Assembly (NCBI RefSeq): GCF_000745265.1
Contig: NZ_JQNN01000001.1
Location: 2,666,001 to 2,730,000 of the forward strand
Reading direction: 5' to 3'
DNA: 64,000 nucleotides
DNA from: Massilia sp. 9096
Lineage (GTDB): Bacteria > Pseudomonadota > Gammaproteobacteria > Burkholderiales > Burkholderiaceae_D
Shown: positions 1 to 64,000 of the stretch, piece by piece
Layout: the number at the start of each line of letters is the position of its first letter
How positions within the stretch are numbered: the first letter of the stretch is position 1
Translations under genes and position numbers: made by a program
Notes under the pieces: generated by a model
The model's input: only the letters and a program-made list of their open reading frames with translations
What the model was told of the DNA's origin: nothing
Databases searched by the model: none

Positions 1-719
1 AGCACCGCCATGCTGAAGGCGCCGACGTTGAACAGCGCCGCGACCAGGTCGACCTTGTGGCTGGCCGGTTTGTTGTACGGCAGCGCCTTGCGCGCCAGGA
101 AGAAGGCGATCACGCCCGGCAGCACGTTGATGCCGAACAGCCATTCCCACGACGATGCCGCCAGGATCACCGAGGCCAGGCTCGGGCCGAGCGCGAAGCC
201 GATCGCCACCATCAGCGCATTGTTGCCGAAGCCGCGCCCGTGCAGCTTGGCCGGGTAGACGGTGCGCAGCAGCGCCGTGTTCACCCCCATCAGCATGGCC
301 GCGCCAAGGCCCTGGAACAGGCGCCCGACGATCAGTGCCGGCAGCGAGAACGACAGCGCGCACTCGAGCGAGGCCAGGGTGAAAACCACCATGCCGGTGA
401 GGTAGATGCGGCGGTAGCCGATGGTCTCGCCCAGCGCCGCCACCGGCAGCAGGGTCGCGACCATCGCCAGCTGATAGGCGTTGACGATCCAGACCGAATC
501 GGCCGGTGTGGCATGCAGTTGCGCGGCCATGGCCGGCAGCGCCGTGTTGGCGATCGCGGTGTCGAGCGCGGACATGATCACCCCGAGCGCCAGCGCGATG
601 ATGGCCCAGGTGCGCGGCCCCTCGGGCAAGCCGTCCTCGACCTCTTCGACAGGCGCGCGCACGCCCCCGCCGCGCATTGTGTCCTGCGCGTAAGTACTTG
701 TATTTACTGGGGTTTTCAT
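1..719 (-). CDS. MFS multidrug transporter, DHA2-like (C-terminal part beyond window)
   Basis: Inner-membrane secondary transporter of the major facilitator superfamily, probably a proton-driven drug or metabolite exporter. The ATG at 719 opens a frame that stays open to the window edge (about 239 residues). After a roughly 36-residue hydrophilic N-terminus come hydrophobic helices with the DHA2 hallmark LDTAIANTALPAM in the first helix. The second helix region carries VWIVNAYQLAM, the loop 2-3 signature is GETIGYRR, and GRLFQGLGAAML precedes the fourth helix. This pattern is known for 14-helix EmrB/QacA-type exporters. The substrate cannot be told from sequence. A second in-frame ATG lies at 677. 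It is transcribed divergently from the DUF2382 gene. The 3' end is outside the window. Confidence 0.85.
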   Translation of the reverse strand, partial: MKTPVNTSTYAQDTMRGGGVRAPVEEVEDGLPEGPRTWAIIALALGVIMSALDTAIANTALPAMAAQLHATPADSVWIVNAYQLAMVATLLPVAALGETIGYRRIYLTGMVVFTLASLECALSFSLPALIVGRLFQGLGAAMLMGVNTALLRTVYPAKLHGRGFGNNALMVAIGFALGPSLASVILAASSWEWLFGINVLPGVIAFFLARKALPYNKPASHKVDLVAALFNVGAFSMAV

Positions 720-903
720 GCTCGATCCTGCGCTGCAACAAAGGGTCGATTATAGGCGGGCCGGGCGAGGTCTGCTGACCAGGCGGCGAAATTCTCCATC
801 GCCGGTGCGTAAACGTTTGCGCGAGTCAACAGTGCACATACCCGATCAGGATTGATGTAAATTTAATATTCTCAAGCCATCACACAGACCGGAGGGGTTC
901 ATC

Positions 904-2043
904 ATGCAACACACTCTAGTAGCGGTTTTCGACAATCGCGACAGCGCCCAGAACGCCATGGACGCCTTGTTGTCCGCGGACTTTTCCCGAACCAATGTCA
1001 GCATCTCGAGTGCGGACACGAGCGCCGGCAGCGCCACCCACGACGAAAGCGTGGGCGCCTCGGTCAAGCACTTTTTTTCCAACCTGTTCGGCGACGACCA
1101 CGACGAGCACGCGAGCCGTTATGCCGGCGCCGTGACGCAAGGCCACCATGTCCTCACCATCACCGCCCAGTCGGATGCCGAGGTCGACCGCGCCTCCGGC
1201 CTGATCGAGCACTTCAATCCGCTCGACATCGACGAGCGCGACGCCACGTCGGCGATGGACCCCAGCGTGCTGTCGACCGTCAGGACCGGCAGCTCGAGCC
1301 TGGGCGCGTCGATGCAGGCCGGCGTCACGGGTTCGTCGTCGTACAGCACCGGCTCGCTGAGCGACAGTACGCAGTCCGGTTCGATGCAACGCGACATGGG
1401 CGAGCAGCTCAATGACCAGCGCTCCGCCGCAATTCCGGTCGTGCAGGAAGAACTGAAAGTCGGCAAGCGTGAAGTCCAGCGCGGCGGCGTGCGCGTGTTC
1501 TCGCGCGTGATCGAAACCCCGGTCAACGAAAGCGTCAACCTGCGCGAAGAGCACGTGAACGTCGAGCGCCGTCCGGTCGACCAGCCGATCAGCACCACCG
1601 ACGCGACTGCCTTCAAGGAACAGTCGATCGAGCTGCGCGAGACCGCCGAGGAAGCCGTGGTGCAGAAATCGGCCCGCGTGGTCGAGGAAGTCATCGTCGG
1701 CAAGGAAGTCAGCAACCGCGAGCAGCAGATTAACGACACCGTGCGCCACACCGAAGTTCAGGTCGAGCAACTGGGCGATTCGGCGCTCAATGACGATACC
1801 GCCTATCGCGACCATTTCAACAGCACCTACGGGGCTTCGGGCGGCAGCTATGACGAGTATGCGCCGGCCTACAGCTACGGTTCGCAGATGCGCGGCGATG
1901 CGCGCTACCAGGGCCGCAACTGGGACGACGTCGAGTCCGACCTGCGCAGCGATTGGGAAAGCCGCAACGGCAGCACCGCCGGCTCGACCTGGGACAAGAT
2001 GAAAGCCGCCGTGCGTCAGGGCTGGGACAAGGTTGCCCATTAA
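904..2043 (+). CDS. DUF2382 (YsnF/AvaK-type) stress-associated protein
   Basis: 379-residue soluble protein with no signal peptide. Residues 1-100 resemble the general-stress N-terminal fold (HTLVAVFDNRDSAQNAMDAL, then repeated short beta/alpha units). Residues about 173-288 match DUF2382: it opens IPVVQEELKVGKREV, has a central VESVN-type VNESVNLREEHVNVERR stretch, and ends VVEEVIVGKEVSNREQQI. The C-terminal 90 residues are Tyr/Gly/Ser-rich and acidic, with a W-rich amphipathic end (WDDVESDLRSDWE...WDKMKAAVRQGWDKV). DUF2382 proteins are usually linked to envelope, desiccation or general stress; the molecular function is unknown. A good Shine-Dalgarno (GGAGGGG, 891-897) precedes the ATG. It ends 21 bp before a bidirectional hairpin terminator. 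Confidence 0.8.
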   Translation: MQHTLVAVFDNRDSAQNAMDALLSADFSRTNVSISSADTSAGSATHDESVGASVKHFFSNLFGDDHDEHASRYAGAVTQGHHVLTITAQSDAEVDRASGLIEHFNPLDIDERDATSAMDPSVLSTVRTGSSSLGASMQAGVTGSSSYSTGSLSDSTQSGSMQRDMGEQLNDQRSAAIPVVQEELKVGKREVQRGGVRVFSRVIETPVNESVNLREEHVNVERRPVDQPISTTDATAFKEQSIELRETAEEAVVQKSARVVEEVIVGKEVSNREQQINDTVRHTEVQVEQLGDSALNDDTAYRDHFNSTYGASGGSYDEYAPAYSYGSQMRGDARYQGRNWDDVESDLRSDWESRNGSTAGSTWDKMKAAVRQGWDKVAH

Positions 2044-2064
2044 ACGAATCGGTCGCTGAAACGA

Positions 2065-2094
2065 AAAAGGCCGCATCGGACGATGCGGCCTTTT
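2065..2094. terminator. bidirectional Rho-independent terminator
   Basis: A perfect 13-bp stem (AAAAGGCCGCATC, 2065-2077, with its complement at 2082-2094) surrounds a 4-nt loop. Both flanks are A/T tracts, so it can end the DUF2382 transcript (plus) and the tRNA-Asn transcript (minus). The same GGCCGCATC stem recurs beside the third tRNA-Asn at 6615-6642. Confidence 0.85.
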
Positions 2095-2113
2095 GCATTA
2101 CAGCTTGATGTTC

Positions 2114-2189
2114 TGGCTCCCCGACCTGGACTCGAACCAGGGACCTGCGGATTAACAGTCCGTCGCTCTACCAACTGAGCTATCAGGGA
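2114..2189 (-). tRNA. tRNA-Asn(GUU), copy 1
   Basis: A 76-nt cloverleaf read on the minus strand, beginning TCCCTGATAGCTCAG and ending GTCGGGGAGCCA with CCA encoded. The anticodon loop CTGTTAA gives GUU. The T-loop is GGTTCGAGTCC. It is identical to copies 2 and 3; copy 4 differs by one D-loop base. Confidence 0.97.
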
Positions 2190-2200
2190 AAGGAGGCCAG

Positions 2201-2206
2201 ATTATA
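2201..2206 (-). promoter_or_regulatory. -10 box of tRNA-Asn copy 1
   Basis: Minus-strand TATAAT at 2201-2206, 11 bp upstream of the tRNA 5' end. The 5' flank (aaggaggcc, two variable bases, then the -10) is shared with copy 2, so promoter and tRNA appear to have been duplicated together. The -35 is weak (AGTCAA near 2223-2228). Confidence 0.55.
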
Positions 2207-2291
2207 GCGGCTGGTTTCCGGTTTGACTAGTGCAGCACGGAAATCGTGCGCGCCCGGCAGCCGCTCTTGCCACCGCCGGCGCTGGCTACGG

Positions 2292-3404
2292 CTACGGCTG
2301 CGGCATCAGCAAGGCATGCTGCGACGCCGTATGAAAATCGCGCCAGACGCGGTTGATCTCGGCATCCTCGCGCGCCGCCGCCAGGCCGCAGTACGGGAAC
2401 AAGGTATCGACGGCAGAACGCGCCGCACCCACCCAGGCCATCGACGCGGCTTCCAGCGCCGCGGCCTGCCCTGCATCGACCACATCCTCGGTAGAGGCGG
2501 CCAGCCAGGCCGCATCGAGCACCGCGTACACGCGCGTGCGCGCGTCGCCCAGGCGCGCGCGCGTGGAGGCCAGCACGGCCGCCACCTGCGGCGCTTCGAT
2601 CAGCGCACCGCCATCGTCGGCGAAGCGGTTGCGCCGGCGCGCGATGCAATCGGTGGCCAGGTCGACGAAGTGCTGCGCCATGCCAGCCAGGTTGGCCGCC
2701 AGCGTGACGTAGGCGAAGGCCAGGAACGGAAAACGGTACAGCGGCCCCGGCGCGGTGGCGCGCGCGGGATCGATGTCGAAGGCATGTTCGCGCGGCACCC
2801 GCTGCCCTTTGATACGGTAGGCATCCGAAGCGGTCGCGCGCAAGCCGATGCTGCGCCAGGTCGGCTGGGTCTCGACCAGCTCGGCGGGCACCACGAAGGC
2901 CTGGATACGCGGCTTGCCCTGGGTGTCGCGCAGCACCGCGCCATCCTTGCGCAGCACGGCGTTGAAGGTGAAGTGGGTGGCCATCGGCGCGCCGCTGGCG
3001 TAGTCCCAGAGGCCGTCGATGCGATAGCCATCGCCCTCGAGGTCGGCGTAGCCGGTCGGGGCGCCGCTGCCGGCCAGGCAGACGCGGCGCGTGGCCAGGA
3101 TCTGGCGCGCCAGCGGCGGCGCGAGAAAACCGGCGAACCAGCCGGCGCCGGCGCACAGCGTCAGCGTCCAGGCGGTGCTGCCGTCGACGCGCGCCACCGC
3201 TTCTTCCAGGCGCACGACGTCGGGCAGCGGCCATTCGCCGCCGCCGAGCGCGCGCGGGGCCAGCATCCTGAGCCAGCCGCGCCGGTGCAGGATGCCCTGC
3301 TGGACCGGATGCAGCCAGCGCCAGGCGTCGGCCTCGGCGGCGTAGCGGGCGATACGGCGCGCGTCGGTGGCGGACAAGGTCGTCCCGAAAGGGGCGTGGC
3401 GCAT
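2292..3404 (-). CDS. acyl-CoA dehydrogenase family flavoprotein
   Basis: 370-residue cytoplasmic flavoprotein of the acyl-CoA dehydrogenase superfamily, closest in style to the type-2 branch that also holds DszC/HsaA-like flavin monooxygenases. The N-terminal helical domain contains LAPRALGGGEWPLPDVVRLEEA, followed by VDGSTAWTLTLCAGAG, which marks the flavin/substrate pocket edge. The middle beta domain has GYRIDGLWDYASGAP and ends in the WRSIGLRATASDAY segment. The C-terminal four-helix bundle runs from about residue 235. The substrate is unknown and a dehydrogenase versus monooxygenase role cannot be decided. The start MRHAPFG (ATG 3404) was chosen over an upstream in-frame extension because the latter would run into the preceding gene. 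It lies 13 nt after 3418-4062, so the two are probably co-transcribed. Confidence 0.75.
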   Translation of the reverse strand: MRHAPFGTTLSATDARRIARYAAEADAWRWLHPVQQGILHRRGWLRMLAPRALGGGEWPLPDVVRLEEAVARVDGSTAWTLTLCAGAGWFAGFLAPPLARQILATRRVCLAGSGAPTGYADLEGDGYRIDGLWDYASGAPMATHFTFNAVLRKDGAVLRDTQGKPRIQAFVVPAELVETQPTWRSIGLRATASDAYRIKGQRVPREHAFDIDPARATAPGPLYRFPFLAFAYVTLAANLAGMAQHFVDLATDCIARRRNRFADDGGALIEAPQVAAVLASTRARLGDARTRVYAVLDAAWLAASTEDVVDAGQAAALEAASMAWVGAARSAVDTLFPYCGLAAAREDAEINRVWRDFHTASQHALLMPQP

Positions 3405-3417
3405 GCTGGGAATCCTG

Positions 3418-4062
3418 TCAATCAACTGGCGAATCCTCGGTCCGCAGCACTTGTATCGGTTCGTCGGCAAAATAGACCTGGATCGGATACGCCGAATACG
3501 CTTTCCATTGCGCTTGCGTGATCAGCCATTTCGCCACGAACTCCTTGACGGTTGAACGCGCGGCTTCGCGCTGCAGCCTGATATAAGCAGGCGTCGCTGC
3601 CTTCGCATTCAAGCCGGGAGAAATCGAATGCAGAATCTTGTCCAGCACGGCACTACCGGTAACGACCGACCAGATGCCCGTGGATTGCTGTCGTATTCCC
3701 TTCGTATCGATCGCGACCGGCAGCGTGGGCTGGACCGCTGGCGCAATCACCACGAAGGTCTTGTTTCTGAAGCGGATCTTCCACTCGGGCGCCAGTTCGA
3801 TATGGTAGCGATAGACAGCGGGTACTTTTATTTGCCCGACCGTACTTCCAAGATGAATCCGCAAGAACGAATGCGCATCGGTGGCTTCGAATTGCTCGGT
3901 TGCCGATATTGCACTGACTTCGAGGAGTCCGCCGCGTGTGCGCATGACGATCGGTGCGCCGATGGTACTGCTTTCCGGGCGGCGCCCGTCCTTGGCCTTC
4001 TGATATTGATAGAAATTTCCAGCCAGGCTGGCACATAGGATGAGTACCAAAAGCGCTTTCAA
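3418..4062 (-). CDS. hypothetical exported/membrane-anchored protein
   Basis: 214-residue protein that I cannot name. Residues 1-20 form a signal peptide or membrane anchor (KALLVLILCASLAGNFY). Residues about 45-130 alternate hydrophobic and charged residues in a beta-rich pattern: a sequence like SFLRIHLGSTVGQIKVP, then RYHIELAPEWKIRF, then FVVIAPAVQPTLPV. This faintly recalls DUF4230-type domains, but the likeness is weak. The C-terminal 70 residues are helical (RLQREAARSTVKEFVAKWL) and end with a predicted strand (IQVYFADEPIQVL). The start appears to be TTG at 4062, preceded by AGGGAA; no in-frame ATG fits better. It is directly upstream of the acyl-CoA dehydrogenase-like gene on the same strand. 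Confidence 0.55.
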   Translation of the reverse strand: MKALLVLILCASLAGNFYQYQKAKDGRRPESSTIGAPIVMRTRGGLLEVSAISATEQFEATDAHSFLRIHLGSTVGQIKVPAVYRYHIELAPEWKIRFRNKTFVVIAPAVQPTLPVAIDTKGIRQQSTGIWSVVTGSAVLDKILHSISPGLNAKAATPAYIRLQREAARSTVKEFVAKWLITQAQWKAYSAYPIQVYFADEPIQVLRTEDSPVD

Positions 4063-4115
4063 GATTTCCCTGTTCGGCAGGCTTTTCTCTCTCGAACCAC
4101 CGGCCTGGAAACGAC

Positions 4116-4139
4116 AAAGGCCTTCCGAAGAAGGCCTTT
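4116..4139. terminator. hairpin terminator beside tRNA-Asn copy 2
   Basis: A 10-bp stem AAAGGCCTTC (4116-4125) pairs with 4130-4139 around a CGAA loop. On the minus strand it lies 16 nt past the 3' end of tRNA-Asn copy 2. Confidence 0.7.
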
Positions 4140-4155
4140 GTGTTCAACTTTATTC

Positions 4156-4231
4156 TGGCTCCCCGACCTGGACTCGAACCAGGGACCTGCGGATTAACAG
4201 TCCGTCGCTCTACCAACTGAGCTATCAGGGA
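4156..4231 (-). tRNA. tRNA-Asn(GUU), copy 2
   Basis: Identical in all 76 nt to copy 1 (anticodon GUU, CCA encoded). It is followed on the minus strand by the hairpin at 4116-4139 and preceded by a strong promoter. Confidence 0.97.
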
Positions 4232-4242
4232 AAGGAGGCCGT

Positions 4243-4270
4243 ATTATAGCAGGAATTTCAGCCTTGCCAA
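4243..4270 (-). promoter_or_regulatory. sigma70 promoter of tRNA-Asn copy 2
   Basis: Minus-strand TTGGCA (4265-4270), 16-bp spacer, TATAAT (4243-4248). The tRNA 5' end follows 11 bp downstream of the -10. This is the best promoter of the tRNA set. Confidence 0.65.
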
Positions 4271-4338
4271 GTTTAAGCACCGGCGTGCAGTGTTTGTTAT
4301 AGTCGCGACTCTTCTCCGACCAGCAGAACCACACCGAC

Positions 4339-5553
4339 ATGAACACACCCCGCATCCTCGGCACCCCGCTCTCCCCTTCCGCCACGCGCGTCATGCTGCT
4401 CGGCTCCGGCGAGCTCGGCAAGGAAGTCATCATCGCGCTGCAGCGCCTCGGCGTCGAGGTGATCGCGGTCGATCGCTACCCGAACGCGCCCGGCCACCAG
4501 GTCGCGCACCGGGCCCACGTGATCGACATGACCGACGGCGCCGCGCTGGCCGCGCTGATCGAGCAGGAAAAGCCGGACCTGGTCGTGCCCGAGATCGAAG
4601 CGATCGCCACCGACACGCTGGCCGAGCTGGAAACCGCGGGCAGGATCGCCTGCATCCCGACCGCGCGCGCCGCCCAGCTGACCATGAACCGCGAAGGCAT
4701 CCGCCGCCTGGCCGCCGAAGAACTCGGCCTGGCGACCTCGCCCTACCGCTTCGCGTCCAGCCTGGCCGAGCTGCAAGCGGCATGTGCCGAGATCGGCTTC
4801 CCGTGCGTGGTCAAACCGGTGATGTCCTCGTCCGGCAAGGGCCAGTCGAAGCTCGACAGCGCCGCTGACGTCGAGAATGCCTGGAACTACGCCGCAGCGG
4901 GCGGGCGCGTCGACGCCGGCCGCGTGATCGTCGAAGGCTTCATCGATTTCGATTACGAGATCACGCTGCTGACGGTGCGCGCCACCAACGGGGACGGCGA
5001 GACCGCCACCCAGTTCTGCGAGCCGATCGGGCACAGGCAGGTGCACGGCGATTACGTCGAGTCCTGGCAGCCGCAGCCGATGAGCCCGCGCGCGCTGGAA
5101 GCCGCGCGCGAGATCGCCGACAAGGTCACCACCAACCTCGGCGGCCGGGGCGTGTTCGGCGTCGAGCTGTTCGTCAAGGGCGACATGGTGTGGTTCTCGG
5201 AAGTCAGCCCGCGTCCGCACGACACCGGCATGGTGACGATGGCGACGCAAACCCAGAGCGAGTTCGAGCTGCACGCCAAAGCCATCCTCGGCCTGCCGGT
5301 CAACGTCGCGCTGCGCTCGCCGGGCGCGTCCGCCGTTATCTACGGGCAGCTCGACGAGCCGGGCATCGCCTTCGAGGGCGTGGCCGAGGCGCTGCGCGTG
5401 CCGGGCGCCGACATCCGCCTGTTCGGCAAGCCGGAATCGTTCGCGCGCCGCCGCATGGGCGTGGCGCTGGCGAGCGCCGACGACATCGACAGCGCGCGCG
5501 CCCGCGCGCTCGAGGCGGCCGCCAAGGTCAAGCCGGTCTCCGGCTGGAAGTGA
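4339..5553 (+). CDS. purT: formate-dependent phosphoribosylglycinamide formyltransferase 2
   Basis: 404-residue cytosolic ATP-grasp enzyme. It forms formyl-GAR from GAR, formate and ATP in step 3 of purine synthesis, the folate-independent alternative to PurN. The N-terminal GAR-binding part has [21 protein letters not shown] (19-39) and [20 protein letters not shown]. The ATP-grasp core includes [16 protein letters not shown], the metal-binding [11 protein letters not shown] and [17 protein letters not shown]. Length and motif order fit the family. It stands alone on the plus strand between tRNA-Asn copies 2 and 3 and ends 3 bp before the convergent RES gene. A TTATAG -10-like box lies about 40 bp upstream of the ATG. 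Confidence 0.96.
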
Positions 5554-5556
5554 TTT

Positions 5557-6054
5557 TCACGGGCGCAGGCCGGCGCCCGGATTCGGCCCCAGCAGCCTGG
5601 GGTCGTACGTCCACTTCCTGACCTTGCGCGCCACGACCTGGCTCGCATCCGGATGCAGCGGATTGATCAGCACGTTCGATTCCTCGCCGACGATGAAGGA
5701 GGGCACGATCATCAGCGCGCTGCGCTTGCCCTTGAGCCAGGCGTCGCCGGCGTCGAGGCTGACCTTGCCGGTCGGGATCGCGTCCCCGCCGACCGGCGGC
5801 GTCGACAAGTCGACCGCGTCCGCCCACACCCCGTCCGGAATGGAAAATTCGACCAGGTAGCGGTTCAGCGGCAAGCCGCCGGCCTTGAGGTGGATGAAGG
5901 TTTCCAGCACGGCCAGCGAGATATTGCCGGCGCAGTAGACGACCGCGTTGCCGGGGCGGTTCCAGCGTCCGCCGGACAGCTTGGCGCCGGCGCCGGTGAG
6001 GTCGTCCGCGGTGTAGCCGGGCGTATCGGTCGCGATCCGCCAGGCGCGGATCAC
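5557..6054 (-). CDS. RES-domain toxin of a RES/Xre toxin-antitoxin pair
   Basis: 165-residue RES-domain protein. Characterised RES toxins degrade or ADP-ribosylate with NAD+ and stop growth when released from the antitoxin. The family's three conserved polar positions are visible: Arg in KLSGGRWNRPG, Glu in ISLAVLETFIHL, and Ser in IVPSFIVGEESN, followed by the typical VLINPLHPD. The start is the GTG at 6054. It overlaps the antitoxin stop as GTGA (4 nt), the usual coupling for this pair; a longer frame upstream runs antisense-like through the antitoxin in another phase and is not credible. It is convergent with purT, with a 3-bp gap. Confidence 0.88.
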   Translation of the reverse strand: MIRAWRIATDTPGYTADDLTGAGAKLSGGRWNRPGNAVVYCAGNISLAVLETFIHLKAGGLPLNRYLVEFSIPDGVWADAVDLSTPPVGGDAIPTGKVSLDAGDAWLKGKRSALMIVPSFIVGEESNVLINPLHPDASQVVARKVRKWTYDPRLLGPNPGAGLRP

Positions 6055-6545
6055 GCGTAGGCCCCGGTCTGCATCTGCGCCAGCAACTTGGAAATCATGT
6101 CCTGGCCTTCGATCGTGTCCATGTATTGCGAGGGCGAGGCGCCGGCCAGGGCCGGGATCGGCTCCTCCATCCAGCGCGTGAGCCAGCGCGCGGCGTCGAA
6201 GTCGTGCATCTGCCCGGGGTCGCCCGATTGTTCGAGCATGGTTTCGACCTGGCCGATGAGTTTGGCCATGCCGAGGACTTTTTCGCTGTCTTCGCGCGAC
6301 AGCGCTTCGTTGCGGCTGGCCTTGCGGTTGACGGTGGCGGTGGCGATGTCCAGCATGGTGAAAATCTTTTCCTGCTGGATGTCGAGGCGGCCGACGAAGG
6401 CCTTGAAGTCGGCGGCGTTGACGCCGCTGCGGATCAGGTCGATCCGGTCGGTGGGTGTGGTTTGATAGAGCGCACGGAAGTTCAGCCACCGGCTCTGCAG
6501 GCCGACTGCCGATTCCGCCACGATATGCTTTGCAGCTGCCGTCAT
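6051..6545 (-). CDS. Xre/MbcA/ParS-type antitoxin (DUF2384)
   Basis: 164-residue antitoxin partner of the downstream RES toxin. The N-terminal 60 residues form the helical Xre-like DNA-binding part (ADFKAFVGRLDIQQEKIFTML, DIATATVNRKASRNEALS). The C-terminal half is the DUF2384 toxin-binding region (SEKVLGMAKLIGQVETML, then FDAARWLTRWMEEPIPAL). The final residues ALAGASPSQYMDTIEG resemble the family signature G.SP...L.T..G. Antitoxins of this kind normally repress their own operon; a 12-bp inverted repeat sits directly upstream of the ATG. The gene lies just beyond the terminator of tRNA-Asn copy 3. Confidence 0.85.
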   Translation of the reverse strand: MTAAAKHIVAESAVGLQSRWLNFRALYQTTPTDRIDLIRSGVNAADFKAFVGRLDIQQEKIFTMLDIATATVNRKASRNEALSREDSEKVLGMAKLIGQVETMLEQSGDPGQMHDFDAARWLTRWMEEPIPALAGASPSQYMDTIEGQDMISKLLAQMQTGAYA

Positions 6546-6548
6546 GAT

Positions 6549-6586
6549 TTGCTCGTTTGAGTACCAATCCTAGATCAAATGAGCAA
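6549..6586 (-). promoter_or_regulatory. putative autoregulatory operator of RES/Xre operon
   Basis: Inverted repeat TTGCTCGTTTGA (6549-6560) and TCAAATGAGCAA (6575-6586) with 11 of 12 pairs complementary and a 14-nt spacer. The proximal arm ends 3 nt before the antitoxin ATG and covers its ribosome-binding region, so bound antitoxin would block expression. The function is inferred from position and symmetry. Confidence 0.5.
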
Positions 6587-6614
6587 AGCGCGCTAGCGGA
6601 CGCCAAAAAGCGAA

Positions 6615-6642
6615 AAAGGCCGCATCGTTGGATGCGGCCTTT
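6615..6642. terminator. hairpin terminator beside tRNA-Asn copy 3
   Basis: A perfect 12-bp stem AAAGGCCGCATC (6615-6626, complement 6631-6642) with a GTTG loop. The stem is the same as at 2065-2094 with a different loop. It serves tRNA-Asn copy 3 on the minus strand. Confidence 0.8.
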
Positions 6643-6659
6643 GCCTTACTGCTGAATTC

Positions 6660-6735
6660 TGGCTCCCCGACCTGGACTCGAACCAGGGACCTGCGGATTA
6701 ACAGTCCGTCGCTCTACCAACTGAGCTATCAGGGA
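6660..6735 (-). tRNA. tRNA-Asn(GUU), copy 3
   Basis: Identical to copies 1 and 2 across all 76 nt. A minus-strand TATAAT lies 13 bp upstream of the 5' end. Confidence 0.97.
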
Positions 6736-6747
6736 ATTGATGTTGCT

Positions 6748-6753
6748 ATTATA
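6748..6753 (-). promoter_or_regulatory. -10 box of tRNA-Asn copy 3
   Basis: Minus-strand TATAAT at 6748-6753. No convincing -35 is seen (GTGCAA at a 17-bp spacing). It lies in the 82-bp spacer between copies 3 and 4. Confidence 0.5.
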
Positions 6754-6817
6754 ACTGCTGCCCCACTGCTTGCACAGACCAAGTTATCAATCGTGCATAC
6801 CTGCAAGGCTGGAATTC

Positions 6818-6893
6818 TGGCTCCCCGACCTGGACTCGAACCAGGGACCTGCGGATTAACAGTCCGTCGCTCTACCGACTGAGCTATCAGGGA
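6818..6893 (-). tRNA. tRNA-Asn(GUU), copy 4 (D-loop variant)
   Basis: 76 nt with the same stems and GUU anticodon as the other copies. One D-loop base differs: CTCAGTCGG instead of CTCAGTTGG. All stems pair. No TATAAT is visible upstream; the palindromic element at 6900-7018 begins 6 bp before its 5' end. Confidence 0.95.
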
Positions 6894-6899
6894 ACGGTG

Positions 6900-7018
6900 G
6901 GGGTCTCAATCAAGCTGCTGCGCGTTGCATTTTCGGTTTGCGATGCTCGCCGTACCGTAAGTACGGCTGCGCTTCTCAACCGAAACTGCGGCCGCTCGCG
7001 ACGCTTGCTTGAGACCCC
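6900..7018. repeat. nested palindromic element, copy A
   Basis: Three concentric stems separated by unpaired blocks. Outer: 6900-6915 with 7003-7018, 15 of 16 pairs (GGGGTCTCAA with TTGAGACCCC, then CAAGC with GCTTG). Middle: 6927-6938 with 6978-6989, 11 of 12 pairs (TTTCGGTT with AACCGAAA). Inner: GCCGTAC 6949-6955 with GTACGGC 6961-6967. The unpaired blocks CTGCGCGTT, TGCGATGCTC, TGCGC.TCTC and GCCGCTCGC recur in copy B at 61774-61893. It lies between the aminotransferase 3' end and tRNA-Asn copy 4. I know no named family for it. Confidence 0.75.
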
Positions 7019-7070
7019 GATACGCAAGCGGGATGTCAAAGCGACATCCTGTTAGCGAAGAGCCGGGATT

Positions 7071-8282
7071 TTAGAGAACTTTTGCGATGGCGTCAACGAC
7101 GCGATCGATGTTCTTCGAGTTCAGCGCGGCGACGCAGATGCGGCCGGTATCGACGGCGTAGATCGACTCGTTGCGCAGCTGGCCGACCTGCTCCTTGGTC
7201 AGGCCCGAGTACGAGAACATGCCGACCTGCTGGCGCACGAATTCGAAGTCCTTGCCAGGCGCTTTTTCGGCCAGCTTTTTCACCAGCTCGTCACGCATCT
7301 CCTTGATGCGCACGCGCATGCCGGCCAGCTCGTCTTCCCATTTCTGGCGCAGTTCCGGGGTCGACAGCACGGTCGCGACCACCTTGCCGCCATGGGTCGG
7401 CGGGTTCGAGTAGTTGGTGCGCACGATGCGCTTCAGCTGCGACAGCAGGCGCGCCGCTTCTTCGCTCGAGGAAGCCACCACCGACAGCGCGCCGACGCGC
7501 TCGCCGTACAGCGAGAACGACTTCGAGAACGAGTTCGACACCAGCAGCGGGCCACCGGCGTCCACGAAGCGGCGCACCACCGCGCCGTCTTCGGCGATGC
7601 CGGCGCCGAAGCCCTGGTAAGCCATGTCCAGGAACGGAATCAGGCCGCCGGCCTTGACCGCCTCGATCACCTGGCCCCACTGCTCGGGGGTCAGGTCGGC
7701 GCCGGTCGGGTTATGGCAGCAGGCGTGCAGCACGACGATCGCGCCTTCCGGCATCGCCTTCAGTGCGGCCAGCATGCCGTCGAAGTTCACGCCGTGGGTC
7801 GCCGGGTCGTAGTAGGTATAGTTGTTGACTTCGAAACCGGCGCTTTCGAACAGCGCGCGGTGGTTTTCCCAGCTCGGATCGCTGATGTAAACTTGCGAGC
7901 CCGGCGCGAAACGCTTGAGGAAGTCGGCGCCGATCTTCAGCGCGCCGGTGCCGCCCAGTGCTTGCACGGTGATCGCACGCTTCTCTTGAATTACCGGGCT
8001 ATCGGCCCCAAATACGAGTTCTTGCACAGCCTTGTCGTACGTACCGAGGCCTTCGATCGGCAGATAGGTACGCGGTGCAGGCTGTTCCATCAACATCGCT
8101 TCCGCTTTGCGCACGCATTCCAAGAGCGGCACTTTTCCGTTGTCATCATAGTAGACACCGACGCCCAGGTTGATCTTGGCCGGGTTGGCATCTGCATTGA
8201 AGGCTTCGGTAATGCCCAGGATCGGGTCGCGCGGGGCCATGGCGATGGCGCCAAAGATGCTGGCAGGAGCTGTGGAATTCAT
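7071..8282 (-). CDS. aspartate/aromatic amino-acid aminotransferase (class I, PLP)
   Basis: 403-residue PLP enzyme that moves the amino group between aspartate or aromatic amino acids and 2-oxoglutarate. It has the AspC/TyrB layout: N-terminal FGAIAMAPRDPILGITEAF, INLGVGVYYDDNGKVPLL, and the substrate-binding YLPIEGLGTYDKAVQEL. The PLP site follows, with LHACCHNPTGADLT, then DMAYQGFG, then the Schiff-base lysine in SNSFSKSFSLYGERVGAL. The C-terminal substrate arginine is in GRICVAALN. AspC and TyrB cannot be told apart by eye, so no symbol is given. Past its 3' end lies a small hairpin (GGATGTC 7031-7037 with GACATCC 7043-7049) and then the palindromic element at 6900-7018. It is divergent from uvrB. 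Confidence 0.93.
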   Translation of the reverse strand: MNSTAPASIFGAIAMAPRDPILGITEAFNADANPAKINLGVGVYYDDNGKVPLLECVRKAEAMLMEQPAPRTYLPIEGLGTYDKAVQELVFGADSPVIQEKRAITVQALGGTGALKIGADFLKRFAPGSQVYISDPSWENHRALFESAGFEVNNYTYYDPATHGVNFDGMLAALKAMPEGAIVVLHACCHNPTGADLTPEQWGQVIEAVKAGGLIPFLDMAYQGFGAGIAEDGAVVRRFVDAGGPLLVSNSFSKSFSLYGERVGALSVVASSSEEAARLLSQLKRIVRTNYSNPPTHGGKVVATVLSTPELRQKWEDELAGMRVRIKEMRDELVKKLAEKAPGKDFEFVRQQVGMFSYSGLTKEQVGQLRNESIYAVDTGRICVAALNSKNIDRVVDAIAKVL

Positions 8283-8390
8283 CGTGATAAACTTGGTTTG
8301 TCGGCTGGGTTCGCAGCAGTTGTATAGACAGCGGCCAAAGGGTTGTGCTAGGCCGCAGGCGGATTCTCATTCTAGCAAAGGTCTGATCTC

Positions 8391-10487
8391 ATGGCAGAAC
8401 TATCGGTTGTAAACGCTCCCGAGCCCACCGTCATCACTTATCCGAACTCGCCGTTCAAGCTGCACCAGCCCTTCCCGCCCGCCGGCGACCAGCCGACCGC
8501 GATCGAAGGGTTGATCGAAGGCATCGACGACGGCCTGATGTACCAGACGCTGCTCGGCGTGACCGGCTCCGGCAAGACCTACACGATGGCCAACGTGATC
8601 GCCAAGGCCGGCCGGCCGGCGATCGTGTTCGCGCCGAATAAAACCCTGGCGGCCCAGCTGTACGCCGAGTTCCGCGAATTCTTCCCGCAGAATGCGGTCG
8701 AGTATTTCGTCTCGTACTACGATTACTACCAGCCGGAAGCCTACGTGCCGCAGCGTGACCTGTTCATCGAAAAGGACTCGTCGATCAACGAGCATATCGA
8801 GCAGATGCGCCTGTCGTGCACCAAGTCGCTGATGGAGCGGCGCGACGTCATCATCGTGGCGACCGTGTCGGCCATCTACGGTATCGGTAATCCCGACGAG
8901 TATCACAAGATGGTGCTGACGCTGCGCGCCAAGGACAAGGTCGCGCAGCGCGACGTGATCGCGCGCCTGATCCAGATGCAGTACACGCGCAACGAAATGG
9001 ACTTCGCGCGCGGCACCTTCCGCGTGCGCGGCGACACCATCGACATCTTCCCGGCCGAGCACGCGGAACTGGCGATCCGGGTCGAGATGTTCGACGACGA
9101 GATCGAATCGCTGCAATTGTTCGACCCGCTGACCGGCAAGGTGCGCCAGAAGATCCCGCGCTTTACCGTGTACCCGGGTTCGCACTACGTGACCGGCCGT
9201 TCGACCGTGCTGAAAGCGGTCGAATCGATCAAGGCCGAGCTGCGCGACCGCCTCGAATTCTTCCGCCAGGAAGGCAAGCTGCTGGAAGAACAGCGCCTCG
9301 AGCAGCGCACCCGTTTCGACCTCGAGATGCTGGCCGAAGTCGGCTTCACGAAAGGGATCGAGAACTATTCGCGCCACCTGTCCGGCGCGATGCCGGGCGA
9401 ACCGCCGCCGACGCTGATCGACTACCTGCCCAAGGACGCGATCATGTTCATGGACGAGTCGCACGTGATGACCGGCCAGCTCAGCGCGATGTACAACGGC
9501 GACCGCTCACGCAAGCTCAACCTGGTCGACTATGGCTTCCGCCTGCCGTCGGCGATGGACAACCGGCCGCTCAAGTTCGAGGAATTCGAGCGCAAGATGC
9601 GCCAGTGTATTTTCGTGTCGGCGACCCCGGCCGATTACGAGAAGCAGCACGCCGACAACGTCGTCGAGCAGGTGGTGCGTCCGACCGGCCTGGTCGACCC
9701 GCAGGTGATCGTGCGCCCTGCCCGCTCGCAGGTCGATGACCTGATGGGCGAGATCAACGACCGCATCGCCAAGGACGAGCGCGTGCTGGTGACCACGCTG
9801 ACCAAGCGCATGGCCGAGCAGCTGACCGAGTACCTGGGTGACCACGGCATCAAGGTGCGCTACCTGCACAGCGACATCGACACGGTCGAACGGGTCGAGA
9901 TCCTGCGCGACCTGCGCCTGGGTACCTTCGACGTGGTCGTCGGCATCAACCTGCTGCGCGAGGGCCTGGACCTGCCCGAGGTGTCGCTGGTGGCCGTGCT
10001 CGACGCCGACAAGGAAGGCTTCCTGCGTTCGGAACGAAGCCTGATCCAGACCATCGGCCGCGCGGCGCGTAACCTGAACGGCGTGGCGATCCTGTACGCC
10101 GACCAGATGACCGATTCGATGCAGCGCGCAATCGACGAGACCGAGCGCCGGCGCGCCAAGCAGATCGCTTTCAACGAAGCGAACGGCATCGTGCCGAAGG
10201 GCGTGAGCAAGAAGATCAAGGACCTGATCGACGGCGTCTACAGCGCTGCCGCCGCCAAGAACATGGCCGAAGCGGGCGGCTTTGCGGTCGAAGCGGCCAA
10301 GGTCGAGGGCATGAGCGAGAAGCAGATTTCGAAAGAGATCAAGCGTCTCGAAAAACTCATGGTCGACCACGCCAAGAACCTCGAGTTCGAAAAGGCGGCG
10401 CAAGTGCGCGACCAGCTGGGCATTCTCAAGCAGCAGGCGTTCGGGGCATCCGGGGCGGACAACGTGGTGTCGATACTAGGCAAGTAA
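8391..10487 (+). CDS. uvrB: excinuclease ABC subunit B
   Basis: 698-residue damage-verification helicase-like subunit of UvrABC nucleotide excision repair. Walker A is GVTGSGKT (56-63). The DNA-gripping beta-hairpin is [12 protein letters not shown] (about 108-119). Walker B/DESH is in IMFMDESHV. Helicase motifs V and VI are in [15 protein letters not shown] and [12 protein letters not shown]. The C-terminal UVR/UvrC-binding coiled coil is [26 protein letters not shown] roughly 28-residue N-terminal extension precedes the usual start of the family. In many bacteria uvrB is SOS-controlled; I saw no good CTGT-N8-ACAG LexA box in the 108-bp upstream region. It ends 19 bp before a strong terminator. 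Confidence 0.98.
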
Positions 10488-10506
10488 GGGTTTCGATGCA
10501 TCGACC

Positions 10507-10534
10507 TTGGGGCTCCGCGAACGCGGGGCCCCAA
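10507..10534 (+). terminator. terminator of uvrB
   Basis: A 12-bp stem (TTGGGGCTCCGC 10507-10518 with GCGGGGCCCCAA 10523-10534, one G-U pair) with a GAAC loop, followed by TTCGTTT. Confidence 0.7.
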
Positions 10535-10541
10535 TTCGTTT

Positions 10542-10579
10542 CAGCGCCTCAATTTCGGATCAGTGCCTCGATTACGGAT
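10542..10579. repeat. 19-bp imperfect tandem duplication
   Basis: CAGCGCCTCAATTTCGGAT (10542-10560) is followed directly by CAGTGCCTCGATTACGGAT (10561-10579), 16 of 19 identical. It lies between the uvrB terminator and the stop codon of the PEP-CTERM gene. Confidence 0.6.
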
Positions 10580-11178
10580 CAGCGTGCGCGGCGGCGCAGG
10601 CCGAAGCCCAGCAAGCCCACGCCGGTGACCATGCTCAGCAGGGTCGACGGTTCCGGGACAGCCGACGTGGCGGCCGGGGTGACGCTGGCGAAGGCGTTAG
10701 CCGGCGAGACCATGTCGGCCTGGCCCGGCATCAGGTCGATCTCCAGCAGATTGCCTTCAACGCCCAGGAAGCCGGTCTTGTCGCCGTTGTACAGCTGGGC
10801 GACGAAGCTCGCGCTGTTGCCGGTGGCGCTGGTATCGAAGCTGACGTCGAAGCCGAACGAGCCGCCCAGCAGGATGCCCTGGAACAGGTCGCTCCACCCG
10901 GTATCGTTAGTATGCAGCATCACCGTGCCGCCAACCGAACCGCTGCTGCCGGCCCCGTAAGCGCTGTATTCGCCGAAGGCGCCGGTGAAGTGGCTGAGCG
11001 TTGCCGTGACCGAGGCCGAGTCGGCGAAGTTGGCCAGGCCCAGGTCGAGGAATGCAGTGCCGCTGCCCAGCGTCGAGGTGTCGAGTGACACGTGGTAGGC
11101 CGGGCCGGCGAAAGCGGCGCCGGAGGCGCTCAGCGCCAGTGCCAGCAGCGAGCGCGACAGGATTTTCTTCAGGTTCAT
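10579..11178 (-). CDS. PEP-CTERM sorting domain protein
   Basis: 199-residue exported protein. Residues 1-25 are a signal peptide (KKILSRSLLALALSASGAAFA). The middle is a Ser/Gly/Ala-rich beta-type domain with no Cys (AYHVSLDTSTLGSGTAFLDL, then SFGFDVSFDTSATGNSASFV). The C-terminus is a canonical PEP-CTERM tail: VPEPSTLL, a hydrophobic helix, then GLRRRAR. Such proteins are processed by the exosortase EpsH/XrtA system and tied to extracellular polysaccharide or biofilm; no exosortase gene is in this window. It starts 21 bp after the xylanase stop on the same strand, so the two are probably one transcription unit. The domain resembles other short Burkholderiales PEP-CTERM proteins of unknown function. 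Confidence 0.85.
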   Translation of the reverse strand: MNLKKILSRSLLALALSASGAAFAGPAYHVSLDTSTLGSGTAFLDLGLANFADSASVTATLSHFTGAFGEYSAYGAGSSGSVGGTVMLHTNDTGWSDLFQGILLGGSFGFDVSFDTSATGNSASFVAQLYNGDKTGFLGVEGNLLEIDLMPGQADMVSPANAFASVTPAATSAVPEPSTLLSMVTGVGLLGFGLRRRAR

Positions 11179-11199
11179 GACGTTTCCTTTATTCGAGAC

Positions 11200-12732
11200 T
11201 TACAACGAGCCCAGGATCAGCGCCGGTTTGTAGGTGAAGGCAGTCTTGGCCGGGTTCGAGAACGTGGTGGTGACGGTCACGCTGGCGCCGCTGGCGAGCG
11301 AAACCGGCGCCAGCGTGATGTACGGGGCGCCATTCTGGCTGCCGCTGGCGTTGTCCAGCGTCACCCCTGCGCTCAGGCCGTCGAGACGGAACTGCAGCGG
11401 ACCGTTCAGGATAGTGCCGCTGGTGTTGGTGAGGGTCACGCTGGCGCTGTACTTGCCGGTGATGCGGTTCGGGACCGGCGCCGTCTGCGCGATCTTCACG
11501 CTGCCGGTCGCATCCACGAACGCCAGGTTCGTGCATGCCTGTCCGGTCAGCGCATCCGCCACGCCGCGCAGCGCCGGCTTGTCGCGGTACTGGCCGTCGA
11601 ACAGCAGCGGCCAGTCGTCGTGCCTGCCCTGGAACAGCTGCTGGATCAGCCAGCTGCTCGGATCGCTCTCGCCCCACACGACGACGCCGCCGCGCTGGGC
11701 CGGGGGGACCGCCTCCAGGTAGGCCTTGACCACTTCGCAGTAGCGCTTCTTTTGCGCCAGGCCGAGGTCGAGCGTGTAGACTGTCTTGATGTCGCCGGCC
11801 TTGTAGGCGGCGCTGTACGGGTTGTTGATCGGGATGTCGAGCTCGGAGATCTTGACCTTCAGGCCGCGGTCCACGACCTTCTGCAGCGACGCCTTGATCT
11901 GGCTAGCGGACGGCCAGTCCATGTACACATGCATCTGGAAACCGACCCCGTCGATCGGCACGCCGCGCGCCTTGAAGCCGTCCAGCATGCCGGTCAGCGT
12001 GTTCATCTTGTTGGCGTCCGACTCGATGTTGTAGTCGTTGTAGTACAGGGTCGCGTTCGGGTCGGCCTGGCGCGCGGCGCGGAATGCGCGGTCGAGGTAG
12101 TCGGCGCCCGTGCGCTGGTAGAACAGCGACTGGCGGTAGCCGCCACCGTCGTTCAGCGCCTCGTTGACGACGTCCCAGCTCTGCACCTTGCCGGCGTAGT
12201 GCGTGGCGATCGTCTTCACGTGCTCGTCCAGCATCGCGAGGAACGCCGTCTTGTCGCCGCTGAAGCTCTTCATGAACGACGGAATCTGGTAATCCGAATG
12301 CCAGATCAGCGTGTGCGCATGCACGCGCACACCATGCGCGGCCGCGTAGTTCACCAGTTCGTCGGCCTGTGCGAAGGTGTAGGTGTCCTTGTCCGGGTGC
12401 AGGTAACTCATCTTCATGATATTGCCCGGCGTGACCTGGCTGAAGTGCTGATTGACGACTAGCTGCTCCGCCGGCGTGCTGACCAGGCTGCGCGCTTCCC
12501 AGCCACCGTCGACCGCGACGCCGATCGGGAAATCGGCGAGCGCCTTCAGGCTCGCGACCCCGGCGTTGTAGACCGCAGGGCTGGCGGCGCTGGTCGGACT
12601 GGGTTGACTTGCCGCCATCCGGCTGGCGGACCGCGGGGTGGCCGTATCGGCCGACCCGCCGCCGCATGCGGCGAGGGCCAGGCAGCAGGCAATGGTCAAG
12701 GCGCTGCGCTGGAACACAGGTGCTTTGTACAT
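11200..12732 (-). CDS. endo-1,4-beta-xylanase, GH10, lipoprotein
   Basis: 510-residue glycoside hydrolase family 10 enzyme that cuts internal beta-1,4 bonds in xylan. The signal peptide ends in a lipobox, LALAAC (Cys23), so it should be lipid-anchored, probably in the outer membrane. A short Ser/Thr/Pro linker (24-53) precedes the catalytic barrel (about 55-410). Barrel motifs are TPGNIMKMSY, HTLIWHSDYQIPSF, WDVVNEAL with acid/base Glu191, YNDYNIE, GVGFQMHV, and ISELDIP with nucleophile Glu297; WGESDPSSW follows. Residues about 425-510 form an Ig-like beta domain (SASVTLTNTSGTILNGPLQF). The SD is CGGAGA. A xyl-box-like palindrome lies 40 bp upstream, and a PEP-CTERM gene follows in the same direction. 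Confidence 0.95.
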   Translation of the reverse strand: MYKAPVFQRSALTIACCLALAACGGGSADTATPRSASRMAASQPSPTSAASPAVYNAGVASLKALADFPIGVAVDGGWEARSLVSTPAEQLVVNQHFSQVTPGNIMKMSYLHPDKDTYTFAQADELVNYAAAHGVRVHAHTLIWHSDYQIPSFMKSFSGDKTAFLAMLDEHVKTIATHYAGKVQSWDVVNEALNDGGGYRQSLFYQRTGADYLDRAFRAARQADPNATLYYNDYNIESDANKMNTLTGMLDGFKARGVPIDGVGFQMHVYMDWPSASQIKASLQKVVDRGLKVKISELDIPINNPYSAAYKAGDIKTVYTLDLGLAQKKRYCEVVKAYLEAVPPAQRGGVVVWGESDPSSWLIQQLFQGRHDDWPLLFDGQYRDKPALRGVADALTGQACTNLAFVDATGSVKIAQTAPVPNRITGKYSASVTLTNTSGTILNGPLQFRLDGLSAGVTLDNASGSQNGAPYITLAPVSLASGASVTVTTTFSNPAKTAFTYKPALILGSL

Positions 12733-12771
12733 GGTTTTGTCTCCGATGATTGTTATTCGGGCCCATGTCGG

Positions 12772-12786
12772 TGTTAAGCGCTAACA
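12772..12786. promoter_or_regulatory. putative LacI-family (XylR-like) operator
   Basis: TGTTAAGCGCTAACA at 12772-12786 is a palindrome apart from one extra A. LacI-family sugar regulators commonly bind such sites, and the published Xanthomonas xyl-box TGGTAGCGCTAACA is nearly the same. It lies 40 bp upstream of the xylanase ATG. The 12787-12958 stretch beyond it is AT-rich with no gene. Confidence 0.55.
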
Positions 12787-12958
12787 ACGCATGACGCCCG
12801 TTGACTGCTCGTATTTTGTTAACAGTCTGAAATCAATTAAACCCTGTAAATATGATAAATACAAACATTTTTTGTCTGCTGCTCGACAATTTTTAAGACG
12901 AATACAACATTCCTCTAACATTTTGATTGCGCTACCAGCACAGCTTGTCGGCGTAAAA

Positions 12959-12988
12959 AAACGCCGCGAACTTGCGTGCGCGGCGTTT
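12959..12988 (-). terminator. terminator of the PEP-CTERM gene 13032-13607
   Basis: A 10-bp stem AAACGCCGCG (12959-12968) pairs with 12979-12988. On the minus strand the hairpin is followed by seven T residues, a textbook Rho-independent terminator 44 bp past the stop codon. Confidence 0.85.
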
Positions 12989-13031
12989 CTCGAACCACGC
13001 CCGGGCGGGCGCGGCGATCCTCATCAAACGG

Positions 13032-13607
13032 TCATGCTGCCTTGCGGCGGCGCAGGCTGGCCATGCCGGCCAGGCCCAGGCCGATCAGGCTCAGGCTCAT
13101 CGGTTCCGGCACGGTCCCCGTGTCCACCGGAATGTCGACCGGCACAGCGCCGGCCAGGCCGCTGAAGCTGCCGCCGTCGGCCAGGAACGAGCCGGTCAGG
13201 CGCAGGTCATACGTTGCGCTGCTCAGCAGGCCGCTACCGCTGACGCCGTCTGCCGAGAACGATTGGATGATGCCATTGATCTGGCCTCCAGTGATGTAAC
13301 CGAAGGCGGCGCCATCAAACGCCACGCCGCCCTGGTCTGCGTTCGCGAAGAAAGCAAACGACGACATCGCGTCCGGCAGGTTGAACAGGAAGTCGAACGT
13401 GAAGGTATCGCCTGCCATCGGGGCGATTACCGAGCGGGTGTTGTCATCGACCAGGCCATTGCTGTTGATACTAAAGGTCTTCAGCGTCGAGCCGTCGTCG
13501 AAGGTGACGGGAGCAATGCTCGTGCTGATAAAGGCAGTCGCCGAAGCGAAAGCGGCGCAGGACGAGAGAGCCAGGCCGAGGACTGCGTTTTTGATGATCG
13601 ATTTCAT
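13032..13607 (-). CDS. PEP-CTERM sorting domain protein
   Basis: 191-residue exported protein. The signal peptide is residues 1-24 (IIKNAVLGLALSSCAAFASA). The central part is an all-beta domain rich in Phe, Gly and Ser (GDTFTFDFLFNLPDAMSSFAF, then GLLSSATYDLRLTGSFLADG) reminiscent of the FxDxY-type PEP-CTERM families. The tail has VPEPMSLS, a hydrophobic helix (LIGLGLAGMASL) and RRRKAA, the sorting signal cut by an exosortase. The substrate or role is unknown; proteins of this class usually go with exopolysaccharide or biofilm. It is followed by its own terminator and lies 36 bp downstream of the S53 protease stop on the same strand. Confidence 0.85.
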   Translation of the reverse strand: MKSIIKNAVLGLALSSCAAFASATAFISTSIAPVTFDDGSTLKTFSINSNGLVDDNTRSVIAPMAGDTFTFDFLFNLPDAMSSFAFFANADQGGVAFDGAAFGYITGGQINGIIQSFSADGVSGSGLLSSATYDLRLTGSFLADGGSFSGLAGAVPVDIPVDTGTVPEPMSLSLIGLGLAGMASLRRRKAA

Positions 13608-13643
13608 TTATTGTTCTTTCGTGATGTGTGGTTGAGCCGATGC

Positions 13644-15506
13644 TTACAGGGAAACGCCGAGGGTGCGCGCCAGGTTTGCCACGTCGAGCGCGCCCAGGCC
13701 GGTGGCCGGGTTGAAGCTCGCCTTGCTCGAGTAGTACAGGTTGGTGCCGGCCGAGACCGGACGGAACGGCGAACCTGCGCCATAGCCCTGCGCCTTGAAT
13801 GCGCTGTACAGCTGCGGGTGCGGCAGGCCGACGCGGCCGTTCTTGCCCGACGCGATCAGCGTGAAGATGCCGTTCAGCTGCGGCGCCACGAAGCTGGTGC
13901 CGCCGTAGCCGTAGATCCAGCTGCCCTGGTACAGCAGGCCGTAGCCCGATTCCGGGTCGGCGTTCAGCGAGACGTCCGGCAGGTTGCGGCCCGCGAAGTT
14001 GGCCGGCTGGTCGAGCAGGTCGGTGTAGCCGCCGGTCGTGCCGAGCGCTGCGCCGCTGCAGATCAGGCTCTGGCCGGCGGAGCTGTTGGCCACGCCTGCC
14101 AGGTTGCTCTGGTAGCTCGGACGGGCAAAGTCGACGCTGACGCCGCCGCCGCCGCCCACCGGGAACAGTGCGCTGTAATAGGTGCTCTGGCCGAGGTGTG
14201 CAACAGCCCAGTCGCGCAGGTAATCCCAGCCCCAGGCGCGTTCGGTCGGGACGGTGACGGTGCCGCCGGCGTTGAAGCGCAGCGTGACCGGCAGCGTGGT
14301 ACCGCCGGCTGCCAGCACCAGCGGATCGGCGGCCGGGAAGTCGACGGTCAGCGTGGTGGTGCAGCCCGGGTAGGCGTAGTTGCGGTTGATGTCGAAGGCG
14401 CCCGAGTCGCCCGACGATGCGATGACCGGGATACCCTGGACCGCGGCCTGCAGGAACACGGCGTGGAAGGCGTCGTAGTCGGCCTGCGCGTAGAACACTT
14501 CGGACGCACCCCAGCTCACGGACAGGGTGTCGACGATGTTGTCGTTGACGGCGGCCGCGAACATGTCGATGAAGCCGTTGTCGGTGTTCGGCGCCATGTA
14601 CACGCGGATGTTTGCGTCCGGCGCGACGCCGCCCGACTGCTCGATGTCCAGCGTGGTCTCGTCGGCGCCGTCGGCGGCGGCACCGCCCGGAGGACCGCCG
14701 TCGACCAGGATGTCGGTGATGCGGTTGGTGTTGACGTTCAGGCCGACCGATTTCCAGTAGGCGAACACGTCAGCCGGGGTGTAGCCGGCCAGGGTCGCGA
14801 TACCGATGGTCTTGCCTTTGCCGGTGATGCCGGCCGAATACAGCGGGGTGATGTTGTATTGCTTGGCCAGGTCGGCGGTGGTGTAGCGGCCCGGCGCGGT
14901 GGCGGCCGACGGATCGGCTGCCGAGGTCGCTTGCAACAGCGCCGAAGCGGTCGCGTTCGGCTGCTTGACGGCATTGCTGCGCAGGCGCGGACGCGCGCTC
15001 AGGCCGTGCACACCCTTGACCAGGCCGGCCAGCTGGGTCGGCACGCTGCCGGCACTCACCGGCGCCTCATAGGTCTGGCCGAGCGACTGGAAAGTGTGGA
15101 TCGGGCTGCCGAACACCGAGGCCAGCTGGGCATTGGTACCGCGCACGGTGATCAACAGGTTGTTTGCGTACACCTTGGTCACCGTCAGGCCGGATGCCTG
15201 CAGGAAGTTCACGACCTGGGCGACCGCGGTCGCATCCTGGCCGTAGGTTGCGGCGAACTGGGTGGGAGTCAGGAATTTATGATAGTTCGGGCTGCTCGGA
15301 TCGACGGTCGACGCCGCGTAAGCTTCCAGGGCGGCCATGTTCTTGACGGCAAGCGACAGCGTCACTGAACGCACTTCGCTTTGCGGTGCCAGACCGAGGT
15401 CGACGACGCGCGCGTCCTTTTCCACGTGGAACTGGGCTGGAGCAGCTTGTGCCAGCGAGCCGGCCAGCAGGCCGATTGCGACGGAAATTGCGGAGAGAAC
15501 TTTCAA
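13644..15506 (-). CDS. S53 family (sedolisin/kumamolisin-type) serine-carboxyl peptidase, secreted
   Basis: 620-residue secreted acid protease precursor. The signal peptide is about residues 1-21 (ending LAQAA). Residues about 25-190 are the pro-kumamolisin activation domain (SPNYHKFLTPTQFAATYG, then FGSPIHTF). The mature subtilisin-like domain keeps the S53 catalytic set: Glu283 and Asp287 (DETTLDIE), Asp367 in SSGDSG and Ser538 in GYGGTSFVAP. GTTLPVTL and NLPDVSLNADP are also typical. The C-terminus SFNPATGLGALDVANLARTLG is the calcium-site end of the fold. Sedolisins cleave proteins at low pH. The 229 bp upstream is unusually AT-rich and should hold the promoter. Confidence 0.93.
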   Translation of the reverse strand: MKVLSAISVAIGLLAGSLAQAAPAQFHVEKDARVVDLGLAPQSEVRSVTLSLAVKNMAALEAYAASTVDPSSPNYHKFLTPTQFAATYGQDATAVAQVVNFLQASGLTVTKVYANNLLITVRGTNAQLASVFGSPIHTFQSLGQTYEAPVSAGSVPTQLAGLVKGVHGLSARPRLRSNAVKQPNATASALLQATSAADPSAATAPGRYTTADLAKQYNITPLYSAGITGKGKTIGIATLAGYTPADVFAYWKSVGLNVNTNRITDILVDGGPPGGAAADGADETTLDIEQSGGVAPDANIRVYMAPNTDNGFIDMFAAAVNDNIVDTLSVSWGASEVFYAQADYDAFHAVFLQAAVQGIPVIASSGDSGAFDINRNYAYPGCTTTLTVDFPAADPLVLAAGGTTLPVTLRFNAGGTVTVPTERAWGWDYLRDWAVAHLGQSTYYSALFPVGGGGGVSVDFARPSYQSNLAGVANSSAGQSLICSGAALGTTGGYTDLLDQPANFAGRNLPDVSLNADPESGYGLLYQGSWIYGYGGTSFVAPQLNGIFTLIASGKNGRVGLPHPQLYSAFKAQGYGAGSPFRPVSAGTNLYYSSKASFNPATGLGALDVANLARTLGVSL

Positions 15507-15735
15507 TGCAGACTCCCTAGAGGTAGTTGAGAGGCCCGTCTGTTAACGAGCGCACATACCTCATAGCAATGTCCGTGCCAGTTCTTTAGGCAAAAAAATT
15601 TGTTCTACAAATCAAGGATTTGTCACGACATTGACACAATCTCCTGCGGAAAATCATGTAAATATGTAATATTTTTCGACAAAATGTATCGATATGTAGA
15701 GAAACTTACATTTTTTTCGCGAAATATAAATATTT
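15507..15735. other. AT-rich intergenic region upstream of the S53 protease
   Basis: 229 bp with no gene, between the protease start and the MarC stop. The MarC-proximal half is far richer in A/T than the rest of the window, with several runs of A or T of six or seven bases (for example near 15594 and 15712). It presumably carries the protease promoter; no clear -35/-10 pair or MarC terminator was identified. Confidence 0.5.
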
Positions 15736-16335
15736 TTATTGCAATGTTTTGACAAAAGCCCGGACCCCACCCAGCAACATCTCGATCGACATCGCCGTGA
15801 GGATCAGACCCATCAAGCGCTCGAATGCCGTCATGACCTGAACGCCCAGCACTTTTTGCAAGCGTTCGGCCCCGAGGAATACGGCCAGCCAGATCACCGC
15901 GACCGCCGCCAGCGCCGCCACGTGCACCATCACTTCTTCCATGTCGCGCGAGGTGAACAGCAGCACGGTGGCCAGCGCCGACGGCCCGGCTAACGCCGGG
16001 ATCGCCAGCGGTACGATGAAGGGTTCGCCGTGTTCGCTGCGCCCGAGTACGCCGTCCGGGTGTGGAAAGATCATGCGGATCGCGATGATCAGGAGGATCA
16101 CGCTGCCGCCGATGCGCAGCGAAATGTCGGTCAGCTGCAGCGCCGCCAGGAAGTGCCGCCCGAAGAACATGAACAGCAGCAGCAGGAGAAAGGCGATCGC
16201 GCACTCGCGGATCACGATGCGCGGCCGGCGCGCCGGCGCGACGTCCTTGAGCGCCGTGACGAACAGCGGCACGTTGCCGAACGGGTCGGTGACGAGCAGC
16301 AGCAGGATGAAAGTCTGGAAAAAGCTTTGAGTCAT
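15736..16335 (-). CDS. MarC/YhgN family integral membrane protein
   Basis: 199-residue inner-membrane protein with six hydrophobic segments and no signal peptide. MarC-family signatures are visible: LLLVTDPFGNVPLFVTAL near the N-terminus, LRIGGSVILLIIAIRMIFP in the middle, PLAIPALAGPSALATVLLF, and FERLMGLILTAMSIEMLLGG in the last helix. The family is widespread, but its transport substrate is unproven; the older link to antibiotic resistance was not supported. The length matches the family. It is followed downstream by the AT-rich spacer and preceded by the chemoreceptor gene in the same direction's upstream DNA, with only 42 bp between them. Confidence 0.88.
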   Translation of the reverse strand: MTQSFFQTFILLLLVTDPFGNVPLFVTALKDVAPARRPRIVIRECAIAFLLLLLFMFFGRHFLAALQLTDISLRIGGSVILLIIAIRMIFPHPDGVLGRSEHGEPFIVPLAIPALAGPSALATVLLFTSRDMEEVMVHVAALAAVAVIWLAVFLGAERLQKVLGVQVMTAFERLMGLILTAMSIEMLLGGVRAFVKTLQ

Positions 16336-16377
16336 GCGCGGAATCTTAACCCATTTGCAAGCCCCGGGGCGGCAGGA

Positions 16378-18075
16378 TCAGAACGTTTCCCACTCCGCCG
16401 CGCTCATGCTCGGCTCGGCCTTGGCCGTGGCAACGCGCACGGCGCGGACCGGCGCCACGGCCTTGCGGGCCGGCGCGGATGCGGGCGCAGTTGCGAGCAC
16501 GGGCGCGCGCGCGCGTACAGCCGGCGCGGCAGGTTCGTCGCCGAGCTTGAACACGCGCACCGCCTCGGCCAGGTCGGCCGCCTGGCGCTGCAGGGTTTCC
16601 GAGGCCGCGGCCGCTTCCTCGACCAGCGACGCATTCTGCTGGGTCGACTGGTCCATCTGGTTGATCGCCTCGTTGACCTGCTCGATGCCGAGCGTCTGCT
16701 CGCCCGTGGCGGCGTTGATCTCGCCCATGATGTCGGCCACGCGGCGCACGCTCTCGACGATCTCTTCCATCGTCGCGCCGGCCTGGCCGACCAGCGCGCT
16801 GCCGGCCTGCACGTTCGACACCGAGGCGGCAATCAGCGCCGAGATTTCCTTGGCGGCCGCGGCCGAGCGCTGGGCCAGGCTGCGCACTTCGCTGGCCACC
16901 ACGGCAAAGCCCCTGCCCTGCTCGCCGGCACGGGCGGCTTCGACCGCCGCGTTCAGCGCCAGGATATTGGTCTGGAAGGCGATGCCGTCGATGACGCCGA
17001 TGATGTCGACGATCTGGTTCGACGACGCCGAGATCGTACCCATCGTCTCGACTACCTGGCGCACCACGTTGCCGCCTTTGACGGCGACCTCGCTGGCCGA
17101 GCCGGCCAGCTGGTTGGCCTGGCGCGCGTTGTCGGCGGTCTGCTTGACGGTCGAGGTCAGCTCTTCCATCGACGATGCGGTTTCTTCCAGCGCGCTGGCT
17201 TGCTGCTCGGTGCGCGTGGACAGTTCGAGGTTGCCGGACGCGATCTCGTCCGAGGCCCCGGCGATGTGGCCGGCGCCCTGGATCACCTGGGTGACCAGGG
17301 TGCGCAGCTCCTCGTTCATCTCGCGCAGCGCGCCGAGCAGCTGGCCGGCTTCGTCGCGGCCGGTGACCACGATGTCGGCGCTCAGGTCGCCCTTGGCGAC
17401 GCGGCGCGCGACCGCGATCGCCTGGTGCAGCGGCCCGACGATGCTCTTGCTGAGCATGACGCCGATGCCGACCACCAGCAGCGCCAGCAGGCCGCTCAGC
17501 AAGCCTTGCAGGCGCAGGCTGAGCGCGCCGGCAGCCTCGATCTTGACGGCGTCGGCGTCGATCGCGCGGCGCTGCATCTCGGTCAGTTCACGCAGCTTGC
17601 CCTGGTAATCCTTCGAGATCGGGATGAATTTCTCGTTCAGCAGGCGGGTGGCGCCGTCTGCGTCGCCGGCCGCGCGCGCCTTGGCCACCTGCACGCGCAT
17701 GTCGTTGTAGGCGGCGCGGATCGCCAGGATCTCCTGGACGAACTGCTTTTCCTCGGCCGAGTCCAGCAGCGGCTTGACCTTGTCGACGACTTCGCCGACT
17801 TCCTTCACGCCCTGCGCCTGGTCTTCGGCAAAGAACTTCACCAGCGAACTGTCGGCACTGGCCGCGATCGCCAGCGTGCGGCGGTTGCCGCCGTAGATCA
17901 CGCGGTACCAGTCGCTGACCAGGCGCTCCTTGGCCAGTGGAATCGCCATCATCTCGCGGGTCGACGCGATGACGGTGTTCAGTTGCCACAAGCCGATCGC
18001 GGTGATGGCCGCCGCAGCCAGCAGTATCACGCCGAAAACGGCGGCGATTTTCTTACCAATGCTCAGATTCTTCAT
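16378..18075 (-). CDS. methyl-accepting chemotaxis protein with CheR-tether pentapeptide
   Basis: 565-residue chemoreceptor. TM1 is residues about 10-30 ([25 protein letters not shown]), followed by a four-helix-bundle periplasmic sensor (about 32-190). TM2 lies near 190-210 ([17 protein letters not shown]), then a HAMP segment ([23 protein letters not shown]). The signalling tip is [35 protein letters not shown] in a long coiled coil with two [13 protein letters not shown] methylation helices. The C-terminus is an Ala/Pro linker ending in EWETF, the xWxxF pentapeptide that docks CheR/CheB in enterobacterial Tar/Tsr. The ligand is unknown. It is followed by the MarC-family gene. Confidence 0.95.
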
Positions 18076-18197
18076 TAATCGTCAGTCTGTCGAAGCGCCC
18101 GACTTTCCATCAGGCAATTCCAGAAGTATAAAAGAAGATTGCGAACAGGAAAATCTTGATTGCCTGGCTTCGACAGGAATACAACGCCCGGGGCGGT

Positions 18198-19805
18198 TCA
18201 AACCGTGGCGGCGAGCGCCAGGCGCGGCAGTAGGGCCGACGGCGTCGGGCGGCGTTCGCCCTGCAGGCGGAAGCGGCTGACCACTTGGTCGAGCGCCTGC
18301 GCCTGCTCTTCCAGCGTGGCCGCGGTCGCCGCCACTTCTTCGACCAGCGCCGCGTTGCGTTGGGTGATCTGGTCCATCTCGCTGACCGCCAGGTGGGTCT
18401 GCTCGATGCCGGCCGACTGCTCGCGGCTGGCGTTGGCGATCTCGGCAACCAGGGTCGACACTTCCTCGATTCCCCCGGCGATGCCCTGCACCGTGCTGCC
18501 GGCCTGGCGCGCCAGTCGCGCTCCTTCGGCCACGCGCGCGCTCGAGTCGTCGATCAGACCCTTGATTTCGTGCGCCGCAGTGGCCGAGCGCTGGGCCAGC
18601 GCTCGCACTTCGCTGGCCACGACCGCAAAGCCGCGCCCCTGCTCGCCGGCGCGCGCCGCTTCCACCGCCGCGTTCAGGGCCAGCAGATTGGTCTGGAAGG
18701 CGATGCCGTCGATCACGTCGATGATCTCGACGATGCGCGCCGACGAGGTTTCGATACCGCCCATCACCTCGGCCAGCCGGGTCACCGCCTGCCCGCCGTC
18801 GGACGCGGTGCCGGCATTCGTGTGCGCCATGGTGCTGGCCTGGCTGGCGTTGGCGGCGTTGTGCCGCACGGTGGCGGTGAGTTCTTCCATCGACGCCGCG
18901 GTTTCCTGCAGCGCCGAGGCTTGCTGCTCGGTGCGCGCCGACAGGTCGAAATTGCCGCGCGCGATCTCGGCGGCACCGCTCGACAGCGCCTGCGCACCGT
19001 GGCGCACCTGGTGCACGATCGTGTTCAGGCCAGCGGTCATCTCGTTCAGCGCGCGCAGCAGCGCGCCGGTTTCGCTGCGGTCGTCGGCATGCACCTCGAC
19101 CGTGGTGCTGAGGTCGCCGGCTGCGACCGTGCGCGCCAGTTCGACCGCGCTGCCGAGCGGGCGCGTCACCGAGCGCGTGATCTGCAGTGCGAACAATGCC
19201 CCGCCGATCGCCGCGAACGCTGTCAGTCCGAGCATCAAGAGGCGCGCCTGCTCGTAAGCAGCCTGGGTGCTGGCCAGGTCGTCGCGGCTTTTCTGGCGCT
19301 GCAGGGTCATGAACTCGCGGATCGCGGCCTGCCATTGCATCGTCGCCGGGTTGGCGGTGCGCAGCATGTAATGGATGGCTTCCGGATCGCCGGCGTCGGC
19401 CATCTGGAGAAAACGGTTGTTCATCGGCCGTACCTCGTCGCGCATGCGGGCGATGTCCGCGATGGCGCGCTGTCCGGCGTCGTCCAGCGGCATCTCGCGC
19501 AACTTGGCGAAGGCGCGATCGTATTGCTCGCGCGCCGCGACGATTTTCAGGCCCTCGTGCCTGGCTTCCGCCTTGTCCTGCAACAGCGCCATCGAGCGCA
19601 GCACGCGCGCGACCACGTGCACCGAGTCCGACATCTCCCCGAGCAGATCGATCTTTTCCATGTTGACGGTGACGATATGGCGTGTCGCCTCGTTGGCGTC
19701 CGCCATCTTGATCAGGCCAGTGACGGCAATGACCAGCATGAGGGAAAGGATGATGGCAAAGCCCCAGTAGAGGCGCGCCTTGATCGTACTAAGAAAGAAG
19801 TTCAT
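18198..19805 (-). CDS. methyl-accepting chemotaxis protein
   Basis: 535-residue chemoreceptor, paralogous to its downstream neighbour but without the terminal docking pentapeptide. TM1 is residues about 8-30 ([22 protein letters not shown]), then a helical periplasmic sensor with [22 protein letters not shown], typical of 4HB_MCP domains. TM2 ([19 protein letters not shown]) is followed by HAMP ([22 protein letters not shown]). The signalling core is [43 protein letters not shown] in a long coiled coil. The start MNFFLST (ATG 19805) was preferred to an in-frame extension because the hydrophobic anchor then sits at the N-terminus. The upstream 279 bp contains a perfect 10-bp inverted repeat at 19939-19969. 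Confidence 0.95.
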
Positions 19806-19938
19806 GTCGTGTGGAAGCGGGTTGTGAGCAGGAAGATGCAGCGGGGGTGGGGCCACACGACACGGTGCGGCTTGGCGCGCACCGTACTGCCCGGATCCAG
19901 CAACACCGGGCATAAGCAAATAAGAAATGTATCTTATA

Positions 19939-19969
19939 GGAAATTGACGAATCTAACGAGTCAATTTCC
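19939..19969. repeat. perfect 10-bp inverted repeat upstream of the chemoreceptor gene
   Basis: GGAAATTGAC (19939-19948) and GTCAATTTCC (19960-19969) around an 11-nt spacer. It lies 134 bp upstream of the MCP start. It could be an operator or a hairpin. No FliA-type promoter (TAAA-N15-GCCGATAA) was seen in the same interval, and 19806-20076 holds no other gene. Confidence 0.45.
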
Positions 19970-20076
19970 AGGCTTTTAAGGTCTTGCTCGTCAGAACCGA
20001 ATGTTCCGTCGTTTTTGACGATGTTTAGGGAATAAATGTCAGTTTTGAGCGTTGCGCCCAGGCATCAACGACAGCC

Positions 20077-20084
20077 AAAAAAAA
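20077..20084. repeat. left target-site duplication (A8) of the IS
   Basis: Eight A residues directly abut the left inverted repeat; eight A residues (21161-21168) also abut the right one. Eight bp is the usual duplication length of the IS1595 family. Being a homopolymer, the match is less diagnostic than a mixed sequence. Confidence 0.7.
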
Positions 20085-21160
20085 GGCTGTGTTCGCGTTA
20101 GTTAAGTGAACCAAACGGCGTTGCCGAAGTCTTACGCATTGTCGAGTTAGCCCATCGGGAGTGACGATGCAACGGCCCACCTTCAGCGAATTGTTCGCCC
20201 TGCTTTCTGGCGCAACATTGTCCAGCAGCGAGCTGGCGCAATTGCGCACCTGGATCGCCGGCATCCGCGACCCGTCCGAGTGCCTGGCGCTGGTCGAAGC
20301 GGCCGCGGCAGGCCGGCCCTGTCCGCATTGCAGCGGCATGCGGCTGCACCGCTGCGGCCGCGCCAGCGGCTTGCAACGGTTTCGCTGCCTCGGCTGTGAC
20401 CGCTCTTTCAATGCCCTGACCGGCACACCGCTGGCGCGGCTGCGCAAGCGCGAGCGCTGGCTGCCCTATCTTCAGTGCATGCTCGAGTCGCGTACCGTAC
20501 GCCAGGCCGCGCGCGACACGGGCGTGCACCGAACCACAAGTTTTCGCTGGCGCCACCGGTTCGGACCGGGCGCCGCGCACCATCGGCCGTCGATGTTGTC
20601 GGCGATCGTCGAAGCCGACGAGACCTATCGCCTCGAATCGCAAAAGGGCGCGCGCCAGTTGACGCGTCCGCCCCGGCGACGCGGCGGCGCGGCCAGCCGG
20701 CACGGCATCAACCGCGAGCACGACTGCCTGCTGGTGGTGCGCGATCGCAGTGGGCTTACGCTGGACTTTCATACCGGCCGCGGTCCCGTGACGGCAGCAC
20801 AATTGCGCTCGCGCCTGACACCCGTGCTTTCTCCCGACGTGCTCTTGATCAGCGACAGTGCAGCGGCGTATGCCCGCTTCGCCGCGGAGACCGGGATCAC
20901 GCACGCGCCCGTCAACCTGCGCGCGGGCCGGCGTGCACGCGGCGCGATCCATCTCCAGAACGTCAATGGTTGGCACAGCCGTTTCAAAAATTGGCTGATG
21001 CGCTTCAAAGGTGTCGCCAGCCGTTACCTGGCGAACTATTCCGGCTGGCAGCGGTTACTCGATGCACACGAATTGGAGACACCAGCGCAATGGCTGTGTA
21101 CTGCGGTACGTCAAGCTCAGTCAAGGTAGGCTAAAACGTCGACTTAACGCGAACACAGCC
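20085..21160 (+). mobile_element. IS1595-family insertion sequence, complete
   Basis: 1,076-bp element. Its terminal inverted repeats match perfectly over 16 bp (GGCTGTGTTCGCGTTA at 20085-20100 and its complement at 21145-21160). One intact transposase gene fills it, and an A8 direct repeat flanks both sides. All parts look functional. The right end abuts the U-tract of the terminator for the phosphoribosyltransferase gene. Confidence 0.9.
20167..21129 (+). CDS. IS1595-family transposase (ISXO2-like DDE)
   Basis: 320-residue transposase. An N-terminal zinc ribbon carries CPHCSGMRLHRCGRASGLQRFRC with a further C..C pair (CLGC), followed by the family's FNALTGTPLARLR motif. A helix-turn-helix comes next (TVRQAARDTGVHRTTSFRWRHRF). 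The ISXO2-like catalytic domain has the first Asp in IVEADETY, the second in LLISDSAAAY and the third-position region HLQNVNGWHSRFKNWLMRF, ending GVASRYLANYSGWQRLL. Between the first and second acidic motifs is a basic Arg-rich loop (PPRRRGGA). ATG 20167 follows GGGAG at 20157-20161; an in-frame GTG lies 6 bp upstream. No frameshift is seen, so it should be active. Confidence 0.93.
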   Translation: MQRPTFSELFALLSGATLSSSELAQLRTWIAGIRDPSECLALVEAAAAGRPCPHCSGMRLHRCGRASGLQRFRCLGCDRSFNALTGTPLARLRKRERWLPYLQCMLESRTVRQAARDTGVHRTTSFRWRHRFGPGAAHHRPSMLSAIVEADETYRLESQKGARQLTRPPRRRGGAASRHGINREHDCLLVVRDRSGLTLDFHTGRGPVTAAQLRSRLTPVLSPDVLLISDSAAAYARFAAETGITHAPVNLRAGRRARGAIHLQNVNGWHSRFKNWLMRFKGVASRYLANYSGWQRLLDAHELETPAQWLCTAVRQAQSR

Positions 21161-21188
21161 AAAAAAAATCGGGGCCGAAGCCCCGATT
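21161..21188 (-). terminator. terminator of the phosphoribosyltransferase gene (IS target)
   Basis: A 9-bp stem AATCGGGGC (21167-21175) pairs with GCCCCGATT (21180-21188), loop CGAA. On the minus strand the hairpin is followed by T8 (21161-21168). The T8 tract is also the IS target duplication, so the terminator stays complete after insertion. Confidence 0.85.
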
Positions 21189-21212
21189 CAGGATGCGATG
21201 CCGCCTTGGCGA

Positions 21213-21755
21213 TCAGTTCTTCTCGAACTTCTTCAGCCACGCCGACAGCTGGTGCGGACGCAGGCCGTCGTAGTCTTCGAACGGCTGGTGGATCCACGGG
21301 TTGTGCGGCAGGTCGACCAGGTGGTAGTCCGGCTTGAAGGCCGAGGTGCCCTTGACCCACAGCACCGCCGACTTCACTTCGGTGACGTCCGGGTAGTTCG
21401 ACTGCAGGTGCTCGCGCACCTTCATCAGCGTCACGCCCGAGTCGGCCAGGTCGTCGACCAGCAGGATGCGGCCGGCCAGCGGGCCCTTGGTCATCGTCAT
21501 GTACTTGGCGATGTCCAGGTTGCCCTGCTTGGTGCCGGCTTCTTCGCGGTACGAGCTGGTCGACAGGATCGCCAGCGGCACGTCGAAGATGCGCGAGATC
21601 ACGTCGCCCGGGCGCACGCCGCCGCGCGCCAGGCACAGCACCATGTCGAATTTCCAATGCGATTCGTACACTTGCAGCGCCAGGCGCTCGACCAGGCGGT
21701 TGTACTCGTCCCACGACACCCAGAGGTCTTTATCGGTCGATGCAGGAGTATTCAT
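21213..21755 (-). CDS. purine phosphoribosyltransferase (hypoxanthine/xanthine-guanine type)
   Basis: 180-residue type I phosphoribosyltransferase, probably salvaging hypoxanthine, guanine or xanthine to the nucleotide with PRPP. The PRPP-binding signature is ILLVDDLADSGVTLMKV. LCLARGGVRPGDVISRIFDVPLAIL contains the loop that holds the pyrophosphate, and WVKGTSAFKPDYHLVDLP with IHQPFEDYDGLR near the end is characteristic of the Gpt/hypoxanthine branch. The exact base preference is not decidable here. It follows purA by 72 bp on the same strand, so the two fit a purine unit. It ends at a terminator carrying the IS insertion. Confidence 0.88.
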   Translation of the reverse strand: MNTPASTDKDLWVSWDEYNRLVERLALQVYESHWKFDMVLCLARGGVRPGDVISRIFDVPLAILSTSSYREEAGTKQGNLDIAKYMTMTKGPLAGRILLVDDLADSGVTLMKVREHLQSNYPDVTEVKSAVLWVKGTSAFKPDYHLVDLPHNPWIHQPFEDYDGLRPHQLSAWLKKFEKN

Positions 21756-21827
21756 GCTTTAACTTTCCTCGTTGCCGGGCTCCGCAAACTTGTTTTCGAA
21801 GCCCTTTCTTTCTATTTTTTATTAAGA

Positions 21828-23141
<1,314 letters not shown>

Positions 23142-24305
23142 TTAACCTACGTTTTTGAGGATCCAATTTCCTTGTTCGAGGACGAGCGCGCGGTCGCACT
23201 CGAACTCGTCTTGTACGTTTTCGTGACCCGGCATGGACTGGATCACGACTTCGCCGGCCTTGCGCAGCTCGGCGATTTTTGCGCGCAGCGCGGGGGCGTT
23301 GCCCCACGGCGCGCGAATGGAGTGCTTGCGCTCGGCGCTGGGCAGCAGGCGCGCCAGCTCGCGCAGGTCGAGCGAGAAGCCGGTGGCCGGACGGGCCCGC
23401 CCGAACGCCTCGCCGACGTGGTCGTAGCGGCCGCCGCGGGCGACCGCGTTCGGCAGGCCCGCCACGTACAGCGCGAACATGGCGCCGCTTTCGTACTGGT
23501 AGCCGCGCAGGTCGGCCAGGTCGATCGCCACTTGCGTGCGGCCGATGGCGGCGCCGGCCACTTCGGCCAGGCTCGCCAGCTCGGCCAGCGCACGCGTGAT
23601 GCCCGGCAGCGCCGGCAGCGCCTCGCGCGCGCGCGCGAGGACCTCGACGTCGCCGTACAGGTGCGGCAGCGCCAGCAGCGCGGCGCGGGTGGCGCTCTTG
23701 TAGCCGACGCTGAGTTGTTCCAGGCCCGGCTGGTCTTTCGAGCGCAGCAAGCCGTACAGCTGCTGCTCGTCGCGCCCGGCGGCCGGGTCGTCTTCGAGCA
23801 GCGCGCGCAGCACGCCGACGTGCGACAGGTCCAGGCGCGGCGCGGCAAAGCCAGCCAGCGCCAGGCAGGCCAGCGCCAGTTCCTGGATCTCGGCATCGGC
23901 TTCGAGGCCGGCGTGGCCGTAGATCTCGGCGCCGATCTGCAGCGGCTCGCGGGTAGCGTGCAGGCCCGACGGCTGGGTGTGCAGCACGCTGCCGACGTAG
24001 CACAGGCGGGTGACGCTGTCGCGGTTGAGCAGGTGGGCGTCGATACGCGCCACCTGGGTGGTCATGTCGGCGCGCAGGCCGAGCAGGCGCCCGCTCATGG
24101 CGTCGATCAGCTTGAAGGTCCTGGAATCGGTGTCCTGCCCTGCCCCGGCCAGCAGCGACTCGACGTACTCGAGCATCGGCGGCATCACCATCTCGTAACC
24201 GTAGGTGCGGAAAGTGTCGAGCATCAGGCGGCGCAGCTCTTCAATCTTGCGCGCTTCGGACGGCAAGACGTCGGCGATATTCTCGGGCAGGAGCCAGGTA
24301 GGCAT
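23142..24305 (-). CDS. hisZ: ATP phosphoribosyltransferase regulatory subunit
   Basis: 387-residue HisRS paralogue that has no aminoacylation role. In species with short HisG it forms the hetero-octamer HisG-HisZ, catalysing and controlling the first step of histidine synthesis. It has a class II core: [21 protein letters not shown], motif 2 region [36 protein letters not shown], then [15 protein letters not shown] and [27 protein letters not shown]. The C-terminal anticodon-binding domain of true HisRS is absent and the length (387) fits HisZ. The true hisS is at 32842. Normally hflC precedes it; here a plus-strand glucanase gene lies between. Confidence 0.94.
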
Positions 24306-24553
24306 GGAACGATGATAGATTTTAGATAATAGCGGGCGCCACCACGAGCGAAAGCTGGCGCCGAATCCGCGATTTTACCCGAAAACAGCGGATGACAGGG
24401 ACTCAATCATGACAAATGGGAACGCACATGTTGGCAAAGTTCCACTTGAATACCGTCGAGTCCAGCGCGATGCCGCTGTTGTGGTTTCACCTCGGGAAGA
24501 TTGTGCTGGGAGCATAGCTGAGGCAAGATGGGCCCAACCATGGAGGAACACGC

Positions 24554-25525
24554 ATGACTTCATCGACGACATCGACCCGGCTCGCGCGCCGGCGCTTCCT
24601 GACACTCCTCGCTTCCTCGGCGGCGGCCGGCGGCCTGGCCGCCTGCGGCGCGGGGGCCACCGGCGGCGGCGCCGTCAACGCTTCCTCACTCAAGGGCGTG
24701 GCCCCGACGCCGGCGGCATCCGCCGCGGCCACCGCGGCCGTCAGCAAGAGCGTCAAACGCGGCATCGCCTACGACCTGGCCAGCGCGGCCGATTTCAAGG
24801 CGCTCGCGCCGGGCGTGAGCTGGTGGTACAACTGGGCCGCCAAGCCCAACGCCGCCGCGCCGGTCGACGCCCTGACGCAATACGGCATGGATTACTTCCC
24901 GATGCTGTGGAACGACAATTTCGACGCCGCCGCGATCACCGCCTACATCCAGGCCCATGGGGTCAAGTACCTGCTGCTGTTGAACGAGCCGAACCTGACC
25001 GACCAGGCCAGCATGACGCCCCAGAAGGCAGCCCAGCTGTGGCCGCGCTACGAAGCCATCGCCGCCGCCACCGGCGTCAAGCTGGTCGGCCCGGCGATGA
25101 ACTGGGGCACGCTGGCGGGCTATTCCGATCCTGTCACCTGGCTCGACGCCTTTTACGCCGCCTACCAGGCCGCCAACGGCAACCGCGCGCCGCACATCGA
25201 CTACCTGGCGTTCCACTGGTACGACTACGGGCTGGCCAGCCAGCTCGACCGGCTGAAGAAGTACGGCAAATCGATCTGGGTCACGGAAATGGCGAACTGG
25301 CACAGCCAGAACGACGGCGCGCAGATCGACACGCTCGCCAGGCAGCAGGCGCAGATGAAGGACATGGTCGCCACCTGCGAAGCGCGCGACGACGTGTTCC
25401 GCTATGCCTGGTTCACCGGGCGCATGACGTCCGATCCGCACTTCAGCAGCCTGCTCGGCGCCAACGGCCAGCTGACCGCACTGGGCCAGCTGTACCTGAC
25501 GCTGCCGTTCAAGACGGCGCGCTGA
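24554..25525 (+). CDS. GH128-like (Asl1-type) glycosyl hydrolase lipoprotein
   Basis: 323-residue exported hydrolase of the Asl1/GH128 clan (family members cut beta-1,3-glucan). The N-terminus combines a twin-arginine motif (LARRRFLTLLASS) and a lipobox GLAACG, so it is probably a Tat-exported lipoprotein. A low-complexity Ala/Gly linker (to about residue 65) precedes the barrel. Barrel motifs are KRGIAYDLASAADF, SWWYNWAAKP, YFPMLWND, the acid/base region KYLLLLNEPNLTDQ (Glu), DYLAFHWYDYG, and the nucleophile region SIWVTEMANWH (Glu). The SD is GGAGGA. It is convergent with hflC (24 bp) and divergent from hisZ, breaking the usual hflKC-hisZ-purA order. Confidence 0.82.
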   Translation: MTSSTTSTRLARRRFLTLLASSAAAGGLAACGAGATGGGAVNASSLKGVAPTPAASAAATAAVSKSVKRGIAYDLASAADFKALAPGVSWWYNWAAKPNAAAPVDALTQYGMDYFPMLWNDNFDAAAITAYIQAHGVKYLLLLNEPNLTDQASMTPQKAAQLWPRYEAIAAATGVKLVGPAMNWGTLAGYSDPVTWLDAFYAAYQAANGNRAPHIDYLAFHWYDYGLASQLDRLKKYGKSIWVTEMANWHSQNDGAQIDTLARQQAQMKDMVATCEARDDVFRYAWFTGRMTSDPHFSSLLGANGQLTALGQLYLTLPFKTAR

Positions 25526-25549
25526 GCGTCACTTGCCGCTGGTTTCCGC

Positions 25550-26422
25550 TTATTTTCCGTTGCCCGGGTTCTTGAAGTACTTGAAGAACTCGGAATTCGA
25601 ATCGAGCACCAGAACGTCGCTGCGCTTGCTGAAGGTCGCGCGGTAGGCTTCGAGCGAGCGGTAGAACCGGTAGAACTCGGGGTTCTTGCCGAACGACTCG
25701 GCGTAGATCTGGCTCGCCTTGGCCTCGCCCTCGCCCTGGATGGTCGCGGCCTGGCGCTGGGCGTCGGCCAGGATGACGACGCGCTGGCGCTCGGCGTCGG
25801 CGCGGATCTGCTCGGCTTCGGCGGTGCCGGTCGCGCGCAGCTCGTTGGCCTGGCGCAGGCGCTCGGACTTCATGCGCTCGAGCACCGACTGGTTGACCGG
25901 GTCGACGTAATCGACGCGCTTGAGACGCAGGTCGGCCACCGTCACGCCGAGGCGGCGCGCATCGGCGGCCACGCGCGCCAGCACGGCCTGGCCGATCTGC
26001 TCGCGCTGGTCGGACACGACCTCGTGCACGTTGTACTTGCCGATCTCGGCCGACAGCGCGGTGTGCACGACCTGGGCGATGCGGTCGCCGCCGCGGTCGG
26101 CGCCACCCACCGCGACCAGGTACTGGCGCGGATCCTCGATGCGCCATTTGACGAAGGCGTCGACCAGCAGGTCTTTCTTTTCCTGGGTCAGGAAGCGGTC
26201 GTCGTCGGGGGTGTCGAGCGTCTGCAGGCGCTTGTCGAGGTAGACCACGTTCTGGAACGGCGGCGGCAGCTTGAAATGCAGGCCCGGCTCGCGCACGACT
26301 TCATGCAGTTCGCCCAGCGCGTACACCACGGCGTAGCGGTGCTGGTCGACCACGAACATGCTCGAGGACAGCAGCAGCACGGCCAGCACCAGGGCGGCCA
26401 TGATGGAAAGCAGACGGGTCAT
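25550..26422 (-). CDS. hflC: FtsH protease modulator HflC
   Basis: 290-residue SPFH/prohibitin protein. With HflK it forms the large inner-membrane cage that surrounds FtsH and limits its proteolysis. A single N-terminal helix (MAALVLAVLLLSSSMFVVDQ) is followed by the periplasmic SPFH domain: YAVVYALGELHEVVREPGLHFKLP, VYLDKRLQTLDTPD, FVKWRIEDPRQYL. A long coiled coil follows (RQANELRATGTAEAEQIRADAERQ) and ends in YRFYRSLEAYRATFS, the family C-terminal hallmark. The ATG overlaps the hflK stop as TGATG. Its 3' end is convergent with the glucanase gene. Confidence 0.96.
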   Translation of the reverse strand: MTRLLSIMAALVLAVLLLSSSMFVVDQHRYAVVYALGELHEVVREPGLHFKLPPPFQNVVYLDKRLQTLDTPDDDRFLTQEKKDLLVDAFVKWRIEDPRQYLVAVGGADRGGDRIAQVVHTALSAEIGKYNVHEVVSDQREQIGQAVLARVAADARRLGVTVADLRLKRVDYVDPVNQSVLERMKSERLRQANELRATGTAEAEQIRADAERQRVVILADAQRQAATIQGEGEAKASQIYAESFGKNPEFYRFYRSLEAYRATFSKRSDVLVLDSNSEFFKYFKNPGNGK

Positions 26423-27876
26423 CAGCGGGTCTCCCGTTCGCGCAGGTTCTCGCGCGAGCGCGACTCGCGCGCACGGGCGGGGTCGGCCGGCGCGCCGTTA
26501 TCGGGCGGCGTGCCCTGCGCCGATTGTTGCTGCGGCTGCGGCTGCGGTTGCTGGCTCTGGCCTTGCTGCCATCCCTGGTTCTGCGGCTGCGGCTGGGCCG
26601 GCTGCATCGTCTGCGGCTGCTGTTGCGGCTGCTGTTGCGGCTGCTGTTGCATCGGCGGCGGCATGACCGGGCCGGAATGGCTGCCGATCGCGGCTTCGTT
26701 GGCGGCGACCTGGGCCACCATGCGGTCCAGCGGCAGGTTGACCGTGGTCGGGGTCTTGGCGTCGATCATGATCTTGCTGGTGCTGGAGAAAATCTGCTGC
26801 ATGGTGTCGAGGTACATGCGGTCGCGCGTGACGCCTGGCGCTTTTGCATACTCGGCGACGACCTGGTCGAAGCGCGCGGCGGCGGCGGCGGCGGCGTCGA
26901 CCACCTTGGCGCGGTTGGCTTCGGCGTCCTGCAGCATCACGGCCGCCTTGCCCTTGGCTTGCGGAATGATGTCGTTGGCATAGGCTTCGGCTTCGCTGCG
27001 TTCGCGCGCACTGTCTTCCTGCGCCTTGACGGTGTCTTCGAACGCCGCGGCGACGGCGTCCGGCGCGGCGGCCGACAGCAGCGTCACGCCGGTGACGTCG
27101 GCGCCGAGCGCGTAGCGATCGGCCATCTGCTGGATGCGCTGGGTGGCCGCGGCGGCGATGCGGTCACGCCCTTCGTAGACGACGTAATCCATCTTGCTCT
27201 TTCCCACCAGCTCGCGCACCACGCTCTGGGCGGCGTCGCGCATGGTCTCGACCTGGTCACGGTTGTTGAAGACCCAGGCCACCGGGTCCTTGATGCGGTA
27301 CTGCACCGCGAACTGGACGTCGACGATGTTCTGGTCGTCGGTCAGCATCAGCGCTTCGTCGGGACGCTTGCTGCGGATGTTGCCGCGATAGCCGATCTCG
27401 GCCGTCTGGACCTGGGCCACGTTGACCAGCTCGTGCGCCTGGAACGGCGCCGGCCAGCGCCAGTTGAAACCGGGGCCGGCGGTGTGGCCCATGCGCCCGA
27501 AGGTGGTGACGATGCCGACCTGGCCATCCTGCACGACGAAGGCGCCGCTGGCCAGCCAGACCAGCGCGACGATCACGCCGACCACCGACAGGGTGATGCC
27601 GACGCCGCGCGAATCGGGACGGTAGGGACCGCCGCCGCCGCTCTCGCGCTTGCCGAACAGGCGGTTCAGGCGGGCGTTGAAGTCGCGCCAGAGCTGGTCG
27701 AGGTCGGGCGGGCCTTCCTCGTCGTTCTTGTTGCCGGGGCGGCGCCCTTCCTGGGCCTTGCGGTTGTCTTCCAGGCGGTGGCCCCACCTGGGGTCGTTTA
27801 CGGAAAGCGCCGCGCCGGCGCGACCGCCATCCTGCGTCCGCCTGGCGCCAACACGTTTGAGAAGTGAAACGAGCAT
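26422..27876 (-). CDS. hflK: FtsH protease modulator HflK
   Basis: 484-residue partner of HflC. The cytoplasmic N-terminus carries PPDLDQLWRDFNARLNRLFGKR. TM is GITLSVVGVIVALVWLASGAFVV, then SPFH domain motifs GIVTTFGRMGHTAGPGFNWRWPAPF and VDVQFAVQYRIKDP. The coiled-coil region contains AEAYANDIIPQAKGKAAVMLQ. The C-terminus has an unusual Gln/Pro-rich tail of roughly 85 residues (poly-Q blocks separated by P), encoded in part by a 12-bp tandem repeat (26612-26647). It lies between hflX (6-bp gap) and hflC (TGATG overlap), in the conserved hfq-hflX-hflK-hflC unit. Confidence 0.96.
   Translation of the reverse strand: MLVSLLKRVGARRTQDGGRAGAALSVNDPRWGHRLEDNRKAQEGRRPGNKNDEEGPPDLDQLWRDFNARLNRLFGKRESGGGGPYRPDSRGVGITLSVVGVIVALVWLASGAFVVQDGQVGIVTTFGRMGHTAGPGFNWRWPAPFQAHELVNVAQVQTAEIGYRGNIRSKRPDEALMLTDDQNIVDVQFAVQYRIKDPVAWVFNNRDQVETMRDAAQSVVRELVGKSKMDYVVYEGRDRIAAAATQRIQQMADRYALGADVTGVTLLSAAAPDAVAAAFEDTVKAQEDSARERSEAEAYANDIIPQAKGKAAVMLQDAEANRAKVVDAAAAAAARFDQVVAEYAKAPGVTRDRMYLDTMQQIFSSTSKIMIDAKTPTTVNLPLDRMVAQVAANEAAIGSHSGPVMPPPMQQQPQQQPQQQPQTMQPAQPQPQNQGWQQGQSQQPQPQPQQQSAQGTPPDNGAPADPARARESRSRENLRERETR
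26612..26647. repeat. 12-bp tandem repeat in hflK tail
   Basis: TGCGGCTGCTGT is repeated three times in tandem at 26612-26647, coding on the minus strand for repeated Gln-Gln-Pro units in the HflK tail. Confidence 0.7.
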
Positions 27877-27882
27877 AGGCCT

Positions 27883-29106
27883 CTAGTGATGTGGTCCGGT
27901 TGTTTGAATATTCTCAGCCGGTCCCGGTTGCACATCGGGCGCGAAACCGGATTCTTCCCCGTCCTGCTCGCCGTCCTGCTCGAAAGCGTGCGCCGGGGTG
28001 TGCGTCAGGACGGGCTCGGACCGGGCTGCCTCGACGATGGCTTCGCGCAGGAGGTCCAGGCCGGCGCCGCTGTGGGCGCTGATAAAGACGCGGCTGATTT
28101 TATCATATTCATCACGTTCCACTCCCGGCTCGAGGCCGGCCGCATCGATCTTGTTCCATACCAGGATCTGCGGAATGTGGTCTGCGCCGATCTCGCGCAG
28201 CACCTCGTTGACCTGCTCGATCTGCTCCATGCGCACCGGCGAGGAGCCGTCGACCACGTGCAGCAGCAGGTCGGCATGGATGGTCTCTTCCAGCGTGGCG
28301 CGGAAGGCGGCCACCAGCTGGTGCGGCAGTTCGCGCACGAAACCGACCGTGTCGGACATCACCACGTTGCCGGTTTCCTCGCCCAGGTACAGGCGGCGGC
28401 TGGTGGTGTCCAGGGTCGCGAACAGCTGGTTCGCGACGTACACCCCGGCCTTGGTCAGGGTGTTGAACAGCGTCGACTTGCCGGCGTTGGTATAGCCGAC
28501 CAGCGACACCGAGAATGTCTTGTTGCGCCCGCGCGCACGGCGCTGGGTTTCGTGCTGCTTGCGCAGCTTGGATAAGCGTGCGCGCAGCATCTTGACGCGC
28601 TCGCCGATCAGCCGGCGGTCGGTCTCGAGCTGGGTTTCGCCGGGACCGCGCAGGCCGATACCGCCCTTCTGGCGTTCCAAGTGGGTCCAGCCGCGGATCA
28701 GGCGCGTGGCCAGGTGCTGCAGCTGGGCGAGTTCCACCTGCAGCTTGCCCTCGTGGCTCTGGGCGCGCTGGGCGAAGATGTCGAGGATCAGGCTGGTGCG
28801 GTCGACCACGCGCACCTCGAGGCGGCGCTCGAGGTTACGCTGCTGCGCCGGCGACAGTGCATGATTGAAGATGACGATCTCGATCTTGTCGGCCAGGCAG
28901 GCCTCGCGGATTTCGTCGGCCTTGCCGCTGCCGACGAAGTGCGCGGGATCGGGACTGCTGCGCTTTGCGGTGATCGTGGTGACCGGATCGGCTCCGGCCG
29001 AGCGCGCCAGCAGCGCCAGTTCTTCCAGGCTGGCCTTGAAATCGCCAGTGCCGAAGTCGATACCGACCAGTGCCGCGCGCATGGTGTTGCCGGAAACGTC
29101 AGCCAT
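27883..29106 (-). CDS. hflX: ribosome-associated GTPase HflX
   Basis: 407-residue GTPase that splits stalled or idle 70S ribosomes, notably under heat stress. An N-terminal HflX-specific domain includes ALLARSAGADPVTTI, DPAHFVGSGKADEI and IFNHALSPAQQRNLERRL; the helical linker contains GGIGLRGPGETQLETDRR. The G domain follows: G1 GYTNAGKST, G3 DTVGFV, G4 NKID. The C-terminal 40 residues are a nonconserved acidic, Gln-rich tail. The start MADVSGN (ATG 29106) is 5 bp past the hfq stop; an upstream in-frame GTG would overlap hfq. Confidence 0.97.
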   Translation of the reverse strand: MADVSGNTMRAALVGIDFGTGDFKASLEELALLARSAGADPVTTITAKRSSPDPAHFVGSGKADEIREACLADKIEIVIFNHALSPAQQRNLERRLEVRVVDRTSLILDIFAQRAQSHEGKLQVELAQLQHLATRLIRGWTHLERQKGGIGLRGPGETQLETDRRLIGERVKMLRARLSKLRKQHETQRRARGRNKTFSVSLVGYTNAGKSTLFNTLTKAGVYVANQLFATLDTTSRRLYLGEETGNVVMSDTVGFVRELPHQLVAAFRATLEETIHADLLLHVVDGSSPVRMEQIEQVNEVLREIGADHIPQILVWNKIDAAGLEPGVERDEYDKISRVFISAHSGAGLDLLREAIVEAARSEPVLTHTPAHAFEQDGEQDGEESGFAPDVQPGPAENIQTTGPHH

Positions 29107-29111
29107 CGACC

Positions 29112-29348
29112 TCACTCAGCGTCTTGTTCAAGATTGAGGTTGACCGCGCGCGCCGGGACGACGGTGGAGATTGCATGCTTGTAGACCATCTGGGTGACGG
29201 TGTTGCGGAGCAGAACCACGTATTGGTCGAAGGATTCGATGTGTCCCTGAAGCTTGATCCCGTTGACCAGATAGATCGAGACAGGGACATGTTCCTTGCG
29301 CAAGGCGTTGAGGAATGGGTCTTGTAACAGTTGCCCTTTGTTGCTCAT
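29112..29348 (-). CDS. hfq: RNA chaperone Hfq
   Basis: 78-residue Sm-like hexameric RNA chaperone that pairs small RNAs with mRNAs. Sm1 is [41 protein letters not shown], and Sm2 contains the YKHAIST motif. The N-terminal QLLQDPFLN segment and the lateral RKEH patch are intact. The C-terminus is short. The SD CGGAGC precedes the ATG. It lies upstream of hflX-hflK-hflC in one unit; the 188-bp spacer before it probably carries its promoter. Confidence 0.98.
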
Positions 29349-29511
29349 AACAGCTCCGTAATGTTGTTGTCGTTTGAAGGTTGAGGCGCGATTCCGCTTT
29401 TCAAGTGTACTTGGACGGCATTCTCAAAATAGGAATGGCGTCCCGAGGCCTACTGTAACCTGTTTTGCCATTTTTTGTCGTCCCGGTATGGTTAGACCTG
29501 GCTTAAACGGC

Positions 29512-29531
29512 ATCCCCGCGGGCGCGGGGAT
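29512..29531. terminator. possible hairpin after der
   Basis: An 8-bp GC stem (ATCCCCGC 29512-29519 with GCGGGGAT 29524-29531), loop GGGC, 5 bp past the der stop. The U-tract is missing, so it may be a weak terminator or a processing hairpin. 29349-29511 otherwise holds the hfq promoter region, with no gene. Confidence 0.4.
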
Positions 29532-29536
29532 CGAGG

Positions 29537-30880
29537 TTACTCCTGCCCTTTGGCGAACGGGTTCTTACCGCTGCGCAGTTCGATGCGCAGGGGGGTGCCG
29601 ATCAGGTCGAAAGTGTCGCGGAAATGCTTCTCGAGGTAGCGCTTGTACGGATCGGTGATGCCTTCCAGCGCGTTGCCGTGGATGACGATGATCGGCGGGT
29701 TCTGGCCGCCCTGGTGGGCGTAGCGCATCTTCGGACGGGTGCTGCCCTTGCGCTTCGGCTCCTGTTTCTCGACCGCTTCCTGCAGCGCGCGCGTCAGCTT
29801 CGGAGTAGTCAGCTTGGCCGTGGCCGAGGCATAGGCCTTGTCGACCGCCTTCATCAGGTGCACGATGCCGCTGCCCTTGAGCGCGGAGATGAACTTCATT
29901 TCGGCAAAGCCGAGGAAGTCGAGCTTGCGGTCGATGTCGTTCTTGATCTGGTCGCGCTGGTCGCTCTGCAGGCCGTCCCACTTGTTGACCGCGACCACCA
30001 GCGCCCGGCCCGATTCCAGGATGAAGCCGGCGATGTGCGCGTCCTGCTCCGAGATGTCCTGCTGGGCATCGAGCATGAGCACGACCACGTTGGCTTCCGA
30101 GATCGATTGCAGGGTCTTGACCACCGAGAACTTCTCGATCGCCTCGAACACCTTGCCGCGGCGGCGGATACCGGCGGTGTCGATCAGGGTGTAGTGCTTG
30201 CCGCCCTTCTCGAACGGGACTTCGATCGAATCGCGGGTGGTGCCCGGCATGTCGAAGGCGATCACGCGCTGCTCGCCGACCAGGGTGTTGATCAGGGTCG
30301 ACTTGCCGACGTTCGGACGGCCGACCAGCGCGATCTTGACGCCGTGGTCGGCCGGCTCGAGTTCTTCCTCTTCCTGCGGACGCTGCTGCATGGCCTGGTC
30401 GATGCCTTCGTTGACCAGGTCGAGCACGCCGTCGCCGTGGGCGGCCGAGATCACGTACGGGTCGCCCAGTCCGAGCTCATAGAATTCGGCGGTGACCGAG
30501 GTGTACTTCATGCCCTCGGACTTGTTCACCACCAGCATCACGGCGCGGCCGGACTTGCGCAGGAAGTCGGTAATCGTCTTGTCGTGCGGGGTCAGGCCCT
30601 GGCGGCCGTCGACGATGAACATCACCACGTCGGCCTCGGCCACCGCCTGGCGCGTCTGCAGCGCCATCTCGTGCATGATGCCTTCCTTGGCGACCGGCTC
30701 GAAACCGCCGGTGTCGATCACCAGGAACGGACGTTCGCCGACCCGGCCTTCGCCGTAGTGGCGGTCGCGCGTCAGGCCAGGGAGATCGGCCACCAGCGCG
30801 TCGCGCGAACGGGTCAGGCGGTTGAAAAGGGTCGACTTCCCGACGTTGGGACGTCCTACGAGTGCAATTACCGGCTTCAT
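29537..30880 (-). CDS. der: ribosome biogenesis GTPase Der
   Basis: 447-residue GTPase with two tandem G domains that matures the 50S subunit. G1 motifs are GRPNVGKST at residues 9-17 and again at 187-195. G3 motifs are DTGGF and DTAGI (followed by RRRGKV). G4 motifs are NKSEG and NKWDG. The C-terminal KH-like domain has [15 protein letters not shown]. The inter-domain linker is acidic ([14 protein letters not shown]). The length fits the family. It follows bamB by 6 bp, so the genes are surely co-transcribed. Confidence 0.98.
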
Positions 30881-30886
30881 TTATTT

Positions 30887-32041
30887 TTATTCGACCGCGA
30901 TGGCGGTCAGGGTTCCATTTTGTGTTTGAAAAATCAGGTTCGAGCCCGACACCAGCGGGTTCGAGGTGATCGCACTGCCGTCGGTCTGGGCGCGCGCCAG
31001 GAAACTGCCGTCCTCGCGCGACAGGAAATGCACATAGCCCTGGTAGTCGCCGACCGCCACTGCGCGGCCGTAGGACACCGGGGTCGACAGGCGGCGGTAG
31101 GCCAGCTTGTCGTTCTTCCAGGCGCTGGTGCCGGCGTCACGGCTGAAGGCGAACATCGAGCCCTTGTCGTCCGGGACGAAGACGAAACGCTGGTCGACCG
31201 CCACCCCGACTTCGGTCGAGATGTCGTGGGTCCAGCGGATGCTGCCGGAACTCATGTCGAAGCAGCCTACGCGCCCCTGGTAGGTCGCGGCGCACACCTC
31301 GTTGTCGGCGATGACAGGATAGCCGCCGATGTCGGTGACGCGCTCGAGTTCGGTCGCGCCGCGCGCCACGCCGACTTCGATGTCCAGGTGCGGCGCGCCG
31401 GTCGCCAGGATCAGCGACAGCAGGCGGCCGCCCGGCAGCGCGATCATGACTTCCTTGTCGTGCACCACCATGCCCGGCGCCATGCGCAGGGTCAGCGGCG
31501 GCACGGTGCGCTGCACGGTCCACTTCTTCTGGCCGGTCTTGGCGTCGAAGCCGACGATGCGGTTGTCGATGCTGCGCGCCACCACCACGCCCTCGCCGAC
31601 CACCGGGGCCGACAGGATCTCGCTGGAGAGCTGGGCTTTCCACAGCGGCTTGCCGTCCATGTCGAAGGCCATCAGCATGCCCTTGGCGGCGCCGACCACG
31701 ATCACGCTGCCGTCGCTGCCCGGACCGGTGGTCAGGTCGGCGCCGGCCTTGGCGCGCCAGATCTGGCGACCGTTCTCGGCCTCGGCGCGCACCATGGTGC
31801 CGTCGGCGCTCACTGCGATCACGGTATTGCCGGCCAGGACAGGGCTCAGCTCATAGCCTTGCGACTTGCCGACTTCCAGCTTCCAGGCGGTGCGCACGGC
31901 CATCGAGCCCTTCAGCTCGACCAGCGGCGCGGGCGGGTTGGCCTTGGATTTGGAAGCGAACGGATTGAGCGAATGCAGGGTCGAGCAACCGGTCATCAGG
32001 GCGAGGACACCGACACCGACAAGCTTGCTGGTAATACGCAT
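30887..32041 (-). CDS. bamB: outer membrane assembly lipoprotein BamB
   Basis: 384-residue PQQ-like beta-propeller lipoprotein of the BAM complex, which inserts outer-membrane proteins. The signal peptide ends with a lipobox, LMTGC (about residue 19). The propeller blades show repeated WxxQxGxx-like motifs, for example WKLEVGKSQGYELSPVLAG, RQIWRAKAGADLTTGPGSDG, GKPLWKAQLSSEILSAPVVG, and SGSIRWTHDISTEVGVAV. It ends with SNPLVSGSNLIFQTQNGTLTAIAVE. It lies between yfgM and der, as in most proteobacteria. Confidence 0.96.
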   Translation of the reverse strand: MRITSKLVGVGVLALMTGCSTLHSLNPFASKSKANPPAPLVELKGSMAVRTAWKLEVGKSQGYELSPVLAGNTVIAVSADGTMVRAEAENGRQIWRAKAGADLTTGPGSDGSVIVVGAAKGMLMAFDMDGKPLWKAQLSSEILSAPVVGEGVVVARSIDNRIVGFDAKTGQKKWTVQRTVPPLTLRMAPGMVVHDKEVMIALPGGRLLSLILATGAPHLDIEVGVARGATELERVTDIGGYPVIADNEVCAATYQGRVGCFDMSSGSIRWTHDISTEVGVAVDQRFVFVPDDKGSMFAFSRDAGTSAWKNDKLAYRRLSTPVSYGRAVAVGDYQGYVHFLSREDGSFLARAQTDGSAITSNPLVSGSNLIFQTQNGTLTAIAVE

Positions 32042-32138
32042 GTTTTTTTACCTTGTTCTTGAATGAGCAGTCGTCCCGGCGCTGGCGGCGGCCATGCCTG
32101 GGCACGCGCGCGGCCTGCGCCGGGACGACGGTGACTGA

Positions 32139-32795
32139 TTAAGCGGCTTTCGCACCCGCCGCGGCGCCGCCGATGGCATCCAGCTTGAGCTGGACCAGCT
32201 GGCGGCCAGGGTGGCTCTTGCTCATCTGGGCGAGCGCGGCCTCGTAGGCGGCGCGCGCTTCCGGCAGCTTGTTCTGCGCGGTCAGGATGTCGCCTTTGCG
32301 GTCGGCCACCTGGGCGGCGAACTGCGGCAGGAAATCGCCGTTCAGCAGCGCCAGCGCCTGATCGTAGGCTTTTTCGTCCAGCAGCACGCCGGCCAGGCGC
32401 AGGCGCGCCACCGACTTGTACTCGTCGTTGCCATGGTCGATCGCCCACTGCAGCTGGGCCTTGGCGGTCTTCAGGTCGTTGGCGTCGAAAGCGGCCTTGG
32501 CGGCGCTCAGGGCGGCCATCTGCGCATAGGCGGTGCCGCCGAACTTGCTTTCGATGTCGCCGGCGATGCGCTGCACCTTGGCGGCGTCGGCCGGGCTGCC
32601 CTGGACCGCATTGACCAGGCTGTCGTACAGCGCCGAGGCCTCGGCGGCCTGGTTGCGCTCGCGCGAGTTCCAGTAGTTATAGCCGGCGAAGCCGAGCAGC
32701 CCGATGATCAGCACCCACATGATCAGGTTGCCAAAGCGGTTCCAGAAAGCCTTGAAATTGGCTATCTGTTCCTGTTCTTCGAGATCGTATGCCAT
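32139..32795 (-). CDS. YfgM-family ancillary SecYEG translocon subunit (TPR)
   Basis: 218-residue inner-membrane protein with a periplasmic TPR domain. In E. coli YfgM binds PpiD and SecYEG and helps hand over exported proteins. The N-terminal segment is MAYDLEEQEQIANFKAFWNRFG, followed by a single TM helix (NLIMWVLIIGLLGFAGYNYW). TPR-like helices follow (ALYDSLVNAVQGSPADAAKVQ, TAKAQLQWAIDHGNDEY, KAYDQALALLNGDFLPQ, ARAAYEAALAQ). The C-terminus is a loose Ala/Gly tail. It starts 46 bp downstream of hisS and is followed by bamB (97 bp). Confidence 0.9.
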   Translation of the reverse strand: MAYDLEEQEQIANFKAFWNRFGNLIMWVLIIGLLGFAGYNYWNSRERNQAAEASALYDSLVNAVQGSPADAAKVQRIAGDIESKFGGTAYAQMAALSAAKAAFDANDLKTAKAQLQWAIDHGNDEYKSVARLRLAGVLLDEKAYDQALALLNGDFLPQFAAQVADRKGDILTAQNKLPEARAAYEAALAQMSKSHPGRQLVQLKLDAIGGAAAGAKAA

Positions 32796-32841
32796 GGACG
32801 TCCTAGTTGTTATGGTTTATTGACTTGAATTGCGAAACTGC

Positions 32842-34194
32842 TCACGAATGATAGTGCACGTGATCGTGGTCATGACCGTGATCGTGGTCGTGGCCGCCGA
32901 CGATCTGGTCGACGATCCAGTCCACCGCTTCGGTAAAGGGCACGCTGCTCTGCTGGCCACCCTCGGCCGCTTCGCGCAGCGACTTGACCGCCACCACGTC
33001 GTTCTTGACCTCGTCCTCGCCGATGATCACCGCGAATGCCGCGCCCGAGGCGTCGGCCTTCTTCATCTGGCTCTTGAAGCTGCCGGCGCCTTGTGCGGTC
33101 GCGCAGTGCAGCACCACGTCCAGGCCGGCGTCGCGGATGCGCTCGCCCAGGATGAAGGCTTTCATCTGCGCTTCCTCGCCCTGGTGCACCAGGTAGACGT
33201 CGCACTGGCTCGGCGCGGCCGGCTCGCCTTGCCCTTTCATCAGCTCGATCAGGCGCTCCATGCCCATCGCGAAACCGATGCCCGGGGTCGGCTTGCCGCC
33301 GATCATTTCGATCAGCGGGTCGTAGCGCCCGCCGGCGCAGACGGTGCCCTGCGCGCCCAGCTCGTCGGTGACCCACTCGAACACGGTGCGGTTGTAGTAA
33401 TCGAGGCCGCGCACCAGGCGCGGGTTGACCGTGTACTGGACGTTGTTGGCGTCGAGGATCTTCTTCAGGCCGTTGAAGTGCGCCAGCGATTCCTCGCCCA
33501 GATAGCTCAACAGCTGCGGCGCCGCGTTGACCAGGTCCTGCATGGTCGGGTTCTTGGTGTCGAGGATGCGCAGCGGGTTGGCGTGCAGGCGGCGCTGGGC
33601 TTCGGCGTCCAGCTGGTCGAGATTGGCTTCGAAGTAGGCGATCAGGTCGGCGCGGTGGCGCTGGCGCTCTTCCGCGTTGCCGATCGAATTCAGTTCGAGG
33701 CGGATGTTGTCCAGGCCGAGGTCGTCCCACACGCGGCGGCACAGCATGATCAGTTCCGCATCGATGTCCGGGCCGGCAAAGCCGATCGCTTCGGCGCCGA
33801 ACTGGAAGAACTGGCGGTAGCGGCCGCGCTGCGGGCGCTCGTGGCGGAACATCGGGCCCTTGTACCACAGGCGCTTCGGACCGTCGTAGGCCAGGTTGTG
33901 CTCGACCACGGCGCGTACCGCGCCGGCGGTGCCTTCCGGACGCAGTGTCAGCTGGTCGCCGTTCATCGAATCCTCGAACGAGTACATCTCTTTCTCGACG
34001 ATGTCGGTGACGGCGCCGATCGCGCGCGCGAACAGGCCGGTTTCCTCTACGATCGGAGTGACCAGCTTCTGGTAGCCGTAGCTCTTGAGCACGGACTCGA
34101 CGGTGTTCTCGAACAGTTCCCACAGCGGCGCGTCGGCCGGCAGGATGTCGTTCATGCCTTTGATGGCGACGATTTTCTCTTTTTTATCGGACAT
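32842..34194 (-). CDS. hisS: histidine-tRNA ligase
   Basis: 450-residue class II synthetase that charges tRNA-His. Motif 1 region [21 protein letters not shown], motif 2 [26 protein letters not shown], the two histidine-binding signatures [16 protein letters not shown] and [33 protein letters not shown], and a C-terminal anticodon-binding domain are all present. The last 18 residues form a His/Asp tail with eight His in alternating positions, [18 protein letters not shown], which is not part of the core enzyme. It follows ispG by 19 bp. Confidence 0.98.
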
Positions 34195-34213
34195 GTTTTA
34201 CTTTCCAGCGCCG

Positions 34214-35506
34214 TCAAGCGACGCTTTCGACCTGCTTCGAATAATTCTTCTTCACATACTCCAGCACGATCTGCTGGAACTCATCCACGATGCGCTCGCC
34301 GCGCAGCGTCGCGAACTTCTGGCCGTCGACGAACACCGGCGCCGCCGGCGATTCGCCGGTGCCCGGCAACGAGATGCCGATGTTGGCGTGCTTCGATTCG
34401 CCCGGCCCGTTGACGATGCAGCCCATCACGGCCACGTTCATCGCTTCCACGCCCGGATAGGTCTTCTTCCATTCCGGCATCTGCTCGCGCAGGAAGGTCT
34501 GGATGTTGTCGGCCAGTTCCTGGAACACGGTCGAGGTGGTGCGTCCGCAGCCCGGGCAGGCGATCACCATCGGCGTGAACTTGCGCAGGCCCATGGTCTG
34601 CAGGATTTCCTGGCCGACCACGACTTCGCGGGTGCGGTCGCCGCCCGGTTCCGGCGTCAGCGAGATGCGGATGGTGTCGCCGATGCCTTCCTGCAGCAGC
34701 ACCGACAGGGCCGCGGTCGAGGCGACGATGCCCTTGCTGCCCATGCCGGCCTCGGTCAGGCCCAGGTGCAGCGCGTAATCGCAGCGCTTGGCCAGCTCGC
34801 GGTAGACGGCGATCAGGTCCTGCACGCCCGACACCTTGCACGACAGGACGATCTTGTCGCGCCCCAGGCCGATTTCCTCGGCGCGCTGGGCGTTTTCGAT
34901 GGCCGACGTGATCAGCGCTTCGTACATCACGGCCTGCGCCGACCACGGCTGGGCGCGCGCGGCGTTCTCGTCCATGATGCGCGCCAGCAGCGACTGGTCC
35001 AGGCTGCCCCAGTTCACGCCGATGCGCACCGGCTTGTCGTGGCGGATCGCGATCTCGATCATCTGGGCGAACTGGCTGTCGCGCTTGGCGCCCTGGCCGA
35101 CGTTGCCCGGGTTGATGCGGTACTTCGACAGCGCGGCGGCGCAGTCGGGATAATCGCGCAGCAGCAGGTGGCCGTTGTAGTGGAAGTCGCCGACCAGGGG
35201 CACGTCCACGTCCATGCGGTCGAGCTGTTCGCGGATGTAGGGGACGGCAGCGGCGGCGGCCGGCGTGTCGACCGTGAGGCGCACGATTTCGGAGCCGGCG
35301 CGCGCCAGCTCCTTGATCTGGATCGCGGTGCCGATCGCGTCGGCGGTGTCGGTGTTGGTCATCGACTGCACCACGACCGGTGCGTTGCCGCCGACCCAGA
35401 CCTTTTTGGCACCGTGCTGGACCAGCACGCCGCGGCTGGAACGGCGCGCCAGCGGACCCGACGGAATCGGGGAATTGGTAGTCGTCATGTTCTGGTTGGT
35501 GTCCAT
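34214..35506 (-). CDS. ispG: 4-hydroxy-3-methylbut-2-enyl-diphosphate synthase
   Basis: 430-residue iron-sulfur enzyme of the MEP isoprenoid pathway, converting MEcPP to HMBPP. The TIM-barrel region carries [46 protein letters not shown] and [10 protein letters not shown]. The 4Fe-4S ligands sit in ACPGCGRT and [14 protein letters not shown], three Cys plus the following Glu. The N-terminus is variable ([18 protein letters not shown]). It is directly followed by hisS and preceded by rodZ, as in related beta-proteobacteria. Confidence 0.98.
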
Positions 35507-35517
35507 GCGCTTGGCCT

Positions 35518-36570
35518 TTATTGAAGGTTGACCCGCGACAGCGTCTTGCCCGGCACCGGCGGCAGCGCAACCGCGCTGCCGCGCAGGGTCGCGCTGACGC
35601 CGGACGGGTTGCCGACGATGACGCGCACCGGCTGCTCGACGTTCACGATTTCCGTGCTGCCGGCCTTGACCAGGCGCGAGAGCAGGGGCGCACCGCCCTT
35701 GGCCGGCGTGACTTGGATCCAGGAATCCTCGCGCACGTTCAATACCAATGCGTTGGCGCCGCTTGCGGCGGGTGCTGCAGCCGGCGTGACGGCCGGCGCT
35801 GCTGCCGGCACGGTCGCGGTGGCGGCCAGCTGGACCGGCGGCCTGGCGGCGGCGGACGGGGTCGCGGGTGCGGGCGACGGCGCGGCGGCAGCCGGCGCAT
35901 TCGCGGCGCCGGCGGCCTGGGCGCCGGCGGCCGGTGCGGCGTTCGGACTCGGCACCGAGATCAGCGGGACGGCCGGGTTCTGCAGGGTTTCGACGGCGCT
36001 GCCGTTGGACGCGCTCGAAGCACCAGCGGCGCCTGCCGCGGCGTCCGGGGCCGAGGCGACGGCCGGCGCTACCGGCTGCGCCGTGTTGTCGGCGCTTTCG
36101 CTGCGATGCGGCACCAGGCCGAAATGCCAGGCCGCGGCGATCGCCACGATCGCGACCGCGCCGCCGGCGATCCAGCCGACCGGCAGGCTGGAGCGCTTGC
36201 CATGGCTCGGGAACTTGGAGGCCGAGAACGACGCCGGGCTGGCGCGGCGCGTCACGGCGGCGCTGTTGTCCGGTGTCGGCGGGGTGTCCATCGCGATCTG
36301 CGCCACCAGCGGCGCCGGATCCAGCTTCATCAGCTTGGCGTAGGCGCGCACGAAGCCGCGCGTCACGGCGGGGCTCGGCAAATGCCCGTAATCGCCGGCC
36401 TCCAGCGCCACCACCTGGCGCACCGCCAGTTTCAACTGATCGGCCACCTGCTCCACCGACCAGCCCATCGCTTCGCGCTGGGCGGCAAGGGTCTTGCCCG
36501 GGATGTCGCTCGGATTGTCGGGCGCCGCCGGCTGTTCTGCACGCTCGGAACTCATTGTCGTCTCACTCAT
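35518..36570 (-). CDS. RodZ-like cytoskeletal protein (HTH + TM + DUF4115)
   Basis: 350-residue bitopic inner-membrane protein. In E. coli RodZ links MreB to the elongasome and controls rod shape. The cytoplasmic helix-turn-helix is [43 protein letters not shown], followed by [16 protein letters not shown] is [23 protein letters not shown]. The periplasmic linker of about 110 residues is Ala/Pro-rich. The C-terminal DUF4115 domain is [19 protein letters not shown] through [20 protein letters not shown] 36570 overlaps the upstream pilF stop by 8 bp; ATG 36555 is an alternative. Confidence 0.88.
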
Positions 36571-37395
36571 TAAAGGCACCGCGCTCGAACGCTGCGTACT
36601 CCGGCGAACCGGGGAAGCGTTTGCGCAGCTGGGCCGCCAGCGACGCTTCCATGTCCCGGTTGCCGAGGTTGTGCTCGACGCGCAGGGCCAGCCACAGCGT
36701 GTCGGCCGGCAGCGCGTCGAGTTTCGCTGCCTCGGTCAGGCGGCTGATGAAAAACCCGGCGCGCTGGTAGTCGCGCCGCTCGAAATAAACGCGCGCCAGG
36801 CCAATGCTCACGGCCGGCAGCGCAGGTTCGTAACGCAGCGCATCGAGCAGGTAGCGCTCGGCGGCGTCGATATTCTTCATCTTCAGGCTGCAATTGCCGG
36901 CGTTGACCATGGCCTTGGCCGGCGACGCGTAGTGCGGATCCTTCAGCGCGGTCTCGAAGTAGCCCATCGCCTCGCGCGGCTTGCCGCCGGCGTCGCACAG
37001 GAACAGCCCGTAGTTGTTGGACAAGTCCGGATTGCGCGGCGCGAGGCGCAGCGCGTGCCGGTAGTTGTCGTCGGCGAGAAGCGTCTCGCCCATCGCCGTG
37101 TAGATCAGGGCGCGCACGCCGTAGGCCTGGGCCGAGTCGGGATCGGCCGCGATCGCCTTCTTGACCTCGTCGAGCGCGACGTCGTACTTGCCGGCCTGGT
37201 AGTAGTCGACCGCCAGCAGCAGGCGGATCTGCGAGCGCTTTTCGGCGGCGGTCTGGTCGGACGCGGTCTTGAGTTCCTGGGCGGAGCCGGCCATGCCGCC
37301 GCCGCTGCCGGCGCAGGCCGACAGGGAAGCGATCACGGCAGATTGCATGATCACCAGCGTCATCACGCGGACACGGCGTCCGGCCAGGGCGCGCA

Positions 37396-37396
<1 letters not shown>
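36563..37396 (-). CDS. type IV pilus biogenesis/stability lipoprotein PilF/PilW
   Basis: 277-residue TPR lipoprotein, the pilotin needed to localise and assemble the PilQ secretin. The signal peptide has a lipobox (SAVIASLSAC, about residue 28). TPR units follow: LLLAVDYYQAGKYDVALDEVKKAIAADPDS, AQAYGVRALIYTAMGETLLADDNYRHALRLAPRNPDLSNNYGLFLC, and AMVNAGNCSLKMKNIDAAERYLLDALRYEPALPAV. The order of TPRs and NNYGLFLC fit PilF. The ATG overlaps the rlmN stop as TGATG, and its stop lies inside the rodZ start region. Confidence 0.92.
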
Positions 37397-38565
<1,169 letters not shown>

Positions 38566-38595
38566 GATTGAATCCTGTGTCTTCAAATAAGTCCC

Positions 38596-38629
38596 GCCCG
38601 CCGGGGCCTGCCGGACGAGGCAGGCGGGC
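38596..38629. other. hairpin in ndk-rlmN spacer
   Basis: CCTGCC (38607-38612) pairs with GGCAGG (38619-38624), extended by GCCCG (38596-38600) with CGGGC (38625-38629) across a 6-nt bulge. No U-tract follows on either strand, so it may be an attenuating or processing hairpin rather than a terminator. Confidence 0.35.
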
Positions 38630-38687
38630 ACGAGCGAGCGGGGATACTGCGATGTTAAGTCAGCCTTGGCCGACCTACCAAAAAAAA

Positions 38688-39113
38688 TTAACGCGAGTAG
38701 ACGTTCAGCGCCGGGAAGTAGTAGGCGATTTCCACAGCAGCGGTCTCGGCAGCGTCCGAACCGTGCACGGCGTTGGCGTCGATCGAGTCGGCGAAGTCGG
38801 CGCGGATGGTGCCCTTGTCGGCCTTCTTCGGGTCGGTGGCGCCCATCAGTTCGCGGTTCTTGGCAATCGCGCCTTCGCCTTCCAGCACCTGGATCATGAC
38901 CGGACCCGAGATCATGAAGTTGACCAGGTCCTTGAAGAACGGACGTGCCGAGTGCACAGCGTAGAAGCCTTCGGCTTCGGCTTGCGACAGCTGGGCCATG
39001 CGCGCAGCGACGATCTTCAGGCCAGCGCCTTCGAAACGGCTATAGATTTGACCGATGACGTTTTTTGCGACTGCGTCAGGTTTGATGATCGACAGGGTGC
39101 GTTCGATTGCCAT
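38688..39113 (-). CDS. ndk: nucleoside diphosphate kinase
   Basis: 141-residue hexameric or tetrameric kinase transferring gamma-phosphate between NTPs and NDPs. Catalytic His117 is in the AVHGSD motif, with the nucleotide-binding IKPDAV and FKDLV regions. [23 protein letters not shown] is the conserved loop. The start MAIERTL (ATG 39113) was preferred to an in-frame extension. It heads the downstream genes rlmN-pilF-rodZ-ispG-hisS-yfgM-bamB-der. Confidence 0.98.
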
Positions 39114-39348
39114 GTAAAAACTCCAATGAAAAGAAAGGTTTAAATCGAGATTTGGGAACTCAATCAACCTTCTATTTTATCATACATCGGCGCCCTGGCC
39201 GATATTGCGAAGCTCGACCCAGGGCCCAGGCGGCGCTCGCTTAGACAAAGCTTAAGATTTTTCGGAACCGGGCTTTTATGCGTGCGTAACAGCCCAATAT
39301 CGGTCATCATCTGTAGTGACAAGTTCATTTTTTCAACCGGAGGCATTC

Positions 39349-40032
39349 ATGATTCCTAGCATCCAACGTCCTTACGACGCGTCGGCCGTCCGCAGCTCGC
39401 GGCACCGCGTCCTGCGCAACACCTATTGGCTGCTGGCCCTGTCGATGATCCCGACCGTGCTCGGCGCCGTCGTCGGCGTGCAATTCGCCCTCCCCGTCCT
39501 GCGCGGCGGCATCGGCCTGGTGCTGTTCCTGGCGATCGCATTCGGCTTCATGTTCGCGATCGAAAAGACCAAGAACTCGGCCGCCGGCGTGCCGGTGCTG
39601 CTCGGCTTCACCTTCTTCATGGGCCTGATGCTCACGCCCGTGCTGCGCCTGACCCTCGGCTACGCCAACGGCCCGGCCCTGATCATGGGCGCCTTCGGGG
39701 GCACCGCCGTCGTGTTCGCAGCGATGGCGACCATCGCCACCGTCTCCAAGCGCGATTTCTCGGGCATGGGCAGCTGGCTGTTCGCGGGCACCATCGTGCT
39801 CCTGCTGGCATCGGTCGTCAACATCTGGCTGGCGTTGCCGGCGCTGTACCTGGCCACGCTGGTGCTGTGCGTGGGCATCTTCACGGCCTGGCTGCTGTTC
39901 GACGTGCAGCGCATCGTCAACGGCGGCGAGACCAACTACATCACGGCCACGCTGTCGGTCTACCTCGACGTCTACAATATCTTCACGGCCCTGCTGCAAC
40001 TGCTGGGCATCGGCTTCGGCCAGCGCGACTGA
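39349..40032 (+). CDS. Bax inhibitor-1 family (YccA-like) membrane protein
   Basis: 227-residue inner-membrane protein with seven hydrophobic segments and the BI-1 motif set: SSRHRVLRNTYWLLALSMIPT, GFTFFMGLMLTPVLRLTL, IMGAFGGTAVVFAAMATIATVS, and the C-terminal FDVQRIVNGGETNYITATLSVYLDVYNIFTALLQLLG with the acidic residues of the proposed pore. E. coli YccA modulates FtsH; other family members leak calcium. The SD CCGGAGG precedes ATG 39349. It is alone on the plus strand, divergent from ndk. Confidence 0.92.
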   Translation: MIPSIQRPYDASAVRSSRHRVLRNTYWLLALSMIPTVLGAVVGVQFALPVLRGGIGLVLFLAIAFGFMFAIEKTKNSAAGVPVLLGFTFFMGLMLTPVLRLTLGYANGPALIMGAFGGTAVVFAAMATIATVSKRDFSGMGSWLFAGTIVLLLASVVNIWLALPALYLATLVLCVGIFTAWLLFDVQRIVNGGETNYITATLSVYLDVYNIFTALLQLLGIGFGQRD

Positions 40033-40056
40033 GCGTCACCCGCGCCGCCTCGAACA

Positions 40057-40081
40057 CCCCGGCCCCGCCGGGGTTTTTTTT
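40057..40081 (+). terminator. Rho-independent terminator of the BI-1 gene
   Basis: Stem CCCCGG (40057-40062) with CCGGGG (40068-40073), loop CCCCG, followed by eight T. It is strong. The remaining 228 bp before the next start (40082-40309) contains no gene I can recognise. Confidence 0.9.
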
Positions 40082-40309
40082 CGCCGGTGTCCGCTATCGT
40101 GCGCCGCCGGCCGGCGCGGCGTTGTACAGTTGTCATCATCGTTTGTCATCAAAGCATTTCATTGCGGATTGTTGCACGGCCCTGCGAACCCAAGTTTCCC
40201 AGGCGCCAACTTTCGTGCGCGCCCGGCAAATGAAAATTTTCTTGACGATGCCGCCGGCTTATCCATTTGCGCATAAAATGAAGGCTTTCGGAACTCGAGA
40301 GCGATCGCC

Positions 40310-42961
40310 ATGCAGGCTGCAGTGCACGACGTGCAACTCCTCGCTAGCGCCGGCGCCGTGCGCGCGGGCTACCACGTCCATGACTGGTCGGGCTCCTCCG
40401 TCGGCCCACCCGAAGCCTGGCCGGCGGCGCTTCGCCATGCAGCCAGCCTGATCCTCGAATCCGAATTCCCCATGTACCTGGCCTGGGGACCGCAGCTCAC
40501 TTTCCTCTACAACGCCGCATTCGCCCCGCTGCTCGACGGCCGCGCCCCGAGCGCGCTCGGCATGCCGCTGGCCGAGGTCTGGCCCGCGCTGTGGGCCGGC
40601 ATGAAGCCGCTGGTCGAACGCGCCATGTCCGGCCACGCGATCTACGGCGAAGACGTACCGAGCCCGGTCTACCGCCACGGCAAGACCTCCCCCGGCTGGT
40701 TCACGCTGGCCTACTCGCCGGTGCGCGACGACGACGGCGCGGTGCGCGGCGTACTGTGCGTGACCAGCGAAACCACGCCGCGCGTGCAGCTCGAGCGGCG
40801 CCACGCGGTGCAGCTGCAGGTGGTCGACAGCCTGCGCCGCCTGCACCACCCGTCCGACATCATCGAATGCGCCTGCACGGTGCTCGGCAAGCACCTCGAG
40901 CTCGAGCACGCCTGCTACGTCGAGACCGACGAGCCCGAAGCCGGCTTCACGGTCAAGTACGACTGGGCGCGCGACCAGCGCGTCACCCCGCTGGCCGGCA
41001 AGGTCGCGCGCCTGGACGACTTCGGTCCGCAGGCGCTGGCCCTGCTGCGCACCGGCACCCCGCTGGCGGTGCAGGACGTGATGCTCGACCCGCGCCTGCC
41101 CAAGCGCGGCGAACGCTATGCGGCGGCCGGCGCACGCGCGATCCTGGTGGTACCGCGCGTGCGCCGCGGCCAGCTGCAGGCGGCGCTGGTCGGCTATGCG
41201 CGCCTGCCGCGCGACTGGGACGAGGAAAGCCAGCGCCTGGCGGCCGACATCGCCGAGCGCAGCTGGGAAGCGCTCGACCGGGTGCGCGCCGAGCAGGCGC
41301 TGCGCGACGCAGTGGCGCGCCAGACCACGCTGCTCGACATGAACGAATTCCGTCTCGAGCTGGCCGACCTGCTGCGCCGCCTGGACGAGCCGGGCCAGAT
41401 CTTCCTGCAGACCGGCGCCATGCTGGGCCGCTTCCTGCAGGCCAGCCGCGTGCTGTACGGCGACTACGACGCCGACAAGCACATCGTCACCTTCCACTCG
41501 AACTACACGGACGGCATGACGTCCGAGCTGACCGGCACCTTCCCGACCGCGCTGTTCGGCAGCGCCAACTTCGCCGCGCTGGCGCAGGGTACGCTGGTGG
41601 TCAACGACATGCAGCAGGATGCGCGCACCGGCGGTCCGGACACCTGGCCCAATTACGCGGCGCTGCAGATCCGCTCGTCGGTGGTGGTGCCGCTGAACCG
41701 CAACGGCGCCCTGACCTCCTGCCTGTTCATCAACGACAACCTGCCGCGCATCTGGAACCCGGACATCGTGCGCCTGATCGAGGACGTCGCCGAGCGTGTC
41801 TGGACCGCGGTCGAGCGCGTGCGCGCCGAGGACGCGCTGCGCCTGGCCGACCGCCGCAAGGACGAGTTCCTGGCGATGCTGGCGCACGAGCTGCGCAATC
41901 CCCTGGCGCCGATTTCCGCCGCGGCCCAGCTGCTCAACATGGGCGTGCCGGACGGCGCGCGGGTGGCGCGCACCAGCGCCATCATCGCGCGCCAGGTGAC
42001 CCATATGACCGGGCTGATCGACGACCTGCTGGACGTCTCGCGCGTCACGCGCGGGCTGGTGGTGCTGGCGCGCGACGAAGTCGACCTGCGCCGCATCATC
42101 AACGACGCCGTCGAGCAGGTGCGCCCGCTGATCGAAGCGCGTCGCCACCAGCTGACGGTTCACCTGTCGGCCGCGCCGATGTTCGTCCAGGGCGACACCA
42201 AGCGACTGGTGCAGGTCGTGGCCAACCTGCTCAACAACGCCGCCAAGTACACGCCGGAAGGCGGCCGGCTGGCGGTCTGGCTGGGCGCCACCGCGGAGCA
42301 GGTGCTGATCAGCGTCTCCGACAGCGGGATCGGCATCGCCGCCGACCTGCTGCCGACCGTGTTCGACCTGTTCTCGCAGGCCGAGCGCACGCCCGACCGC
42401 GCGCAGGGCGGCCTCGGCCTGGGCCTGGCGCTGGTCAAGAGCCTGGTCGAGCTGCACGGCGGCATGGTGACCGCGGCCAGCGAAGGGCGCAACATGGGCA
42501 GCGAATTCACGGTGCGCCTGCCGCGCCTGCAGGCTCACACGCACGTGCAGGCGCCCGCAGCGCCCGGCAACGGCGCGGCGCCGAGCCAGGCGCGCGGATT
42601 GAACCTGATGCTGGTGGACGACAACGTCGATGCGGCGCAGACCCTGGGCCTGCTGCTCGAATCCGGCGGGCATACGGTGACGGTGACGCACAACCCCTTC
42701 GACGCGCTGGCACGCGCCGGGCAGCAGGCGTTCGACGTCTATCTGCTCGACATCGGCCTGCCGGGCATGAACGGTTACGAACTGGCGCGCCGCCTGCGCA
42801 AGCTGCCGGGCGGCGACAAGGCGACACTGGTCGCGATCACCGGCTATGGCCAGCAATCGGACCAGGCGCATGCGATGGACGCCGGCTTCGACCGCTACTT
42901 CGTCAAGCCGGTCGAGCCGGCGAGCCTGTTCGAGCTGCTGGCGCGGGTGGCGGAGCGGTAA
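40310..42961 (+). CDS. hybrid histidine kinase (PAS-GAF-GAF-HisKA-HATPase-REC)
   Basis: 883-residue cytoplasmic sensor kinase; no TM helices seen. Residues about 20-160 form a PAS-like sensor. Residues about 165-325 and about 340-500 are GAF-like domains. HisKA follows with phospho-acceptor His526 in FLAMLAHELRNPL. The ATPase domain has N642-N643 (LLNNAAKYT), DSGIGIA (671-677) and GLGLGLALVKSL. After a Pro/Ala linker comes a REC domain: acidic pair LMLVDDN, phospho-acceptor Asp814 (YLLDIGLPGMNGYEL) and the K of FVKPVEP. There is no output or HPt domain. It is an orphan kinase: no dedicated regulator is adjacent. It converges on rlmD. Confidence 0.93.
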   Translation: MQAAVHDVQLLASAGAVRAGYHVHDWSGSSVGPPEAWPAALRHAASLILESEFPMYLAWGPQLTFLYNAAFAPLLDGRAPSALGMPLAEVWPALWAGMKPLVERAMSGHAIYGEDVPSPVYRHGKTSPGWFTLAYSPVRDDDGAVRGVLCVTSETTPRVQLERRHAVQLQVVDSLRRLHHPSDIIECACTVLGKHLELEHACYVETDEPEAGFTVKYDWARDQRVTPLAGKVARLDDFGPQALALLRTGTPLAVQDVMLDPRLPKRGERYAAAGARAILVVPRVRRGQLQAALVGYARLPRDWDEESQRLAADIAERSWEALDRVRAEQALRDAVARQTTLLDMNEFRLELADLLRRLDEPGQIFLQTGAMLGRFLQASRVLYGDYDADKHIVTFHSNYTDGMTSELTGTFPTALFGSANFAALAQGTLVVNDMQQDARTGGPDTWPNYAALQIRSSVVVPLNRNGALTSCLFINDNLPRIWNPDIVRLIEDVAERVWTAVERVRAEDALRLADRRKDEFLAMLAHELRNPLAPISAAAQLLNMGVPDGARVARTSAIIARQVTHMTGLIDDLLDVSRVTRGLVVLARDEVDLRRIINDAVEQVRPLIEARRHQLTVHLSAAPMFVQGDTKRLVQVVANLLNNAAKYTPEGGRLAVWLGATAEQVLISVSDSGIGIAADLLPTVFDLFSQAERTPDRAQGGLGLGLALVKSLVELHGGMVTAASEGRNMGSEFTVRLPRLQAHTHVQAPAAPGNGAAPSQARGLNLMLVDDNVDAAQTLGLLLESGGHTVTVTHNPFDALARAGQQAFDVYLLDIGLPGMNGYELARRLRKLPGGDKATLVAITGYGQQSDQAHAMDAGFDRYFVKPVEPASLFELLARVAER

Positions 42962-42963
42962 TA

Positions 42964-42987
42964 ACTGAGCAGCAATTACTACTCAGT
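42964..42987. terminator. possible bidirectional terminator
   Basis: ACTGAG (42964-42969) pairs with CTCAGT (42982-42987), with further partial pairing outside. It lies between the convergent stops of the kinase and rlmD in an AT-rich 28-bp gap. Short stem; moderate support. Confidence 0.4.
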
Positions 42988-42989
42988 AA

Positions 42990-44405
42990 TTACGCTTCCG
43001 GCTGGGAATCGGACTGGACTGCGGCCTGGGTCTGCGGCGTGGCGAACTCGCGCGGTACGAAATCCTCGAGCAGGTCGAACACGCCGATCGATTCCACGTG
43101 CGAGGTGTGGGGGAACATGTTGGCGATGCCGGCCTTGCTCATCTTGTAGCCGGCCCGGTGGGTCAGGATGCCGGCGTCGCGCGCCAGCGTCGACGGGCTG
43201 CACGACACGTAGACGATGCGCTTGGGCAGCAGTTCCGGATGGCTCAGGCGCAGCTCGGCCAGCGCCACGGCCAGCGCGACGGCGCCGTCGCGCGGCGGGT
43301 CGACCAGCAGGCGGTCGAACTTGCCAAGCTGGATCAGGTCGTCCTTCGTCACCTCGAACAGGTTGCGCGTGTAGAACGTGGTCTTGCCGTCCAGGCCGTT
43401 GGCGCGGGCGTTTTCCAGCGCGCGCGTGGTGAGTGCGGTGCTGCCTTCGATGCCCACGACCTCGCGCGCCTGCGTCGCCAGCGGCAGCGTGAAGTTGCCC
43501 AGGCCGCAGAACAGGTCGGCCACGCGATCGGTTTTCTCGACCTCGAGCAGGCGCAGCGCCTTGGCCACCAGCAGGCGGTTGATCTGGTGGTTGACCTGGG
43601 TAAAATCGGTCGGCTTGAACGGCATCCTGATGCCGAACTCGGGCAGCGTGTAGTACAGCTCTTTGCGTTTCGGATAGTACGGGTAAGCGCTGTCCGGGCC
43701 TTTCGGCTGCAGCCACCATTCGACGTTCCACTGGTCGGCAAACGCCTTGACCAGCGTCTCGTCGGCCGCGCTCAGCGGGGCCATGATGCGCAGCACCAGC
43801 ACGGTGCTCTCTTCGCCCACCGCCAGCTCGATCTGCGGCATCTGCTGGTAGATCGACAGGCTGGCGACCAGTTCGCGCAGCGGCACCAGCATCTTGGCCA
43901 CGTGCGGCGGCACGATGTAGCAGTTGGTCATGTCGGCCACGTAGCTGGAATGGCGCTCGTGGAAGCCGACCAGCATGCCGCCCTTCTTGGCCACGTGGCG
44001 CACCGACAGGCGCGCGCGGTAGCGGTAGCCCCAGGTCGGGCCGTACATCGGGCGCATGATGTTTTCGGCGCGGGTCTTGCCGATGTGCCAGAGATTATCT
44101 TCCAGCACGCGCTGCTTCATCGCCACCTGGGCCGACGGTTCGAGGTGCTGCATCGAGCAGCCGCCGCAGTGCCAGAAGTGTTCGCACTTCGGCTCGACGC
44201 GCATGCTGGACGCCTTTTGCAGCGTGACCATGCGGCCAGATTCCCAGTTCTTTTTCTTGCGCAGGGTTTCGAAGCTGACGCGTTCGCCCGGCAGTGCGCC
44301 TTCGACGAAGATCACTTTACCAGGGCTGCCGTCCTCGTTCTCGAGGTGGCCGACGCCGCGCGCGTCCATGTCGAGGGATTTGATGTTGATGAAGGTCTCT
44401 TGCAT
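42990..44405 (-). CDS. rlmD: 23S rRNA (uracil-1939-C5)-methyltransferase RlmD
   Basis: 471-residue methyltransferase making m5U1939. An N-terminal TRAM domain (INIKSLDMDARGVGHLE through VEGALPGERVSFE) precedes the 4Fe-4S ligands CEHFWHCGGCSMQH plus a downstream Cys (TNCYIVPP). The Rossmann part has VADLFCGLGNFTLPLA, GIEGSTALTTRALENARANGL, FDRLLVDPPRDGA and the nucleophile in VYVSCSPSTLARDAGIL. The C-terminal tail after FDLLEDFVPREF is variable. It follows rpoS by 9 bp. Confidence 0.97.
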   Translation of the reverse strand: MQETFINIKSLDMDARGVGHLENEDGSPGKVIFVEGALPGERVSFETLRKKKNWESGRMVTLQKASSMRVEPKCEHFWHCGGCSMQHLEPSAQVAMKQRVLEDNLWHIGKTRAENIMRPMYGPTWGYRYRARLSVRHVAKKGGMLVGFHERHSSYVADMTNCYIVPPHVAKMLVPLRELVASLSIYQQMPQIELAVGEESTVLVLRIMAPLSAADETLVKAFADQWNVEWWLQPKGPDSAYPYYPKRKELYYTLPEFGIRMPFKPTDFTQVNHQINRLLVAKALRLLEVEKTDRVADLFCGLGNFTLPLATQAREVVGIEGSTALTTRALENARANGLDGKTTFYTRNLFEVTKDDLIQLGKFDRLLVDPPRDGAVALAVALAELRLSHPELLPKRIVYVSCSPSTLARDAGILTHRAGYKMSKAGIANMFPHTSHVESIGVFDLLEDFVPREFATPQTQAAVQSDSQPEA

Positions 44406-44414
44406 AGCCCGCGA

Positions 44415-45413
44415 TCATAGCAAGGAATCGCGCACGACGCCACGGGCGGCCATGGCCCGCTTCAGCTTGACCAGGGCTTCCTGCTGGATCTGGCGCACGC
44501 GCTCTCGCGTCACCCCCATCTCCTCGGCCAGGGTTTCCAGCGTGGCCGGGTCGTCGTTGTCCAGGCCGAAGCGGCGCATGACGACCACGCGCTGTTTGTC
44601 CGGCAGCTTTTGCAGCCAGTCGCGCACCAGCACGCTCAGCTCGTGCTGCTCGGCATGCGCGTCCGGGCTGACGTCGCCGTCGTCGGGCAGCATGTCCATC
44701 AGGCTGGTCTGGGGATCGTTGTCGAGCGGCGCGTCGAGCGAGGTGGCGTGCTCGGACAGCGCCAGGATGTCCTGCACTTCCTCGACCGGGCGCCCGACCA
44801 GGCTGGCGATGTCCTCGGCGCTGGCTTCCTTGCCGTCGTGGTGCTGGGCTTCGAGGTGGTATTTGGCGCGCAGCACCCCGTTCAACTCGCGCACCATGTG
44901 CACCGGCAGGCGCACGGTGCGCGCCTGGTTCATGATCGCCCGTTCGATGCTCTGGCGGATCCACCAGGTCGCATAGGTCGAAAAGCGGAAACCGCGCTCC
45001 GGCTCGAACTTGTCGATCGCGCGCATCAGGCCGATGTTGCCTTCCTCGATCAGGTCGAGCAGCACCACGCCGCGGTTGATGTAATGTTTTGCAATGGAGA
45101 CCACGAGCCGCAGATTGTGCTCGATCATCTTCTGGCGCGCGGAAAAATCGCCGGCCTTGGCCCGCGTCGCGTAATGCACTTCCTGCTCGGCCGACAGCAG
45201 CGGCTTGGCGCCGATGCGGTTCAGGTAGTGCTGGGTGGCGTCGGTCGAGAGTTCGGCCTGCAGTACGCTCTTGAGCTCTTCGACGCCCTCGGCAGGGGCG
45301 CCGTCGGGCAGTTCGGCCCGCTCGTCGCCGCCCTCGCCCGGCTCACCGCCGTCCAGCGCATCGTCAGGTTCATCCTGAGCTTCGTTGTCCAGCGGATCGG
45401 GCGGCAGCGTCAT
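44415..45413 (-). CDS. rpoS: RNA polymerase sigma factor RpoS
   Basis: 332-residue stationary-phase/general-stress sigma factor. Region 1.2 is [25 protein letters not shown]; region 2 is [65 protein letters not shown]; region 4 has [22 protein letters not shown]. The N-terminal 50 residues are very acidic and nonconserved. Its position after nlpD is the classic arrangement, where the main rpoS promoter lies inside nlpD. The nlpD stop is 9 bp upstream. Confidence 0.98.
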
Positions 45414-45422
45414 CGGGTTTCT

Positions 45423-46376
45423 CTAACGGCTGGGCAGGAACTTCGACGGATCGACCGGCTTGCCCTGCTGGCGTATTTCGAAATGCAGTTTGACCGTATC
45501 GGCATCGGAATCGCCCATTTCCGCAATCGCCTGGCCCTTGGTGACGGTCTGTCCTTCCTTGACCAGGATCGTGCGGTTGTGCGCGTATGCCGACAACAGG
45601 TTGTTGCTGTGCTTGACGATCACGAGATTACCATAACCACGGATGCCGCTACCGGCGTACATCACTTTCCCCGATCCGGCCGCCATCACCTGCTGGCCCA
45701 TCTTGCCGGCGATGTCGATGCCCTTGTTCTTGCCTTCGTCGAAGGTGGCGACGATGCGACCGTCGGACGGCCACATCCAGCTCAGCTTCTCGTCGTCGCT
45801 GGCGGTGACTGCGCTGCCGACCGGCAGTGCGCCCGGCGGGGCCGCCTTGATGACGTCCACCGCTTTCGGATTCTCGCCCTTTTCCAGTTCGGCCAGGTTC
45901 GATTCGTTGTACGGCTTCTTGTCGCCGCGCGGGGCCGATTTGCGCGCCGGCGCGGCCGGCTTGTCGGCGCCCGGCATGCTGATCGGCGAGGTGACCACGG
46001 CGGCGCTGCCGGCGGCGTTGGCCGCATTGGCCACATTGCCATTGGCGGCGCCACGCTCGAGCGGCGCCACGCGCAGCACCTGGCCGACCTTGATGTCGTT
46101 CGGGTCGGACAGGTTGTTCCAGGCGATCAGGTCGCGGTAGTTCTGGCCATGGTCGAGGGCGATGCGCAGCAAGGTGTCGCCGCGGCGCACGGTGTAGGTG
46201 CCGCGCGCGTCGGGCTTGAGGTCGTCGGCAGCCGGGGTGCTTGGGGTGACCGGGCGGAAACGGGGCGCCGAAGCGGTGGGACGGTCGACGATGGGCGCCT
46301 GTCGGGTCTCGGTACTGCAGGCGGACAAGAGTCCGAGACAAAGGGTCAGCAGGGCTAGGCGGGGTGTTGGTTTCAT
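45423..46376 (-). CDS. nlpD: NlpD-like LysM/M23 lipoprotein
   Basis: 317-residue outer-membrane lipoprotein that activates cell-wall amidase (AmiC) during division. Lipobox LLSAC (about residue 20). The LysM domain is GTYTVRRGDTLLRIALDHGQNYRDLIAWNNLSDPNDIKVGQVLRV. A Pro/Ala/Lys linker follows. The C-terminal M23 domain is WMWPSDGRIVATFDEGKNKGIDIAG through GNLVIVKHSNNLLSAYAHN and KLHFEIRQQGKPVDPSKFL. The HxxxD zinc site of true metallopeptidases is degenerate (KGIDIAG), as known for NlpD/EnvC. It lies between pcm and rpoS. Confidence 0.94.
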   Translation of the reverse strand: MKPTPRLALLTLCLGLLSACSTETRQAPIVDRPTASAPRFRPVTPSTPAADDLKPDARGTYTVRRGDTLLRIALDHGQNYRDLIAWNNLSDPNDIKVGQVLRVAPLERGAANGNVANAANAAGSAAVVTSPISMPGADKPAAPARKSAPRGDKKPYNESNLAELEKGENPKAVDVIKAAPPGALPVGSAVTASDDEKLSWMWPSDGRIVATFDEGKNKGIDIAGKMGQQVMAAGSGKVMYAGSGIRGYGNLVIVKHSNNLLSAYAHNRTILVKEGQTVTKGQAIAEMGDSDADTVKLHFEIRQQGKPVDPSKFLPSR

Positions 46377-46408
46377 TCTCTCTTATTTATTACGACAACT
46401 TGGCACCA

Positions 46409-47278
46409 TCAAACGGTGCCTGGCCGCAGCGGTACGAAATGGCAGCTTTCCAGCGTTTCGCTGGTCCATTCCGAAGTGCCGGTGCGAATAATGCGCTGCA
46501 GGTGCTGGACCTGGGCGCCGACGGGCGCCACCAAACGGGCGCCAATGGCCATCTGCTCGAGCAGTGCGCGTGGCACCTCGAGCCCGGCCGCCGCAAGGAT
46601 GATGCCGTCGAAGGGCGCGACTTGCGATAGGCCAAGCATACCATCTCCGTACTGCAAGCGCAGATTGGCGATGCGCAAGGGGCGCAAATTGGACTTGGCG
46701 AGCTCATGCAAAGGCTTGATGCGCTCGATCGAATACACCTCTTGCGCCACGCAGGACAGCACCGCCGCCTGGTAGCCGCAGCCGGTGCCGATCTCGAGCA
46801 CGCGGCGCAGCGGGCCCCTGCCCTTGAGCAGTTCGATCATGCGGCCCACGATGTAGGGCTGGGAAATCGTCTGGTTGTGGCCGATCGGCAGCGACACGTC
46901 GGTGTACGCCTGGGCATACATCGCCTGCTCGATGAACAGGTGGCGCGGCACGGTCTCGAGCGCGGCCAGCACCTGGCCATCCTTGACGCCCTGGCGGGCG
47001 ACGCGCGCAGCCATGGCGCGGCGCGGCGCTTCGGTGGCCATCTGGTCCGAGCGCGCCAGCGTCTGCTGCGGCTGCGGCTGGGCCGGCGCCTTGCCGGGAC
47101 CGCCCGGCGCGGCGCCGACGTAGGCCGGACCGCGCGGCGCCGGCGGCTGGCTGTTGGAGCGCGCGTTCTGGGTCGCCGTCTGCGGCGTGGCGACCGGCGC
47201 CGGCGCAGCGGGCTTGCGGCCGGCCGGGCCCGTCACCGACGACAGCGGCAGGGGGAAAGTGCTGCGCTTTTCGCTCAT
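46409..47278 (-). CDS. pcm: protein-L-isoaspartate O-methyltransferase
   Basis: 289-residue enzyme that repairs isoaspartyl damage in aged proteins. The catalytic region begins near residue 80 with [24 protein letters not shown] and [23 protein letters not shown]-binding is [24 protein letters not shown] and [13 protein letters not shown] follow. The N-terminal 75 residues are a low-complexity Pro/Ala/Gln extension beyond the usual length of about 210. The ATG overlaps the surE stop as ATGA, so the two are translationally coupled. Confidence 0.95.
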
Positions 47279-48012
47279 TCCAGGCTGCTCCGAAGGGAGG
47301 ACAATTGCTCGCGATGCGTCAGGTCGACCTGCAGCGGCGTGATCGACACCTCGCCGCGGGCGCTGGCGTGGAAATCGGTGCCCTCGCCGGCATCGCGGCA
47401 GGCGCCGGGCGCGCCGATCCAGAAGATCTCGCGCCCGCGCGGATCGTGGCCGCGCACCACCGGCTCGGACTGGTGGCGGCGTCCCAGGCGGGTCGGGGTC
47501 AACGGCCCCATCTGCTCGTAAGGCAGGTTCGGAATGTTGACGTTCAATAAAAACGGCGCGTCAAGCGCATCGAAACGGCGCAGCACGATGTCGCGCGCGA
47601 CACGGGCCGCCGATTCGATTTCGGCCCAGCCGCCGTGCACTTGCGAAAAAGCGATCGCCGGAATGCCGAACAGGAAAGCCTCGGTCGCGGCCGCCACGGT
47701 GCCGGAATACAGCGTGTCGTCACCCATGTTCTGGCCATTGTTGATGCCGGAAACGACCAGGTCCGGCAAGGTGTCGAGCATGCCGGTCAGGGCAATGTGT
47801 ACGCAATCGGTCGGCGTCCCGTTGACAAAATAGAAACCATTCGCCGCCTTCGACACCGAGAGCGGCCGGTCCAGCGACAGCGAATTGGAAGCGCCCGAAC
47901 GATTGCCTTCGGGCGCGACGACCGTGATGTCAGCGACCGCCGCTAGCGCTTCGGCCAGGGCATTGATGCCGGGGGCGAGGTAGCCGTCGTCGTTACTGAT
48001 AAGGATACGCAT
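47275..48012 (-). CDS. surE: 5'/3'-nucleotidase SurE
   Basis: 245-residue metal-dependent nucleotidase active in stationary phase. The metal site is [15 protein letters not shown]. Other motifs are [54 protein letters not shown] and [10 protein letters not shown]. The start MRILISNDD (ATG 48012) is firmly set by the family N-terminus. It is the first gene of the surE-pcm-nlpD-rpoS-rlmD unit. The 272 bp upstream (48013-48284) has no gene I can support. Confidence 0.97.
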
Positions 48013-48284
48013 GCGTGCGATTTTACCTGAAGCAACGGCCAGTGCCACCAACCCGCCTGCACATTTATTGCTCACCAGTGCCAGTCAGACAAGCCGCCAC
48101 TTGTCGCGCCGGCGCGGGCTGGACGCCCACGGACCGTCGGCCGAGGCCGGCCGCCCGCTCAGGTTGCCGTCGGGAAGACGCGGCGGCGCGGGCGTGACTG
48201 CGACGGACGGCCGTCGCGGCCGCGCCACACTCGGGCCCGGCGTCAGCGCAGCGCGCACGCATGCACGCAGTATGCGCTGCTGCG

Positions 48285-49538
48285 CTAGAGCCGCGACACC
48301 CGGTCGTCCCGGCCATCGCCGGCCGGCTCGCCGTGGCGCCGCAGCGGCTCCATCGCGTGCAGCCCGGCCTCGATCGCGATCAGGTGCTGTTCGATGCGGC
48401 GCGCGGCTTCGAGCTCGCCCTGCTGGCCGAGATAGGCCTGGCCGAGCCGGGCCAGCTCGCGCACCAGCCCCGGCGCATGCGGGTCGCCCGCGCGCGCGCG
48501 CAAGGCCTCGACCGCCTCGACCAGGCGCACCTCGGCCAGCGGACGCCAGGGGAAATGGCCCTGCTCCACCCATTCGAGAAGCGCCTCGATGCTGCGCACC
48601 GGGCCCAGCCGCTCGCGCTCGCCGGGATGGACGCGCCCGAGCGGCGGCGCCATGCCGACCAGGCCGACCTGGGGCAGCATCACCTCGTCGAGGTAGCTGT
48701 CGAGCGACACGCTGCACAGGCCATAGCATTCGCACAGCAGTTTTTCGAGCTGCGGCTGGTAGCCCGCATGGCCGCGCTGCGCATCGCCGAAGCGCCAGCG
48801 CAGCCGGGCGTCGGTGCAGGCGTCGACCGGCGCCGGCACCGGATAGACCAGCAGCGGACGCTGCTCGTCCTCGTGGCTGCAACGGTACTCGAGCGCGCGC
48901 GCGACCACGCCCTGCAAGCCCTCCAGGCTGCGCGGGTCGGGCGTGAACAGTCCGACCATCTTGTCAGGTAGCAATGCGGTGCAGATGCTGGTGGCGGCGG
49001 AGCGGCCGGCGCGGCAATCGATCAGCACGTGGCCGAAGCGCCGCGTCAGGTGCGAGGCGAAGGTGCGGAACAGCGCCGGGCAGGCGCAGAACAGCGCGTC
49101 CCAGTCGAGCCGCCCGGCGCGCTCGCCGTAGCTGTCGTCGAGGCGTCCGGCGCGCATCAGGAACAAGGGCCGGCTGTCGTCGATGCGCTCGATGTAGGCG
49201 TCCCAGTCGAGCCCGTCCAGGACACGGGCGGCCAGCGCCTCGGCGTCCTCGGCTTGCGGGCGGCTGCTGTCGCGCAGGCGGTCGCGGCAGGCTTCGAACA
49301 GCTCCAGCACGCCGGCGCGCGCGCGCCCCTCGTGCGTGCGCGGGAAGTGCTGGTGCAGGCCCGGCGCTTCGAGATCCCAGTCGATCATCAGCACGGGCGT
49401 CCTGGCGTCGCGTCCGGCCAGCAGGGCGGCGGCGATCGCCACGGCCAGGCTGCGCGGTCCCGCGCCGTCGAACGAATAGAACGTCGTCACCTGGCCGACC
49501 TGCGGCGCCGGCCCAGCGGTGATGCGGTTGGTGTCCAT
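48285..49538 (-). CDS. KGGVGR-family P-loop protein with degenerate P-loop (TIR partner)
   Basis: 417-residue protein of the SIMIBI/ParA-like class known as KGGVGR-motif ATPases. The family YSFKGGVGRT segment is here FYSFDGAGPRSLAVA (residues 20-34): both signature positions lost their Lys/Gly order (D24-G-A-G-P-R-S30). Other hallmarks remain: MIDWDLEAPGLHQHF (51-65), VLIDCRAGRSAATSICTALLPDKMVGLFTPDPRSLEG (for DSRTG.S...GIC). The C-terminal 80 residues are TPR-like (LARLGQAYLGQQGELEAARRIEQHL). ATG 49538 follows AGGAG; an ATG at 49550 overlapping the TIR stop is possible. It is adjacent to and co-oriented with the TIR gene (9-bp gap). Nucleotide binding is doubtful; function unknown. Confidence 0.78.
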   Translation of the reverse strand: MDTNRITAGPAPQVGQVTTFYSFDGAGPRSLAVAIAAALLAGRDARTPVLMIDWDLEAPGLHQHFPRTHEGRARAGVLELFEACRDRLRDSSRPQAEDAEALAARVLDGLDWDAYIERIDDSRPLFLMRAGRLDDSYGERAGRLDWDALFCACPALFRTFASHLTRRFGHVLIDCRAGRSAATSICTALLPDKMVGLFTPDPRSLEGLQGVVARALEYRCSHEDEQRPLLVYPVPAPVDACTDARLRWRFGDAQRGHAGYQPQLEKLLCECYGLCSVSLDSYLDEVMLPQVGLVGMAPPLGRVHPGERERLGPVRSIEALLEWVEQGHFPWRPLAEVRLVEAVEALRARAGDPHAPGLVRELARLGQAYLGQQGELEAARRIEQHLIAIEAGLHAMEPLRRHGEPAGDGRDDRVSRL

Positions 49539-49546
49539 AAGGCTCC

Positions 49547-50155
49547 TCATTTTTTGGGGAAGATCGGATTCGGTAACTCGCGCCACGCCGGTGGGACATC
49601 GGGCAGGATGAATTGGTTGCAATCATGGTCCGGCGGCATGGTTTTCTTCTGGAGCTGGTAGTGCGTGACGATGCGCCTGACCATGCGGTCGATATCGGGC
49701 AGGAAGTCGGGGTTCGACTTGAGGTCGGCGGTGGCCATCGTGAAGCGCGAGAAATCGACGTAGAACGTGGATTCGATGATCTGCGGCGGCAGCCGGTCGG
49801 GGTGATGGGTCATGATGACCGGGATGATCAGGTGGCTGGGCAAGGCGTACCACTTGCTGCGCTCGGCCTCGATCGCGCGCATGGCCGCGTATTCGCGCCG
49901 CGTGTAGGCGTGCGCTTCGTATTTCGGGGTGTAGATCAGGATCATGCAGACGCTCTCGCACATCGCGCGCGCGATCTTGCGGTCGAGGTCGTCGCCACCG
50001 CCGAGCTGGTCGGTATCGACGAACAGCTCGTTCTCGTCGTCGAAATACGGTTCGAGATAGCAGCGCAGCGCATCCGCCAGCGTCGCCTTGAATCGCTGCA
50101 TGAGCTCATGCCGGCCATGGGCATAGCTGAAGAAGCAGCCGTAACGAATCGCCAT
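49547..50155 (-). CDS. TIR-domain protein
   Basis: 202-residue cytoplasmic protein with an N-terminal TIR domain (residues about 3-130). BB-like motif CFFSYAHG (7-14); LFVDTDQLGGGDDLDRKIARAM (44-65) with the strand C region; then VCMILIYTPKYEAHAYTRREY, where Glu88 is at the position of the NADase catalytic Glu of active TIRs. The C-terminal 60 residues are unlike other domains I know (DFLPDIDRMVRRIVTHYQLQ). Bacterial TIRs cleave NAD+ or signal with cyclic ADP-ribose isomers in phage defence, but some do not. It has a strong SD (AAGGAGG). It is coupled to the KGGVGR-family gene. Activity is inferred from one residue. Confidence 0.82.
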   Translation of the reverse strand: MAIRYGCFFSYAHGRHELMQRFKATLADALRCYLEPYFDDENELFVDTDQLGGGDDLDRKIARAMCESVCMILIYTPKYEAHAYTRREYAAMRAIEAERSKWYALPSHLIIPVIMTHHPDRLPPQIIESTFYVDFSRFTMATADLKSNPDFLPDIDRMVRRIVTHYQLQKKTMPPDHDCNQFILPDVPPAWRELPNPIFPKK

Positions 50156-50342
50156 CGATCCTCCTTGTTTTCCGGCCACTGAGCACCAGCAGCCAAGACC
50201 TCAAGACTTTAGCAATTCATTCACCCTGCATTTTGTGGGAGCACAAGCGGCACGCCGACGCGCCCGCATCGCCATCGGCGCGGCAGTTTGCCGCATGATC
50301 GATCGGCAAACGTATCGACTTTGCGCAACGGGAGGGTACAAG

Positions 50343-50588
50343 ATGACGAACGCGAACAGCATCGATCGCGAGACGGCGCAACAATTGATGGCGCTGGCAA
50401 GGCGCATGGGCGACGCGATGAACGAAGCTGATCCACTGATCCGACCGCTTCCGCAGCCCGTGCGCTCGGAACTGCTGCGTGCGCTCGGTACGCTGATGGG
50501 CCACTTGTGGGATTTGCAGCGTCCGGTCGTACGCTGCCATCCCGACCTCGACCCCGACGGCGACCGTTTCCGCAAGCCGCTCACCTAG
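50343..50588 (+). CDS. small hypothetical protein divergent from the TIR gene
   Basis: 81-residue soluble protein, predicted mostly helical (IDRETAQQLMALARRMGDAMN, RSELLRALGTLMGHLWDL), with a positively charged C-terminus (DPDGDRFRKPLT). It has a good SD (GGAGG, 50331-50335) and ATG 50343. No family was recognised. It is convergent with dinG (15 bp) and divergent from the TIR gene, sharing the 187-bp spacer. A role in the TIR system is possible but unsupported. Confidence 0.6.
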   Translation: MTNANSIDRETAQQLMALARRMGDAMNEADPLIRPLPQPVRSELLRALGTLMGHLWDLQRPVVRCHPDLDPDGDRFRKPLT

Positions 50589-50603
50589 GCCAGGCCGCGC
50601 CGA

Positions 50604-52730
50604 TCAGTCGGCGGCGTTGCCGTCCTGCCCGGCGGCGCTGCCGCTTTTGAAGAACTCGATCACCTCGGCCTGCACGCGCGTGCGCTTGAACGGCGGCAGG
50701 CTCTGCCAGATGCGCCGGCCATAGGGCTTGCTGATTACGCGCGGGTCGCACAGCATCAGCACGCCGCGGTCGTCGACGTCGCGGATCAGGCGGCCGGCGC
50801 CCTGCTTCAGGTTGATGATCGCTTCCGGCAGCGTGTGGTGCATGAAGCCGTTCATGCCGCGCTTTTCCATCACTTCGATGCGCGCCGCCAGCACCGGGTC
50901 GTCCGGCGGGGCGAACGGCAGCTTGTCGATGATGACCAGCGACAGGGCCTCGCCGCGCACGTCGACGCCTTCCCAGAAGCTCTGGCTGCCGACCAGCACG
51001 GCGTTGCCGGCCTTGCGGAACGAATCGAGCAGCTCGGTGCGGCCGCGCTCGCCCTGCACGAACAGCGGAAATTCCAGGCCGCGCGCGGCGAATTCCTCGC
51101 GCAGGCGCTCGGCCACGCGGTTGACGGCGCGGATCGTCGTGCACAGGAAGAAGCAGCGCCCGCCGGCTGCCTCGATCACCGGCAGCGCCATGTCGACCAC
51201 GGCGTCGGTGTAGCCCATGGTGTTCGGCTCGGGCAGGCCGGTCGGCACGTACAGGATGCCCTGCTCGCCGTAGTTGAACGGGCTCGGCCAGGTGCGCGCC
51301 GGCTCGCCGCTCATGCCCATCTGCGCGGTGAAATGCTTGAAGTCGTTCTTCACCGCCAGCGTGGCCGAGGTGAAGATCCAGCTGCGCGGGACGCCGGCGC
51401 GCTGGCCGGCGAAGATCGGCGCGATCGACAGCGGCGTCTTGTGCAGCTGCAGCGACGAGGCGAAGGCCTCGACCCACAGCACCGCGTCGGCGCCGCCGAA
51501 TTCGCCGTAGTCGCCGTCCGCCTTGGCTTTTTCGCGCTGTTCCCTGGTCTTGGGCGGCTCCGGCTTCCAGGCCTTGAACATCTCCAGGATCTCGACCGCG
51601 CGCACGCGGCACTGCTCGAGCGTTTCGGCGCGCTCGGCGTTTTCCTCCAGCACGTCGACCAGGCCTTCGAGTTCTTCCTTCACCTTGTCCAGGGCCGCGA
51701 AGAACGGCGACGACGGCGGGATCTGCGGCAACGACATGCGCGTGCCGCCTTCCGGGAAGGTCAGGCGCAGGTCGCGCGTGGCCTTTTCGACCACCATCAC
51801 GACCTTGGCCCAGTCCGGGCCGCCGCGCGCGTGCGCCAGGCCTTCGGCCAGCACGTCGCGGCACAGCTCCAGCACCTGGCCGGTCGAGACCGAGGTGCCG
51901 AAGAACAGGGTGGCCACTTCCGGCAGCTGGTGCGCCTCGTCGAACACGATGGTGTTGGCGGCCGGCAGCAGCTCGGCCATGCCGCCTTCTTTCAGCGCGA
52001 CGTCGGCGAAGAACAGGTGGTGGTTGACCACGACCACGTCGGCCTGCTGGGCTTCGCGGCGCGCCTTCATCACGAAGCAATCCTGGTAGTACTGGCACTC
52101 CTGGCCGACGCAGGTCTCGCGCGTCGAGGTCACCAGGTTCCACACGGACGCGGTTTCGGGTACCTTGGTCAGCTCGGCCTTGTCGCCCGAGCTGGTCATT
52201 TTGAGGAAGCGCGAGATTTCGCGCAGGTGGCCGACGTCGTCGCGCGAGGTCAGGCGGCCGTTCTGCAGCGTGCGCTCGAGGTTGAAATGGCAGACGTAGT
52301 TGGCGCGGCCTTTCAGCAGCGCGACCGAGACCGGCGCGCGCAGCGCCTGGCGCACGTTCGGGATGTCGCGCAGGAACAGCTGGTCCTGCAAGTTCTTGGT
52401 GCCGGTCGAGATGATGGTCTTGCCGCCCCACAGCAGCGCCGGCACCAGGTAGGCGAAGGTCTTGCCGGTGCCGGTGCCGGCCTCGGCGATCAGGGTGCCC
52501 TGGGTGCTCATCGCGTGCGCGATCGCCTTGGCCATTTCGGTCTGCGAAGTGCGCGGCTTGAAGCTGCCGACCGCGGGCGCGAGCGGGCCGCCGGCGCCGA
52601 AGATGCGCTCGACTTCGTCGTCGTATTTACCGGGTGCGGGCGCGTTGGGGTCGGTAACGTCAGTCGCGGCCGCGTCGGTGGGAATAGGCTCGTCGGCGCG
52701 CACGCCGGGCACGGGGAGATGGTCGGTCAA
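50604..52730 (-). CDS. DinG/YoaA-type iron-sulfur ATP-dependent helicase
   Basis: 708-residue XPD-like superfamily 2 helicase that unwinds damaged DNA, R-loops or stalled forks. Walker A is IAEAGTGTGKTFAYLVP. The 4Fe-4S cluster ligands are RANYVCHFN plus ETCVGQECQYYQDC. The DEAH-like box is NTIVFDEAHQL, preceded by VVVNHHLFFAD. C-terminal motifs are IFTSATL, VGSQSFWEGVDVRGEALSLVIIDKLPFA and INLKQGAGRLIRD. The N-terminal 50 residues are acidic and nonconserved. The start appears to be TTG at 52730; an in-frame stop lies 4 bp upstream and no ATG is available. Beta-proteobacterial dinG is often SOS-controlled; no LexA box was seen. Confidence 0.92.
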   Translation of the reverse strand: MTDHLPVPGVRADEPIPTDAAATDVTDPNAPAPGKYDDEVERIFGAGGPLAPAVGSFKPRTSQTEMAKAIAHAMSTQGTLIAEAGTGTGKTFAYLVPALLWGGKTIISTGTKNLQDQLFLRDIPNVRQALRAPVSVALLKGRANYVCHFNLERTLQNGRLTSRDDVGHLREISRFLKMTSSGDKAELTKVPETASVWNLVTSTRETCVGQECQYYQDCFVMKARREAQQADVVVVNHHLFFADVALKEGGMAELLPAANTIVFDEAHQLPEVATLFFGTSVSTGQVLELCRDVLAEGLAHARGGPDWAKVVMVVEKATRDLRLTFPEGGTRMSLPQIPPSSPFFAALDKVKEELEGLVDVLEENAERAETLEQCRVRAVEILEMFKAWKPEPPKTREQREKAKADGDYGEFGGADAVLWVEAFASSLQLHKTPLSIAPIFAGQRAGVPRSWIFTSATLAVKNDFKHFTAQMGMSGEPARTWPSPFNYGEQGILYVPTGLPEPNTMGYTDAVVDMALPVIEAAGGRCFFLCTTIRAVNRVAERLREEFAARGLEFPLFVQGERGRTELLDSFRKAGNAVLVGSQSFWEGVDVRGEALSLVIIDKLPFAPPDDPVLAARIEVMEKRGMNGFMHHTLPEAIINLKQGAGRLIRDVDDRGVLMLCDPRVISKPYGRRIWQSLPPFKRTRVQAEVIEFFKSGSAAGQDGNAAD

Positions 52731-52795
52731 AGCTTATGCAAATTGAAACTGCGAAAGAAACTGCAAAGAAACGCGCACATGGCAAAGCAGCGGCA

Positions 52796-52996
52796 TCAAG
52801 CCGGCACGTCCGGCACCAGCTGCATCTTCAGCAGTGTGATGTGGTCTTTCAATTGCAGCTTGCGCTTCTTCAGACGGCGCAGCTGCAATTGGTCGGTGTG
52901 ACCGTCACGGGTCAGCATGTCTATGACAGCGTCGAGGTCGCGGTGTTCCACGTCGAGTTCAATAATGCGGCGCTGGATCTCCTGGACGTCGATCAT
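52796..52996 (-). CDS. DUF465 (YdcH-like) protein
   Basis: 66-residue helical protein of the DUF465 family. The pattern IDVQEIQRRIIELDVEHRDLDAVI ... QLQLRRLKKRKLQLKDHITLLKMQL is typical: a helical hairpin with an acidic first helix and a basic LKKRKLQLKD second helix. Function unknown; the family is common in proteobacteria. ATG 52996 was chosen over an in-frame TTG 48 bp upstream. It lies upstream of dinG (65 bp) on the same strand, possibly in one unit. Confidence 0.85.
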   Translation of the reverse strand: MIDVQEIQRRIIELDVEHRDLDAVIDMLTRDGHTDQLQLRRLKKRKLQLKDHITLLKMQLVPDVPA

Positions 52997-53146
52997 ATTC
53001 GGTATTTGGGGTGAGAGAGGAAGGATGAGCTGTACGGCCTGCAACAGTTACGCCTTGCAAGTCCGGCATAAATCAGTGCATAGTTTAATCTACGCCGACG
53101 TTGCCGCCAACAAAGTTCGGCATGCGGGTATCGGAAAGCCACGTTT

Positions 53147-53944
53147 ATGAGTTCATACAAGATTGAAGCGGGAACCGCGCAGCACATCGGCAACCGGCCC
53201 CAGCAGAACGACCGCGTCGCCCTGATGACGGGCGCGCGCGCGCCCGGCTACGTGCTGGCGGTGCTGTCCGACGGCGTCGCCGCGAGCGCCGGCGCCGAGC
53301 AGGTGCTGCACACTGCCAAGCAGGTGTTCGATGATTTCAAGCCGGGCGACCGGCCCACGCTGCAGCGGCTCGAGCAGGTGCTGCGCGACATCGTCCAGGA
53401 AACCCACCTGGTCATCAACATGAACGCCGTGACGACGGACAAGCAGGCCCTGGCCAGTTTCGTCGGCCTGATCCTCAGCCCGCACGGCGAGGCGGTCTGG
53501 GCCCACGTCGGCGATTCGCGCCTGTACCACTTCCACGCCGGCGAGTGCAAGGCGCGCACCGGTGACGCGGCCTACGTCGAGCACCTGGTCGCGAGCGACC
53601 GCCTGCCGCCGGACGCGGCGCGCAACCACCGCAAATCGAAGCTGCTGGTCAATCTGCTGGGCAATAGTCGCAAGGACCCGTTCGTCACCGTCGGCCACCA
53701 GAGCGGCCTGGCGGCCGGCGATGTCTTCCTGTTGTGTTCGGACGGCCTGTGGCATTTCTTCACCGACGCCGAACTCGGCGCCGCCACCTCGCGCGGGACG
53801 CCGCGCCAGGCCTCCGAGATGCTGATCAACAAGGCGGCCGAGCGCTCGCAGGGCAAGGGCGGCAACTGCAGCATGGCCGTGATCAAGCTGGCCAGGCCGG
53901 CCCAGGATGCGGGCGAGCCGGGCGCGGTCCGACGCATCATCTAG
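53147..53944 (+). CDS. PP2C-family serine/threonine phosphatase
   Basis: 265-residue cytosolic metal-dependent phosphatase. Motifs: QHIGNRPQQNDRVAL (first metal Asp), VLAVLSDGVAAS (second Asp), ASFVGLILSPHGEAVWAHVGDSRLYHF, and VFLLCSDGLWHFF. The final motif reads KGGNCSMAVIKL, where most PP2Cs have GGPDNVTV-like sequence; the last metal-ligand Asp is therefore replaced. No kinase gene is adjacent, so substrate is unknown. The SD is GGAAAG. It is convergent with the coiled-coil lipoprotein gene. Confidence 0.88.
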   Translation: MSSYKIEAGTAQHIGNRPQQNDRVALMTGARAPGYVLAVLSDGVAASAGAEQVLHTAKQVFDDFKPGDRPTLQRLEQVLRDIVQETHLVINMNAVTTDKQALASFVGLILSPHGEAVWAHVGDSRLYHFHAGECKARTGDAAYVEHLVASDRLPPDAARNHRKSKLLVNLLGNSRKDPFVTVGHQSGLAAGDVFLLCSDGLWHFFTDAELGAATSRGTPRQASEMLINKAAERSQGKGGNCSMAVIKLARPAQDAGEPGAVRRII

Positions 53945-53952
53945 CGTCCGAC

Positions 53953-53983
53953 CCGGCCGGCGGTTCGAACCGCGCGCGGCCGG
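53953..53983. terminator. possible bidirectional hairpin
   Basis: CCGGCCG (53953-53959) with CGGCCGG (53977-53983), containing the inner palindrome CGGTTCGAACCG. It fills the 40-bp gap between the convergent PP2C and lipoprotein genes. No U-tract, so termination strength is uncertain. Confidence 0.4.
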
Positions 53984-53984
53984 C

Positions 53985-54683
53985 TTACTGCTGCGGCTTG
54001 GCCGCGGCGTCCTGCGCCGCCTTGGCCTTGTCGGCGGCGTCCTTCGCATCCTTGGCGGCCTTGTCGGCCTTGCGCTGGGCCACGCTGCGCTGGCGCTCGG
54101 CCGCATCGGCCTTGCGCGCTTCGAGATCGCGCACGTTCTGGGCGCGCTTGCCGGCGTCCGCCGCTTCCTGCTGTTGCTCGGCCTTCAGGCGCGCGTCGCG
54201 CTGGGCGATGCGCGCCGGTGCGATCGGCGTGCGCGCAGGCGGTTCCGGCTTGACGGTCGGCGGCGCCTTGGGCGGCTGGGCGGCGATCTTCGCCTCGTTT
54301 TCCCGGTAGCGCTGCTCGGCCTCGGCCATCTGGCGGTCGCGCTCCTCGACGGTGGCCTCGCGCTGGTAGTGCGCGGCCTGTACCTCGAGCGCGCGCTGGG
54401 CGGCGAGCGCGGTGCGGTGGTGTTCCTTGGCCTCATCCAGGCAATTGTTGACGAAGAACTTGGTGTAGCACACGCGCTGGCGCTCGACGAAGCGCGCTTC
54501 GATCGCCGCGCGCTCGCGCGCGACCTCGGCCAGCTGGCGCTCGGCCTGGGCGCTCGAGGTGATCGGCGGCAGCACCGGGTCCTTGGCCACGACCGGGGCG
54601 CTGCCGCAGGCCGCCAGCAGCGCCAGCGCGGCGACGGCGACGGCGCCGGACAGCAGGCGGCACGGAATGGGTTGATTTTTCAT
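53985..54683 (-). CDS. coiled-coil lipoprotein, function unknown
   Basis: 232-residue predicted lipoprotein: signal peptide with lipobox LALLAAC (about residue 26). The mature part is a long charged coiled coil: QAERQLAEVARERAAIEARFVERQ, EERDRQMAEAEQRYRENEAKIA, LKAEQQQEAADAGKRAQNVRDLEARK, with a Pro-rich break near residue 145 and a Lys/Ala/Asp tail (KADKAAKDAKDAADKAK). Two Cys (VCYTKFFVNNCLDEA) could form a disulfide. This layout recalls small periplasmic coiled-coil lipoproteins common in Burkholderiales; no function is proven. It lies 47 bp past the zapE stop, same strand. Confidence 0.7.
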   Translation of the reverse strand: MKNQPIPCRLLSGAVAVAALALLAACGSAPVVAKDPVLPPITSSAQAERQLAEVARERAAIEARFVERQRVCYTKFFVNNCLDEAKEHHRTALAAQRALEVQAAHYQREATVEERDRQMAEAEQRYRENEAKIAAQPPKAPPTVKPEPPARTPIAPARIAQRDARLKAEQQQEAADAGKRAQNVRDLEARKADAAERQRSVAQRKADKAAKDAKDAADKAKAAQDAAAKPQQ

Positions 54684-54730
54684 AAGGTCCTCTTGATGGG
54701 CTTTGCGGGTCGTGCGCATGACGCAAGCCA

Positions 54731-55828
54731 TCAGGCCAGCGAATCGGCGGCGCCGCGGCGCTGGGCCAGCATGTATGCACGCGACTGCATCTCAATGATA
54801 CGCGAGACGGTACGGTGGAACTCGTTCGACATCGCACCCTGGGTGTAGAGCTGCTCGGGCTCGACCTCGGCCGACATGATCAGCTTGACCTTGTGGTCGT
54901 AGAACACGTCGATCAGCCAGGTGAAGCGGCGCGCCTCGGACGACATCGACGCCGACATGCGCGGCACAGCGGACAGGATCACGGTGTGGAACTGGCTGGC
55001 CAGCTCGAGATAGTCGTTCTGCGAGCGCGGGCCGCCGCACAGCGTGGCGAAGTCGAACCAGATCACGCCGCCGGCGCGGCGCAGGGCGCGCAGCTCGCGG
55101 TGTTCGATGTTCACGCGCGGGTCTTCGTCGGCGGTGTCGGCGACTTTCGCGTAGGCGTCGCGCAGCTCGTGGTCGGCGGCGGCGTTCAGCGGCGTGTAGT
55201 AGGCCTGCACCTGCTCCAGCGCGCGGTGGCGGTAGTCGATGCCGGCGTCGACGTTCATGACGTCCAGCTTTTCCTTGATCAGCGCGATGGTCGGCAGCAT
55301 GCGGTCGCGGTGCAGGCCGTCCGGGTACAGCTTGTCGGGATCGTAGTTCGAGGTCATCACGAACGATACGCCGTGCTCGAACAGGGCGCCCAGCAGGTTG
55401 TACATGATCATCGCGTCGGCCACGTCGTTGACGTGGAATTCGTCGAAGCAGATCAGGCGGTACTTCTTGGCGATGCGCTTGGCGACCTCGAGCAGCGGGT
55501 CTTCCATGTTTTTCAGCTCGTCGAGCTGGCGGTGCACCGCGCGCATGAATTCGTGGAAGTGCAGGCGCGTCTTGCGCACCACCGGCACCACCGAGTAGAA
55601 GCTGTCCATGAGGAAGGACTTGCCGCGCCCCACCCCGCCCCACATGTAGACGCCGCGCGGGACGTCGGGACGGTTGATCAGGCGCTTGAACGCGGACGAG
55701 CGCTGCGCCTTGTAGGTGACCCAGTCGTCGTAGGCTTGCTGCAGGCGGTCGACGGCGCGCTGCTGCGCCGCATCCGACTTGAAACCGCGCTCGGTCAGCG
55801 CGTGCTGGTAGTACTCTTGGACGTTCAT
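54731..55828 (-). CDS. zapE: cell division protein ZapE (AFG1-like ATPase)
   Basis: 365-residue P-loop ATPase that binds FtsZ and limits Z-ring stability under stress. Walker A is MWGGVGRGKSFLMDSF; Walker B is LICFDEFHVNDVADAMI; FVMTSNYDPDKLYPDGLHRDRMLPTI holds the sensor region. Further family motifs are GGVIWFDFATLCGGPRSQNDYLELA and SEARRFTWLIDVFYDHKVKLIMSAE. It is the last gene of the sucA-sucB-lpdA unit, with a hairpin in the 94-bp lpdA-zapE gap. Confidence 0.95.
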   Translation of the reverse strand: MNVQEYYQHALTERGFKSDAAQQRAVDRLQQAYDDWVTYKAQRSSAFKRLINRPDVPRGVYMWGGVGRGKSFLMDSFYSVVPVVRKTRLHFHEFMRAVHRQLDELKNMEDPLLEVAKRIAKKYRLICFDEFHVNDVADAMIMYNLLGALFEHGVSFVMTSNYDPDKLYPDGLHRDRMLPTIALIKEKLDVMNVDAGIDYRHRALEQVQAYYTPLNAAADHELRDAYAKVADTADEDPRVNIEHRELRALRRAGGVIWFDFATLCGGPRSQNDYLELASQFHTVILSAVPRMSASMSSEARRFTWLIDVFYDHKVKLIMSAEVEPEQLYTQGAMSNEFHRTVSRIIEMQSRAYMLAQRRGAADSLA

Positions 55829-55855
55829 GGCGTGTCTGGGATGTTAACGCAGGAT

Positions 55856-55886
55856 GGGGTGAGCGATGCAAGGCATCGATCACCCC
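55856..55886. other. hairpin in lpdA-zapE spacer
   Basis: GGGGTGAGCGATGC (55856-55869) pairs with 55873-55886, 13 of 14, around a 3-nt loop. No U-tract. It could be a processing or attenuating hairpin in the operon mRNA. Confidence 0.5.
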
Positions 55887-55922
55887 ACCCGGCAGGCGCC
55901 GCAAGGCGCCTTCGTACTGCTT

Positions 55923-57362
<1,440 letters not shown>

Positions 57363-57381
57363 TTATCGAATTCCTTTTTTT

Positions 57382-57411
57382 CCGCCGCCCCGGCGCGCGC
57401 CGGGGCGGCGG
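57382..57411. other. perfect 30-bp palindrome in sucB-lpdA spacer
   Basis: Fully self-complementary GC-only arms: CCGCCGCCCCGGCG (57382-57395) and CGCCGGGGCGGCGG (57398-57411) around CG. In the minus-strand mRNA the hairpin is followed by an A-rich stretch, not U, so it is not a standard terminator. It sits just upstream of the lpdA ribosome-binding site. Confidence 0.6.
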
Positions 57412-57422
57412 ATTCTTATTAA

Positions 57423-58721
57423 TTACAGGTCGAGCAGCAGGCGGGCCGGATCTTCCAGCGCATCCTTCATCGCGACCAGGCCCAGCACGGCTTCGCGGCC
57501 GTCGATGATGCGGTGGTCGTACGACATCGCCAGGTAGTTCATCGGGCGGATCACGATCTGGCCGTTCTCGACCACGGCGCGGTCCTTGGTGGCGTGCACG
57601 CCCAGGATCGCCGACTGCGGCGGGTTGATGATCGGGGTCGACAGCATCGAGCCGAAGGTGCCGCCGTTCGAGATCGAGAAGGTGCCGCCGGTCAGGTCTT
57701 CCAGGGTCAGCTTGCCGTCCTTGGCTTTCTGGCCGAATTCGCCGATCTTCTTCTCGATCTCGGCGATCGACATCTGGTCGGCGTTGCGCAGGATCGGCAC
57801 CACCAGGCCGCGCGGCGAGCCGACGGCGATACCGATGTCGAAGTAGCCGTGGTAGACGATGTCGTTGCCGTCGACCGAGGCGTTCAGGATCGGGTACTTC
57901 TTCAGTGCGGCGACGGCGGCCTTGACGAAGAAGGACATGAAGCCCAGCTTGACGCCGTGCTCTTTCTCGAACTTGTCCTTGTACTTGGCGCGCATCTCCA
58001 TGACCGGGGCCATGTTGACTTCGTTGAAGGTGGTCAGGATCGCGTTGGTCGACTGCGACTGCAGCAGGCGCTCGGCGATACGGGCGCGCAGGCGGCTCAT
58101 CGGCACGCGCTCTTCCGGACGGTCACCCAGGTTGACGCTTGGCGCGGCGACTTGCGGCAGCGCGGCTTTCGGGGCTTGCTGCTGCAGCGGGGCCGGAGCG
58201 GCGGGCGTCGATGCGGTCGAACCCGGCGCGGCCGGGGCCGGCACGGCGCCCTTGTTGGCCACGGCGGCGATCGCGTCGCCCTTGGTCACGCGGCCGTCGC
58301 GGCCGCTGCCGGTGGCGTCCTGCGGCGTCATGTTGTTGTCGGCCAGGATCTTGGCGGCCGACGGCATGGCGATGTCGGCCTTGGCGCCGCCCGAACCCGC
58401 GGTCGGGGCTGCGGCGGTGGCCGGGGCGGCTTGCTGCACCGGCGCCGAGGTGATGGCGATCGGGCTGGTCTGGGCCGAGGCTTCGGTATCGATGATCGCG
58501 ATGGTCTCACCCGAGACGACGGTGCTGCCGTCGTTCTTGATGATCTGGACGATCACGCCGGCCGACGGGGCCGGCAGTTCGAGGACCACCTTGTCGGTCT
58601 CGATGTCGATCATGTTTTCGTCGCGCGAGACGGCTTCGCCGACTTTCTTATGCCACGACAGCAGGGTCGCTTCGGCGACCGATTCCGACAACTGGGGGAC
58701 CTTGACTTCGATTTGTGCCAT
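57423..58721 (-). CDS. sucB: 2-oxoglutarate dehydrogenase E2 (dihydrolipoyl succinyltransferase)
   Basis: 432-residue core enzyme of the 2-oxoglutarate dehydrogenase complex. Lipoyl domain 1-77 with the lipoylated Lys44 ([16 protein letters not shown]). A Pro/Ala linker surrounds the peripheral-subunit-binding domain [31 protein letters not shown]. The catalytic core has [64 protein letters not shown] and the active-site His/Asp in [13 protein letters not shown]. The start [15 protein letters not shown] (ATG 58721) was chosen against an in-frame extension. It follows sucA by 81 bp. Confidence 0.97.
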
Positions 58722-58757
58722 TTTGAGATTAACTCCGTAATTTTTCTGTGCAAAGGA

Positions 58758-58783
58758 CCCCGCGCGCGCGTTCGCACGCGGGG
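58758..58783. other. hairpin in sucA-sucB spacer
   Basis: CCCCGCG (58758-58764) with CGCGGGG (58777-58783), extended by three more pairs past one mismatch. Third GC-rich hairpin in this operon's spacers; no U-tract. Confidence 0.5.
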
Positions 58784-58802
58784 CCGTCATGGGACTGGTC
58801 CG

Positions 58803-61658
58803 TTACTTGGTCAGGACGAAACCCTTGAGCTTCGAGAACGCGGTATCCAGCAACTCCTTCTGCTGCGCCACGTGCTTGTCGGAGTAACCGACGGCCGGGG
58901 CGGCGGAAGCGGGACGGCCGGCGTACGCCAGGCGCTGGCCCGCTTCCATGCTTTCGAAGATGTTGTGCTGGATCTGGAACCACGGACCCTGGTTCTGCGG
59001 CTCGTCCTGCGCCCACACCACTTCGGTCGCGTTCGGGAACTTTTTCAGTTCGGCGCCGAAGGCCTTGTGCGGGAACGGATACAGCTGCTCGATACGGATG
59101 ATGGCCGTGTCGGTCACGCCGCGGGTCTTGCGTGCGTTGACCAGGTCGTAGTAGACCTTGCCCGAGCAGGCGATCACGCGCTTGACCTTGTTGGCGTCGA
59201 TCTTGTCGTCCAGTTCCGGGATCACGGTCTGGAAGCCGCCCTTGGCCAGGTCGTTCAGCGACGAGCCGGCGTCCTTGTTACGCAGCAGCGACTTCGGCGT
59301 GAAGATGATCAGCGGCTTGCGGAACTGGCGCACCATCTGGCGGCGCAGCAGGTGGAAGATCTGCGCGGCCGTGGTCGGCTGCACGACTTGCATGTTGTGG
59401 TCGGCCGACAGCTGCAGGAAGCGCTCGATGCGCGCCGACGAGTGCTCCGGACCCTGGCCTTCATAGCCGTGCGGCAGCATCATCACCAGGCCCGAAGCGC
59501 GGCCCCACTTGACTTCGCCCGAGGCGATGAACTGGTCGATCACGACCTGGGCGCCGTTGGCGAAGTCGCCGAACTGGCCTTCCCAGATGGTCAGGGTGTT
59601 CGGCTCGGCGGTCGAGTAGCCGTATTCGAAGCCCAGCACCGCCTCTTCCGACAGCACGGAGTCGATCACGGTGAAGTGCGCCTGGTTTTCCGACACGTTG
59701 GCCAGCGGCAGGTAGATGCCCTGGTCCCAGCGCTCGCGGTTCTGGTCGTGCAGCACGGCGTGGCGGTGCACGAAGGTGCCGCGGCCGGCGTCCTGGCCCG
59801 ACAGGCGGATCGCATAGCCCGAGGCCAGCAGCGATGCGTAGGCCAAGTGTTCGCCCATGCCCCAGTCGAGGTTCAGCTCGCCCTGGCCCATCTTGGCGCG
59901 GTCGGCCAGCACTTTCTCGACCAGCGAGTGCAGCTTGAAGTTTTCCGGCACGGTCGTGATGCGCTGCGACAGGCGTTTCAGCTCGGTCAGCGGGACGGCG
60001 GTGTCGGCGGCGTCGGTCCACTTCTTGTTCAGGAACGGCGCCCAGTCGACGGCGTACTTGTTCTTGAAGTCGGTCAGGACCGGATCGGTCGTGGTCTTGC
60101 CCTCGTCCATCGCGGCGCGGTAGGCGGCCACCAGCGCGTCGCCGCCGTCGGCCGCGATCGTGCCCTGGGCGGACAGCTTGTCGGCGTACAGCTTGCGGGT
60201 GCCCGGGTGCTTGGCGATCTTCTTGTACATCAGCGGCTGGGTCAGGGCCGGGGTGTCCTGCTCGTTGTGGCCCAGCTTGCGGTAGCAGATGACGTCGACG
60301 ACGATGTCCTTGTGGAACTCGGTGCGGTAGTCCATCGCCAGCTGCGAGGCCAGCACGACCGCTTCCGGATCGTCGGCGTTCACGTGCAGCACCGGCGCTT
60401 CGATCATCTTGACCACGTCGGTGCAATACAGCGTCGAACGGGCGTCGCGCGGGTCCGAGGTGGTGAAGCCGATCTGGTTGTTGATGACGATGTGGACGGT
60501 GCCGCCGGTGCCGTAGCCGCGCGTCTGGGCCAGGTTCAGGGTCTCCATGACCACGCCCTGGCCGATGAAGGCGGCGTCGCCGTGCACCAGGATCGGCAGC
60601 ACTTCCTTGCCCTGGCGGTCGCCGCGGCGGTCCATGCGCGCCTTGACCGAGCCTTCGACGACCGGGTTGACGATCTCGAGGTGCGACGGGTTGAAGGCGA
60701 GCGACAGGTGCACCGGGCCGCCGGCGGTCGAGATGTCGCTCGAGAAGCCCTGGTGGTATTTCACGTCGCCCGACGGCAGGTCATCGGCGTGCTTGCCTTC
60801 GAATTCCTCGAACAGGTCGGCCGGCGACTTGCCCAGGGTGTTGACCAGCACGTTCAGGCGGCCGCGGTGGGCCATGCCGATCACGATTTCCTGCACGCCG
60901 TGCTCGCCGGCGCGCTGGATCACTTCGTCGATCGAGGCGATGAACGATTCGCCGCCTTCCAGCGAGAAGCGCTTGGCGCCGACGTACTTGGTATGGAGGT
61001 AGCGCTCCAGGCCTTCGGCCGCGGTCAGGCGCTCGAGGATGTGCTTTTTCTTTTCCGCGGTGAAGGTCGGGGTCGAGCGGATCGACTCGAGCTTCTCCTG
61101 CAGCCAGCGCTTCTCGGTCGGGTCGCTGACGTACATGAACTCAGCGCCGATCGAACGGCAGTAGGTATCGCGCAACATGTTCAGCAGGTCGCGCAGCGAA
61201 GCGGTCTCCTGGCCGAAGTAGGTGTTGCTGATGTTGAATTTGGTGTCCAGGTCGGCTTCGGTGAAGCCGTAGAAGGCCGGATCCAGCTCGGGGATCGGCG
61301 GACGCTCCTGGCGCTGCAGCGGGTCAAGGTTGGCCCAGCGCGAGCCGAGGTAGCGGTAGGCGGCGATCAGCTGGGTGACGGCGACGCGCTTGCGGCCGAG
61401 TTCGGCGTCCGGCGAGGCGACCACGGTGCGGATCGGGCCTTGCTTGGCGCGCTCGGCGAACGAGGCGATCACGGAATTGTGCGCGACGTCCGGGCGGGCC
61501 GAGCCGTCCACGGCCGGCATGTGCTGCATGGCGTCGAAATAGGCGCGCCAGTTGTCCGGGACCGAACCAGGATTGTTCAGGTAGGCTTCATACAACTCTT
61601 CCACGTACGGCGCGTTGCCGCCGAACAGATACGAGTTGCCTTCGTATTGCTGCATCAT
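58803..61658 (-). CDS. sucA: 2-oxoglutarate dehydrogenase E1
   Basis: 951-residue thiamine-diphosphate decarboxylase that starts the 2-oxoglutarate dehydrogenase reaction of the TCA cycle. The N-terminal SYLFGGNAPYVEELYEAYLNNPGSVPDNWRAYF binds E2. ThDP-binding motifs: EIVIGMAHRGRLNVLVNTLGK; VKYHQGFSSDISTAGG; LAFNPSHLEIVNPVVEGS; HGDAAFIGQGVVMETLNLAQTRGYGTGGTVHIVINNQIGFTTS. The C-terminal transketolase-like part has FVHRHAVLHDQNRERW, ANVSENQAHFTVIDSVLSEEAVLGFEYGYS and LPHGYEGQGPEHSSARIERFLQL. It heads the sucA-sucB-lpdA-zapE unit. Confidence 0.98.
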   Translation of the reverse strand: MMQQYEGNSYLFGGNAPYVEELYEAYLNNPGSVPDNWRAYFDAMQHMPAVDGSARPDVAHNSVIASFAERAKQGPIRTVVASPDAELGRKRVAVTQLIAAYRYLGSRWANLDPLQRQERPPIPELDPAFYGFTEADLDTKFNISNTYFGQETASLRDLLNMLRDTYCRSIGAEFMYVSDPTEKRWLQEKLESIRSTPTFTAEKKKHILERLTAAEGLERYLHTKYVGAKRFSLEGGESFIASIDEVIQRAGEHGVQEIVIGMAHRGRLNVLVNTLGKSPADLFEEFEGKHADDLPSGDVKYHQGFSSDISTAGGPVHLSLAFNPSHLEIVNPVVEGSVKARMDRRGDRQGKEVLPILVHGDAAFIGQGVVMETLNLAQTRGYGTGGTVHIVINNQIGFTTSDPRDARSTLYCTDVVKMIEAPVLHVNADDPEAVVLASQLAMDYRTEFHKDIVVDVICYRKLGHNEQDTPALTQPLMYKKIAKHPGTRKLYADKLSAQGTIAADGGDALVAAYRAAMDEGKTTTDPVLTDFKNKYAVDWAPFLNKKWTDAADTAVPLTELKRLSQRITTVPENFKLHSLVEKVLADRAKMGQGELNLDWGMGEHLAYASLLASGYAIRLSGQDAGRGTFVHRHAVLHDQNRERWDQGIYLPLANVSENQAHFTVIDSVLSEEAVLGFEYGYSTAEPNTLTIWEGQFGDFANGAQVVIDQFIASGEVKWGRASGLVMMLPHGYEGQGPEHSSARIERFLQLSADHNMQVVQPTTAAQIFHLLRRQMVRQFRKPLIIFTPKSLLRNKDAGSSLNDLAKGGFQTVIPELDDKIDANKVKRVIACSGKVYYDLVNARKTRGVTDTAIIRIEQLYPFPHKAFGAELKKFPNATEVVWAQDEPQNQGPWFQIQHNIFESMEAGQRLAYAGRPASAAPAVGYSDKHVAQQKELLDTAFSKLKGFVLTK

Positions 61659-61773
61659 TCTTGCTCACCTTTCTCCGCGTTTCGCGAAATTGGGGCGGGT
61701 TAATCTAACCTTCCGCGACACGGCCTGACCGGTTAGCGGATCGCACTACTCTCAAGTTGTGGGGGAAGGACTT

Positions 61774-61893
61774 AAACAGCTTCATGAACCTACTGCGCGT
61801 TGCAGATTCGACCTGCGATGCTCGCTGTACTCGAGTACAGCTGCGCGTCTCGGTCAAATCTGCCGCCGCTCGCTACGGTTCCTGAAGCCGTTT
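61774..61893. repeat. nested palindromic element, copy B
   Basis: Outer stem 61774-61790 with 61877-61893, 15 of 17 pairs, unrelated in sequence to the outer stem of copy A. Middle stem 61802-61813 with 61852-61863, 11 of 12 pairs (GCAGATT with AATCTGC, GACC with GGTC). Inner stem GCTGTAC 61824-61830 with GTACAGC 61835-61841, loop TCGA. Blocks between stems (CTGCGCGTTGCA, TGCGATGCTC, TGCGC.TCTC, GCCGCTCGC.AC) match copy A (6900-7018). Confidence 0.75.
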
Positions 61894-62039
61894 GCAAACC
61901 AAGGTGTTCCGTTGCTTGGTTTTTGGCGCAACGTATTGTAACGCAACCCACATAAAGGGGCGGGCGCTACTGAGGCATTTTTGCACATTTCCCATCAGCA
62001 TTTTTGTAACGAAAATTGTTGAAGCGCTTGCCACTCCGG

Positions 62040-62070
62040 TTGACCCGCTAAATGATAATGGTTATCATTT
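62040..62070 (+). promoter_or_regulatory. Fur box overlapping a sigma70-type promoter
   Basis: A perfect palindrome, AAATGATAA-TGG-TTATCATTT (62050-62070), matches the classical Fur box. It overlaps TTGACC (62040-62045), 17-bp spacer, TATCAT (62063-62068). The predicted start point is about 62075, at the ATG. Iron repression is expected. Confidence 0.8.
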
Positions 62071-62074
62071 GCGA

Positions 62075-62758
62075 ATGAATGCTCATCTGCCCACGGCCCG
62101 ACCTGCCGCCAACGACGCCGCCACGCCCGTCCCCGCCCTGCCGGGCGCCCGGCGCGCGCTTTGGCTGCGCCAGCTGCACCAGTGGCACTGGATCAGCTCG
62201 GCCATGTGCCTGATGGCGATGCTGCTATTTAGTATTACCGGGTTCACGCTCAACCACGCCGCCCAGATCGAGGCCAGGCCGGCCGTCACCCGCCTCAAGG
62301 GGCAGCTGCCGGCCGGCCTGCAGCGCCAGCTGGCCGAATTCGCCGCCACGCACGCCGACGCCAACCTGCCGCTGCCGCCCGAGCTGGCCGACTGGGCCGA
62401 ACACTGCTTCCCGGTCGAGGTGCGCGGCAAGCGCGCCGAATGGAGCGAGGAAGACGCCTACGTCGCCCTGCCGCGTCCGGGCGGCGACGCCTGGCTGCGC
62501 ATCGGCGTGGACGGCAAGGCCGAATACGAAAAGACCGACCGTGGCTGGATCTCCTGGCTCAACGACATGCACAAGGGCCGCAACGCGGGGCCCGTGTGGA
62601 GCTGGTTCATCGACATCTTCGCCGGCGCCTGCCTGGTGTTTTGCATCACCGGTTTCCTGATCCTGAAATACCACGCCGCCAACCGGCGCTCGACCTGGCC
62701 GGTGATCGGCTTCGGCATCGTGCTGCCGATCGTGCTGGCCCTGCTGTTCGTGCACTGA
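62075..62758 (+). CDS. PepSY-associated TM helix protein
   Basis: 227-residue inner-membrane protein of the PepSY_TM family, often found with siderophore receptors and iron-regulated genes; members include ferric-reductase-like proteins. TM1 is WHWISSAMCLMAMLLFSITGFTL, preceded by a His-containing LRQLHQWHW. A periplasmic PepSY-like part follows (GDAWLRIGVDGKAEYEKTDRGWISWLNDMHKG). TM2 is DIFAGACLVFCITGFLILKYH and TM3 is VIGFGIVLPIVLALLFVH. ATG 62075 lies 5 bp past the Fur palindrome and no SD is visible; an mRNA starting at the ATG is possible. It is followed by DUF2271 and DUF4198 genes in the same direction. Confidence 0.82.
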   Translation: MNAHLPTARPAANDAATPVPALPGARRALWLRQLHQWHWISSAMCLMAMLLFSITGFTLNHAAQIEARPAVTRLKGQLPAGLQRQLAEFAATHADANLPLPPELADWAEHCFPVEVRGKRAEWSEEDAYVALPRPGGDAWLRIGVDGKAEYEKTDRGWISWLNDMHKGRNAGPVWSWFIDIFAGACLVFCITGFLILKYHAANRRSTWPVIGFGIVLPIVLALLFVH

Positions 62759-62790
62759 CCCTTCCGACCATCGACTACCGAAAGCCATCC

Positions 62791-63303
62791 ATGAAACTGA
62801 CCCACTCGCTTGCCCTGACCCTGCCGCTCGCATCGAGCTGGGCGATGGCCGCCGACCTGACCGTGAAGTTCGACCTGCCGCAGCTGAACGTCGCCGAGTA
62901 CCACAAGCCCTACGTCGCGATCTGGATCGAGCGCCCGGACCAGAGCGTCGCGTCGACGCTGGCGGTGCTGTATGACGTCAAGAAGCGCGACAACGCCGGC
63001 GCCAAATGGGTCAAGGATCTGCGCACCTGGTGGCGCAAGGCCGGTCGCGACATGACCCTGCCGATGGATGGCGTGAGCGGGGCGACGCGCCCGGCCGGCA
63101 TGCAGACCTTGAGCTTCCCGGCGGCGCGCAACGGCATCGACAAGCTGCCGGCCGGCGATTACAAGCTGGTGCTCGAGGTCGCGCGCGAGGCGGGCGGGCG
63201 CGAAGTCGTGCACGTGCCGTTCACGCTGCCGGCCAAGGGCAAGGTCGAGGCCAAGGCTGCGGGCAAGGAAGAAGTCGGCGCGGTGTCGCTGGCGATTCAG
63301 TAA
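62791..63303 (+). CDS. DUF2271 periplasmic protein
   Basis: 170-residue exported protein of the DUF2271 family. The signal peptide is KLTHSLALTLPLASSWAMA. The mature beta-sandwich contains LTVKFDLPQLNVAEYHKPYVAIWIERPDQSV, WVKDLRTWWRKAGRD, DGVSGATRPAG and GDYKLVLEVAREAGGREVVHVPFTLP, which are typical. In many proteobacteria DUF2271 genes sit with PepSY-TM, DUF4198 and ApbE-like flavin transferase genes in iron-linked operons. Function is not established. ATG 62791 starts 32 bp after the PepSY stop. Confidence 0.85.
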   Translation: MKLTHSLALTLPLASSWAMAADLTVKFDLPQLNVAEYHKPYVAIWIERPDQSVASTLAVLYDVKKRDNAGAKWVKDLRTWWRKAGRDMTLPMDGVSGATRPAGMQTLSFPAARNGIDKLPAGDYKLVLEVAREAGGREVVHVPFTLPAKGKVEAKAAGKEEVGAVSLAIQ

Positions 63304-63324
63304 TTCATTGAATAGGAGACCGTC

Positions 63325-64000
63325 ATGCAGACCAGGTTCATGAAGCAGTTCGCGATCGCCATCGCGCTGGCCGCGGCGGCCTGCGCCGCCCAGGCCCATC
63401 GCCAGTGGATGATCCCGAACACCAGCACGATCGAAAGCGAGAACGGGCGCGAAGCCTGGGTGACCATCGACGGTGCGATCTCGGAAAGCCTGTTCGAGGC
63501 CGACTTCATGCCGCTGCGCCTGGACGGCCTGACGGTGACCGACCCGGACGGCGCCACCGCGCCGGCCCCTGCCGCCACGCTCGGCAAGCACCGCTCGACG
63601 GTCGACATCCGCCTGCCCAAGGACGGCACCTACCGCATCAGCCTGGCCGCGACCAGCGTCATGGGCAGCTATAAATTGAACGGCGAGATGAAGCGCTTCC
63701 GCGCCACCGAGCAGACCGTGAAGAACGAGATCCCGGCCGGCGCCACCGAGGTGCGCAGCGTGACCACCATGCAGCGCCAGGACACCTTCGTGACCCTCAA
63801 TCAGCCCAGCGCCGGCGCCCTGAAAGCCACCGGCACGGGCCTGGAGATGGTGCCCTTGACCAGCCCGACCGAGCTGCGCGCCGGCGAACAGGCGCGGGTG
63901 CGCTTCCTGCTCAACGGCCAGCCGCTGCCGAACTTCCCGTTTTCCATGATCCCGGGCGGCGTCAAGTACCGCGGCACGCTGGGCGAAGTGCGCTTCGCCA
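63325..64000 (+). CDS. DUF4198 periplasmic protein (partial, runs past window end)
   Basis: At least 225 residues of a DUF4198 protein. Signal peptide QFAIAIALAAAACAAQAHRQWM, after which the mature chain starts with HRQWMIPNTSTI, the typical N-terminus. Beta-sandwich motifs follow: EAWVTIDGAISESLFEADFMPLRLDGLTV, DGTYRISLAATS, LRAGEQARVRFLLNGQPLPNFPFSMIPGGVKYRG. Family members are tied to metal uptake, often nickel, cobalt or iron. SD AGGAG (63314-63318). It starts 21 bp past the DUF2271 stop, third gene of the Fur-controlled unit. The C-terminus is outside the window. Confidence 0.85.
   Translation, partial: MQTRFMKQFAIAIALAAAACAAQAHRQWMIPNTSTIESENGREAWVTIDGAISESLFEADFMPLRLDGLTVTDPDGATAPAPAATLGKHRSTVDIRLPKDGTYRISLAATSVMGSYKLNGEMKRFRATEQTVKNEIPAGATEVRSVTTMQRQDTFVTLNQPSAGALKATGTGLEMVPLTSPTELRAGEQARVRFLLNGQPLPNFPFSMIPGGVKYRGTLGEVRFA

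Follow-up and report, generated by a model that had tools for sequence, protein, structure and literature searches.

Several groups of short repeats in bacterial genomes resemble the element described here. YPAL/RU-2 and ERIC of enterobacteria are also multi-copy intergenic palindromes of 100-200 nt, and PMC2229807 reports filled and empty sites and target duplications for them, as well as co-transcription of both ERIC and YPAL. Their likeness to our element lies in these features. REPs measure 20-40 bp and carry a single terminal tag, according to PMC3733652, and REP/BIME sequences are associated with RAYT (Y1_Tnp) transposases. Insertion sequences of the IS5 family (NF033581 group) have given rise to MITEs that, like our element, are short, dispersed and without a transposase of their own. 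Finally, the Xanthomonas sRNA sX9 (Rfam RF02228) is one of the 20 annotated sRNAs that PMC9029176 lists as most prevalent in bacterial genomes. A search of the openly readable literature by taxon, repeat type, sequence and sX9/YPAL found no description of the element. In our reading, it is probably a non-autonomous MITE of ~120 nt with IS5-type (NF033581) terminal repeats, which would move in trans and whose complement-strand fold would afterwards stay under selection.

The window (the whole analysed stretch, 64,000 nt of a Massilia sp. 9096 contig) contains two copies, A and B (Table 1). The initial annotation had described the blocks between their stems as nearly identical, and indeed TGCGATGCTCGC (6939 and 61814) and CTGCGCGTTGCA (6918 and 61793) each have two exact matches within the window. 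The paired stem switches that it listed between the copies (T-A to A-T, G-C to A-T, T-A to C-G twice and, in the inner stem, C-G to T-A) can be read in both sequences, and one further pair is intact in copy A and broken in copy B (C-G to C.A). The outer arms are 94% complementary in copy A (6900-6915/7003-7018) and 88% in copy B (61774-61790/61877-61893), while the middle stems reach 92% in each (6927-6938/6978-6989 and 61802-61813/61852-61863). Folding was much stronger than in dinucleotide shuffles (z -6.34 for copy A and -5.77 for copy B; 0 of 200 shuffles equal), and the complement strand of copy A also folded well (z -5.68 against shuffles). In an Rfam scan of the window, no family reached its gathering score at copy A or B, and the region around copy A (6880-7100) held 0 sites resembling an intrinsic terminator (GC-rich stem plus T run).

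Table 1. Features of copies A and B and tRNA-Asn genes in the window (+, strand as printed)
Feature	Position	Strand	Remark
Copy A, whole element, 119 nt	6900..7018	+	
Copy A, 5' outer arm, putative diverged terminal inverted repeat	6900..6915	+	10/17 vs IS5-type end, base 6899 included
Copy A, 3' outer arm	7003..7018	+	9/17 vs IS5-type end, base 7019 included
Copy A, lower conserved loop, 5' side CTGCTGCGC	6915..6923	+	
Copy A, lower conserved loop, 3' side GCTCGCGACG	6994..7003	+	
Copy A, middle stem, 5' side	6927..6938	+	inverted-repeat search
Copy A, middle stem, 3' side	6978..6989	+	inverted-repeat search
Copy A, upper conserved loop, 5' side TGCGATGCTC	6939..6948	+	
Copy A, upper conserved loop, 3' side TGCGCTTCTC	6968..6977	+	
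Copy A, apical stem-loop GCCGTAC-CGTAA-GTACGGC	6949..6967	+	
Copy B, whole element, 118 nt	61775..61892	+	site empty in 17/17 relatives where located
Copy B, lower conserved loop, 5' side CTACTGCGC	61790..61798	+	
Copy B, upper conserved loop, 5' side TGCGATGCTC	61814..61823	+	
Copy B, upper conserved loop, 3' side TGCGCGTCTC	61842..61851	+	
Copy B, lower conserved loop, 3' side GCTCGCTACG	61868..61877	+	
tRNA-Asn (gtt) genes, four	2114-2189, 4156-4231, 6660-6735, 6818-6893	-	

Copies A and B belong to a large family of repeats. In their own genome (5.71 Mb in 2 contigs), the loop pattern had 27 exact matches, compared to 0 for the reversed control, and BLAST recovered 40 matches (40 scored of 81 candidates). 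A covariance-model search, which had been proposed with the initial annotation, gave 67 matches at E ≤ 1e-3 (model R1, built from 39 aligned copies in alignment A1; 150 scored of 6058 candidates), far more than random hits, although two of these repeat other listed copies on the reverse strand, and some matches are weak or short. Most own-genome copies are ~120 nt long, and some carry a 15-nt insert at one fixed place. At the same threshold, R1 matched 14 of 31 genomes. All 14 (1 to 66 matches each) are among the 19 genomes of the same genus; the 12 genomes from the order's other families had no match. Within the GTDB family, 236 of 392 genomes matched at E ≤ 1e-8 with 8 candidates scored per genome, and these represent 32 of the 44 genera; twelve genomes from 11 other genera, picked as matching, had 5 to 75 matches each. 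Contigs with the exact pattern, among the matches listed, came mostly from Massilia and Telluria and also from Pseudoduganella, one Herbaspirillum and other Burkholderiaceae. Elsewhere in the class, a family-wide model (R2) matched 23 of 368 genomes at E ≤ 1e-6; most of these matches are ~151 nt long and have an extra tier.

BLAST, which finds fairly similar sequence only and is thus a weak test, gave no match for copy A among plasmids and phages or for a genus-g18 copy among plasmids. The gammaproteobacterial relatives gave none in phages or E. coli and one partial plasmid match, a Yersinia frederiksenii stretch that matches such a relative at 88.5% over 52 nt and has no R2 match at E ≤ 1. 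The core pattern is present in three putatively viral IMG/VR contigs (L458, L459, L460). At one locus (L136, G297:C1:4355845-4356103), two equal-scoring copies stand in direct tandem 1 nt apart, and four short forms (L339, L342, L343, L179) keep the arms and lower loops and lack much of the upper hairpin. These short forms, together with an arms-only locus (L266), are probably deletions inside the hairpin.

The element shows several marks of mobility, in line with the mobile hairpin that the initial annotation had named as one option: besides being dispersed, its copies have filled and empty sites and 4-nt direct repeats at their ends. None of the 17 relatives in which the copy B site was located has it filled (an eighteenth gave no match), and counterparts of copy A were seen by eye in G006 and G009 only and were absent in the other 16 of 18 relatives. 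Further filled/empty pairs came from 14 locus comparisons, several of them uninformative. In 13 of 273 distinct copies the two stem ends are bordered exactly by a 4-nt direct repeat, compared to 1.1 expected from permuted right flanks. Two diagonal offsets next to it were also raised (11 vs 1.2 and 8 vs 1.6), and these are probably the same repeats lengthened by C or G. The test was weaker at looser offsets (18 copies with at least 5 nt vs a mean of 8.7, maximum 15), and longer direct repeats were barely above the permuted control (22 vs 12, maximum 18, for at least 6 nt; 4 vs 2.9 for at least 7 nt). The 4-nt repeat thus marks only ~5% of copies and most show none, which, with the near-control counts of longer repeats, weighs against an IS5-type MITE. 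We also considered that the core had been inserted into pre-existing hairpins, which is not the general case because the empty sites of L142, L261 and L255 lack arms by eye. L266, with arms and no core, is best read as a core deletion, as the more distant L029 is filled.

A REP-like mechanism, one of the options raised initially, would have the element moved by a RAYT (Y1_Tnp) transposase. The two systems are alike as intergenic palindromes, GTAG adjoins both lower loops on the complement strand of our element, and Y1_Tnp matches were found in 37 of 39 genomes searched. However, a search of the own genome for Y1_Tnp (PF01797) at E ≤ 0.001 gave no hit, while control genomes did match, and this although the copy B site is empty in 17 of 17 relatives. 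None of 30 Y1_Tnp loci (one per genome for most, from a longer list) carried a copy at E ≤ 0.05 (best E 0.1), and motif clusters near Y1_Tnp genes (L363, L369) both lie inside coding sequence. Duplications of 4 nt at the ends of an element do not fit the HUH mechanism. Taken together, we regard movement by RAYT as highly improbable.

The ends of the element instead resemble those of IS5-family insertion sequences. The majority arm GGGGACCTCGAAAAACC, from 176 copies nearly all in Massilia/Telluria, matches IS5-family ends at 16 of 17 bases, and in 109 of these copies at least one arm reaches 12 or more of the 17 bases, compared to 0.14% of letter-shuffled arms. The 15 copies with a duplication average 14.2 of 17 matches, and the other 270 average 11.5. 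Arms of the types GGGGACCTCGA..., AACRCCTGACC... and GAGACCTCTGC... were distinguished, and in one gammaproteobacterial relative (L309) the arm, by eye, is exactly GGGCACCTCGAAAAACC. Allowing at most 3 mismatches, GGGGACCTCGAAAAACC had 149 matches in G166 and G207 (genus g24) vs 15 for the reversed pattern, and besides element arms these included isolated GGGCACCTCGAAAAACC and GGGCACCTCGAATTACC, the two ends of a ~1.23-kb insertion sequence of this genus. The insertion sequence is complete in L464 and L472, with other copies cut by contig ends; the L472 copy encodes an intact 341-aa transposase, and the open part of the L464 copy matched NF033581 (IS5 family) at 8.7e-70 and PF01609 at 1.3e-24. 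This IS5-type transposase, the putative cognate one, is present in both g24 genomes. The element core was not found within the insertion-sequence copies that we read, and a search for an autonomous partner with CTRCTGCGC-type inner motifs yielded 18 candidate pairs among the loci examined, all chance-like by eye.

Seven of 25 listed plasmid IS5 relatives were compared (Massilia, Pandoraea, Thauera, Pseudomonas, Aromatoleum, Comamonas, Acidithiobacillus). Six share the end type, and the Thauera copy is without a convincing end pair. Among the six with recognisable ends, L479 and L484 have a 4-bp duplication, L482 has a 5-bp one and three have none; the two complete g24 copies also have no target duplication, and these absences count against an IS5-type MITE. 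So do the majority arm of genus g18, with just 10 of 17 matches to an IS5-type end, and a tblastn search of 1.97 Mb, including the window and own-genome element loci, in which an IS5 transposase appeared only in loci chosen for it, plus a 34% relative in L302. On balance, the filled and empty sites, the 4-nt repeats and the IS5-like arms argue for a MITE: it is a short dispersed repeat with terminal inverted repeats, target duplications in a subset of copies and presence/absence polymorphism, and it is probably moved in trans by an IS5-type transposase, judging from these sequence features. It agrees with IS5-family insertion sequences and their MITEs in its ends and 4-nt duplications, and differs from them in its nested hairpin core, two near-fixed internal loops and co-evolving arms.

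Both arms of copy A (10 and 9 of 17) and copy B (9 and 8) match the IS5-type end poorly, and the two copies therefore look old. The initial annotation had considered their outer stems unrelated in sequence yet both paired. The pairing stands, but unrelated origin does not, as the evidence points to the arms of A and B being diverged forms of one terminal inverted repeat. In the 31 least IS-end-like copies, arms are 84% complementary, compared to 60% when arms are swapped among same-class copies. Old copies have lost the end sequence and retained the pairing, i.e., pairing outlives sequence.

The covariation extends over the whole hairpin, in agreement with the initial proposal that the fold is kept by compensatory change. 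RNAalifold on the 39 own-genome copies gave 43 consensus pairs, 23 of them with two-sided changes; 94.8% of pair cells are standard, whereas shuffling the 3' letters gave 82.0% (none of 500 shuffles reached the observed value) and sliding the partners 40.7% or less, and the outer stem (the terminal inverted repeats) is present in 39 of 39 copies with 90.3% of cells paired. Across 44 sequences from 12 genera (alignment A3), two-sided changes occur in 37 of 48 pairs, and 88.7% of cells are paired vs 68.8% shuffled and at most 40.9% with slid partners; in both alignments the letter shuffle leaves the relatedness of copies in place. The hits were not confined to random ones, and the stem changes were compensatory. 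Hardly any variation is seen in the loops CTRCTGCGC / GCTCGCKACG and TGCGATGCTC / TGCGCTTCTC, and in the upper loop region one A-U pair became G-C in four sequences of A3.

Comparison of copies at the same site in 46 orthologous pairs, which are partly non-independent, found 174 two-sided and 16 one-sided pair-keeping changes in stems, with 100 one-sided and 41 two-sided pair-breaking changes; internal loops differed at only 49 of 1702 cells. Two-sided changes could also come from template switching between the arms at replication, so that pairing would be maintained by mutation rather than selection, and clustered changes in both arms at orthologous sites (e.g., L007/L203) are what such a process would leave. 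It would, however, erase the conserved mismatched loops that have hardly changed, and the strand bias described below is equal across GC-skew sides. We consider template switching improbable.

Repeated insertion of different elements at the same spots could likewise make part of the between-species compensation a matter of replacement. Wholly different arms occupy one place in L045/L159/L184 and L024/L130/L244, L231 and L254 have the element in opposite orientations at nearly one place, and nine of the 46 orthologous pairs look replaced and not diverged. In the remaining 37, however, most sequence is kept, and the two arms of a copy match each other more closely than do arms taken from similar copies. 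Replacement as a source of part of the compensation is unlikely in our judgement, if less so than the mutational account. As a separate observation, an upstream stop codon abuts the element at one place across species, with differing arms, in L024/L130/L244 and in L013/L236.

Residual mismatches in the stems carry information on which strand folds. In 206 copies, omitting two columns with ancestral polymorphism, wobble positions on the printed strand were 126 A.C vs 31 G.T, and the outer stem with one polymorphic column kept had 99 vs 25. One-sided losses at the 37 retained orthologous pairs, with the nine replaced-looking pairs dropped, were 30 A.C, 2 G.T and 26 other (p 2.5e-7). Ten of the 30 A.C losses lie in the two columns with ancestral polymorphism, which weakens the strand inference; without them the count is 20 vs 2. 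A second set from other genera gave 48 A.C to 15 G.T, with one column supplying 22 of the 48. Predicted energy was lower for the complement in 170 of 206 and 78 of 79 copies. An A.C on the printed strand is a G.U or G.T on the complement, from which we infer that the complement of the printed strand is the one that folds, as RNA or single-stranded DNA. The initial annotation had proposed a fold as structured RNA or as a folded DNA strand; a single-strand fold is upheld, while the printed strand has to give way to its complement.

The bias is alike whichever way the neighbourhood is transcribed: A.C to G.T was 32:8 where the printed strand is mRNA, 32:6 where the complement is, 11:2 for both and 26:9 for neither. 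The constraint therefore seems to act on the element's own strand and not on an mRNA running through it. By GC-skew side, the ratios were 24:4 and 32:8, with 66:18 in flat regions. A strand-specific mutation process could still account for the A.C excess.

Genomic placement bears on a further alternative, in which the element is a structured RNA within host transcripts (a 3'-end stabiliser, processing site or attenuator), as proposed for ERIC/YPAL, and its mobility is incidental. Mapping of copies to genes, also suggested at the outset, placed many directly after stop codons: of 148 stops that face a copy, 41 abut or overlap the element and a further 38 are no more than 20 nt away (median 16 nt). 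Strong covariation and stability and the reported co-transcription of ERIC and YPAL agree with such a role. However, 199 copies placed with a heuristic gene finder show no orientation preference in tandem spacers (the printed strand is sense in 48, the complement in 42), and 43 stand between divergent genes, where neither neighbour reads into them; the others are convergent (29), overlap a predicted frame (32) or stand at locus edges (5). The 54 copies placed in the own genome comprise 22 tandem (11 and 11), 14 divergent, 9 convergent and 9 overlapping. As the A.C bias is also independent of mRNA direction, a purely transcript-borne role appears improbable to us, though slightly less so than template switching.

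In the window, copy A lies between an aminotransferase-like gene (7071-8282, minus strand) and the tRNA-Asn gene at 6818-6893 (minus strand), which starts 6 nt from it. Several relatives have one or two tRNA-Asn genes over the stretch examined. At the end of the aminotransferase gene, a promoter-like site (7068-7096, minus strand; 10 of 12 matches, expected 0.1) would give a transcript reading the complement strand of copy A and then the tRNA-Asn. Copy B is 28 nt upstream of a sucA RNA motif (RF01070, 61662-61746, minus strand, 80.7 bits) and may therefore sit in the sucA leader or promoter region. A palindrome, AAATGATAATGGTTATCATTT at 62050-62070, precedes a plus-strand gene, and we take it to resemble a Fur box.

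Mechanistically, an IS5-type MITE under selection for its fold could be pictured as follows. An insertion sequence of the IS5 family (NF033581 group) would have supplied the outer stem, as its terminal inverted repeat of ~17 nt. The DDE transposase of such an insertion sequence would bind the repeats in trans and insert copies mostly between genes, in many cases directly behind a stop codon. Once a copy is in place, the complement, 5'-GTAGCGAGC...GCGCAGTAG-3', would stay under selection for its fold, as RNA or single-stranded DNA, and because this fold stays selected the arms would drift in sequence but keep their pairing. The internal loops, purine-rich on the complement (GAGAAGCGCA / GAGCATCGCA), may be held fixed by contact with a putative ligand.

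The relatives in Gammaproteobacteria connect the element to sX9, whose 76-nt Rfam model spans the 3' half of these copies. Among 8 such loci scanned, sX9 was above its gathering score in L304 and L301 and below it in L303 and L318; it had no match at E ≤ 1 in either window copy or in three other family loci. In L301 and L304 a larger nested hairpin surrounds the match, and the sX9 family may thus be a fragment of a mobile repeat. It corresponds to one half of the hairpin and runs opposite to the inferred folding strand; this orientation stands against our reading of the element.

We tentatively entertain the broader possibility that an IS5-type MITE with a selected single-strand structure, each copy acting on a fixed strand, unites the Burkholderiaceae repeats, sX9 and perhaps YPAL, and rate it as somewhat short of likely. 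If so, copies would keep acting as structured RNA or as a single-stranded DNA ligand whatever the neighbouring transcription, and one very widespread superfamily of mobile structured elements in Pseudomonadota would so far have been known only in pieces. The element would offer a mobile-element origin for sX9, and structural work could draw on its copies as a natural library of covarying variants. Whether bacterial palindromic repeats are kept by the host or by movement alone becomes testable now, because pairing outlasts the transposon-end sequence and the residual mismatches suit one strand, whatever the transcription or GC-skew side.
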